From a virus: a stretch of 32,721 nt of DNA. A program made the position numbers and the translations under genes. Shown in pieces: positions 1-32,721 of this stretch; the stretch's first letter is position 1; every line of letters starts with the position of its first letter. Under the pieces are notes generated by a model. It did no database searches, was not told the DNA's origin, and was given only the letters and a program-made list of their open reading frames with translations. Location: the IMG/VR virus record IMGVR_UViG_3300025294_000020, positions 1 to 32,721 of that record; one strand, given 5' to 3'.

Positions 1-83
1 CGCGTATGGCGGAATTGGCAGACGCACTAGACTTAGGATCTAGCGCCTTTGGCGTGGGGGTTCAAGTCCCTCTACGCGCACCA
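1..83 (+). tRNA. tRNA-Leu (anticodon UAG), first base outside the window
   Basis: The 3' acceptor strand TACGCGC at about 73-79, followed by A and an encoded CCA (81-83), pairs with CGCGTA at positions 1-6; the first G of the acceptor lies one base upstream of the window. The anticodon arm is CTAGA-CTTAGGA-TCTAG, giving anticodon TAG (leucine, CUA). A long variable arm and a TTCAAGT T-loop fit a class II tRNA-Leu. It is a host gene, and its 3' half is the probable phage integration site because the integrase lies immediately inside it. Confidence 0.93.
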
Positions 84-90
84 TATCATT
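57..90. other. Probable attachment site (attL/attB core) in the tRNA 3' end
   Basis: Inference from context. A tyrosine integrase reads toward the tRNA and ends 100 bases from its 3' end. Integrases of this class commonly use the T-arm and CCA end of tRNA genes and rebuild the tRNA on insertion. The exact core cannot be set because the second copy (attR) is outside this window. Confidence 0.45.
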
Positions 91-116
91 AAACCCTTGT
101 CGGACAAGGGTTTTTT
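91..116 (+). terminator. Rho-independent terminator of the tRNA
   Basis: A perfect 10-bp stem, AAACCCTTGT/ACAAGGGTTT, with a CGG loop runs into six T residues. It lies 8 bases past the tRNA CCA. Because it lies beyond the likely crossover region, it may be phage DNA. Confidence 0.85.
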
Positions 117-157
117 GCTGTTTATAGGGAAGTGAGGAGCATTATACTCCCCACCCA

Positions 158-176
158 TGCTAACAGCCTTGCTAAC
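158..176 (+). repeat. Direct repeat TGCTAAC x2, candidate integrase arm site
   Basis: TGCTAAC occurs at 158-164 and again at 170-176, a 12-bp spacing, just downstream of the integrase stop and close to the tRNA. Short direct repeats beside the core are typical arm-type sites for integrases with an N-terminal AP2-like domain. The role is inferred from position only. Confidence 0.3.
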
Positions 177-182
177 GGAGAA

Positions 183-1340
183 CTAATTATCCACAGGTAC
201 GAGGTCTTCTTTTGATGAATTTATTGCTTCTGAATATTTGGCCATGAGGTTCTTTTTCTTTTCTTCTCTCATGTGAGTATAGATGTCTCCAGTGATTGCT
301 ACACTGGAATGACCCAATATTTCTTGGATGTCTTTCAGGTCGAAGCCAAGCTCCCACAAGTTAGTTGCAAATGAATGCCGTAAGTCATGAAATCGAATGT
401 ATGGCAATCCACTCTTTTTGATTATCTTTTCGTAATCATGGCGTAATTGAGCTGGACGTATTGGCTCTCCGTCTGAGTGGCAATTAATCAAGCCCCATTG
501 TTTCTGATACGCTTCGTTCTTTTGTGCGTTGGTATGATTCTGCTCGATTTTCTCTTTCAGCGTTTCAAGTATAAGCCTATCCATGATAGGTGTGCGCCTT
601 TCGGATTTCTTTGTTTTTGGTTCCTGGATGATGAAGCCGAATTCTGTATGGTACGTGAGTGACTGCGAAACCTCGATGTATGTCCTTTCATAAGAAAAGT
701 CGCTCTCTTGGATGCCTAGAACCTCTCCACGCCGAAGTCCCGTGTTTATGGCTGTTAGATATGCCGTGTAGAAGCGACTTTCAGATGCCGCCTTAAGAAA
801 TGTCTGGCACTGCTCCAGCGTCCACGTAAGACGTTCCTTTTTGGTCACACGCGGTGGATCAACCTTCTTCATAATATCAGTGGGAATAAGCTCCCATTTA
901 AAGTGTGCCATTCTCATCGCTCTACGGAGTACGCGGAAAATACCATGAATATAAGAATCAGAGTATCCTTTTTTCTTCAATTCAGTAAGGAAGGTCTCGA
1001 TTTTATCCGCACTTAAACTATTTAGTTTGATTTTCCCTAATACAGGAATCATACGTTTCCTAACGAGCTCTCGATTTGTAATATAGGTTGTTAATCGGTG
1101 CTTTACTTTGGAGTAGTTTTCTAACCAAAATTCAAGATATTGCTCAACCGTCATTTGTGAATCAGGCTTATACAAGCCTTTTTTGATTTCGAGTATCTTT
1201 TCGAGCTTGGCCAGCTCTGCTTCTTCTTCTGTTTTAAATCCGCCCTTAGACTTCTGCTTTCTCTTCCCCGTTAGAGGATCAGGGGGAAGGTTAACGACAT
1301 ACGTCCAGGTGCTACCTCGTTGGTACACGTGTCCTTCCAT
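183..1340 (-). CDS. int: Tyrosine site-specific integrase
   Basis: 385 residues, the usual size for Gram-positive phage integrases. Residues 1-45 (GHVYQRGSTWTY, KSKGGFKTEEEA) resemble the AP2-like arm-binding domain; 63-150 are the helical core-binding domain; 170-385 are the catalytic domain. Visible catalytic residues are Arg203 (TGLRRGE), the beta-hairpin lysine near 243 (PKTKKSERR), His318 and Arg321 (HDLRH), His344 (LGHSS) and the nucleophile Tyr354 (IYTH). The start is preceded by AAGGAG. It carries out insertion into, and with an excisionase removal from, the adjacent tRNA-Leu gene. It is the last gene of the minus-strand lysogeny operon. All key residues are present, so it should be active. 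Confidence 0.97.
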   Translation of the reverse strand: MEGHVYQRGSTWTYVVNLPPDPLTGKRKQKSKGGFKTEEEAELAKLEKILEIKKGLYKPDSQMTVEQYLEFWLENYSKVKHRLTTYITNRELVRKRMIPVLGKIKLNSLSADKIETFLTELKKKGYSDSYIHGIFRVLRRAMRMAHFKWELIPTDIMKKVDPPRVTKKERLTWTLEQCQTFLKAASESRFYTAYLTAINTGLRRGEVLGIQESDFSYERTYIEVSQSLTYHTEFGFIIQEPKTKKSERRTPIMDRLILETLKEKIEQNHTNAQKNEAYQKQWGLINCHSDGEPIRPAQLRHDYEKIIKKSGLPYIRFHDLRHSFATNLWELGFDLKDIQEILGHSSVAITGDIYTHMREEKKKNLMAKYSEAINSSKEDLVPVDN

Positions 1341-1358
1341 TGGTGCTACTCCTTCCTA

Positions 1359-1673
1359 TTAGGTAAATTGCAATATTTCTTCAACATCATCCATTAAAAT
1401 AAGGAATTGTTCTATATCAGTACCGTGTCGTTCTGCAATTGAGGGAAGGTTAATCCCTATTTGTCCACTGCTCGTTCCTAAGATTAAGTCTGAGAGCAGC
1501 ACAGATACGCACAACATATCCCCATAATCCTCAGGCTCCAGCCGTTCGAATGGCCCATCCACTGGTATAAAGAGCGTATTTGACCAATCAAGCTCGTTTG
1601 CTGCAGGTTTGACGACTAGCTGAAGAGGCCCCACCCTGTCCGTATAAAAATCGTAATAAGCGCTAATACGCAA
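1359..1673 (-). CDS. Small protein of unknown function between immA-like and int
   Basis: About 104 residues from a TTG start preceded by AAGG at a proper distance; a GTG three codons earlier is the alternative. It overlaps the end of the ImmA-like gene by 11 bases, so translation is probably coupled. The protein is acidic and has no transmembrane segment or motif I recognise. Its N-terminus (RISAYYDFYTDRVGP) looks like a beta-strand-rich fold and its C-terminus (DIEQFLILMDDVEEILQF) is helical. Position suggests a role with the ImmA-like protease or in lysogeny, but that is a guess from context. Confidence 0.75.
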   Translation of the reverse strand: MRISAYYDFYTDRVGPLQLVVKPAANELDWSNTLFIPVDGPFERLEPEDYGDMLCVSVLLSDLILGTSSGQIGINLPSIAERHGTDIEQFLILMDDVEEILQFT

Positions 1674-2214
1674 GCTGTACACCTTCTTTCACTATTGATG
1701 AATTTTCCTGATCGGATACTGCAGCAAAGAATCTACCGGCATACACACGTCTTCGAATTTGTTCAAGGCGCCGCTGTGCCATATCAATCGGTACTTTGAA
1801 CTCGTCAGCCAAGCATGCTGCAGCATCGCAACAGCGTTCTGGAAGAGTCATTACCTTAATCATCGAAATGGGCATAGCTGCGTACATCGTAAAGGCATCA
1901 GCTTCAGCCTCCTGCGCCTGAGTAAACTGCTCAGGCATTATGGTCTGATTGCCGGCATGCCGGAGTAAATGGCATAGCTCATGCAGGAACTCAACCCACT
2001 GTTCACGAGGAAGTAATCGTGAATCAATGTTCATTGAGTACATCCCAGGTCGCACTTCGAGCGCTTTGCTTCTCATTGGAGTGTAGTAAATCCAGATATT
2101 CAGACGGATTGCTATCTCCTCGATTGTGAGCTGATATGTATTACTGATATTGATCTTTTCATATAGTCTCTCTGTAAACTCTTCGATCCTGGTCATCTGA
2201 TAATGTTCAATCAT
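1663..2214 (-). CDS. immA: ImmA/IrrE-family zinc metallopeptidase
   Basis: 183 residues from the ATG at 2214, which follows GGGGG with an 8-base gap; a TTG 15 bases upstream is less likely. The zinc signature HELCH lies about 78-82 residues in, followed by QEAEADAF, which supplies the third ligand, and by the conserved AAMP segment. In ICEBs1 and related phages such proteases cleave the XRE repressor after DNA damage to trigger excision. Here the XRE repressor lies about 1.4 kb upstream in the same direction, with two unrelated genes between, an uncommon spacing because the two are usually adjacent. The substrate assignment is inferred. Confidence 0.88.
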   Translation of the reverse strand: MIEHYQMTRIEEFTERLYEKINISNTYQLTIEEIAIRLNIWIYYTPMRSKALEVRPGMYSMNIDSRLLPREQWVEFLHELCHLLRHAGNQTIMPEQFTQAQEAEADAFTMYAAMPISMIKVMTLPERCCDAAACLADEFKVPIDMAQRRLEQIRRRVYAGRFFAAVSDQENSSIVKEGVQLAY

Positions 2215-2262
2215 GATGTATGCCCCCAATATAGAATATATGTTCGCATTTAGAGTGAAAAT

Positions 2263-2282
2263 AAAAGCCCCATCGGGCTTTT
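2263..2282 (-). terminator. Minus-strand terminator after the winged-helix gene
   Basis: AAAAGCCC and GGGCTTTT form an 8-bp stem with a 4-base loop. On the minus strand it follows the stop at 2291 by 8 bases and continues into ATTTTC. It separates the 299-residue gene from the immA-int transcript. Confidence 0.75.
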
Positions 2283-2290
2283 ATAATTTT

Positions 2291-3190
2291 TTAATCTGTA
2301 ACTGTATGTATTAATGCTCTCCCACGCTTTTCTTGGTGAATTATACCTTTATCGATCGCTAGTGAAAGGTATTCATGAGCTTCTCCAAGAAGCAAGCCAG
2401 CTTCATTTGATAATTCCTCGATCAATTTACCTTTGTTAATGCCAGGATTGGCAGATACCACTCTTGTAACAACGCTTAGAGCGTAATCTTGATAGGTAGG
2501 AAACTTATCAGCTTCTTCTTTTTTTGCAACTAGCCTGAGACGTGTATCTTCATATGATGCTATGCCAAATTCGATTACCTTATCACAGACTGTTATTGCT
2601 CCCTGCAGGTTGCCTTGCCGCTCATAAATCCCTGACAAAATATCAGCAGATGGCATTGTCTTTGGCAGTTTGAAACTGTAGTCAAGGATTTGATTATCGC
2701 TACCAAGCCCGTTAATTAATGATCGAGCAATGCGCTTAAGATCTTTCTTTATCCAGCCATCTTTAAAAGCAGTGTATAGTTCTATATCTTTCAAACAGTA
2801 GGATATACACTTTTCCAAAATATCATCACTTCTATTTTTGGAAGTAAAGTAAAATTCAATGAGTTGATTGTACGTGAAATGTAGATTTACTGGATCGTTC
2901 TGATATTTTTCCTCTAGTTTCAGTAATTTGACTTCTTCACCGACAGTATCTGAAACTGTACTTTCCGGTTGTAAATGGTCGACATCTGTATGTTCCTTAT
3001 GCTCAATCCATTGTTCAATCTCCGAGTCATCTTTTTGCGAACCGACCCATAATTGTAATCTTATGAGTAATTCTTCTGCAGGTAGTTCAGATATTGGAAC
3101 CAAACTCACAGATGATTCAGAGTTTTTAGATATTTTTTCAGTGGTTAAGTTCGTAGGTTTCTTCTTGAAAAAGTAATTAAGGATCTTCAT
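2291..3190 (-). CDS. Unknown protein with TPR-like and C-terminal winged-helix regions
   Basis: 299 residues from the ATG at 3190, preceded by TAGGAG 8 bases away; longer in-frame starts lack such a site. A basic N-terminus (NYFFKKKP) leads into a low-complexity serine/acidic linker. Residues 90-230 are alpha-helical, with one segment near 182-213 (LSGIYERQGNLQGAITVCDK) resembling a tetratricopeptide repeat. Residues 234-297 have the pattern of a winged helix (NKGKLIEELSNEAG, LSLAIDKGIIHQEKRG). I do not recognise a named family. It sits in the lysogeny block and is probably expressed in the lysogen, so lysogenic conversion or host defence is possible. Confidence 0.8.
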   Translation of the reverse strand: MKILNYFFKKKPTNLTTEKISKNSESSVSLVPISELPAEELLIRLQLWVGSQKDDSEIEQWIEHKEHTDVDHLQPESTVSDTVGEEVKLLKLEEKYQNDPVNLHFTYNQLIEFYFTSKNRSDDILEKCISYCLKDIELYTAFKDGWIKKDLKRIARSLINGLGSDNQILDYSFKLPKTMPSADILSGIYERQGNLQGAITVCDKVIEFGIASYEDTRLRLVAKKEEADKFPTYQDYALSVVTRVVSANPGINKGKLIEELSNEAGLLLGEAHEYLSLAIDKGIIHQEKRGRALIHTVTD

Positions 3191-3215
3191 AAGTTTCACT
3201 CCTACAGAAGAAGTT

Positions 3216-3560
3216 TTAAATATCTTCCATCCATCTGACAGCATAGAAATGATATCCACCTGAAACCAACATTGCAATTATTGCTAATACCACTGAAGCT
3301 CCAAGACTACCGAAAAGTTCTCCAATTAACCAACCAGCTACTCCACAACCTAAGGTCAATATAATTAATAGGAGACGTCGAAGAGCTTTATTTAATAACA
3401 AAATTATCGTACCTAATAAAACTCCTCCAAACATCCACCATGATGATGACAACAGTCCGCTCGCTACTGCTACAAGAAATATTTCACCGAATAAAAAATT
3501 TGCTCCACTTTCACTTTCTTTTGCCTGGGTAACTCCTTTTCTAACTTCTTCATGATTCAT
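3216..3560 (-). CDS. Small multi-pass membrane protein
   Basis: About 114 residues from the ATG at 3560; GTG at 3572 is an alternative without a better ribosome site. A charged N-terminus (NHEEVRKG) is followed by three or four hydrophobic segments near residues 22-38, 43-58, 66-84 and 88-105. No catalytic motif is visible. It lies between the repressor and the winged-helix gene on the same strand, so it should be made in the lysogen. Superinfection exclusion would fit a membrane protein here, but the sequence does not show it. Confidence 0.75.
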   Translation of the reverse strand: MNHEEVRKGVTQAKESESGANFLFGEIFLVAVASGLLSSSWWMFGGVLLGTIILLLNKALRRLLLIILTLGCGVAGWLIGELFGSLGASVVLAIIAMLVSGGYHFYAVRWMEDI

Positions 3561-3630
3561 TAAAATCGCCACCCGTAAATTCTTTTCCCCATCGGTTGGG
3601 GGAGTTGCTGTTGCTGTAACTTAATGTGGT

Positions 3631-4026
3631 TTATTCGCCCTGACGATCGCCTAGTTTACGACCTTTCTCAGCATCCTTAATCATCTTCCAGAAATGTCGC
3701 AGCTCCTTTTTTCTTTCCTCAGGAGCTTCTAAGTATTCCTTAAAAAAGATGCCGTGTTCTGGATTGTTTATGAACTCTTCAAATTCAAGTTCATCGGAAT
3801 CCTTCTCCTTTATCTGAGGAGAGGAATCATCTGTGCGGCCAAACAAATAATCCATAGAGACATTAAAAACTTCAGCTATTCGTTGCAAGGTATCAGTATC
3901 AGGTGATCTATTTCCGTTTTCATACCCGGAAATAGAAACCTTTGTTACGTTTATTTTTTTGCCCAACTCTTCTTGAGTCATCTTATTTTGAGTTCTCAAC
4001 TGTTTTAATCGGGAAGGGAAAGTCAT
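3631..4026 (-). CDS. XRE-family phage repressor (CI-like)
   Basis: 131 residues from the ATG at 4026 with AAGGTG upstream. Residues 4-58 form a helix-turn-helix of the XRE class (MTQEELGKKINVTKVSISG, YENGNRSPDTDTLQRIAE, DYLFGRTDD). The C-terminal part (EEFINNPEHGIFFKEYLEAPEERKKELRHFWKMI, here given as separate segments of helix) is typical of short repressors whose inactivation depends on an ImmA protease and not on self-cleavage; no LexA-like Ser/Lys peptidase domain is present. It should bind the GTTAAC operators between itself and the divergent Cro-like gene. Confidence 0.9.
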   Translation of the reverse strand: MTFPSRLKQLRTQNKMTQEELGKKINVTKVSISGYENGNRSPDTDTLQRIAEVFNVSMDYLFGRTDDSSPQIKEKDSDELEFEEFINNPEHGIFFKEYLEAPEERKKELRHFWKMIKDAEKGRKLGDRQGE

Positions 4027-4061
4027 AAGAAACACCTTCTTTTTGAGGTACTTTACCTTTA

Positions 4062-4090
4062 AGTATAAGTTAACAGTTAGTTAACGTAAA
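4062..4090 (-). promoter_or_regulatory. Repressor promoter with operator O1 in the spacer
   Basis: Read on the minus strand, TTTACG (4090-4085) and TATACT (4067-4062) are separated by exactly 17 bases. Operator O1 (4069-4085) occupies nearly the whole spacer, so a protein bound there would block or adjust repressor synthesis. Confidence 0.6.
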
Positions 4091-4167
4091 TAAAGTTAAC
4101 TAAATAGGAACATTTTTATTGACAGTTAACCAATAGTTAATTATTATATAGTTAACAACAGGTTAAC
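4069..4167. promoter_or_regulatory. Lysis-lysogeny operator array, GTTAAC-N5-GTTAAC x3
   Basis: GTTAAC occurs at 4069, 4080, 4095, 4125, 4151 and 4162, with GTTAAT at 4136. These form three 17-bp operators, O1 4069-4085, O2 4125-4141 and O3 4151-4167, each a pair of sites one helical turn (11 bp) apart, plus a lone site at 4095. The 11/15-bp spacing of sites 4069-4095 is repeated at 4125-4151. The repressor and the Cro-like protein are the likely ligands. Confidence 0.8.
4119..4147 (+). promoter_or_regulatory. Early rightward promoter with operator O2 in the spacer
   Basis: TTGACA (4119-4124) and TATTAT (4142-4147) are exactly 17 bases apart, and the spacer is operator O2. O3 lies at the expected start point. 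Repressor binding should therefore shut this promoter, which serves the Cro-like gene and the early operon. Confidence 0.85.
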
Positions 4168-4196
4168 ACCTAATTCCAGCAAAGTGAGGTGATGAA

Positions 4197-4430
4197 ATGA
4201 TCAGGGCTAAACTTAAGGATATCCGTGAGAGTTCAGGAAAAACGAATCAAGAGGTAGCGGATTCGATAGGCATCACCAAATCATATTATTGGCAAATTGA
4301 GAATGGTAAACGTGGCCTTTATTATGACATGGCTGTAAAAATAGCAGCTGTCTTTGGATTAACACCCGATGATATTTTTTTGCCTGATGAGTTAACTAAA
4401 TCGGAACATGAGGGTCGGGAGGTCGGTTAA
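4197..4430 (+). CDS. Cro-like XRE-family regulator
   Basis: 77 residues; AGGTGA stands just upstream, and an ATG five bases earlier runs straight into a stop. Residues 5-60 form an XRE helix-turn-helix (TNQEVADSIGITKSYYWQIE, NGKRGLYYDMAVKIAAVFGL, TPDDIF). There is no second domain, which fits a Cro-type competitor of the divergent repressor. It is the first gene of the rightward early transcript and should bind the same GTTAAC sites. Confidence 0.87.
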   Translation: MIRAKLKDIRESSGKTNQEVADSIGITKSYYWQIENGKRGLYYDMAVKIAAVFGLTPDDIFLPDELTKSEHEGREVG

Positions 4431-4574
4431 TTGGAACATCAACTTTGCGAAGTTAAGGCAGTGCGCGAGACGTTCGACGCAGCCGAAGTAAATCGACTCT
4501 TGGCTGCCGGCTGGATACTCGATGCGCGCTTTCACAACGAGAGAAAGACGCGATACGTGCTAATTAAATTTTAA
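4431..4574 (+). CDS. Small early protein, 47 residues, unknown
   Basis: The frame opens with TTG immediately after the Cro-like stop codon, and GGGAGG lies 8 bases before it. The peptide contains VNRLLAAGWILDARFHN followed by RYVLIKF, the layout of small phage proteins in which a short helix is followed by two beta strands (…L..GW.LL…). I know the pattern from phage genomes but not its function. Strong ribosome site and tight packing support it. Confidence 0.65.
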   Translation: MEHQLCEVKAVRETFDAAEVNRLLAAGWILDARFHNERKTRYVLIKF

Positions 4575-4592
4575 ATAAGGAGGAGGATGTAA

Positions 4593-4901
4593 TTGGCTAA
4601 GATGCTCGAAATGCCTACAACACTTGCACAAGCACTTCGCTTAGCCGCTGATTTAGCCGAGCAGAATGAGGAGTTACGGCAGCAACTTAAGAAATTGGAA
4701 TCGAGTCGTTACCCTGATGTACTGCTTTCGAAGCACATCCTTGAATTGATGGGGTGGTCGAAAGCAACGCTTTCTCAAGCTGCTAAGGATCCAACGTTTC
4801 CTCATCTGGATGCGGCAAGAAAGAAAGGAGACGCCATTCGATGTTTAAAGTGGGATTTCTTCGATTGGTTAAAAGCTCGGTCACGGAGGGAAGCACAATG
4901 A
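4593..4901 (+). CDS. Excisionase-like or helix-turn-helix protein
   Basis: 102 residues from a TTG start behind AGGAGGAGG. Residues 8-38 form a coiled coil (LAADLAEQNEELRQQLKKLE). Residues 42-98 look like a MerR/excisionase-type winged helix: LLSKHILELMGWSKATLSQA, PTFPHLDAARKKGDAIRCLK, WDFFDWLKAR. This fold is shared by phage excisionases and small early regulators; nothing in the sequence decides between them. Its place shortly after Cro favours a role in early control or excision with the integrase. Confidence 0.75.
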   Translation: MAKMLEMPTTLAQALRLAADLAEQNEELRQQLKKLESSRYPDVLLSKHILELMGWSKATLSQAAKDPTFPHLDAARKKGDAIRCLKWDFFDWLKARSRREAQ

Positions 4902-5137
4902 GATTCCGCTGGCTTAGAAAGTCGTCCCGAGCGGCCTGCATAACGATGACGGTTGCTCGGGTGAAGATTCAAGGAATGGATATCGAAGCGGCATTAAATT
5001 TCACATTACATAAGGGACATGCAAAGAATCCTGAAGCGATTTCGAAAAGGGAATGGCGTTCGTTGATTCGTGATGTTAGTAAAGCTCTGCGGAAGATAGA
5101 AGAAAACCGCTGGTGCGGATCCAGCGCCAGCGGGTGA
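4898..5137 (+). CDS. Small basic early protein, unknown
   Basis: 79 residues from the ATG at 4898, which overlaps the previous stop (ATGA) and has GGAGGG upstream; the same frame is open further up, but no better start exists there. The protein is rich in arginine and lysine (RFRWLRKSSRAA, SKREWRSLIRDVSKALRKIE) and could bind nucleic acid. No family recognised. Confidence 0.65.
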   Translation: MRFRWLRKSSRAACITMTVARVKIQGMDIEAALNFTLHKGHAKNPEAISKREWRSLIRDVSKALRKIEENRWCGSSASG

Positions 5138-5230
5138 GGGGATGCGATGGGGAATTTCGTATGAGTCAATTCTATCGTAATCCCCTTTCCAAAAGCATCT
5201 CCTAAATTGGACAAAGGAGGTCATTAGAAG

Positions 5231-5746
5231 GTGGCAATTGGACAATTTGGCCCTGCACTTGAAGAAGCAATGAAAAGAGCAGGGGAAACACGGTTGAAAG
5301 TTGCTGAAGTTGCACATGTAGACAATTCGACGATTGGAAAGGTAATCAAGGGTTCACGTAAACCGGCAAAAGAAGTTATGAGCAGCACGGTGGAACATTA
5401 CGATGATGGCCAACTTTACATTGCTGCAGCGTGTGAGGTCACCGGCGGAGCATTTGCTCCTTGGTTGAACAATGTTGATTTGCATAGGGCATGCGTCTTG
5501 CTCAAGAGTATTGAGGAAATTCAAGAAGTTCTTGCAGTATCCGGACAAGCCCCAATCAGTAAGACCAACGATCAACTCGACGAGTCAGAAAGGCAACAAG
5601 TTAAGCGATTGCTGATGGAGACAGTCGAGGCAATTACTGCACTGACCCATTTGGCAGCCGTCCTTTGTAAAGAGTATTCCTTCTCATGGCTCGCCACATG
5701 GAAAGAACATCGTGCAATTTTGAAAGCCAAAAAATACATGAAATGA
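5231..5746 (+). CDS. Early phage protein with XRE-like N-terminus
   Basis: 171 residues from a GTG start behind a strong AAAGGAGGT. Residues 8-55 resemble a degenerate helix-turn-helix (LEEAMKRAGETRLKVAEVAH, VDNSTIGKVIKGSRKPA). The rest is helical, including a cysteine-containing segment (YIAAACEVTGG) and a C-terminal helix ending AILKAKKYMK. Similar proteins occur in the early region of Bacillales phages and are annotated as XRE-like or hypothetical. A regulatory role is inferred. Confidence 0.8.
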   Translation: MAIGQFGPALEEAMKRAGETRLKVAEVAHVDNSTIGKVIKGSRKPAKEVMSSTVEHYDDGQLYIAAACEVTGGAFAPWLNNVDLHRACVLLKSIEEIQEVLAVSGQAPISKTNDQLDESERQQVKRLLMETVEAITALTHLAAVLCKEYSFSWLATWKEHRAILKAKKYMK

Positions 5747-5755
5747 GGGAGATGC

Positions 5756-6025
5756 ATGGATAGAAAGATTCTTGTAGCACAAGCAATCGAAGCTGGAAAA
5801 GCAGCGAAGCACAATCTGAAGGTCATTCAGGAGAATCCAGAAAAGATACATTCGGGCAAGATGGAGAACGCTGAGGCATATCTGAACATGTTGATCCGCT
5901 TTTCGGAAGAAGAAATAGAAAACGCCCGGCAGGCAGGCCGGACGTCGTTGAGAACTCGGTTAAAGTGTCTCGTGCTGTCTATTGTAACCTCTGAAAAACA
6001 GAAACGCAAGGAGGGAGCAGCGTGA
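5756..6025 (+). CDS. Small helical early protein, unknown
   Basis: 89 residues. The ATG at 5756 is used; an ATG four bases earlier reaches a stop after two codons. GAGGGAG lies upstream. The protein is amphipathic helix throughout (ILVAQAIEAGKAAKHNL, NAEAYLNMLIRFSEEEIENA) with a basic end. No motif recognised. Its stop overlaps the next GTG start by four bases, so the two are probably translated together. Confidence 0.7.
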   Translation: MDRKILVAQAIEAGKAAKHNLKVIQENPEKIHSGKMENAEAYLNMLIRFSEEEIENARQAGRTSLRTRLKCLVLSIVTSEKQKRKEGAA

Positions 6026-6282
6026 CGGAAGAGGAGATCAAAGAATTTACTGCTGCACTTGCTGCTCGGTATGTGCAGGTGCAAGAAGAGTATTCGTGGA
6101 GATCTACGAGATTTTCTAGCCTAAACGTGGCTGACATGTCGAGGGAAGAAATAGATGTAGCTTATGTTCAGGCTGAGCGAGCATTTGCTAAATGGGTTTT
6201 GTTCACCGAAGTGATTGATTCGTTACCGCTGGATATCAAGCGAGCCTTTTACAAAGAGTATGAGCTTCTCAAATCTGAATAG
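6022..6282 (+). CDS. Small helical early protein, unknown
   Basis: 86 residues from a GTG start overlapping the previous stop (GTGA), with GGAGGG upstream. Largely helical and acidic at the N-terminus (TEEEIKEFTAALAARYVQVQ), without cysteine motifs or membrane segments. It is the last gene before a strongly base-paired gap. No function can be assigned. Confidence 0.7.
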   Translation: MTEEEIKEFTAALAARYVQVQEEYSWRSTRFSSLNVADMSREEIDVAYVQAERAFAKWVLFTEVIDSLPLDIKRAFYKEYELLKSE

Positions 6283-6286
6283 ATAT

Positions 6287-6354
6287 GACAAAGCTTCGGC
6301 TTTGTCTCTCGGCGTCGGACAGTATTTTCTCTTACCTCTGTCTGGCGTCGAGAG
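6287..6354 (+). other. Two adjoining hairpins in an intergenic gap
   Basis: First hairpin: GACAAAGC-TTCG-GCTTTGTC (6287-6306), eight perfect pairs around a UUCG tetraloop. Second: CTCTCG (6306-6311) with CGAGAG (6349-6354), then GGACAG (6317-6322) with CTGTCT (6338-6343), separated by a symmetric 5/5 internal loop in which both strands read GGCGTC-like sequence. Neither is followed by a T-run, so neither is a standard terminator; a processing site, attenuator or small RNA is possible. Confidence 0.5.
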
Positions 6355-6397
6355 ATGTGGCTGAGTCGCATCAATACATATGAGAGCAGGTGATAGA

Positions 6398-6553
6398 TTG
6401 AGACCTTGGATGCAAGAATTGCTTTGGGTACGAAGGGATGCTAACGGCGAGATAGTTCGTCTCTCCGAAAATCCACCCAAAGAAGGTGACTTCATTCCTA
6501 CTGTACCGAGTGTCAAAAGAGTAACGAAAAGCAAGTCAAAAAAGAAGAAATGA
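6398..6553 (+). CDS. Small basic protein, about 51 residues, unknown
   Basis: TTG at 6398 has AGGTG at a suitable distance; ATG at 6380 (57 residues) has no ribosome site. The product reads RPWMQELLWVRRDANGEIVR and ends in a highly basic tail, KSKSKKKK. A short tryptophan-containing strand followed by a lysine tail suggests nucleic-acid contact. The stop codon is inside the following hairpin. Confidence 0.55.
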   Translation: MRPWMQELLWVRRDANGEIVRLSENPPKEGDFIPTVPSVKRVTKSKSKKKK

Positions 6554-6573
6554 CCCGCAGCCACGGGTCATTT
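6550..6573 (+). terminator. Weak terminator-like hairpin
   Basis: ATGACCCG and CGGGTCAT form an 8-bp stem with a CAGCCA loop that includes the preceding gene's stop codon. Only TTTC follows, so termination may be partial. Confidence 0.45.
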
Positions 6574-6640
6574 CAAAACTTGATAATTAACTTTCCTGTA
6601 TGGTAGCACGCCAAACTGAAATACACAAGGAGGTTTTGGA

Positions 6641-6853
6641 ATGCCGAAAGTAGCATGCGACATTGAGAATCCAGTTATTTTGCCGATCTCATATCCTTGT
6701 GCGAGAACAAAATTATGTTCATGTGGATGCAAAGCTGAAATCACTCTTGGTTGTGAGAACTACATCATTATTGATGATTGGATTTTTGCAGAGGACAGCT
6801 GTGTTACGGATTTTTTTATTAATGAATGCGGAGGGCAGCGAGTCTATGCGTGA
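6641..6853 (+). CDS. Small cysteine-rich protein, likely zinc-binding
   Basis: 70 residues behind AAGGAGGTTTTGGA. Cysteines occur as CARTKLCSCGCKAE, then GCENY, then DSCVTD and NECGG; the CxCxC cluster with spaced partners suggests a bound zinc. No known family recognised. It overlaps the next gene by eight bases and precedes the recombination genes, so it may be an accessory of early replication or recombination. Confidence 0.65.
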   Translation: MPKVACDIENPVILPISYPCARTKLCSCGCKAEITLGCENYIIIDDWIFAEDSCVTDFFINECGGQRVYA

Positions 6854-7004
6854 CATTGCTCTTTGCGAGTGTGGGGCATGTGAATATTGCAAAGATATTG
6901 AGCAGATATACGGTCAGTTGGAGACGGAGAATGAATACATCATAGCGATTGAGGAGGGAGCTACTCATGGCAATGAGTGTAGCAGCAGTAACAAAAGGAA
7001 TTGA
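6846..7004 (+). CDS. Small zinc-ribbon-like protein, 52 residues
   Basis: ATG at 6846 overlaps the previous stop and follows GGAGGGC. The N-terminus CECGACEYC has the CxCxxCxxC spacing of a zinc knuckle. It overlaps the exonuclease start by 38 bases in another frame, so the C-terminal part may be mostly overhang. Function unknown. Confidence 0.55.
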   Translation: MRDIALCECGACEYCKDIEQIYGQLETENEYIIAIEEGATHGNECSSSNKRN

Positions 7005-7911
7005 TCGCTCAGAGTGGTTAAAGCTTCGCAAAAAGGGGATCGGTGGTTCTGATGCTTCTGCTGTAGCGGGTTTAAATCGATACAAATCCCCAGTGTCTGT
7101 TTTCATGGAGAAGACGGGGAGATACGAACCCGAGGAACCTGGTGAACCAGCATATTGGGGAAATCAACTTGAGGATTTGGTCGCAAGGGAGTTTACAAAT
7201 CGGACAGGCATGCGTGTACAACGGAGCCACAAAATGTACAGACATCCGCAATATCCATTTATGTTAGGTAACGTTGACCGTCTTATCTTAGATAAAGAGC
7301 GGGGCCGTGGGATCTTGGAATGTAAGACAGCCAGTGCATACAAACTTGAAGAATGGGATGGCGACCGGGTGCCGGATGAGTATGCAATTCAACTCCAGCA
7401 CTATATGGCGGTTTTAGGTTTGGATTATGGTTATTTCGCTGTCCTGATTGGTGGGAATCGTTTTGAATATCGATTTGTCGAACGAAATCAATCGATAATC
7501 GACTCTTTGATTAAACTTGAAAGCCAATTTTGGAATGAGCACGTTCTTAAAGAAATTGCGCCGCCAATCGACGGCAGCCAAGCATCGATTGATCTTATGA
7601 ACAGCCTCTACCCACAATCGAAGCCAGCTAGTGAAATTGAGCTGACTTCCGAGCAATGGGAGCTCCTCAAGGCACTTAAGGCGGCCAAAGAAGAAGCTAG
7701 TTCGGCGGATGAGAGAGTTAAAACACTCGAAAATAAATTGAAATCCATAATTCAGGATAATGAAGTTGCATTGTTCAAAGGCGAACCAGTTTTGACTTGG
7801 AAATCGAGCGAAAGAACACGGCTCGATACTAAGAGACTTAAACATAACTTGCCTGACATGTACGAAGAATACACTGTCACCACGTCTTCAAGACGTTTCT
7901 TGGTGAAGTAA
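6967..7911 (+). CDS. yqaJ: YqaJ-family viral recombinase (lambda exonuclease-like)
   Basis: 314 residues from the ATG at 6967, which has GAGGAGGGAG upstream; an earlier in-frame TTG is less likely. The family start motif GIGGSDASAVAGLNRYKSP is at about 24-42. Nuclease residues are visible: Glu69 (QLEDLVA), Asp104 (GNVDRL), Glu118 and Lys120 (LECKTAS) and Gln142/144 (YAIQLQHYM). These make the PD-(D/E)xK core that degrades one strand of double-stranded DNA 5' to 3'. The C-terminal third is coiled coil. It is the partner of the RecT gene that follows ten bases on, together a phage homologous-recombination pair. Confidence 0.93.
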   Translation: MAMSVAAVTKGIDRSEWLKLRKKGIGGSDASAVAGLNRYKSPVSVFMEKTGRYEPEEPGEPAYWGNQLEDLVAREFTNRTGMRVQRSHKMYRHPQYPFMLGNVDRLILDKERGRGILECKTASAYKLEEWDGDRVPDEYAIQLQHYMAVLGLDYGYFAVLIGGNRFEYRFVERNQSIIDSLIKLESQFWNEHVLKEIAPPIDGSQASIDLMNSLYPQSKPASEIELTSEQWELLKALKAAKEEASSADERVKTLENKLKSIIQDNEVALFKGEPVLTWKSSERTRLDTKRLKHNLPDMYEEYTVTTSSRRFLVK

Positions 7912-7920
7912 GGAGGCATT

Positions 7921-8748
7921 ATGGCAACAAAAAATGCATTAGAGAACAAATTAAAAGAGCGTGCCGAGGGGAAAGTCACTCCTGGTGTTCAGGGAACGAA
8001 CATTAAATCTCTTCTAAATTCACCCGCAATTAAAAAGCGTTTTGAAGAACTTATGGATAAACGTGCACCGCAGTATATGACGTCAATCATTAATTTATAT
8101 AATTCGGATTCAATGCTGCAGAAAGCGGAACCTATGAGCGTCATTTCGTCGTGTATTGTCGCTGCCACATTGGATTTACCGGTTGATAAAAACCTTGGAT
8201 ACGCCTGGATTGTTCCTTATTCCGGGAAAGCTCAATTTCAATTGGGCTATAAAGGGTACATTCAGTTAGCGCTTAGAACGGGGCGGTATAAAGCAATCAA
8301 TGTAATTGAAGTATGTGAGGGTGAATTAAAAAAATGGAACCCCCTCACTGAGGAATTAGACATTGATTTTGAGAAAAGAAAATCAGATGCAGTGATAGGC
8401 TATGCCGGCTATTTCGAATTGATCAATGGGTTCCGGAAGTCAGTCTATTGGACACGTGATCAAATAGAGTCACATCGTAAGAAGTTCTCCAAGTCGGACT
8501 TTGGCTGGAAGAAAGATTATGATGCAATGGCCAAAAAAACTGTAATCAGGAACATGCTTTCAAAATGGGGGATTCTCTCCATTGAGATGCAGGATGCATA
8601 CAACAAAGAATCTGAATCAACCGAGATCACGGGTGATGATGGAAATAAGAATCCAATCGATCTGACTCCTGAAGATTATAACGTCAATGGATCTGAGGAA
8701 GAACAGGATGGCTCCCAAGACTCCCAAGATGAGCTGGAATTTGAATAG
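7921..8748 (+). CDS. recT: RecT-family single-strand annealing protein
   Basis: 275 residues, start ATG behind GGAGGCATT. The RecT core is clear: SVISSCIVAATLDLPVDK, LGYAWIVPYSGKAQFQLGYK, GYIQLALRTGRY and KKTVIRNMLSKWG. The protein coats single strands left by the upstream exonuclease and anneals them to homologous DNA. The C-terminus (ITGDDGNKNPIDLTPEDYN, then EEEQDGSQDSQDELEFE) is acidic and resembles the acidic tip of SSB-type proteins, which may recruit partners. The exonuclease-RecT order matches yqaJ-yqaK of the SKIN element. Confidence 0.95.
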   Translation: MATKNALENKLKERAEGKVTPGVQGTNIKSLLNSPAIKKRFEELMDKRAPQYMTSIINLYNSDSMLQKAEPMSVISSCIVAATLDLPVDKNLGYAWIVPYSGKAQFQLGYKGYIQLALRTGRYKAINVIEVCEGELKKWNPLTEELDIDFEKRKSDAVIGYAGYFELINGFRKSVYWTRDQIESHRKKFSKSDFGWKKDYDAMAKKTVIRNMLSKWGILSIEMQDAYNKESESTEITGDDGNKNPIDLTPEDYNVNGSEEEQDGSQDSQDELEFE

Positions 8749-8753
8749 TCGCT

Positions 8754-8948
8754 ATGGATACCTTGAGTGAAAAGTCACTTCTGAAAAGCATGATTGGCAA
8801 CCGGATTTGGTGTCTCAAAGACACTGATCCGGAAGCCTTCAAGCGGGAGGTACGGATCTACTTTGAACGGGGATATCCTGACTGGACAGTCGTCCGTGCA
8901 AAGTACCCATTCATCTATCTCAGGGATGATAGGAGGAGCTTGAATTGA
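8754..8948 (+). CDS. Small phage protein, 64 residues, unknown
   Basis: The frame starts five bases after the RecT stop. No strong ribosome site precedes the ATG, so translation may be coupled to recT. The product has a helical start (EKSLLKSMIGNRIWCL) and a DPEAFKREVRIYFERGYPDW segment, then RAKYPFIYL. I recognise the type as a common small phage early protein but not its function. Confidence 0.65.
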   Translation: MDTLSEKSLLKSMIGNRIWCLKDTDPEAFKREVRIYFERGYPDWTVVRAKYPFIYLRDDRRSLN

Positions 8949-9136
8949 GTGTGGTTCAGATGGATTTGTTTTCAGATTTTGAAAGGGAGCCGCATTTGAA
9001 CGGAATGTACTACGAACGAAGCACGGATCGATTTGTATCGTTCGTGCTGGGCCGAAGGCATTATGAAATATCGGCTAAGGAATGTAAATGGGATAAGGCA
9101 TGGCAAATGAAAACGAAGCAGGAGCGGGCTATTTAA
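8945..9136 (+). CDS. Small phage protein, 63 residues, unknown
   Basis: A TTG start overlaps the previous stop (TTGA), with AGGAGGAGC upstream. The product contains VQMDLFSDFER near its start, resembling the clamp-binding pentapeptide-type motif QxxLFxxF (here VQMDLF), followed by a beta-rich segment (YYERSTDRFVSFVLGRRHYE). The possible sliding-clamp contact is my inference and would fit a gene beside the replication functions. Confidence 0.65.
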   Translation: MSVVQMDLFSDFEREPHLNGMYYERSTDRFVSFVLGRRHYEISAKECKWDKAWQMKTKQERAI

Positions 9137-9162
9137 CTTCTCCTAGCAGGGGGTGAGAGTCG

Positions 9163-10179
9163 GTGGATTCCAGCGTAAATCCCCAACCAGACGACCCACA
9201 TATTCGAATTTCGCATGAAATACACCGAGAGATAATCCGTCGAAAGTTTAACCAGCGTCAGTATGATGTTTTAAATCTCGTAATGACTCTGAGCTGGGGG
9301 TGCGGGAAGTCATCGGCGAACATACCTCAATTAAAGGACTTCGGAGTATGTGGTGTTGGGAGTAATCACATTAGACACACACTTGAATCATTAGTTGAAA
9401 GCAATGTGGTTTTTTGGGAAGAGAGTTTGAATCTTTTCCAAATCAATAAGCATTATGACCAGTGGACAATCGATCCAGTTAGGACATTTGATTCCAAAAG
9501 AATGAAAGAATTAATCAAGTTAAATATCGAAAATCGATCTCCGAATTTGGCGAAAAAAGTTCCCGAAAAGGGAAATGACTTCCCGAATCGGGAAACGAAA
9601 ATTGATTCCCAAAAAGGGAACTTAGTTCCCGAATCAGGAAATGAGTTCCCAAAAAGGGAAACGACCATTTCCCAAATCGGGAAGTTCCCATTTCCCAAAT
9701 CGGGAAACGAAAAACGCGATTTTCCGCGTAGTATCAAGGCTTACGGGGCGTCGAAAGCAATTATTAAAACAATAATTAAAAGTAGTAGTAATAAAGATAC
9801 TTCTACTGAACTAGATACAGAGATATCCGGCAACGGCAACAATCCTGAATTTACGTTCGGATACATATACCGTGCCTACGAAAATAATTTCACCGACAAG
9901 GGGAATGTCACTCAGTTCGAAGTCGAAGAGCTTGGATATCTTTTCGACGATTACGGGGGTGAGTGGTTGCTAAAGGCAATGCGTGAGGCTGCCAGACATA
10001 AGAAAATGACACTGGCTTACGTCAGGGGCATCCTTGAAGGCTACAAAAAAAGGGGTGGGCCACAAGCGAACCTGCATAGCATAGAGCAGTCAGAGACAGT
10101 GGTTCAGGACGACGATCCTATCACAATTTTGATGAGAAAGGCAGATGAGAAGAGACTTGCTGAATACGGAGCTTCTTGA
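9163..10179 (+). CDS. Replication initiator: RepO-like N-domain plus DnaD-like C-domain
   Basis: 338 residues from GTG behind GGGGGTGA. Residues 12-105 form a winged-helix initiator domain of the phage replication O type (HIRISHEIHREIIRRKFNQR, YDVLNLVMTLSWGCGK). Residues 133-183 are encoded by an iteron array and are low in complexity (PEKGNDFPNRE, PESGNEFPKRE). Residues 230-298 are a DnaD/DnaB_2-like domain (FGYIYRAYENNF, GYLFDDYGGEWLLKAMREA, YVRGILEGYKKRG). It should bind the iterons within its own gene and help load the helicase made by the next gene. The layout is like lambda O with the origin inside the coding sequence. Confidence 0.87.
   Translation: MDSSVNPQPDDPHIRISHEIHREIIRRKFNQRQYDVLNLVMTLSWGCGKSSANIPQLKDFGVCGVGSNHIRHTLESLVESNVVFWEESLNLFQINKHYDQWTIDPVRTFDSKRMKELIKLNIENRSPNLAKKVPEKGNDFPNRETKIDSQKGNLVPESGNEFPKRETTISQIGKFPFPKSGNEKRDFPRSIKAYGASKAIIKTIIKSSSNKDTSTELDTEISGNGNNPEFTFGYIYRAYENNFTDKGNVTQFEVEELGYLFDDYGGEWLLKAMREAARHKKMTLAYVRGILEGYKKRGGPQANLHSIEQSETVVQDDDPITILMRKADEKRLAEYGAS
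9560..9706. repeat. Iteron array and probable replication origin
   Basis: Seven 15-bp palindromes TTCCC-N5-GGGAA start at 9560, 9580, 9606, 9626 (one mismatch), 9646, 9669 and 9692, with a half-site at 9685. Starts are 20, 26, 20, 20, 23 and 23 bp apart, about two helical turns. A very AT-rich stretch follows at about 9755-9810, a candidate unwinding element. The array is inside the initiator gene, as in lambda. Origin function is inferred from this arrangement. Confidence 0.82.
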
Positions 10180-11431
10180 AGCAGAAATTCTCGGAGCATT
10201 CTTCCTGGATCCCTCACTTGTTGGGGAAGTCGCTGTAACCATACAACCAGAGGTATTCGCTCAGCCGCAGCACCGTAATTTGCTGAAAATGATTCAGGAA
10301 TTGTATAGACGGCAGCAGGAGCTATCCTTAACCACAATCGCGACGGTATTTGAGAAACATATTGGTAAAGTGGGCGGGATCTCCTACATTTCGCATCTTA
10401 TCAGCTCCACATCAACTACAGCAAAGCTTGAGGAAAATGTTCGCCAACTCATAGAATCAGACGCTCGTCGTAAAGCAATGGCACTGACCAAAGAGTACTA
10501 TGCTAGATTTGCAGATCCAGCTGCAGGTGGTTTTGAAGAGATACTGGACGAGTTTGAACAACGTACGTTGGATATTCGCCCTAAGGCCCTGCAAGTGGAT
10601 ACGACTGTTGATGACATTATCGGATGGTATGAAGACCTTGTTCTCAAATCACAAGATCCAACACGAGCACTCGGCATTATGACCGGATGGGAAGCACTTG
10701 ATCGGATGACGCTTGGATTTCAAAGAACGAATCTCATCGTGGTTGGAGCACGGACTAGCATGGGGAAGTCAGCTTTTGCAAATGAGATAAAAATGCGTGC
10801 AACAAGGCGAGGGCACAAAGTAGCTGATTTTAGCCTGGAGATGTCAAAAGGGCAAATATATAACCGAATGATTGCCAACATGTGCAACATACCACTACAA
10901 GCCTTACGTTCGGGTAATTTAACCCCTCAACAGCTTGAAAAGATATCTTCGAAGATGGATATGCTTCGAAGAATGCACATTGATGATAGTCGTGGTGTTA
11001 CTGCCGAATACATCTGCTCGGAAATGCGGCGTATGAAACGCCAAGATGGACTTGATCTCGTTGTTGTCGACTATTTGCAAGAGGTAGTTGAGCCAGCTGA
11101 GCGGAACGATAATAGCGGCTCAGGGCTACACAGGGTATGCCAGAAGTTACGGAAAGCTGCTAAAGACTGCGACTGTGCTCTTATTGGGCTCTCTCAAGTT
11201 AAACAAAGCGTGGAAGAGCGTCAGAACAAGCGGCCACTAATATCTGATCTATCTGGTAGTGCAGCAATAAGCGCTGTAGCAGATGACATCATTCTTCTTT
11301 ATCGGGATGAATATTACAATCCGGACACTTCGGACAAGGGTGTTCTCGAAGTAAATCTATCGAAACAAAGAAATGGCCCAACTGGACTTGTAAAAATGCA
11401 GTTCAATAAAGATTTTCAACAGATTGCATAG
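10145..11431 (+). CDS. dnaB: Replicative DNA helicase, DnaB family
   Basis: 428 residues, starting inside the end of the initiator gene in another frame, with AAAGG just upstream. Residues 5-100 are the N-terminal DnaB domain (LNTELLEAEILGAFFLDPSL). The RecA-like motor begins near 175, with Walker A GARTSMGKS at 201-209, Walker B LVVVDY at 305-310, the polar sensor LSQ at 349-351 and the arginine-finger region SKQRNGPTG at 406-414. It unwinds DNA at the phage fork, presumably loaded at the adjacent iteron origin by the initiator. No separate DnaC/DnaI-type loader is visible nearby. Confidence 0.96.
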   Translation: MRRDLLNTELLEAEILGAFFLDPSLVGEVAVTIQPEVFAQPQHRNLLKMIQELYRRQQELSLTTIATVFEKHIGKVGGISYISHLISSTSTTAKLEENVRQLIESDARRKAMALTKEYYARFADPAAGGFEEILDEFEQRTLDIRPKALQVDTTVDDIIGWYEDLVLKSQDPTRALGIMTGWEALDRMTLGFQRTNLIVVGARTSMGKSAFANEIKMRATRRGHKVADFSLEMSKGQIYNRMIANMCNIPLQALRSGNLTPQQLEKISSKMDMLRRMHIDDSRGVTAEYICSEMRRMKRQDGLDLVVVDYLQEVVEPAERNDNSGSGLHRVCQKLRKAAKDCDCALIGLSQVKQSVEERQNKRPLISDLSGSAAISAVADDIILLYRDEYYNPDTSDKGVLEVNLSKQRNGPTGLVKMQFNKDFQQIA

Positions 11432-11442
11432 GAGGGGGAACT

Positions 11443-11625
11443 ATGGCCGAGGGAACTTGGAATAGATGGAGTGTCTACGAGTACATGAAACAGCGCTTTG
11501 AACGGACATATGAAGTACCCTCTCTTCAGGAGCTTGAGAAAGAGTTTGTGTCTATCGGATCAGATGAAATTGAAGAGGGGATTCAAGAATTTGAATCGAG
11601 AGTATGTGGTGCGCATGTTTCGTAA
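11443..11625 (+). CDS. Small phage protein, 60 residues, unknown
   Basis: ATG behind GGAGGGGGAACT, eleven bases after the helicase stop. The peptide is helical: WSVYEYMKQRFERTYEVPSL followed by LEKEFVSIGSDEIEEGIQEF. The segment reads like a compact three-helix DNA-binding unit, but no family is certain. Confidence 0.65.
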   Translation: MAEGTWNRWSVYEYMKQRFERTYEVPSLQELEKEFVSIGSDEIEEGIQEFESRVCGAHVS

Positions 11626-11842
11626 GCCGCTCGACCCTTTTTATCAACAGAGCATGTACTACACAGTGATAGGAGAAGACGGGTATACGATCGGGGAAGT
11701 GTATGTGCTTGATCGCAGCATGCTCCCCAGTAGATCCAGGAACGGAGGGAGACAGGGTGATTCAATTTACAGTTTACGGCGAGCCAGCAGCCCAAGGACG
11801 ACCTCGCGCCACACAAGTAGGTGGATTCATTCGGATGTATGA
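11615..11842 (+). CDS. Small phage protein overlapping rusA, 75 residues
   Basis: Start at ATG 11615, with in-frame GTG codons at 11606 and 11609 as alternatives; the ribosome site is weak. The first part (FRKPLDPFYQQSMYYTVIGE, YTIGEVYVLDRSMLP) looks like a real beta-rich phage protein. The last 28 codons overlap the RusA gene in another frame and are low-complexity, arginine/serine rich, so the original stop may have been lost. Confidence 0.45.
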   Translation: MFRKPLDPFYQQSMYYTVIGEDGYTIGEVYVLDRSMLPSRSRNGGRQGDSIYSLRRASSPRTTSRHTSRWIHSDV

Positions 11843-12176
11843 TCCATCTAAATCGAGCGACTATAAGGACTATGTTCGCCTTGTAGCAGGGGAAAAGGCA
11901 CCTGATGCCTTACTGGAAGGGCCAGTTGGAATGGTGCTTCATGTATATCGTTCGATTCCAAAGAGCTTCAGCAAAAAGAAGACTGTAGCAGCTGAAGCGG
12001 GGGAAATTCGTCCTACATCGAAGCCAGATGCAGACAACTATCTCAAAGGGGTAAAGGACGCCCTAAAAGGCGTCATCTGGAGAGATGACAGCCAAGTGGT
12101 AGAGGTGCTTGTTACCAAGCGTTATAGTGTTCGCCCTCGCATTGAGGTCAAAATAAAAGACTTATCCCAAAAATAA
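11757..12176 (+). CDS. rusA: RusA-family Holliday junction resolvase
   Basis: 139 residues from GTG at 11757, preceded by GGAGGG; the frame is open 18 codons further up but without a good start. The family N-terminus is clear (QFTVYGEPAAQGRPRAT), as is the core motif KPDADNYLKGVKDALKGV and the catalytic acidic cluster WRDDSQVVEV. RusA enzymes cut four-way junctions symmetrically and finish recombination or tidy branched DNA before packaging. It lies downstream of the exonuclease-RecT and replication genes. Confidence 0.93.
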   Translation: MIQFTVYGEPAAQGRPRATQVGGFIRMYDPSKSSDYKDYVRLVAGEKAPDALLEGPVGMVLHVYRSIPKSFSKKKTVAAEAGEIRPTSKPDADNYLKGVKDALKGVIWRDDSQVVEVLVTKRYSVRPRIEVKIKDLSQK

Positions 12177-12189
12177 AAATGAGAGGACA

Positions 12190-13056
12190 GTGAATATAAT
12201 GCAAGATTTCGCTAGATTGGATGCTACTTTAGGGAAAATGACGATTGTTGATGAAACTACAGCCAAAATCGAAATGACTTTTTCGGTGAAGGACGCTCAA
12301 AAGAATTTTATGTTTTTGACCGGAAAGCAAAAGCAGAAAGTGATTGTGGCGCTTGGCGATCCGCAAATGGTTATGCATTTCAGTGAAGAAGAGATGCTGC
12401 GACCTTTCAGCGGTAGATATTTCACGGCAGATCAGTCAGGAGTAGTCACGAACGTTCAGCGAAATGATGATGAGAACGACGAGAACCAAGGTGATTTATT
12501 CAATCCTATCGAACCTGAGGCAGAGGATGGATCTGGGGGAGAAATGAAGGAGGATGCATCGACTGCAGATGATGCTGGTGACGAGGGTGATCAGGATGTC
12601 GCAAGTGATACTACGGATGCGAATGAATTGATTCAAGCGGATTCCTCAACTGATGATCCAACAGATCCTGATACGCCTGAATGGATGCGAGAAGGTGATG
12701 ACACAGAGGTTAGTTTCGAATCTGAACAATCAGAGGAAGCTCAAACTGGAATGGCAGAAGAAGATGGTGAGCAGCACGAAGTAACGACAGAAAGCCAGGA
12801 TGAAGAAGGTTCTAAGGAGGGTACATCCTCTGAAGTTGGCAAAGAGGAGCTAGAACAGTTTATCCTGCAGCATCGCCCAGCATATGATGACCTTCCGATT
12901 GACTTCCCTGCGCTGCTTGAGAAACGGCTGCAAGAGAATAAGACCTGGCGCGAGATTGCAAATGAAGCGGGCATGACAAGTGGACAGCTTAGTTCTCGTT
13001 GGAGCGCATATAAGAAGCGTGTAGCAGAGCAAATGAAAGACGGAGGAGCGGCTTAA
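12190..13056 (+). CDS. Very acidic protein with C-terminal helix-turn-helix
   Basis: 288 residues from GTG 12190 or ATG 12199; neither ribosome site is strong. Residues 1-90 form a compact, lysine-containing domain (FSVKDAQKNFMFLTGKQKQK, SGRYFTADQSGVVTNV). Residues 92-222 are overwhelmingly aspartate, glutamate, serine and threonine with few basic residues. Residues 235-283 look like a helix-turn-helix (FPALLEKRLQENKTWREIAN, MTSGQLSSRWSAYKKRVAE). I do not recognise a family. The acidic stretch could mimic DNA or act as a flexible linker; both are inference. It sits between the resolvase and a late-regulator gene. Confidence 0.8.
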   Translation: MNIMQDFARLDATLGKMTIVDETTAKIEMTFSVKDAQKNFMFLTGKQKQKVIVALGDPQMVMHFSEEEMLRPFSGRYFTADQSGVVTNVQRNDDENDENQGDLFNPIEPEAEDGSGGEMKEDASTADDAGDEGDQDVASDTTDANELIQADSSTDDPTDPDTPEWMREGDDTEVSFESEQSEEAQTGMAEEDGEQHEVTTESQDEEGSKEGTSSEVGKEELEQFILQHRPAYDDLPIDFPALLEKRLQENKTWREIANEAGMTSGQLSSRWSAYKKRVAEQMKDGGAA

Positions 13057-13086
13057 GGCGTTCCAACAATCCAAAGGTTTGAAGGC

Positions 13087-13114
13087 GTTTGGCGGCCCTT
13101 TGCGGCCGTCAAAC
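13087..13114 (+). other. GC-rich hairpin in a short gap
   Basis: GTTTGGCGGCC (13087-13097) pairs with GGCCGTCAAAC (13104-13114) over 11 bp with one wobble and a 6-base loop. No T-run follows. It may slow RNA decay or cause partial termination before the late-regulator gene. Confidence 0.5.
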
Positions 13115-13137
13115 AGAACATATGTGCGGGTGAGGCT

Positions 13138-13461
13138 GTGACTCAAAGAGAAATCAAAATCGTGATTGAAAGAATATTTGAAGCATATAGGAGTTTCAGT
13201 TTTTTGAATCGACTTAACTTGCCGGCAGTTCCAAAGGAAGCGCAGATTTGTAAAACAATTGACGATGTAGTCGAGCACTTGGATCCAATAGAAAGATGCA
13301 TAATACATGAACGCTATATGAAAAGGACGAGGGTATCGGATTTGGAGGTTTATTCTCAAATAATCAACCCACCTATAAGTGCAGTGACTTTTTCAGATAT
13401 TAGACAGTCAGCGTTTGAAAAACTTCTGATGGCATTTAAGCAATTGGGGCTAATCCAGTGA
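13138..13461 (+). CDS. ArpU/sigma-like phage late transcription regulator
   Basis: 107 residues from GTG 13138 with GTGAGG close upstream. The middle segment LDPIERCIIHERYMKRTRVS followed by DLEVYSQI, and the C-terminus DIRQSAFEKLLMAFKQLGLI, match the pattern of ArpU-type regulators, which resemble sigma region 4. Such proteins switch on packaging and structural genes late in infection. The match is by pattern only and a few ArpU positions differ, so it is a probable call. A second regulator-like gene lies at 14203. Confidence 0.65.
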   Translation: MTQREIKIVIERIFEAYRSFSFLNRLNLPAVPKEAQICKTIDDVVEHLDPIERCIIHERYMKRTRVSDLEVYSQIINPPISAVTFSDIRQSAFEKLLMAFKQLGLIQ

Positions 13462-13509
13462 TGGAGTAACTAAAACGGAAACCGTTATGGAAATGTGGAG
13501 GGAGGATTT

Positions 13510-13623
13510 ATGAACAAAGTAAGATTCAAGCTTTTCATTGCAATCATCACCACGGGAACTATAGCAATATCGATGTCTTTGTTTACATACTGGATGATTG
13601 CGGTGTATGTACTCAACGTGTAG
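13510..13623 (+). CDS. Single-pass membrane peptide, 37 residues
   Basis: ATG behind GGAGGGAGGATTT. A short basic start (NKVRFK) is followed by one hydrophobic helix (LFIAIITTGTIAISMSLFTY, WMIAVYVL). It resembles small phage membrane peptides, but nothing separates a holin accessory, an exclusion factor or a toxin-like peptide. Confidence 0.55.
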   Translation: MNKVRFKLFIAIITTGTIAISMSLFTYWMIAVYVLNV

Positions 13624-13670
13624 TGAAGAGGGATGCAAATTTTTTATGTTTATATATATTTTACTTCAAA

Positions 13671-13712
13671 GCCCCGTTGCAGAGGAATTCGCATTTTCCT
13701 CAGCAACAGGGC
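13671..13712 (-). terminator. Long imperfect hairpin, candidate minus-strand terminator
   Basis: GCCC/GGGC, GTTGC/GCAAC and GAGGAA/TTCCTC stack into one stem broken by single-base mismatches, with an 8-base loop. On the minus strand it comes two bases after the stop of a 28-residue frame and continues into TTTG then an AT-rich stretch. The T-run is weak, so it may act as a 3' stabiliser. Confidence 0.5.
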
Positions 13713-13714
13713 CA

Positions 13715-13801
13715 TTATGAACCATTATTTGTTTTACGACCAAAATGAAGTTCTACAGTAATTACTTTTTTGATCATATCAACTACAAATTTAAGTTTCA
13801 A
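13715..13801 (-). CDS. Minus-strand micro-ORF, 28 residues
   Basis: A TTG start has an excellent GGAGG eight bases upstream on the minus strand. The peptide is amphipathic (KLKFVVDMIKKVITVELHFG) with a polar tail. It fills a gap between two plus-strand genes and is followed by the long hairpin. Coding is suggested by the ribosome site only; it could be a toxin-like peptide. Confidence 0.4.
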   Translation of the reverse strand: MKLKFVVDMIKKVITVELHFGRKTNNGS

Positions 13802-13906
13802 AATGACCACCTCCTCTCTTTCGAAAATAAGAGATGGTGCACAGTTTCTATTTTAACATCTGTCTCATCAATTTTATAGATTAAAAAATGTTAGGAGGTA
13901 CATCGG

Positions 13907-14086
13907 ATGAATAGCGCGGTCGATTACAAAAGGGTCGATTCATATTTTCTGACTGAAGAGCAGCTGCAAGCAGAGCGTCAACGACTCGAGGCATTAAAAC
14001 CTCGAGACTATAAAGGACAGACAGTGGTTACCGCCTCACAAAAGTTGGGCAATGGGAAATATGCCCGAAAGGGTGGGGAGTGGTAG
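13907..14086 (+). CDS. Small phage protein, 59 residues, unknown
   Basis: ATG behind TTAGGAGGT. The product is polar and helical (SYFLTEEQLQAERQRLEALK) with a basic glycine-rich end (KLGNGKYARKGGEW). No family recognised. A strong terminator follows. Confidence 0.65.
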   Translation: MNSAVDYKRVDSYFLTEEQLQAERQRLEALKPRDYKGQTVVTASQKLGNGKYARKGGEW

Positions 14087-14109
14087 GTGGTCGACATAAG
14101 TAAATAATA

Positions 14110-14152
14110 AAACGCCCTCCGCTGTTCCTTGGCCAGGTTGCGGGGGCGTTTA
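14110..14152. terminator. Bidirectional terminator
   Basis: AAACGCCC (14110-14117) pairs with GGGCGTTT (14144-14151), with an inner CCGC/GCGG pairing. Short T-runs occur on both sides. It ends the early-middle operon. Confidence 0.65.
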
Positions 14153-14202
14153 TCACAAGCCATAACCAATATACCATAACGAGGGGATTGAGGGGAATGG
14201 CG

Positions 14203-14685
14203 ATGGCGTGGGGACAATGTGAGCTGTTTCCAAAAGCAACTCAAGAGGAAGTCGAACGCACTAAGTTCCTTCTCGAAAAATATACAGATATGATCATGCT
14301 GATGCGTGATTATGAGCAGTTTGAGAAGGAGCTGGCGCAGGTGGCCATCGATGGGGAGGCTGCTCGCCAGATAGATGAAGATGACTTGCATGCAGATAAA
14401 ACGGCAAATGCCGTAATTCTTAATGAAAAGCAGAAATGGGTGTACAAGCAGTATAAATTTTATACTGATATGCTAGCGCGTGGATTCAGACTGATACGTG
14501 ATGAAGAAGTTAAGAAGGCAATAGACTACAGATATTTTCAAGGATTTAGTCGAAAAGAGACAATACTGTTTTTTAGACATGGATTGAGTAACAGCACGAT
14601 TGATCGACGTTTGGAAGATGGAATCGAATCGATAGCAAACACAATAAAGTTAATTGGATTCTTTGAAAGGAGGGCAGAGTATTAG
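14203..14685 (+). CDS. Probable phage late-gene transcription regulator
   Basis: 160 residues from ATG 14203, which has GAGGGG seven bases upstream; ATG 14197 and TTG 14188 are alternatives. The N-terminal half is helical coiled coil (RTKFLLEKYTDMIMLMRDYE). The C-terminal half has a helix-turn-helix (AIDYRYFQGFSRKETILFF, GLSNSTIDRRLEDGIESIAN) like those of ArpU/RinA-type late regulators. It is the last gene before the accessory block and should act on promoters of the packaging and head genes, an inference from position and fold. Confidence 0.65.
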   Translation: MAWGQCELFPKATQEEVERTKFLLEKYTDMIMLMRDYEQFEKELAQVAIDGEAARQIDEDDLHADKTANAVILNEKQKWVYKQYKFYTDMLARGFRLIRDEEVKKAIDYRYFQGFSRKETILFFRHGLSNSTIDRRLEDGIESIANTIKLIGFFERRAEY

Positions 14686-14715
14686 GGCGGTAAATTTGAT
14701 TAATACGAACTTCAC

Positions 14716-14744
14716 TTGACAAAATACATATAAAATTGTAATTT
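14716..14744 (+). promoter_or_regulatory. Candidate promoter of the acidic-tail/XRE-ImmA pair
   Basis: A perfect TTGACA (14716-14721) is followed after 17 bases by TAATTT, a weak -10. The region is very AT-rich. It lies 58 bases upstream of the GTG start at 14779 and would let the pair be expressed apart from the phage operons. Confidence 0.45.
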
Positions 14745-14778
14745 GGTTATATAAAATGAGGTTCGGGAGGCGGTTTGT

Positions 14779-15552
14779 GTGCTAGATATCTTTTCCATGA
14801 TTCCTAAGGAAGTGAATAAAAGTTTTGTTGAGTCTATATACTATAGTTTAGCAGAATATAAAGAGGACAAAAAGAAAACAGTAACAAACAATGGTACTCC
14901 TCATAGAGCCAGAGATTACATAAACACGGGACTTTCTGAAATTGCAGAGTTACACGGATTTACATGGGATCTAAGAAAAGTTGGATTTTTCGAATATATA
15001 TTCCTTCATCATACATCGACAAATACCGTATATCTATTTATAAGTGAGAACTCAATCGCAAAACTAAGAAGAGAATTATCTGATCGTAAGAGGCATCAGA
15101 AAAAAGATCATTATCTTGAAGGTTGGGCATTTTCAAATGATTCGTGGAGTTCTGAATCTGTAAGGTATCAATCTGGGGCGACAGTAATGAATTTTGAAGA
15201 CGCTGATATTTCTTACGTATCTGAAAAGTATGCAACACTACGTGACTTAAACACTGAATTAACATTAAACAAAACAGTAGAATTATGTGTTTTTGTTACT
15301 TTCAGAACAAAAAAATATGAGCTGGTCGAAGTAAGGGCTGTAATTCCTTCATCAACACTAGATGCTGAATATTTATTTACTGAAAATTGGAATGAATGGA
15401 TTCCTGTTTCATATGAAAACAGTGAGAATGATGACAATGTTCTTGTAGATGAAGATGACTTTGAATTAGAGCTACAAAGTGGAATCTTAGATGATGATTA
15501 CGACTATGACTTGGATATAGATGATGATTCTTGGTCAGAATCTGAAAGTTAG
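14779..15552 (+). CDS. Acidic-tail protein, partner of XRE-ImmA protein
   Basis: 257 residues from GTG behind GGGAGG. An N-terminal folded region of about 200 residues (FVESIYYSLAEYKEDKKK, FFEYIFLHHTSTNTVYLF, ELSDRKRHQKKDHYLEGWAF) is followed by a tail of almost pure Asp/Glu (DDDYDYDLDIDDDSW). It has no transmembrane segment or nuclease motif I can name. It is 33 bases upstream of the XRE-ImmA gene, and both are more AT-rich than neighbouring phage genes, suggesting a moron gained as a unit. The XRE-ImmA neighbour suggests control of, or by, this protein. Confidence 0.8.
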   Translation: MLDIFSMIPKEVNKSFVESIYYSLAEYKEDKKKTVTNNGTPHRARDYINTGLSEIAELHGFTWDLRKVGFFEYIFLHHTSTNTVYLFISENSIAKLRRELSDRKRHQKKDHYLEGWAFSNDSWSSESVRYQSGATVMNFEDADISYVSEKYATLRDLNTELTLNKTVELCVFVTFRTKKYELVEVRAVIPSSTLDAEYLFTENWNEWIPVSYENSENDDNVLVDEDDFELELQSGILDDDYDYDLDIDDDSWSESES

Positions 15553-15585
15553 TCTTAGGGTGATTCAAACAAGGAGAGAATAAAT

Positions 15586-16746
15586 ATGAGCACTAAAAAA
15601 TTTAATCCAAACAGGCTGAAATCTGCGCGTTTATTTGAGGGCTTCACTATAGAGAAATTAGCCCAATCTATTGGTGTTAGTAAACAAGCGGTTTCTTTGT
15701 TTGAAAAAGGAGAGACAACGCCAAAATTAGAAACTCTGATGAGGATAATAAATGTTCTACAATTCCCTAAGGAGTTTTTTTTCAGTGATGATGATGATAC
15801 TTTAGAAGTAGGAAATGTATATTTCAGATCTCAACTGACGACAAACAGAATGGCTAAATCCTCACAGGAAGAGAAAATAAAGGTCATACTAAAATGCCAT
15901 TATCACCTTGATAAATACGTTAAGTTCCCCAGATTAAACCTACCCGTTTTGGAAGAAAACGATTGGGATAATTTGAGTGCTGACGAAATAGAACTTATTA
16001 GCATGAGAGTACGGGAGTTTTGGGGGTTAGGTTTAGAGCCAATCCCCAATTTAGTTAATGTTTTGGAGAAAAACGGAATAATTGTAGTTGCTCTAGATAC
16101 TAATGATGAAAAAATTGATGCATATTCTAAAAGGGTCGTTTTTAATGGGCAGGAAAAATACTGTGTTGTATTAGATGAATCTAAAAAGTCAGCTGCTAGA
16201 AGGCAATTTAATGCTGCTCATGAATTGGGACACATATTAATACATGAAGCAATGGGAATAGAAGTATCTGAATTAACTAAGGAACAATATCGAGTAATGG
16301 AAGAACAGGCTAATTTATTTGCAGCATCATTTTTGTTACCAAGAGAGGCATTTCTTAATGACCTTATATATCCGATTGATCTAAATGCTTATATCGAGTT
16401 GAAGAAGAAATGGAAAGTGTCAATTGCTGCCATGATTGTTAGAGCCTATAAGTTAGGAGCTATCAATCAAAATCAATATCAATATTTAATGCGAAAAATG
16501 AGTGCTAAAGGGTACCGTACCAAAGAGCCTTTAGACAATGTGCTTCATATGAGCAAGCCAATTTTATTCCAGAAAGCAATTGATTTAATTATTACTAATA
16601 ATGTACTCACCCCTAATACACTTTTGAAAAAATTTACTTTATTCAATACAAAAGCTGAAGCTATTCTGGGTCTGAAAGCTGATTCCCTGCTTGAAAAGAA
16701 AAGTGATGATAATTTGTTTGATCTAAGTTTTAAACAAATTCGGTAA
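15586..16746 (+). CDS. XRE helix-turn-helix fused to ImmA/IrrE metallopeptidase
   Basis: 386 residues, ATG behind AAGGAGAG. Residues 10-62 are an XRE domain (RLKSARLFEGFTIEKLAQSI, VSKQAVSLFEKGETTPKLE). Residues 150-255 are the ImmA peptidase with HELGH at 212-216 and the downstream EEQANLFAASFLLP helix carrying the third ligand. Residues 260-386 are helical. This architecture (COG2856 type, like RosR/PrgU-class regulators) is common in mobile DNA beside toxins or stress genes, where the protease can release repression. It is a second, separate ImmA in the same phage. Confidence 0.9.
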   Translation: MSTKKFNPNRLKSARLFEGFTIEKLAQSIGVSKQAVSLFEKGETTPKLETLMRIINVLQFPKEFFFSDDDDTLEVGNVYFRSQLTTNRMAKSSQEEKIKVILKCHYHLDKYVKFPRLNLPVLEENDWDNLSADEIELISMRVREFWGLGLEPIPNLVNVLEKNGIIVVALDTNDEKIDAYSKRVVFNGQEKYCVVLDESKKSAARRQFNAAHELGHILIHEAMGIEVSELTKEQYRVMEEQANLFAASFLLPREAFLNDLIYPIDLNAYIELKKKWKVSIAAMIVRAYKLGAINQNQYQYLMRKMSAKGYRTKEPLDNVLHMSKPILFQKAIDLIITNNVLTPNTLLKKFTLFNTKAEAILGLKADSLLEKKSDDNLFDLSFKQIR

Positions 16747-16829
16747 CTGTATAAAAGTTGAAGAAAACATGGGACATTTCGGGATATCCTGATGACCACA
16801 TGACGAAAATACCATGGTAGTATGTAAAC

Positions 16830-16944
16830 ATGAAATTGCAGGCGAGAGTGACACGCACGGCTGCATATTGGCAGCATTCGAACCGTGGCGTACTTCTTCT
16901 CTAATGCTAAGAGGGGGACAAACCAACAACGGCTTGTCCCTTTT
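16830..16944 (+). ncRNA. Possible antisense RNA opposite a small membrane peptide gene
   Basis: A TGGTAGTAT element (extended -10, 16815-16823) stands before a structured stretch: CACGG...CCGTG enclosing GCTGC...GCAGC, then a terminator at 16915-16944. The predicted length is about 115 bases. It converges on the minus-strand peptide gene and would overlap the end of its transcript, as in type I antitoxins. Promoter and boundaries are weakly supported. Confidence 0.3.
16915..16944 (+). terminator. Terminator after the XRE-ImmA gene
   Basis: GGGACAA (16915-16921) pairs with TTGTCCC (16934-16940) and is followed by TTTT. It ends plus-strand transcription just before the stop codon of the convergent peptide gene. 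Confidence 0.7.
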
Positions 16945-16949
16945 ACTCA

Positions 16950-17063
16950 TTACTTCTTATTAGTAGCGTTTACAATTGCTGTCTTGTAGTTCAGCCAGTG
17001 CACCAGTACAACACAAACTGAAGGAATGGTGTTGGCACAAATAATTCCTAAGAGTGTATACAT
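16950..17063 (-). CDS. Small membrane peptide, candidate type I toxin
   Basis: 37 residues from the ATG at 17063, with AAAGGGGG about 9 bases upstream on the minus strand. The first 26 residues are hydrophobic (YTLLGIICANTIPSVCVVLV), then a short polar, lysine-ending tail (NATNKK), the shape of type I toxins. A plus-strand terminator is placed for a convergent antisense RNA. No family match can be claimed, and the two cysteines are unusual for known toxins. Confidence 0.5.
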   Translation of the reverse strand: MYTLLGIICANTIPSVCVVLVHWLNYKTAIVNATNKK

Positions 17064-17214
17064 TGTCGCTTTCCCCCTTTCGTCCTTACACACTAGAAGT
17101 CGGGTCAAATGATTAAAAAATTGCGAACCGATTACCAATGTGTCTTTTCGACCTCAAATATAGAGGGCTGTTCATCCTTGTGACAGGCTATATGAAAAAA
17201 GGGAGTAATTTTTT

Positions 17215-17420
17215 ATGTGCTTAAGCATTAAGGGCTTTAAACGGAGTTTTTGAGAGAATATCATTTTGACGTGGAAAACGAGGCGTTTGTAAAATGGTCT
17301 TGTTCCCTCTCTAGTTACAAAGTACGTAAAGATTTTAAGCAAAGAGCGAAGCAATTTTGCGGCGGCCGTTTGCGGACGCAATTGCTCGAACAGCACTTTT
17401 TGATTGAATTAACTTTATAA
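17215..17420 (+). pseudogene. Possible frameshifted small gene
   Basis: ATG 17215 has GGGAG nine bases upstream but stops after 12 codons at 17251-17253 (TTT TGA). From TTG 17250 the -1 frame is open for 56 codons to 17420 and reads sensibly (VENEAFVKWSCSLSSYKVRK, LRTQLLEQHFLIELTL). A T5 run sits at the join. It could be a single damaged gene, a programmed shift, or a short leader coupled to a second gene. A terminator follows at 17431. The upstream gap 17064-17214 otherwise shows nothing clear. Confidence 0.35.
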
Positions 17421-17430
17421 ATAAACCGAA

Positions 17431-17457
17431 GTCGCTCATTATTGGGCGGCTTTTTTT
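17431..17457 (+). terminator. Rho-independent terminator
   Basis: GTCGCTC pairs with GGGCGGC (three wobbles) around ATTATT, followed by seven T residues. Confidence 0.75.
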
Positions 17458-17473
17458 GTTGGAGGAATGCGCT

Positions 17474-17611
17474 GTGAAGATGAAAAAGAAGCGATTTAGA
17501 GATCCGCCGAAGCAGCCAGCCCGTTGCAAAGGATGTGTATGGGGCGACTGGACAGGAACGATACAGTTTTGTTCTCGACTCAGATGTTATAAAGATATAA
17601 AATCTCCCTAG
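17474..17611 (+). CDS. Small zinc-finger-like protein, 45 residues
   Basis: GTG start behind TTGGAGGA with an 8-base gap. After a basic proline-rich start (KKKRFRDPPKQPARC) come CKGCVWGDW and FCSRLRCYKD, a four-cysteine pattern (CxxC...C...C) suited to one zinc. Small cysteine-knuckle proteins of this sort are frequent in phage genomes; function unknown. Confidence 0.65.
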   Translation: MKMKKKRFRDPPKQPARCKGCVWGDWTGTIQFCSRLRCYKDIKSP

Positions 17612-17637
17612 AAAATCAATTCGAGGAGATTAGGTCT

Positions 17638-18054
17638 ATGATATTAAAACGGGATTATTTGACACCAGAAGAGACGTTACAGATCGGAGAGGAAACAATC
17701 GATGCTATCCTTGATAAGGCTTGCTTTGATTATAAGGTCGACGATCGTTTCTTCTTCAAAGACCAGCTCAACGAAATTTACACAATCGAGGGATTTGATT
17801 CGGCAGGGGATTATTGTCTATACGATGACGGGAAGATCGCTCCTGATGATAAGATTTACCCAATCTTTAGCACAGGTATGTTAATTGAACTTTTAGCTGA
17901 CCTCCACGCATTTAGTTTGAACTCATTTGGACATGGTTGGATATTGTTGTGGAATAATGAGATAGCTATCGAGAGCAAAGAAGAAGAGCAATTGCATGTT
18001 TTCTTGTGGAGGGCATTAGCTGAAATCGTTCAATCAGGAAAATATGTATGGTAG
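17638..18054 (+). CDS. Hypothetical phage protein, 138 residues
   Basis: ATG behind GAGGAGATTAGG. Soluble, acidic, mixed alpha/beta: LTPEETLQIGEETIDAILDK, RFFFKDQLNEIYTIEGFDSA, then GHGWILLWNNEIAIESKEEE and a C-terminal helix. No catalytic signature. It belongs to the accessory block between the candidate toxin locus and the exclusion-type genes. Confidence 0.75.
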   Translation: MILKRDYLTPEETLQIGEETIDAILDKACFDYKVDDRFFFKDQLNEIYTIEGFDSAGDYCLYDDGKIAPDDKIYPIFSTGMLIELLADLHAFSLNSFGHGWILLWNNEIAIESKEEEQLHVFLWRALAEIVQSGKYVW

Positions 18055-18164
18055 TCTTTTAACCTCAAATTGAACGAAAAACTTCGTAAAAGTAAGTCGA
18101 AAGTTGTAGGAGGAAATGCCTTCCTTGTGCCGAAATATGAAGTAGGATAGGGGAGGTATTCATA

Positions 18165-18902
18165 TTGAAGGAGTTCTTTGAGAAACACGTTACTAAGAAA
18201 GATTTAATTTATGTAATGCTATTAATAATCACTCTGCTTATCATTTCTCTGCTAAGGGGTCAATTGAATTCGAGTGAAGTGGTTAACGTTATTTCAATTG
18301 GGGCTGGTTTGACATCGATATTCTTAGCCATGGCTGCAATAGTTTATTCGTTTATTCAGTCAAGTGAAGCATCAAGACAAAACCATTCCGTGCAGGAAAC
18401 TTTGAATAAAATCACAGATAAAGTCGAAGAAGCTGTTCTAATAAAACAGGAGATTCTGTCATTTAAAGAGGATAGCCAGCAAAATAGCAATAATCTTGGG
18501 AAGCAGATTGAAGAACTAGCAAGGCAATTTGAGATAATATTTACCTTATCAAAATCTAAAGAAGTATCTCCGGCTGAAATTGTGAAAAATATCAACGAAC
18601 ATGAAGAAACGGTGAAAGACAAATTAAAGGAATTACAGGACAAAGTATATAAGCTAGAGGATTCATTTGAAGTAGATTTAGTGAACTATATTAATTTTTA
18701 TGTTGAAGATCAAGAGATATTTAACAGTACGGATTTCATTGAGTATCATAAAAATAAGAATGGTATGGGGTTCCATTATACTAAATTGAAAAAGGTTATT
18801 AAAAAGCTAATAAGTATGGGGATGTTAGAGGAATGTAGAGATGGAGAAGGTAAATTTGGGTATAGAAAGATAGGGCGTTTTGAAGTCTTAGAAAGAATTT
18901 GA
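18165..18902 (+). CDS. Membrane-anchored coiled-coil protein with winged-helix C-terminus
   Basis: 245 residues from TTG behind GGGGAGG with an 8-base gap. Two membrane helices lie near 13-30 (LIYVMLLIITLLIISLL) and 40-65 (VNVISIGAGLTSIFLAMAAI). Residues 70-165 are a long coiled coil rich in Lys/Glu. Residues 170-245 look like a winged helix (HYTKLKKVIKKLISMGMLEE, GYRKIGRFEVLERI). The design, inner-membrane anchor plus cytoplasmic DNA- or RNA-binding-like domain, suggests a sensor. It neighbours a SieB-like gene, so a role in exclusion of other phages is plausible but unproven. Confidence 0.8.
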   Translation: MKEFFEKHVTKKDLIYVMLLIITLLIISLLRGQLNSSEVVNVISIGAGLTSIFLAMAAIVYSFIQSSEASRQNHSVQETLNKITDKVEEAVLIKQEILSFKEDSQQNSNNLGKQIEELARQFEIIFTLSKSKEVSPAEIVKNINEHEETVKDKLKELQDKVYKLEDSFEVDLVNYINFYVEDQEIFNSTDFIEYHKNKNGMGFHYTKLKKVIKKLISMGMLEECRDGEGKFGYRKIGRFEVLERI

Positions 18903-18914
18903 GGAGAGCACCCA

Positions 18915-18939
18915 TTACGGGCTTTTTCTTTTCCCGTAA
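18915..18939 (+). terminator. Hairpin between two membrane-protein genes
   Basis: TTACGGG (18915-18921) and CCCGTAA (18933-18939) form a perfect 7-bp stem with a T-rich 11-base loop. An overlapping alternative, CCC/GGG into TTTTTC, would be a weak terminator. Termination here is uncertain. Confidence 0.4.
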
Positions 18940-18987
18940 AAGGGGAATCCTTCCTAGTGTCGAAGAATGATTTAGGAGGGCAAGACG

Positions 18988-19548
18988 ATGGAAGCAATCA
19001 TAACTAAAATTTTAGGAGTAGCTAAATATACTACCAAGTTTTTTGTTATTTTGGCCGTAGGTTCGGGGCTATTATTGTTCTTACCGAAGGAGTTCATTGA
19101 CAAACTAGGTGTGTTTAAATTTGTAACGGATAACAAGCAATATATTGGAATGACATTCCTTGTTTCTGGTGTTGTATCTATATCAAACACCATTACATTC
19201 ATTTATAAAAAATTCACTACAAAAATTAGAATGAAGAATGTACATCGTTCGCGTGAGAAACGTCTACATTCCCTTAATCCTAGGGAGAAGATGATCTTAT
19301 TGTACTACTTTGTTAATGGGACAAATACACAACTATTAGCTTTTAATGACGGGACAGTGAGGGAATTAGAAGGATATATGATAATACAAAGAACATCCCA
19401 AGTAAGCCAAGCTGGAATGAACTTTCCATATAATTTGAACCCATGGGCGAGAGAGTATCTTAATGAACATCCAGAACTGCTGGATATAGACGAGGAAGAA
19501 GCAGTTTTGATCAAGCGTGAATTAGAAAGGGATAGTTGGCCGTGGTGA
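18988..19548 (+). CDS. Superinfection exclusion protein B (SieB)-like membrane protein
   Basis: 186 residues, ATG behind TTAGGAGGGC. Two membrane segments, near 17-33 (KFFVILAVGSGLLLFLP) and 52-74 (YIGMTFLVSGVVSISNTITF), are followed by a basic stretch and a cytoplasmic domain (LHSLNPREKMILLYYFVNG) ending with LNPWAREYLNEHPELLD. This layout is that of SieB-like proteins found in phages of Firmicutes and Proteobacteria, which stop growth of superinfecting phages. The family call rests on topology and remembered sequence pattern. It has its own terminator. Confidence 0.7.
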   Translation: MEAIITKILGVAKYTTKFFVILAVGSGLLLFLPKEFIDKLGVFKFVTDNKQYIGMTFLVSGVVSISNTITFIYKKFTTKIRMKNVHRSREKRLHSLNPREKMILLYYFVNGTNTQLLAFNDGTVRELEGYMIIQRTSQVSQAGMNFPYNLNPWAREYLNEHPELLDIDEEEAVLIKRELERDSWPW

Positions 19549-19578
19549 AGTTATAAAATTAACTTAACACTAAGAATC

Positions 19579-19607
19579 AGCACCTGAATATATATGGGTG
19601 CTTTTTT
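19579..19607 (+). terminator. Rho-independent terminator after the SieB-like gene
   Basis: AGCACC (19579-19584) pairs with GGTGCT (19597-19602) and continues into a run of six T. Confidence 0.8.
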
Positions 19608-19683
19608 GCTATAAAACAAAGAAATAAAGGAAATAAAGGCAGATTTAAGGGGAGCATGTTCTAGTGCTTCCGATTGCCGGAAC

Positions 19684-19776
19684 ATGAACAGAAAACGTCG
19701 TGGCGGTACCGTAGAATCGCTCTACGAGCGTGTTATGGATGCACATATAGGAAACCAACTCAACTCAAAAATATAG
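19684..19776 (+). CDS. Possible 30-residue peptide
   Basis: The frame starts at ATG 19684 in the downstream arm of a CATGTTC/GAACATG stem (19655-19661 with 19680-19686). The product is basic at the start (NRKRRGGTVESLYERVMDAH) and polar after. A hairpin, ATAGCACA/TGTGCTAT, overlaps the stop codon. The ribosome site is weak, so coding status is uncertain. The gap 19608-20124 is otherwise explained only by the tRNA-like pieces and the ORF below. Confidence 0.35.
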   Translation: MNRKRRGGTVESLYERVMDAHIGNQLNSKI

Positions 19777-19812
19777 CACAGGAAAACTCTTTGTGCTATT
19801 CTAGTAAAAAAC

Positions 19813-20019
19813 ATGTGTGCCACCGGTATAGGTTCGATTCCTATGCTCTCCGGATTTTTAACTCATCTCACAACCAATTGGTTCCTAGGAAGCTTGGTTT
19901 CAGGGCTTATAGGAGCTGCTTTGGGTGACTGGTTCACTTCTTTGAAACAGAAAGGATTGATGTCGATGAGTACAATCATTATCTCGCTGTCCCTGGTGGC
20001 TTGCGGAGAGTTGGTGTAA
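19813..20019 (+). CDS. Possible small membrane peptide lying between tRNA-like halves
   Basis: A 68-codon frame with no ribosome site at ATG 19813 or ATG 19843; only ATG 19960/19966 has AAAGG upstream. The central part (TTNWFLGSLVSGLIGAALGD) reads like a glycine-zipper membrane helix, followed by WFTSLKQKGL. The frame overlaps both tRNA-like pieces. It may be a remnant or a real peptide read by coupling. Confidence 0.3.
   Translation: MCATGIGSIPMLSGFLTHLTTNWFLGSLVSGLIGAALGDWFTSLKQKGLMSMSTIIISLSLVACGELV
19828..19852 (+). other. tRNA-like 3' half (T-arm and acceptor strand)
   Basis: ATAGG-TTCGATT-CCTAT is a perfect T-arm with the invariant TTCGA loop; it is directly followed by GCTCTCC and G as acceptor 3' strand and discriminator. 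No CCA is encoded and no proper 5' half lies within normal distance upstream. The acceptor is complementary to GGAGAGT at 20005-20011 downstream and also to GGGGAGC at 19649-19655 upstream. Confidence 0.6.
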
Positions 20020-20048
20020 TGGTAGCACGGGTTTTCATAGCTAAGACC
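20005..20048 (+). other. tRNA-like 5' half (acceptor, D-arm, anticodon arm)
   Basis: GGAGAGT is an acceptor 5' strand; TG are positions 8-9; GTGT-AATGGTA-GCAC is a perfect D-arm with the GG of the D-loop; then GGTTTT-CATAGCT-AAGACC forms an anticodon-like hairpin that is two bases too long, containing TTCATA. No T-arm follows; instead there is GGGGCAGCCCC and a terminator. The acceptor matches the 3' half at 19845-19851, giving six Watson-Crick pairs and one G-U. Confidence 0.6.
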
Positions 20049-20073
20049 TAGGGGCAGCCCCAAAAAATCTTTA

Positions 20074-20101
20074 AGTCATCTCATGAGAGATGGCTTTTTT
20101 T
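20074..20101 (+). terminator. Rho-independent terminator
   Basis: AGTCATCTC and GAGATGGCT form a 9-bp stem with an ATGA loop, followed by seven T residues. It ends transcription through the tRNA-like region before the ParB-like gene. Confidence 0.85.
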
Positions 20102-20124
20102 ATTGTAAATAGGGGGTATTAATC

Positions 20125-20658
20125 GTGGAAATAAGAGTATTACCGATAGATAAAATCAAAGCAGCAGCCTACAATCCTCGTGTCGACCTGCAGCCAGGCG
20201 ATCCAGAATACGAAAAGCTGCGCCGCAGTATTGAGGAGTTCGGATACATTGACCCGATCGTCTGGAATGAGCGGACTGGAAATATGGTCGGCGGTCATCA
20301 GCGGTACAAGATCCTTGTCAACGAGCTGGGTCGCGAAGAGGTAGAGGTATCGGTCGTTGACCTAGACGAGACACAGGAGCGGCTTCTAAACCTTACACTG
20401 AACAAGGTAGAAGGTCGATGGGATGATGAAGCACTGGCACGCCTTCTTGAAGAGCTCCAAGCAGAAGCAGCAGACCTTGGACTTACGGGCTTTGATGCCG
20501 ATGAAATAGAAAGCCTTATTGAAGAATTCACAGAGCCGCTAGAGGATCAGCTCGGCGACTTTGAGAATCGAGAACTGGATACGAATGAATTCGACGAATC
20601 CCAATTCGGGTGCAAATGCCCGCGTTGTGGATTCGTTTTTGATTCTGAGGGTGAGTAG
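20125..20658 (+). CDS. ParB/sulfiredoxin-fold nuclease-like protein with zinc ribbon
   Basis: 177 residues from GTG behind GGGGG. Residues 1-90 show the ParB N-terminal pattern: VLPIDKIKAAAYNPR, LRRSIEEFGYIDPIVW and the box MVGGHQRYKIL. The C-terminus carries CKCPRCGFVF, half of a zinc ribbon. In phages this domain is typically next to a DNA methyltransferase, as here, where it lies two bases upstream. It may target or assist modification; partition is unlikely because no ParA is present. Confidence 0.85.
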   Translation: MEIRVLPIDKIKAAAYNPRVDLQPGDPEYEKLRRSIEEFGYIDPIVWNERTGNMVGGHQRYKILVNELGREEVEVSVVDLDETQERLLNLTLNKVEGRWDDEALARLLEELQAEAADLGLTGFDADEIESLIEEFTEPLEDQLGDFENRELDTNEFDESQFGCKCPRCGFVFDSEGE

Positions 20659-20660
20659 AT

Positions 20661-21689
20661 ATGCCAGCATGGGATTGGAGTTTGAAAGATATTGATGCCG
20701 TAAATAAGCACGGGAGAACGGTGTTCAGCTGCTTCTCCTGCGGCGGCGGCTCGACGATGGGCTATAAGCTTGCAGGATACACGGTGCTGGGGAATGTGGA
20801 GATTGATCCCCAGATGATGCGGATTTATCGGCAGAATCATAATCCTAAGCATCCCTTTATGATGCCGATTCAGGATTTCAAGGCACTGCCCAATGATGAG
20901 CTGCCGGCGGAATTGTTCGACTTGGACATATTGGATGGTTCGCCGCCATGCAGCGTATTTTCCACCGCAGGTTCCAGAGAAAAGAAGTGGGGCGGTGAGT
21001 TTGCATTTCGAGAGGGGCAAGCCGTTCAGCGGCTGGATGATCTCTTTTTCGACTTTTTAGACGTAGCAGAAAAGCTTCAGCCTAAAGTCATTGTTGCTGA
21101 AAATGTCAAAGGGATGATCATAGGAAAGGCACGAGGCTATGTCAGCATGGTTCTGTCGCGTTTCCAAGAACTTGGTTACCGACCACAGTTGTTCCTTCTG
21201 AATTCGGCTACGATGGGCGTACCGCAGAAAAGGGAGCGGATCTTCTTTATTGCTTCGCGGAATGATATACCTTTCCCACGGTTGCAGCTCGAATTCAATG
21301 AGCCGCCAGTTCTTTATAGGGACATTCGTGACGGGGAAGGGGCACCTTTAAACCATAACACTAGGACGTTCCAACGGTGGCAGAAGCGACGTCCAAGGGA
21401 TCTTAACATGGGTGATGTGACGGAGAGAGAAGAGGGCAAGAACAGTAATTTCAATACAATACTGGTCAAGGAGCAAAAGGTGCCGAATACAATTGCGAGC
21501 TCGTCTGTGTTCGTGCGGACTGATGCCCCACAACAGATTAGTGATTCGGACGTTATTCGGATTCAGACATTCCCACGGGACTATGATTTCATGGATGCGG
21601 ATGTCCAATATGTCTGCGGCATGAGCGTCCCTCCATTGATGATGAAGGGGATTGCATCCGAGATCTACAAGCAATGGTTTAGTAAATAA
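20661..21689 (+). CDS. DNA (cytosine-5) methyltransferase
   Basis: 342 residues. Motif I is FSCFSCGGGSTMGYKLAGY at 22-40, with the SAM-contacting VEID at 46-49. Motif IV LDGSPPCSVFS holds the catalytic Cys97; motif VI is AENVKG at 146-151; motif VIII QKRERIFFIA is at 189-198. The target-recognition region follows, then RIQTFPRDYDF and GMSVPPLMMKGIASEIYKQW as motifs IX-X. No restriction enzyme gene is next to it, so it is an orphan enzyme that probably protects phage DNA from host restriction. The recognition sequence cannot be read from the protein. Confidence 0.95.
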   Translation: MPAWDWSLKDIDAVNKHGRTVFSCFSCGGGSTMGYKLAGYTVLGNVEIDPQMMRIYRQNHNPKHPFMMPIQDFKALPNDELPAELFDLDILDGSPPCSVFSTAGSREKKWGGEFAFREGQAVQRLDDLFFDFLDVAEKLQPKVIVAENVKGMIIGKARGYVSMVLSRFQELGYRPQLFLLNSATMGVPQKRERIFFIASRNDIPFPRLQLEFNEPPVLYRDIRDGEGAPLNHNTRTFQRWQKRRPRDLNMGDVTEREEGKNSNFNTILVKEQKVPNTIASSSVFVRTDAPQQISDSDVIRIQTFPRDYDFMDADVQYVCGMSVPPLMMKGIASEIYKQWFSK

Positions 21690-21691
21690 AA

Positions 21692-21715
21692 AAGAGGGCG
21701 CATCAACGCCCTCTT
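21692..21715 (-). terminator. Terminator hairpin, strongest on the minus strand
   Basis: AAGAGGGCG (21692-21700) and CGCCCTCTT (21707-21715) pair perfectly. The T-run lies on the minus-strand side (TTTTTTATTT), so it can stop transcription coming from the DUF4145 gene. On the plus strand only the hairpin remains. Confidence 0.65.
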
Positions 21716-21718
21716 ACC

Positions 21719-21782
21719 CAGTCAGGTTCCCCCGACTGAGATAGTGGAAACCCGTGGCCACGGAAGCGAAAGCCACTATCTC
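21719..21782 (+). ncRNA. Structured non-coding element between methyltransferase and small gene
   Basis: Consecutive helices: CAGTC/GACTG (21719-21723 with 21734-21738) and GAGATAGTGG/CCACTATCTC (21738-21747 with 21773-21782, ten perfect pairs). Inside the latter is CCGTGGCCACGG as a small hairpin and a GCGAAAGC segment that could fold with a GAAA tetraloop. It fits neither a simple terminator nor a known riboswitch I can name. A cis-regulatory leader of the next gene, a small RNA or a packaging-related site is possible. Confidence 0.55.
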
Positions 21783-21817
21783 GCCACCAATTTTAACGGA
21801 AAATTGAGGGGAACACA

Positions 21818-22033
21818 ATGGGAACAGAATATGAACACGATGTATTGATGCAGCATGAGCTGGCCGTCATGGAAGGGATCTTGGAATCAAAGGAACAGTA
21901 CCGCAAGATTGTTAAAGCGGGGATTGCTCGTTGGGTTAAGGACTTCCAAGACGGCCGAATTGAGATTAAGACAGTGGATGACTTAAAGAAGCTTATTGAA
22001 ATAGATATTGAGTTGCAAAAAGACGAGCTCTGA
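21818..22033 (+). CDS. Small acidic phage protein, 71 residues
   Basis: ATG behind TTGAGGGGA. Helical throughout (EHDVLMQHELAVMEGILESK, WVKDFQDGRIEIKTVDDLKK). Its stop codon abuts the stop of the convergent DUF4145 gene. Small proteins of this type often precede terminase genes; no function is known. Confidence 0.7.
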   Translation: MGTEYEHDVLMQHELAVMEGILESKEQYRKIVKAGIARWVKDFQDGRIEIKTVDDLKKLIEIDIELQKDEL

Positions 22034-22045
22034 TTAGCTCGTCTT
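22020..22045. terminator. Shared bidirectional terminator with two stop codons in its loop region
   Basis: AAGACGAGC (22020-22028) and GCTCGTCTT (22037-22045) form a 9-bp stem; the loop and its edges contain the stop codons of both convergent genes. On the minus strand the stem continues into five T. Confidence 0.8.
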
Positions 22046-22675
22046 ATCTCTTGTTTCAATACCCTGTCGCTTACCTTCAGGTAGTTTTTGAAACAAAACG
22101 TTTATTCTCTTTTTTCGGGAAATTCTTTCTTCGATTATGAAGTTAATTAATTCAAACAATTGCAGCGCTGTTTCTTGGTCGTCTCGGAGATCTAGTTCAC
22201 CTGGATGTACTGATTCATTTCCAATCACGCGTACTATGTCTAAGGCTTGCTGGACTTCTACTGGTAATCCTTTGCTTACTAGGGAACCTATATCCTTATT
22301 AATGTCGTTACCTGACTCCCCTAGTTCTTTCATAAGTTTTTGAATGCAGAGTCTAAGTAAAGCAGCTGCTCCCCTTGGGGATCGGTTGACAATATCTCTT
22401 GCTTCATTGTAGTCACTAATTATCGATTCAGGTATATCGGGATGAGGCATTGGTGCATTTGTGGCTAATGGATGAATCATTTTCCCATTCAGCCAGTATG
22501 TTATTTCTCCGCAGTGATCACAGATACAGACTTTTAGAAAAAAGCTAACATCCCAATCTTTGGTTTTATCGTTAAAGTATTTCGTTGTACCCCAATGTTG
22601 CATTGCTTTAACGTCACAATAAGGGCAATAAAAGGATGAGACTTCAAATGCGGGAGGATAGTGTTCAGTACCCAT
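22034..22675 (-). CDS. DUF4145-domain protein with N-terminal zinc ribbon
   Basis: 213 residues, ATG behind AAAAGGAAG. CPYC (17-20) and CICDHC (50-55) make a zinc ribbon. Residues 80-185 match the DUF4145 pattern: RGAAALLRLCIQKLMKELG, ALDIVRVIGNESVHPGELD. The domain is a HEPN-like helical fold, often joined to restriction or defence proteins. A loose R...H motif is present (Arg149 to His157), but spacing is longer than in active HEPN RNases. It is the only larger gene on this strand in the late half, suggesting independent expression in the lysogen. Confidence 0.85.
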   Translation of the reverse strand: MGTEHYPPAFEVSSFYCPYCDVKAMQHWGTTKYFNDKTKDWDVSFFLKVCICDHCGEITYWLNGKMIHPLATNAPMPHPDIPESIISDYNEARDIVNRSPRGAAALLRLCIQKLMKELGESGNDINKDIGSLVSKGLPVEVQQALDIVRVIGNESVHPGELDLRDDQETALQLFELINFIIEERISRKKRINVLFQKLPEGKRQGIETRDKTS

Positions 22676-22703
22676 AGAATCAACTTCCTTTTCATTTTTT
22701 TTG

Positions 22704-22724
22704 TAATGACAATATTCGTCATTA
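22704..22724. promoter_or_regulatory. Inverted repeat TAATGAC-N7-GTCATTA upstream of the DUF4145 gene
   Basis: A perfect 7-bp inverted repeat centred 39 bases upstream of the start codon at 22675. Its position fits an operator over the minus-strand promoter. No separate regulator is identified. Confidence 0.5.
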
Positions 22725-22770
22725 TTTTTCCAAGTCCTTTAATATTTTTATGGAGGTGGGGTGATATGTA

Positions 22771-23631
22771 GTGGCTAGAGAGCGAAGTCCGCAGCGTGAC
22801 GAAGCCATGAAGATGTGGCTGGACAGCAGCGGCAAAATGAAGCTGAAGGACATTGCTGCAGCTCTTGGACTCGGTGAGACGCAGATCCGAAAATGGAAGA
22901 GTGTAGACCGTTGGTCGGATGCTCTGAATAGTAACGTTACCAATGATTCGAATAGTAACGTTACCAAACGAAGGGGAGCGCCCAAAGGTAACAGGAACGC
23001 TGTGGGCAACAGCGGCGGCGCTCCGTTGGGAAATCAGAATGCCAAGGGAAACCGTGGCGGGACGGGCGGCCCATATCGAAATAAGAAAGCATTGAAGCAT
23101 GGTATGTACGAGACGATTTTCATGGATGCCTTGGAACCAGATGAACAGGAACTGCTTAATCACATTGATACAACCCCACTTGTACAGCTTGAGGAACAGC
23201 TTCGCATGCTTACTCTTCAGGAACGACGCCATATGAAGCGGGTGAAACTTCTGGAGCAAGGCTTGAGTGACGAAGAGCGCAAGGTCAAAGAGGAGCTTAT
23301 GCAGCGGAAGGACATGGTGCCTTACGTCAGCCCCAAGAGTGGGAAACAGATACAGGTTCCTGTCCAAACCGAAGGATTGAAGGTCACTGAGATTACGACT
23401 GTCGTTACATCAAAATTGGACAAGATCCTTAAGCAAGAAGAAGCACTAGTTAAGACGAGGGACAAGAAACTCCGTGTAATAAACTCGATTGCACACTTGA
23501 AGCAAGAGGAAGAGAAGCTGGCGATTGCCCGTGAACGTCTTGAACTGGATAAAATCAAAGCCTTGGGGTATGGCGAAGGGGAGGAGGACAACGATGATGA
23601 AGATGATGATGGGGATGATTTAGGATGGTAA
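22771..23631 (+). CDS. terS: Terminase small subunit (YqaS/PBSX XtmA-like)
   Basis: 286 residues from GTG 22771 behind GGGGTGA. Residues 1-50 are a helix-turn-helix typical of Firmicute TerS (RDEAMKMWLDSSGKMKLKDI, LGLGETQIRKWKSVDRW). A glycine/asparagine-rich linker follows (RGAPKGNRNAVGNSGGAPLG), then coiled coils and an extremely acidic tail (EEDNDDEDDDGDDLG). The subunit recognises the packaging site and directs the large subunit. The linker DNA contains two copies of an 18-base palindrome-bearing repeat (see 22926). Confidence 0.88.
   Translation: MARERSPQRDEAMKMWLDSSGKMKLKDIAAALGLGETQIRKWKSVDRWSDALNSNVTNDSNSNVTKRRGAPKGNRNAVGNSGGAPLGNQNAKGNRGGTGGPYRNKKALKHGMYETIFMDALEPDEQELLNHIDTTPLVQLEEQLRMLTLQERRHMKRVKLLEQGLSDEERKVKEELMQRKDMVPYVSPKSGKQIQVPVQTEGLKVTEITTVVTSKLDKILKQEEALVKTRDKKLRVINSIAHLKQEEEKLAIARERLELDKIKALGYGEGEEDNDDEDDDGDDLGW
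22926..22967. repeat. Direct repeat with GTAACGTTAC palindrome, candidate pac site
   Basis: GAATAGTAACGTTACCAA occurs at 22926-22943 and again at 22950-22967, 24 bp apart. Each contains the perfect palindrome GTAACGTTAC. It lies inside the small-terminase gene, where many headful phages have their packaging site. The role is inferred from position. Confidence 0.55.
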
Positions 23632-25313
23632 TTTCTCTAGCCAAAGAACACCGACGACGCATTAAGCGGAAGCTGAGGAATAGACCAGAGAAGCTGGAGG
23701 AACTGAAAGAGATCCTGTCCGATTTTGAGCAATTCTGTTTTCGAATGCTTAAGATCAAGAATAAATCTGGCGAAATTGTTCCGTTAATTCTCAACGATGC
23801 ACAGCGACGTTACGCCTCAAAAGTGTTCGAGGATATTGTAGCAGGAAAGCCTGTTCGGATCATCATCCTGAAGGCACGTCAAATGGGGTTCTCTACGGTA
23901 ACCGAGGCGATCATATATTATTTGACTTCGCTTCAGGAAGCCAAGAACGCCTTTATCGTTGCACAGTCTTCGGATGCTTCTAGCAACCTGTACGATATGT
24001 TCCAGCTTTACTATGAGAAGGTACCCGCCGTCATCCAGCCCATGAGCCGGAAGAACAACGCCAAGAAGCTGACCTTCGAAAATCCTGCGATCCGTACGGC
24101 AGACCGCCGCAAGAATCCTGGATTGAAATCGAAGATCACCGTTCAAACAGCGGAAAGCAGGGTGCTTGCCCGGTCGGACACGATCCACTACTTGCATGCC
24201 TCGGAGGTCGCGTTTTGGCCAGCCAAGAAGAAAAAGCGGCACTTATTGTCGCTACTGGCCGCATTATCAAAGGAACCGGGTAGCCTGGGGGTCATCGAAT
24301 CAACAGCGAACGGCATGGAAGAATTCAAAAAAATGTGGGATGCAGCCGTAAAGGGCGAGAGTGATTTTACTCCGCTCTTTTTTGCATGGTTTGAAATGCC
24401 TGATTATCGTAAGCCAATCCCTCCAGGCTTCGAGCTCACTGAAGAGGAACGGGAACTGAAGGCTAAATACGATTTGGATGACGAGCAGCTTCAATGGCGC
24501 CGATACACAATTCGAAATGATTGCGGCGGTGATCCGCGACAGTTTGACCAGGAGTATCCGTCCGAACCTGATGATGCGTTTCTTTTGTCCGGCGAGGGCA
24601 TCTTTGACAACAAGTTCATCAAACGGCTACGAGATGCAATCACGCTCAAGCGTAGCCGGTATGAGGTCGATTTTGTTAAAGACAAGGTTATTCCTTCCTC
24701 GACTGGTGAACTGGTCATCTACCGAAAGCCAGAGCCGGGAAAACGGTACGTTCTAGCGGCTGATACGGCCAAGGGGAAGGAAGACGGTGACTATGATGCT
24801 GCTTACGTGCTGGATGAGCGTACTGGGGAAATGTGTGCCGCTCTTCATGGCAAATGGGACACCGACTTATACGGCAAGAAGCTGAATACCCTTGGTTTGT
24901 TTTACAACACAGCATTGCTGGCTGTAGAGAACAACAACACCGGGGAATCAGTGCTGAATACGTTGTTTAATACCTGTCACTATCCGTTGCTCTTCATGCA
25001 CAAAAAAGGCTCGTTAGGTTGGAACACCAATCAGGCTACGCGCCCCGTCATGATCAGTGATTTTAAGGAAGCGATCCGTGACCAGCTTTACGACATTTAC
25101 TGTCCAGAGCTGTACAGCGAATGTATGACCCTGATTGATAAGAATGGCAAAGCTGAGGCCGACAGCGGCTGCCATGATGACCGGATCATGGCTTATTCTA
25201 TCGCGCTGCAGGTGCGGCAGGTGGCTGAAAAATGGTTTGAATGGTTCAAGAAAAAACAGCAACGGGAGAATTCAAAGCGTGAAGAACACAACGAGGGAGC
25301 GGGGTGGATTTAG
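23625..25313 (+). CDS. terL: Terminase large subunit (ATPase and nuclease)
   Basis: 562 residues; the start overlaps the TerS stop by seven bases. The ATPase has an adenine-binding QRRY region (60-63), a Walker-A-type KARQMGFST at 83-91, Walker B YLHASEVAFW at 189-198 and the coupling motif IESTANGM near 224-231. The nuclease domain has Asp380 (LAADTAKG), Glu435 (VENNNTG) and Asp518/519 (CHDDRIMAY). It cuts phage concatemers and drives DNA into proheads as an ATP motor. It corresponds to YqaT/XtmB. Confidence 0.95.
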   Translation: MVISLAKEHRRRIKRKLRNRPEKLEELKEILSDFEQFCFRMLKIKNKSGEIVPLILNDAQRRYASKVFEDIVAGKPVRIIILKARQMGFSTVTEAIIYYLTSLQEAKNAFIVAQSSDASSNLYDMFQLYYEKVPAVIQPMSRKNNAKKLTFENPAIRTADRRKNPGLKSKITVQTAESRVLARSDTIHYLHASEVAFWPAKKKKRHLLSLLAALSKEPGSLGVIESTANGMEEFKKMWDAAVKGESDFTPLFFAWFEMPDYRKPIPPGFELTEEERELKAKYDLDDEQLQWRRYTIRNDCGGDPRQFDQEYPSEPDDAFLLSGEGIFDNKFIKRLRDAITLKRSRYEVDFVKDKVIPSSTGELVIYRKPEPGKRYVLAADTAKGKEDGDYDAAYVLDERTGEMCAALHGKWDTDLYGKKLNTLGLFYNTALLAVENNNTGESVLNTLFNTCHYPLLFMHKKGSLGWNTNQATRPVMISDFKEAIRDQLYDIYCPELYSECMTLIDKNGKAEADSGCHDDRIMAYSIALQVRQVAEKWFEWFKKKQQRENSKREEHNEGAGWI

Positions 25314-26792
25314 ATGAGTGAAGGTAGTGCAGCGTGGTTCCCAATAGCCAAAGAAGAAGGGGAGCGGCATATCCCATCAAGTGCCCAGCTGCCCGATGTA
25401 TTCGACAAGCTTTATGATCAACACGACCTGTTGCCGTTTGAACCAGGCAATGACCCAGCCAGCTGCAGGCAGCTTGTCAAAAACAGCAATATAATTCCGC
25501 AATGCATTGAAGCATACAAGCACAATATTGCTGGCCACGGTATCGCATTGGAGTATTTACCGGGTGAGAGCGACGAAACGGCCAAGGATGAATGGGATCG
25601 AGCAGAAAGGTTCCTTGAGACATGCAACTTGGGGGATACGCCTGACGAAATAGTCAGCCAGCTGATTGAGGATCTAGAGAGCACTGGTATGGGCAATTTA
25701 GAGGTCGCTTGGCCTAGAGGGAGTGAGTTCCCAACGATATTTCGGATGGATCCAAAGTACGTACGCTATACCCGAGAGAGTAACCGGACAACGATTAAAC
25801 GGAAACGGCGAATTAGCTCAACCAAGAAAGTCGAAGAGTTTACACAAGAAATATATGCTCGCCGCTACGCTATGAAGCGCGGGACATCAGTCGTATGGTT
25901 CAGGCTGTTCGGTACCGAAGGTGATGAAAATCAAATAATTCCTCTTCGAGTCGGCAACGATGGTGCTTATGGGGAGCCACGATGGTTTGGGAATGCACCT
26001 GGTGTAGTAGGATCTAGGGAAGCAGAAGAGTTGAACGTTTCCTATTTTTCGAATGGGCGTATGCTTTCTATGATCTTGACAGTTACTAATGGTCGATTGA
26101 CACAGCAGTCCATGGAATTACTCCGGAACGTAAAGGGATCGCAGTCCCAAGGCGGTATCCTTTACCTTGAGGCCAAGGGGGAAGAGACTGGCGGCCCGAT
26201 GGATGAGAAGGTCGAGAAGGTGGCCATTAAGTTAGACAAGCTGAACGATCTGCTGCAGCAAGATGCCCTATTCCTCGAATACGGCAAAGAGAAGAAGGCT
26301 GATATTTTGTCCTCCTTCCGGCTTCCTCCGATCTTGGTCGGCCAAAGTTCGGATTATAACCGAGCGACAGCACAGGCGGCGCTGCAATTCGCCGAGGAAC
26401 AGGTCTTTGAGCCTTACCGCAAATGGATCATGAACGAGCTGTTCAATAAGCGCTTATTTCCTGCCATGGGCATCTTCCGAGTCCGGGCTATTTTGCGTGG
26501 ACCGAAGATTATAGATCCAGAGGATCGCAAGGGAATGCTGGACTTCTTGGCAGATCGGGGTATTATGCTCGTTCGTCACCTAATCCCGATTGCTGAAGAC
26601 GTTCTCGGAACTACGATCGATGAGAAGAAATACAGTGATGATTATCTGGACACTCCTATTGCTCAGTTGGCTATTGGCCAGCCAGAAGCCTTCCAAATGA
26701 GTTCGGATACCGACGACATTCAGGAGCATGTTGTAACAGTGGCGAAGCGGCTGCTCCGTCAAAGTACAGCGGAGGCGAAGGTACATGTGTGA
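25314..26792 (+). CDS. Portal protein, PBSX/SKIN family
   Basis: 492 residues; the ATG directly follows the TerL stop. Family features are SAQLPDVFDKLYDQHDLLPF at the start, the alpha/beta wing (NSNIIPQCIEAYKHNIAGHG), and the stem-region motif DKLNDLLQQDALFLEYGKEK then FRLPPILVGQSSDYNRATAQ. Twelve copies form the ring at one head vertex through which DNA passes and to which the tail attaches. The match is to XkdE/YqbA-type portals. The gene overlaps the next by eight bases. Confidence 0.92.
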   Translation: MSEGSAAWFPIAKEEGERHIPSSAQLPDVFDKLYDQHDLLPFEPGNDPASCRQLVKNSNIIPQCIEAYKHNIAGHGIALEYLPGESDETAKDEWDRAERFLETCNLGDTPDEIVSQLIEDLESTGMGNLEVAWPRGSEFPTIFRMDPKYVRYTRESNRTTIKRKRRISSTKKVEEFTQEIYARRYAMKRGTSVVWFRLFGTEGDENQIIPLRVGNDGAYGEPRWFGNAPGVVGSREAEELNVSYFSNGRMLSMILTVTNGRLTQQSMELLRNVKGSQSQGGILYLEAKGEETGGPMDEKVEKVAIKLDKLNDLLQQDALFLEYGKEKKADILSSFRLPPILVGQSSDYNRATAQAALQFAEEQVFEPYRKWIMNELFNKRLFPAMGIFRVRAILRGPKIIDPEDRKGMLDFLADRGIMLVRHLIPIAEDVLGTTIDEKKYSDDYLDTPIAQLAIGQPEAFQMSSDTDDIQEHVVTVAKRLLRQSTAEAKVHV

Positions 26793-27615
26793 GGCTTGCT
26801 GGGAGCGAATCGCTAAAGCAGACGATACCGAATTTCTAGACAGCTTAGATTTGACCAACGCGGAGCGTTCGGTGCTTGAGGAGCTATACAATCAGGGCGA
26901 AGAACAGATTATCGAGATACTGGAGCTGCAGGGGCAGGCGTTGCACGAGGCAATCCAAGAATTGACTGATGATGCGCTGATTGATATTGACGAGCTTAGC
27001 AAGGTGATTGTTTCGCTCCAGACGGGTGAACTTTATACGACCCAATTTGAGCAAGCTGTATATGATGCGTTCATGCCACTGTTCGAGTTAGCAGGAGAGA
27101 CCGAATTGACGGTACTCAATCCAGATAAAACATGGACAGTACAGAGCAAAGCTGCCGGTCGGTTTGCCCGCAAACTTCAGGATCTCGTTCCAGGCTTAAA
27201 TGATACATCTACCGAGATAATGTTGCGTTCGTTCCAGAAAGCAATCAAGGAAGGTAAGACGCCAGCGGAGCGGGCATTGCTTGTTCAAGAGGTCAGCGCA
27301 CAGGCTGCTACTGGGGAAGAAGGGCCGTTTTCAATGCAGCGCGCCGTTCGGGTAGCTCGTACGATGAGCACCGCGGCCGCAAATGGCGGTAAGTTGGAAG
27401 GTTGGAAGCAATCGGAGGTTGTGACCAAAAAGAGATGGCGATCGTCTGGCGGTAGTCGTACCCGTAAGAGCCATCGCAAGGTAAATGGTGATGTAAAACC
27501 ATTGGATGAGAAGTTCAAGGTTGGGGATAGCTGGTTGATGTATCCCGGAGATCCGTCTGGGAAAGCAAAAGAAATCGTAAATTGCCGCTGCACCATGCAA
27601 TCTGTAATGGATTGA
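26785..27615 (+). CDS. Phage Mu-F-like minor head protein
   Basis: 276 residues; the ATG overlaps the portal stop. The C-terminal half has the Mu F / SPP1 gp7 pattern: AVRVARTMSTAAANGGKLEG, WRSSGGSRTRKSHRKVNGD, FKVGDSWLMYPGDPSGKAKE and IVNCRCTM. The N-terminal half is helical and acidic. Such proteins bind the portal and take part in head assembly or DNA ejection. It corresponds in order to yqbB of the SKIN element. Confidence 0.9.
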   Translation: MCEACWERIAKADDTEFLDSLDLTNAERSVLEELYNQGEEQIIEILELQGQALHEAIQELTDDALIDIDELSKVIVSLQTGELYTTQFEQAVYDAFMPLFELAGETELTVLNPDKTWTVQSKAAGRFARKLQDLVPGLNDTSTEIMLRSFQKAIKEGKTPAERALLVQEVSAQAATGEEGPFSMQRAVRVARTMSTAAANGGKLEGWKQSEVVTKKRWRSSGGSRTRKSHRKVNGDVKPLDEKFKVGDSWLMYPGDPSGKAKEIVNCRCTMQSVMD

Positions 27616-27640
27616 TGTATGATATGCCGCGTGATAAGAT
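27612..27640 (+). promoter_or_regulatory. Candidate promoter of an antitoxin RNA
   Basis: TTGATG (27612-27617) and TAAGAT (27635-27640) are 17 bases apart. It overlaps the end of the head-protein gene. Predicted start is about 27647. Confidence 0.5.
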
Positions 27641-27646
27641 ATAAAT

Positions 27647-27763
27647 AGAAAAAGGAGCTGGTTGCCTCCAGCTCCCCGTACAACACTTGGGTGGGAAACC
27701 TCCAAAAAAGAACAGAGAATAACCCGTTCCCTTGGCGCTAACCTGGGCGGGTTATTTTCGTTT
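27647..27763 (+). ncRNA. Predicted antisense RNA, type I antitoxin
   Basis: An RNA of about 115 bases would begin just before a perfect hairpin, GGAGCTGG/CCAGCTCC (27654-27675), and end at the terminator at 27718-27756. Its 3' part is complementary to the end of the toxin mRNA on the other strand, the converging arrangement of B. subtilis txpA/RatA and bsrG/SR4. Boundaries are inferred. Confidence 0.5.
27718..27760. terminator. Bidirectional terminator shared by toxin mRNA and antisense RNA
   Basis: AATAACCCG (27718-27726) and CGGGTTATT (27748-27756) pair over nine bases; the plus side continues with TTC. On the minus strand the stem is followed by TCTCTGTTCTTTTTT. The toxin stop codon is inside the stem. 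Confidence 0.8.
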
Positions 27764-27832
27764 ATTGAGGTATGTGAGCAACGCGAGGATAAACATCCCG
27801 AGCATCATCACTTCCGAAAACGAAAATGTCAT
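27752..27832 (-). CDS. Type I toxin, holin-like toxin (TxpA/BsrG-like) family
   Basis: 26 residues from the ATG at 27832, with GAGGTGATGCTT upstream. The peptide, TFSFSEVMMLGMFILALLTY then LNKRK, has the family layout: short polar start with a Ser-Glu-containing MM segment, one membrane helix, basic tail. The leader has CCTC...GAGG, which could pair and hide the ribosome site. Such peptides damage the membrane when the antisense RNA is lost, and stabilise prophages. Convergent antisense RNA and shared terminator are present. Confidence 0.75.
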   Translation of the reverse strand: MTFSFSEVMMLGMFILALLTYLNKRK

Positions 27833-27891
27833 AAGCATCACCTCGATTCTGGAGGCGATACTTTCCCACCCAAGTTCAGTTGTACAGGCAA

Positions 27892-27900
27892 ATTATAACA
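27892..27900 (-). promoter_or_regulatory. Toxin promoter, extended -10
   Basis: On the minus strand TGTTATAAT gives a perfect TATAAT (27897-27892) with an upstream TG. No good -35 is needed in this class. The transcript would start near 27885, about 50 bases before the toxin start. Between 27900 and 27950 I see nothing else. Confidence 0.6.
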
Positions 27901-27951
27901 CAAGGGTATGCGAGATCACAGACTAATCCTTTTCCGTTACAAGTTAATTTA

Positions 27952-28001
27952 ATATCATATATGATATCGTTTTTATTGACTAGTGATATCATATATGATA
28001 T
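27952..28001. promoter_or_regulatory. hicAB operators: two perfect 16-bp palindromes
   Basis: ATATCATATATGATAT occurs at 27952-27967 and 27986-28001, 34 bp apart. Both are perfect palindromes. The second lies in the -35/-10 spacer of the hicAB promoter. The ribbon-helix-helix domain of HicB is the likely ligand, giving autorepression. Confidence 0.8.
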
Positions 28002-28004
28002 TAT
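27976..28004 (+). promoter_or_regulatory. hicAB promoter
   Basis: TTGACT (27976-27981) and TATTAT (27999-28004) are 17 bases apart; a TATAAT three bases further gives an alternative with spacing 20. The spacer is mostly the second operator. Confidence 0.75.
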
Positions 28005-28027
28005 AATAAGTGAGGGGAGGCGATGAG

Positions 28028-28258
28028 GTGGCGTCAGTAGAAAAGATAATAGAGAAGATGATGCGCCAGCCCCGCGGGATCAGCTACGACGAAGCGGTGA
28101 AAGTCCTTAACCATTACGGTTACGAGCTTAAACGCAAGTCAGCAACATCCCATAGGGTGTACGGTAATAAAGACGGTGACGTGTTTGTTCTTAAAGACAA
28201 AAGCCCGTTGAAGATATCGTACATAACAGAAATTTTAGAAAGGTTGGTAGGGGAGTAA
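28028..28258 (+). CDS. hicA: HicA toxin, mRNA interferase
   Basis: 76 residues from GTG 28028, behind GGGGAGG at seven bases; a longer frame from GTG 28010 is less likely. The double-stranded RNA-binding-like fold is recognisable: SYDEAVKVLNHYGYELKRK, SATSHRVYGNKDGDVFVL, and PLKISYITEILERL. The catalytic histidine is in SATSHRVY. The enzyme cuts mRNA when HicB is depleted. It precedes hicB by 75 bases, the usual toxin-first order. Confidence 0.92.
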   Translation: MASVEKIIEKMMRQPRGISYDEAVKVLNHYGYELKRKSATSHRVYGNKDGDVFVLKDKSPLKISYITEILERLVGE

Positions 28259-28266
28259 CATCCCCT
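28249..28266 (+). other. Hairpin over the hicA stop codon
   Basis: AGGGGA (28249-28254) and TCCCCT (28261-28266) form a 6-bp stem whose loop holds the hicA stop. It could lower readthrough or stabilise the upstream RNA and so set the toxin/antitoxin ratio. Confidence 0.4.
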
Positions 28267-28332
28267 CCCCATCTTTAAAATATAGATCAATTGATGCTTA
28301 AGAAAGTAGTAATTCATATTGGAGGTGTTCAT

Positions 28333-28713
28333 ATGGAAAAGGACATCAACTATTACATGAGTCTTCCTTATACGCAGCGTGTAAACCGCGTAGAGGATGA
28401 GGATGGTGCTTATTTCTTCGCGAAGATCGAAGAGCTTCCAGGGTGTCACACTGACGGTACTACAGCAGAGGAAGCTATTGTGGAGCTGCAGCAGGTTATG
28501 CGTGACTATTTAGAAGTAAAGTTGGAGATGGGCGCTTCTATACCCGAACCAACTGGGCTTCCTTCTGGAAAGTTCCCGTTGCGGCTCCCTAAGTCGTTAC
28601 ATGCTGAGCTTCAACAGATGGCCGCGCGTGAAGACGTTTCTCTCAATCAGTTAATGGTGTATATTCTTTCAAAAGCGGCAGGATCAAACGAAGAAGCTGC
28701 AGCACTAAACTAA
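28333..28713 (+). CDS. hicB: HicB antitoxin with ribbon-helix-helix domain
   Basis: 126 residues from the ATG at 28333 (GGAGGTGTTCAT upstream); the frame is open upstream but without a good start. Residues 8-70 are the partial RNase H-like domain that blocks HicA (EDGAYFFAKIEELPGCHTDG, TTAEEAIVELQQVMRDYLEV). Residues 80-120 are a ribbon-helix-helix (FPLRLPKSLHAELQQMAARE, DVSLNQLMVYILSKA) for the two palindromes upstream. A terminator follows, so hicAB is self-contained inside the head gene module. Confidence 0.93.
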   Translation: MEKDINYYMSLPYTQRVNRVEDEDGAYFFAKIEELPGCHTDGTTAEEAIVELQQVMRDYLEVKLEMGASIPEPTGLPSGKFPLRLPKSLHAELQQMAAREDVSLNQLMVYILSKAAGSNEEAAALN

Positions 28714-28719
28714 TTAATT

Positions 28720-28751
28720 AGACTCTCGCCAAACGGCGCAGAGTCTTTTTT
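28720..28751 (+). terminator. Rho-independent terminator after hicB
   Basis: AGACTCT-CGCC and GGCG-C-AGAGTCT pair with one bulge, followed by six T. Late transcription must pass through it to reach the capsid genes. Confidence 0.85.
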
Positions 28752-28782
28752 ATTGACCATGTTAAGGAGGTGAACTTGAAAA

Positions 28783-30003
28783 ATGGCGTATAAATTGACT
28801 GATGCAAAAATCACGCATCTGTCGCTCGTTGATAAAGGCGCGAATGGTCGCCCATTCGCCATTATCAAGGAAGAGGGGAAGGAACCGCTGCAGAAGGACA
28901 TTCGAATTACAAAGGCGGACAAGGCTCGACAGATTGTTTACGGTGTGGTGTATGAACCAGATGTAGAAGACGCTCACGAGGATACGATGACCGCTGAGGA
29001 AATAGAAAAGGCGGCTCACGGCTTCATGGAGCGGCAAAACACATATAACATCGATAAGCAGCACGACCTTGATGCTGACAAGGGCTACGTTGTTGAATCA
29101 TATATTGCTCCCGTAGATATGCAGCTGGGCGATCAGGAGATCAAGAAGGGTTCATGGGTAGCTGGTGTGAAAGTGACGGATAATGACACTTGGGAACTTA
29201 TTGAGAAAGGCGAAATCACCGGCTTTTCGATGTTTGGCGCTGGTAAGCGTGAGGAAGTCGAAGAAGAGGAGGTATCGAAGGGGATTTTGAGGAAGATAGC
29301 CAAAGCACTCGGCTTGATTGAAAAGGGAGCCGTAGCCAACAAATATAACGCTAACCGAAAGAACCGAGAATTCTGGGCTGCTCAAGATGCCTTGAACTCG
29401 GTTCTTTTTCGTTGGGATGTATGGGAGAGCGGCATGGAGACCGATGCCGAAGTAATCCGCGAGGCCTTACAGGATTTCGTTGAGATCGCACAGGATGTGC
29501 TGATTCAGGATGACATTATCAAGGCCATTGGCCAGCCGCCGGAGCAGATCGCGAAGGCAGGAAAGAAGATTTCAGAGGGCAATATGAAACATCTCGATGA
29601 TGCCATCAGTGCATTAACCGAGCTCAAAAATAAAACGGCTCCTATCGAGGAGCCCGAGGAGGAAGACGAAGTGAAAGCAGAAGATATTGCAAAAGCTGTA
29701 CAGGCTGCCATCCAGCCGATCGTTAAGCAGGTTGAAGGTTTGGCCGCCGATGTGACTGAACTGAAGAAGCAGGAAGGCGAAGGAGCCGATCCTGCAAACA
29801 CAGAGGGTGGAAATGAAACACAGTCTGATGCTTTGGCAGACGTTATTGCAAAGGCTCTTGCACCGTTGACTGATCAGATGAACACGCTGGCTCAAGATGT
29901 GCAAATTGTGAAGAACAGTCGCGGTGGATCAGCTCAGGGCGGCGCGTCTGATGAAGATATCCAAAAGTCGGCTGTTGGCGTTAGCTTCGGCGGTTTGCTT
30001 TAA
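28783..30003 (+). CDS. XkdF-like head maturation protease with scaffold-like C-terminus
   Basis: 406 residues, ATG behind AAGGAGGTGAAC. Residues 1-165 match XkdF/YqbD: KITHLSLVDKGANGRPFAII, QIVYGVVYEPDVEDAHEDTM, QHDLDADKGYVVESYIAPVD and GSWVAGVKVTDNDTWELIEK. The His and Ser of a prohead serine protease would be in these blocks (IDKQHD; GFSMFG). Residues 260-400 are low-complexity coiled coil (AVQAAIQPIVKQVEGLAADV), like an internal scaffold. A fused protease-scaffold removed during maturation is plausible. Confidence 0.88.
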   Translation: MAYKLTDAKITHLSLVDKGANGRPFAIIKEEGKEPLQKDIRITKADKARQIVYGVVYEPDVEDAHEDTMTAEEIEKAAHGFMERQNTYNIDKQHDLDADKGYVVESYIAPVDMQLGDQEIKKGSWVAGVKVTDNDTWELIEKGEITGFSMFGAGKREEVEEEEVSKGILRKIAKALGLIEKGAVANKYNANRKNREFWAAQDALNSVLFRWDVWESGMETDAEVIREALQDFVEIAQDVLIQDDIIKAIGQPPEQIAKAGKKISEGNMKHLDDAISALTELKNKTAPIEEPEEEDEVKAEDIAKAVQAAIQPIVKQVEGLAADVTELKKQEGEGADPANTEGGNETQSDALADVIAKALAPLTDQMNTLAQDVQIVKNSRGGSAQGGASDEDIQKSAVGVSFGGLL

Positions 30004-30035
30004 TCAGTCAAAATTTGAAGGGAGACAATGAAAAT

Positions 30036-30971
30036 ATGAGAACCAATGGACAAATTATTCGAAAATCCACCATCGTTACATCGATGGATCAGCCAGCGCT
30101 CAATTATGAGCAAGTAGATAAATTTTTGGAGATGGCGTACGAATCCACAGCATTCCTCAAAGGTATTCGTGTAGTCACTCGGACAAGTTCGAAGGGAACG
30201 ATCGATAAGATTGGCGTGACAGGACGTAACTTGCGCAGCAAAGTCGAAAATGTTTTGGCTAAGGATATAGCTACTTTATCTTTACCTCAGGTTCCATATG
30301 CAGTTGTACCCGTGACTTTGCCATTTGAGATTACAGAAGAATTCATCCGGCAGACACAACGAGTTCGGGGTCAAAATGCTGAAGATATCATTTTGACAGC
30401 TATGACCAAAAACTTCGGTGATAACCTGCAGGACTTAGGATTCAACGGGGATACAGCCACACCAAATACCGATCCGGATTATGAATTCCTTCATATTAAT
30501 GATGGATGGTTAAAGAAAGCAAAAACAAAAGGGAATTTCGTCGACTGGGCAACACTTCCTACTGAAAAGAAAACAGGTGTCTTTTTCGAGTTGGAGAGAT
30601 CCATCCCGACACGGTTGCGTGCCAGCGGTGTATTCAAATTTTTCATGCACCCGAATACATTTAGCGAACGTTTGCAGAAGCTGGCTGAGAAGGACACCAG
30701 TGCTTCTATCCAATTGCAAATCACTGGCGGTGTGAAGAGAATCAACTCCTATGATGTGGAAGAAGTGGCGCATATGCCTGAAGGTGCTGTGTTATTCACT
30801 TATCATGATAACTTTGCCTTGGTTAACACCTATGACATGCAGATTAGGAAGACCACGGAAGGCAAGGAAGCCATCCTTGCTGATAAACGATTCTATGCCA
30901 TCCACTCAGATTACGACTCTATTTTTGAAGAGCCAGGAGCTGTTGCAATGGCAGAAGGGGTGAAGTTCTGA
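30036..30971 (+). CDS. Major capsid protein (YqbE/XkdG-like, HK97 fold)
   Basis: 311 residues from the ATG at 30036; a TTG at 30015 would add seven residues. Typical segments are QIIRKSTIVTSMDQPALNYE, FEITEEFIRQTQRVRGQNAE, a beta-rich core and the C-terminal LADKRFYAIHSDYDSIFEE. It directly follows the protease/scaffold gene, as in SKIN and PBSX. The short N-terminus suggests no separate delta domain, so the preceding gene probably supplies scaffolding. Confidence 0.88.
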   Translation: MRTNGQIIRKSTIVTSMDQPALNYEQVDKFLEMAYESTAFLKGIRVVTRTSSKGTIDKIGVTGRNLRSKVENVLAKDIATLSLPQVPYAVVPVTLPFEITEEFIRQTQRVRGQNAEDIILTAMTKNFGDNLQDLGFNGDTATPNTDPDYEFLHINDGWLKKAKTKGNFVDWATLPTEKKTGVFFELERSIPTRLRASGVFKFFMHPNTFSERLQKLAEKDTSASIQLQITGGVKRINSYDVEEVAHMPEGAVLFTYHDNFALVNTYDMQIRKTTEGKEAILADKRFYAIHSDYDSIFEEPGAVAMAEGVKF

Positions 30972-31321
30972 TGGTTCACATCACTTATCGGGGGGAGAAC
31001 TCCTCCCTGAACTTATACGGAATTCGTTTTGAACCAGGGAAACCACAATTAGTTGTTGATCCTGAGCTGATTAACCAGTTTAATCTTCACGATGATTTTA
31101 CTGTAGAGGAAGTTGCAGAAGTTGCATCGGAAGTCTCTACACCCGTAGAAGCTCCATCATCTGGTTCTGAAGAAGAGGCAGAAGTGACCCTAACGGCTTT
31201 GAAGGAACAAGCCAAGGCAGCAAGCATCAAAGGGTACTCGACTATGAATAAGCAGGAACTGATCGAAGCATTGGAAGCTCAATCTAAGGCGGACTTTTAT
31301 GCTGACGCCCCAACTGCTTAA
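30971..31321 (+). CDS. YqbF-like head protein with helix-extension-helix domain
   Basis: 116 residues; the ATG overlaps the capsid stop by one base. An N-terminal beta domain (ITYRGENSSLNLYGIRFEPG) is joined by an acidic linker to TLTALKEQAKAASIKGYSTM followed by NKQELIEALEAQ, a helix-extension-helix (SAP/LEM-like) unit. This two-part layout is that of YqbF. A head-completion or DNA-contacting role is inferred from position. Confidence 0.82.
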   Translation: MVHITYRGENSSLNLYGIRFEPGKPQLVVDPELINQFNLHDDFTVEEVAEVASEVSTPVEAPSSGSEEEAEVTLTALKEQAKAASIKGYSTMNKQELIEALEAQSKADFYADAPTA

Positions 31322-31673
31322 AACAAGGAGTCGAGTCTCAGCTATTCAAGATGCTGATGATACGCTGCTGCAGCAGTACATTGATGATGCTGAGATACGG
31401 ATAGAACTGTTTCTTCCCGTCCCATTTCCAGAGCAGCCGGACAAGCATATTATGCTTGCCTGGACGAAGCTAGCCGAATCACTTGCGTTACAGGATAGCG
31501 AGGAATACCTTGCTGCAGTTGCTCGGAACTATGCATCGGAGAGCGACGGAGCTTGGACATATACAAGGCAATCAGTACCTGGTAAGACAACTGGCAATAC
31601 TGACGTAGATGCAATTCTTTCGCAGTGGATAGCAAAGCGTCAAAATGGCAGTGTGAAGGCATATGTGTTATGA
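31299..31673 (+). CDS. YqbG-like head-tail connector protein
   Basis: 124 residues; the start overlaps the previous gene by 23 bases, with AAGGCGG upstream. Helical connector pattern: VSAIQDADDTLLQQYIDDAE, IRIELFLPVPFPEQP, KLAESLALQDSEEYLAAVA and the tail DVDAILSQWIAKRQ. It fits the small head-completion proteins of the YqbG type that close the portal. Confidence 0.8.
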   Translation: MLTPQLLKTRSRVSAIQDADDTLLQQYIDDAEIRIELFLPVPFPEQPDKHIMLAWTKLAESLALQDSEEYLAAVARNYASESDGAWTYTRQSVPGKTTGNTDVDAILSQWIAKRQNGSVKAYVL

Positions 31674-31996
31674 ATCATCGATTTAATACACCTCTTGCTG
31701 TATACCGTGTGGGCAGTAAGAGGGATGATGATGATTTGTTCAATGATCGTAAATCAGGGAAGGTATTGGATCTCAAATGCTTTGTCATCAAAAACGAGAC
31801 ATCTGAAAAGATGGACAGCAAACCTGTCGTATACGTCATCAAGAAGACGGTCGGCATCCCGAAAAAAGCAGACGTTCGGTTCAGCGATGAGGTACTGCTG
31901 CACGGTCGTCGCTATCTCGTTATTGATTCGCTTCCTCGCCGTTACTGGCGGGAACTCCTTGTGACATGTGAGGTGAAGGGACATGAGCGTGCATGA
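31670..31996 (+). CDS. YqbH-like head-tail joining protein
   Basis: 108 residues from ATG 31670, overlapping the previous stop (ATGA). Beta-strand rich: LAVYRVGSKRDDDDLFNDRK, SKPVVYVIKKTVGIPKKADV, then RYLVIDSLPRRYWRELLVTC. It has the size, fold type and position of stopper-like YqbH. It overlaps the next gene by 14 bases. Confidence 0.8.
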   Translation: MNHRFNTPLAVYRVGSKRDDDDLFNDRKSGKVLDLKCFVIKNETSEKMDSKPVVYVIKKTVGIPKKADVRFSDEVLLHGRRYLVIDSLPRRYWRELLVTCEVKGHERA

Positions 31997-32507
31997 TTTC
32001 GATGGACTCACCAAGAAGTTCAAAAGGCTGGGCGATGATGGGATGAACCAAATCTTGCGAAACATCGCTGAATCAGTTGGTGAAACTCTTCTTAACCACA
32101 TCATTGACGAAATCGATCGACAGGATCTGATTGATACCGGAGCCATGTGGAACTCCTTCACCCGTGGCGGCGAGGAGAACGTCTGGGAATGGGACGTTGA
32201 CCGCAACACTATAACGCTGAAAGTAGGGAGCAATCTAGGAGGCGACCGTAACGATCCGGAGAAGTGGCCATACCCTCGCTTACTTAACGAGGGATACACG
32301 ATACACAAAGCCCACTTTGTCCCGGGCTATTGGAACAGCGGCGGCTCATTTGTGTACGATCCAAGCGCAAAAGGCGGATTCATGGCAAAGCCCAGGTCGT
32401 TCATTGGCCGCCACTACTTTGACATTGCTGTAAAAGAGCTGGAGGGTGGCATTAACCAGCTAATCATGAAGCGGTTGGAGATTGAATTGGGGAGGCTGTT
32501 TGCATGA
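31983..32507 (+). CDS. HK97 gp10-like tail-completion protein (YqbI)
   Basis: 174 residues. The family pattern is seen in FDGLTKKFKRLGDDGMNQIL, LIDTGAMWNSFTRGGEENVW, LKVGSNLGGDRNDPEKWPYP, LLNEGYTIHKAHFVPGYW and the C-terminal FIGRHYFDIAVKELEGGINQ. Such proteins sit at the head-tail interface and set up tail joining. Order agrees with yqbI. Confidence 0.87.
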   Translation: MSVHDFDGLTKKFKRLGDDGMNQILRNIAESVGETLLNHIIDEIDRQDLIDTGAMWNSFTRGGEENVWEWDVDRNTITLKVGSNLGGDRNDPEKWPYPRLLNEGYTIHKAHFVPGYWNSGGSFVYDPSAKGGFMAKPRSFIGRHYFDIAVKELEGGINQLIMKRLEIELGRLFA

Positions 32508-32721
32508 TGGACGTGGGCTTGAAAGCATGGGCTGAAATTGTACGGCGGGTGTATCCGGATCTTCCTATCCTGCGGGATAGGTCGCGATGGATGGCCGGCG
32601 ATTTCGAGCGGCCTTCCGTATTTATCGAGACGGATCTTGTTTCGGATCGGGTTCACACGCCGCAGGCTGACCGCATTATCGAGGACGTGGGGCTCGTCTT
32701 CCACTTTGACAAGGAGAAAGT
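32504..32721 (+). CDS. YqbJ-like tail protein, incomplete at the window edge
   Basis: Starts at ATG 32504 (or 32507), overlapping the previous stop, behind GGGGAGG with an 8-base gap. The 72 visible codons read WAEIVRRVYPDLPILRDRSR then RPSVFIETDLVSDRVHTPQA and end at VFHFDKEK. Its position points to YqbJ, the gene before the tail sheath gene in contractile-tail elements. The stop is outside the window. Confidence 0.8.
   Translation, partial: MMDVGLKAWAEIVRRVYPDLPILRDRSRWMAGDFERPSVFIETDLVSDRVHTPQADRIIEDVGLVFHFDKEK

What the first reader, a model, noticed from the sequence alone, without database searches (positions are those of the whole stretch)
19649..20101. Matching tRNA halves in reversed (3' before 5') order
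A perfect T-arm plus acceptor 3' strand (19828-19852) lies 152 bases upstream of an acceptor 5' strand, D-arm and anticodon-like arm (20005-20048). The acceptor strands pair at all seven positions. This is the layout of a circularly permuted tRNA, not known to me in bacteria or phages. A tandem duplication followed by deletion of outer halves, giving a dead remnant, is the simpler reading, since the anticodon arm is two bases too long. A membrane-peptide frame spans the middle.
Basis: partly seen in the sequence, partly recalled or inferred. Interest (0 to 1): 0.58.

Follow-up and report, generated by a model that had tools for sequence, protein, structure and literature searches.

The report
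Permuted tRNA-like knot around small gene
A tiny mobile gene in Paenibacillus phages and mobile DNA makes an RNA whose two ends pair into a tRNA-like shape, in reversed order, around the code for a small membrane peptide; the shape is conserved by evolution, so it is not a dead tRNA.

Summary
Window 19797-20101 is a compact gene: promoter, T-arm with acceptor 3' strand, a linker that is open in frame, acceptor 5' strand with D-arm, terminator. I found 11 further copies (1 near, 10 diverged) in a second phage contig and in genomes sampled around Paenibacillus, at other insertion sites. Across all 12, four helices covary: T stem, acceptor stem, an unreported helix X (19987-19996 with 20047-20057) and a short helix Y. 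For T+A+X, 92% of cells pair, 11 of 22 pairs change on both sides, 0 of 500 shuffles reach this, and partners slid by 1-3 bases pair at 42-58%. The linker frame is conserved as a hydrophobic protein with no Pfam, PHROG or NCBIfam family. The D-arm and T-loop are tRNA-like in only part of the family and the "anticodon" arm varies in length, so it is not a tRNA gene. Best reading: a mobile, probably toxin-like small membrane-peptide gene whose mRNA is tied end to end by a permuted tRNA-like pseudoknot that controls translation or decay. The structure is strongly supported; toxin role and mechanism are inferred.

The parts
19797..19802 (+). putative extended -10 box TGC-TATTCT (TG at 19794-19795); transcript would start a few bases before the T-arm
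   Evidence: -10-like hexamers end 25-30 nt before the T stem in 11 of 12 copies (L146's best-scoring one lies at 38). -35 is good in L158, L160, L161 and poor (3 of 6) in the window.
19813..20019 (+). ORF of 68 aa, hydrophobic small protein, overlapping T-arm and both acceptor strands
   Evidence: length differences in the linker are multiples of 3; 1 stop in frame 0 against 37 and 14 in the other frames over 11 rows; ATG or TTG at this column in 8 of 12
19819..19822 (+). helix Y, 5' strand (GCCA)
   Evidence: 85% of cells paired, 6 cells with two-sided change, 0 of 500 shuffles
19828..19844 (+). T-arm: 5-bp stem, 7-nt T-loop TTCGATT
   Evidence: same stem and loop lengths in every copy as aligned; 3 of 5 pairs show two-sided changes
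19845..19852 (+). acceptor 3' strand (GCTCTCC) and position 73 (G)
   Evidence: 7 of 7 pairs with 20005-20011; 4 of 7 pairs show two-sided changes in the family
19951..19968 (+). internal Shine-Dalgarno-like AAAGGA and ATG (frame of a 17-aa C-terminal peptide MSTIIISLSLVACGELV)
   Evidence: purine-rich SD-like stretch ahead of the aligned start in all 12; the start is ATG in 11 and GTG in L202 (alignment)
19987..19996 (+). helix X, 5' strand (CTGTCCCTGG)
   Evidence: 93% of cells paired, 4 of 10 pairs with two-sided changes
19997..20000 (+). helix Y, 3' strand (TGGC)
20005..20011 (+). acceptor 5' strand (GGAGAGT)
20014..20028 (+). D-arm GTGT-AATGGTA-GCAC
   Evidence: stem present in window, L001, L146, L158, L160, L169; GG in the loop in 5 of these, not in L160; lost or changed in the others
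20030..20048 (+). anticodon-like hairpin, variable length in the family
   Evidence: length not conserved
20047..20057 (+). helix X, 3' strand (CC-T-AGGGGCAG)
20073..20101 (+). intrinsic terminator
   Evidence: a T-run of 5 or more found downstream in 10 of 12 copies

Best explanation
The locus is a stand-alone mobile gene of about 300 bp carried as cargo by the prophage. Its transcript starts just before the T-arm and ends at the terminator. The 5' end (T-arm plus acceptor 3' strand) pairs with the 3' part (acceptor 5' strand with D-arm and anticodon-like arm), and helices X and Y cross that stem, so the RNA is tied end to end in a permuted tRNA-like pseudoknot around an ORF for a small hydrophobic, probably membrane-acting peptide. 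Inferred mechanism: the knot gates expression of the peptide, by hiding translation start regions and/or by presenting a tRNA top half (7-bp acceptor stacked on a 5-bp T stem) that RNase P and RNase Z could cut, which would detach the ORF from its stop codon. Shown: gene layout in sequence, four covarying helices, conserved coding frame, varied insertion sites. Inferred: transcription, membrane action or toxicity, gating, enzyme recognition. It is not a tRNA gene and not a dead remnant.
For: 12 copies with conserved order and spacing. Covariation of T, acceptor and X helices: 92.4% of 264 cells paired, 11 pairs and 21 cells with two-sided changes, 0 of 500 shuffles as high, slid controls 42-58%. 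Helix Y also covaries. Acceptor stems with changes on both sides: GGCAAGA/ACTTGCC in L161, GGAGAAT/GTTCTCC in L169, GGGGAGA/TCTCCCC in L202. Linker frame open in all but one copy (L158), pN/pS lowest in that frame for the upstream part, second codon position changes least. -10-like boxes at near-constant distance, terminators. Insertion sites: prophage slot, Tn7-like element beside TnsA, beside Wadjet JetD/JetA, beside a weak TIR-effector match with IS66 nearby. Known precedent for a pseudoknot controlling a type I toxin mRNA: timP (abstract and introduction of PMC11228461). Precedent for bacterial RNase P cutting a pseudoknot: PMC12710915 (abstract; that substrate needed an RCCA end).
Against: No expression data. 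No antisense antitoxin promoter at a constant place. A start-codon-hiding helix seen in the window (ACTCATC/GATGAGT) is not supported by covariation in the family. No CCA or RCCA after the acceptor strand, which RNase P commonly wants (recalled). The 5' start codon is absent in 4 of 12 copies, and L158 has an in-frame TAA just after the acceptor strand. In the part from the internal ATG to helix X one other frame has a lower pN/pS, though with 25 stops. The structure model of the peptide has low confidence (mean pLDDT 61.6). Three mutually crossing helices may be alternative states rather than one fold.
Confidence: 0.5

Rival explanations
1. A true circularly permuted tRNA gene: the transcript is cut by RNase P and RNase Z, possibly ligated, and gives a working or two-piece tRNA.
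For: tRNA-like top half in all copies and canonical D-arm in some; when the halves are rejoined in a script ARAGORN calls a tRNA in 6 of 12 copies.
Against: The anticodon-like hairpin has no constant length or U33-like loop (window 19 nt, L146 14 nt) and the called anticodon differs between copies and joins. D-arm lost or degraded in about half. 6 of 12 give no tRNA call. The linker and 5' region are coding. No bulge-helix-bulge splicing machinery is expected in bacteria (recalled).
Confidence: 0.07
2. A dead remnant of a tandemly duplicated tRNA.
For: Layout expected from tandem duplication and loss of outer halves.
Against: Compensatory changes keep the stems paired in diverged copies; promoter-like boxes, ORF and terminator travel with it.
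Confidence: 0.03
3. An ordinary small membrane-protein gene whose tRNA look is chance or codon constraint.
For: The frame covers T-arm, linker and acceptor 5' strand and is conserved.
Against: Two-sided changes at 11 of 22 pairs; slid controls lose pairing; the helix X 3' strand lies beyond the ORF of the window yet covaries.
Confidence: 0.05
4. A trans-acting noncoding RNA or tRNA-mimic decoy (for example against host or phage tRNA-cutting enzymes), the peptide being secondary.
For: tRNA top half kept; copies lie in prophages and near defence genes; no known protein family.
Against: Coding frame conserved over the linker; T-loop consensus lost in L159, L160, L168.
Confidence: 0.2
5. A full type I toxin-antitoxin pair with an antisense RNA antitoxin; the knot keeps the toxin mRNA silent. 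(A special case of the best explanation, so the two overlap.)
For: Small hydrophobic peptide, long-range 5'-3' pairing, mobile contexts; timP pseudoknot precedent.
Against: No antisense promoter in a constant place; toxicity untested.
Confidence: 0.3

Closest known systems
Permuted two-piece tmRNA of bacteria
   Same: 3' tRNA-like half encoded before the 5' half; RNA combines a tRNA-like domain with an ORF
   Different: Here the ORF lies in the loop between the acceptor strands, encodes a 60-70 aa hydrophobic protein rather than a tag, has a real D stem in some copies, and no tmRNA is matched by ARAGORN or Rfam
Circularly permuted tRNA genes of algae and archaea
   Same: Order T-arm/acceptor 3', linker, acceptor 5'/D-arm
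   Different: No usable anticodon arm, linker is coding, break lies in the variable region
Plant-virus tRNA-like structures (recalled)
   Same: tRNA-like shape made with a pseudoknot
   Different: Those sit at a free 3' end with CCA; here the acceptor opens into a long coding loop, and strand order is reversed
Type I toxin mRNAs (hok recalled; timP, PMC11228461)
   Same: small hydrophobic peptide, long-range pairing or pseudoknot in the mRNA, mobile or prophage location
   Different: no antitoxin RNA found; tRNA-like fold not part of those systems as far as recalled

Membership tests
tRNA gene | linear cloverleaf found by tRNA models | tested here: not met
   ARAGORN 0 genes in the window; T-arm alone 14 bits against 29 in Rfam
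Circularly permuted tRNA gene | 3' half precedes 5' half with matching acceptor strands | tested here: met
Circularly permuted tRNA gene | complete anticodon arm after joining, constant anticodon | tested here: not met
   hairpin length varies; 6 of 12 rejoined copies called tRNA, with differing anticodons
Circularly permuted tRNA gene | processed and joined mature tRNA | not testable with these tools
   needs small-RNA sequencing
Permuted tmRNA | tmRNA domain, tag ORF, Rfam or ARAGORN match | tested here: not met
   no tmRNA in window or in the 8 homologue loci scanned with Rfam
Type I toxin-antitoxin | small hydrophobic peptide ORF | tested here: met
   no known family
Type I toxin-antitoxin | antisense RNA antitoxin | tested here: inconclusive
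   reverse-strand promoter-like sites downstream of the ORF at differing places in 5 of the 11 copies scanned
Type I toxin-antitoxin | toxicity neutralised by the RNA | not testable with these tools
   needs expression tests
Structured RNA family (general) | compensatory base changes above controls | tested here: met

The most novel reading that the evidence does not exclude
A new class of bacterial mRNA that is closed on itself by a permuted tRNA-like pseudoknot, so that the cell's own tRNA-processing enzymes (RNase P, RNase Z) or tRNA-binding factors act as the switch or antitoxin for a mobile membrane-peptide toxin linked to phages, Tn7-like elements and defence loci.
Probability: 0.2. Interest if true: 0.92.

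Novelty: new variant of a known kind. Interest (0 to 1): 0.72.

Why it matters
It is a conserved RNA and peptide gene family that I could not place in Rfam 15, Pfam, PHROGs or NCBIfam. It shows a tRNA-like fold with reversed strand order kept by selection in bacteria without serving as a tRNA, and it raises a testable question: can tRNA-processing enzymes regulate a mobile gene through a permuted tRNA mimic? It also turns an apparent degenerate tRNA into a clear structural target for probing.

Tried and rejected
Group I intron flanks around the halves (permuted intron-exon idea): the region shows no Rfam intron match and the flanking noncoding motif exists in phages without the halves; dropped. 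Dead remnant: rejected by covariation. Chance: one equal layout in 60 Mb of model sequence. A helix hiding the internal start codon: looks perfect in the window and L158 but is not supported in the family. Conserved antisense promoter: not found (11 copies, L168 included, L202 not). Homologues in annotated phages and plasmids: none by DNA or by protein. A covariance-model search of 295 genomes returned 59 genomes with E at most 0.01; 6 are strong and already known, the other 53 (best E 1.6e-6) were not inspected. AlphaFold model of the peptide: low confidence, not used. Literature: nine searches of the PMC library; no listed title or opening of an abstract describes this. Five papers were opened: passages of PMC3978253, PMC10085705 and PMC5733544 (reference list only), and outline with abstract of PMC11228461 (also the start of its introduction) and PMC12710915. 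None was read whole.

Limits: covariation rows are hand-cut segments. I left out the linker and the D and anticodon-like region, one bulged base in the X 3' strand of six copies, and one extra G in L155 and L156. L001 is close to the window and L156 to L155, so cells are not independent events. The start-codon probability also ignores relatedness, and that call's 'SD start' column is offset by one codon.

Full report
Observation. The T-arm and acceptor 3' strand at 19828-19852 and the acceptor 5' strand, D-arm and anticodon-like hairpin at 20005-20048 are separated by 152 bases, and the acceptor strands pair 7 of 7, one pair being G-U. No linear tRNA is called by ARAGORN or by Rfam except the tRNA at the window's left end. 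A scan of model sequence with the same base composition found one equal layout in 60 Mb. The window is a phage record: integrase at 183-1340, SieB at 18988-19548, ParB-like protein at 20125-20658, a C5 DNA methylase, terminase small subunit and portal.

Setting. In related prophages the ParB-like gene is preceded by a conserved noncoding stretch that ends in GAAACCAACTCAAC(A/T)CAA, at a variable distance. In L022 the motif runs straight into the ParB gene, and in the window and L001 the tRNA-like element lies between the two. So the element is cargo in a slot, not part of the phage core. By their record titles, 21 of the 35 genome stretches with the exact motif are Paenibacillus.

Homologues. 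DNA patterns found two phage contigs: L002, nearly identical, and L001, about 94% over 406 bases. Searches of sampled genomes then found copies outside this phage: 1 further true copy among 100 genomes of one genus by DNA (L146; two other matches were short), 7 of 295 genomes of the family by protein (one of them the L146 genome), 2 more at order level (L168, L169) and 1 at class level (L202). In the order search 31 of 392 genomes matched, but only 8 strongly (E below 1e-20); most of the weak ones match the end of the profile inside longer open frames and look like lipoprotein signal peptides. I used 12 copies: window, L001, L146, L155, L156, L158, L159, L160, L161, L168, L169 and L202. L002 and re-fetched loci of the same places were left out as duplicates.

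Gene anatomy. -10-like hexamers end 25-30 nt before the T stem in 11 of 12, with good -35 boxes in L158, L160 and L161. Then come T-arm, acceptor 3' strand, a linker of nearly constant length (135 nt to helix X in 10 of 12), helix X 5' strand, acceptor 5' strand 18 nt after the start of X (one base more in L155 and L156), and further hairpins. A T-run of at least five downstream is found in 10 of 12. The window's own -35 is poor.

RNA structure. On hand-cut columns, T, acceptor and X helices form in 92.4% of 264 cells, with two-sided changes at 11 of 22 pairs. No shuffle of 500 equals the pairing, the two-sided counts or the covariation score (4 of 500 equal the number of further pair types), and sliding the partners by 1 to 3 bases drops pairing to 42-58%. 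A fourth short helix, Y, is also supported: 85% paired, 6 two-sided cells, 0 of 500; 60 of 500 shuffles equal its number of pairs with two-sided change, and one slid control reaches the same percentage paired but without two-sided changes. Strand order is Y, acceptor, X, Y, acceptor, X, so the three long-range helices cross each other; they may coexist as a knot or be alternative states. The T-arm (5 bp, 7-nt loop) and acceptor length (7) are the same in every copy as aligned, as in the top half of a tRNA. The T-loop consensus TTCRANT is kept in 9 of 12, and the D stem in 6 of 12. The anticodon-like hairpin is not conserved in length. When the halves are rejoined in a script, ARAGORN calls a tRNA in 6 of 12, with different anticodons. 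A hairpin hiding the internal start codon is not supported in the family. A plain fold of the window transcript is more stable than shuffles (z -2.74) but cannot show pseudoknots.

Protein. The linker frame upstream of the internal ribosome-site-like stretch has 1 stop in 11 rows against 37 and 14 in the other frames, the lowest pN/pS of the three, and least change at second codon positions; L202 was left out of that test for its length. A start codon (ATG or TTG) stands at the same 5' column in 8 of 12. A purine-rich stretch before an internal ATG or GTG is present in all 12, giving a 17-aa hydrophobic peptide in the window. No Pfam, PHROG or NCBIfam family fits convincingly (single-member matches at best E 0.0026); tblastn found nothing in phages or plasmids. 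AlphaFold gave a low-confidence helical model.

Genomic contexts. The G040 copy lies next to TnsA of a Tn7-like element with a GlmS-like gene nearby (GlmS recognised by eye). The G132 copy lies beside Wadjet JetD and JetA genes, the G201 copy between IS66 and a protein with a weak TIR-effector match, and the G140 copy beside a DinG-like helicase. G240 and G220 copies are in regions of phage-like genes, and L156 carries the slot motif. Neighbours of the G164, G054 and G408 copies (DUF5677, acetyltransferase and DUF2691, phytochrome) suggest nothing common. This pattern fits a small mobile or cargo gene.

Reading. The halves are one conserved RNA, not a dead tRNA and not a usable tRNA. I think the knot controls a small membrane-acting peptide, as a pseudoknot does in the timP type I toxin mRNA (abstract and introduction of PMC11228461). 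The tRNA-like top half suggests RNase P and RNase Z as possible cutters; bacterial RNase P can cut a pseudoknot, but in that report it needed an RCCA end (abstract of PMC12710915), which this RNA lacks. Permuted genes that stay in two pieces are known for bacterial tmRNA (passages of PMC3978253), so permutation itself is not new to bacteria; an acceptor loop that is a coding region, with a tRNA-like fold kept by covariation, is what I could not find described in nine library searches.

Noticed in passing
window 19620-19768; e.g. L022 around 5966, L012 around 5968, L004 around 2479: A conserved noncoding stretch of roughly 130 bases ending in GAAACCAACTCAAC(A/T)CAA precedes the ParB-like gene in many Paenibacillus prophages, with different cargo genes between it and that gene. 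Exact motif in 37 viral and 35 genome stretches. Rfam knows no RNA in the 10 loci scanned. Possibly a structured RNA, packaging site or cargo hot spot.
   Followed up: partly
L006 near 4089, L021 near 2400, L026 3989-4079, L027 near 4921, L045 near 3510: A different tRNA-like noncoding stretch in normal order: 7-bp GGCACGC/GCGTGTC-type closing stem and T-arm GCGGTTCAATTCCGC, but other sequence instead of D and anticodon arms. No ARAGORN call, no Rfam match in L026; single-sequence fold of L026 not significant.
   Followed up: partly
window 1-80 and 183-1340: tRNA match (Rfam 49.5 bits) next to a tyrosine integrase gene on the minus strand, probably the attachment site.
   Followed up: no
window 18988-19548: SieB superinfection-exclusion gene (Pfam 1.9e-34) directly upstream of the cargo slot.
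   Followed up: no
window 19579-19602: A second intrinsic terminator just after SieB, isolating the slot from upstream transcription.
   Followed up: no
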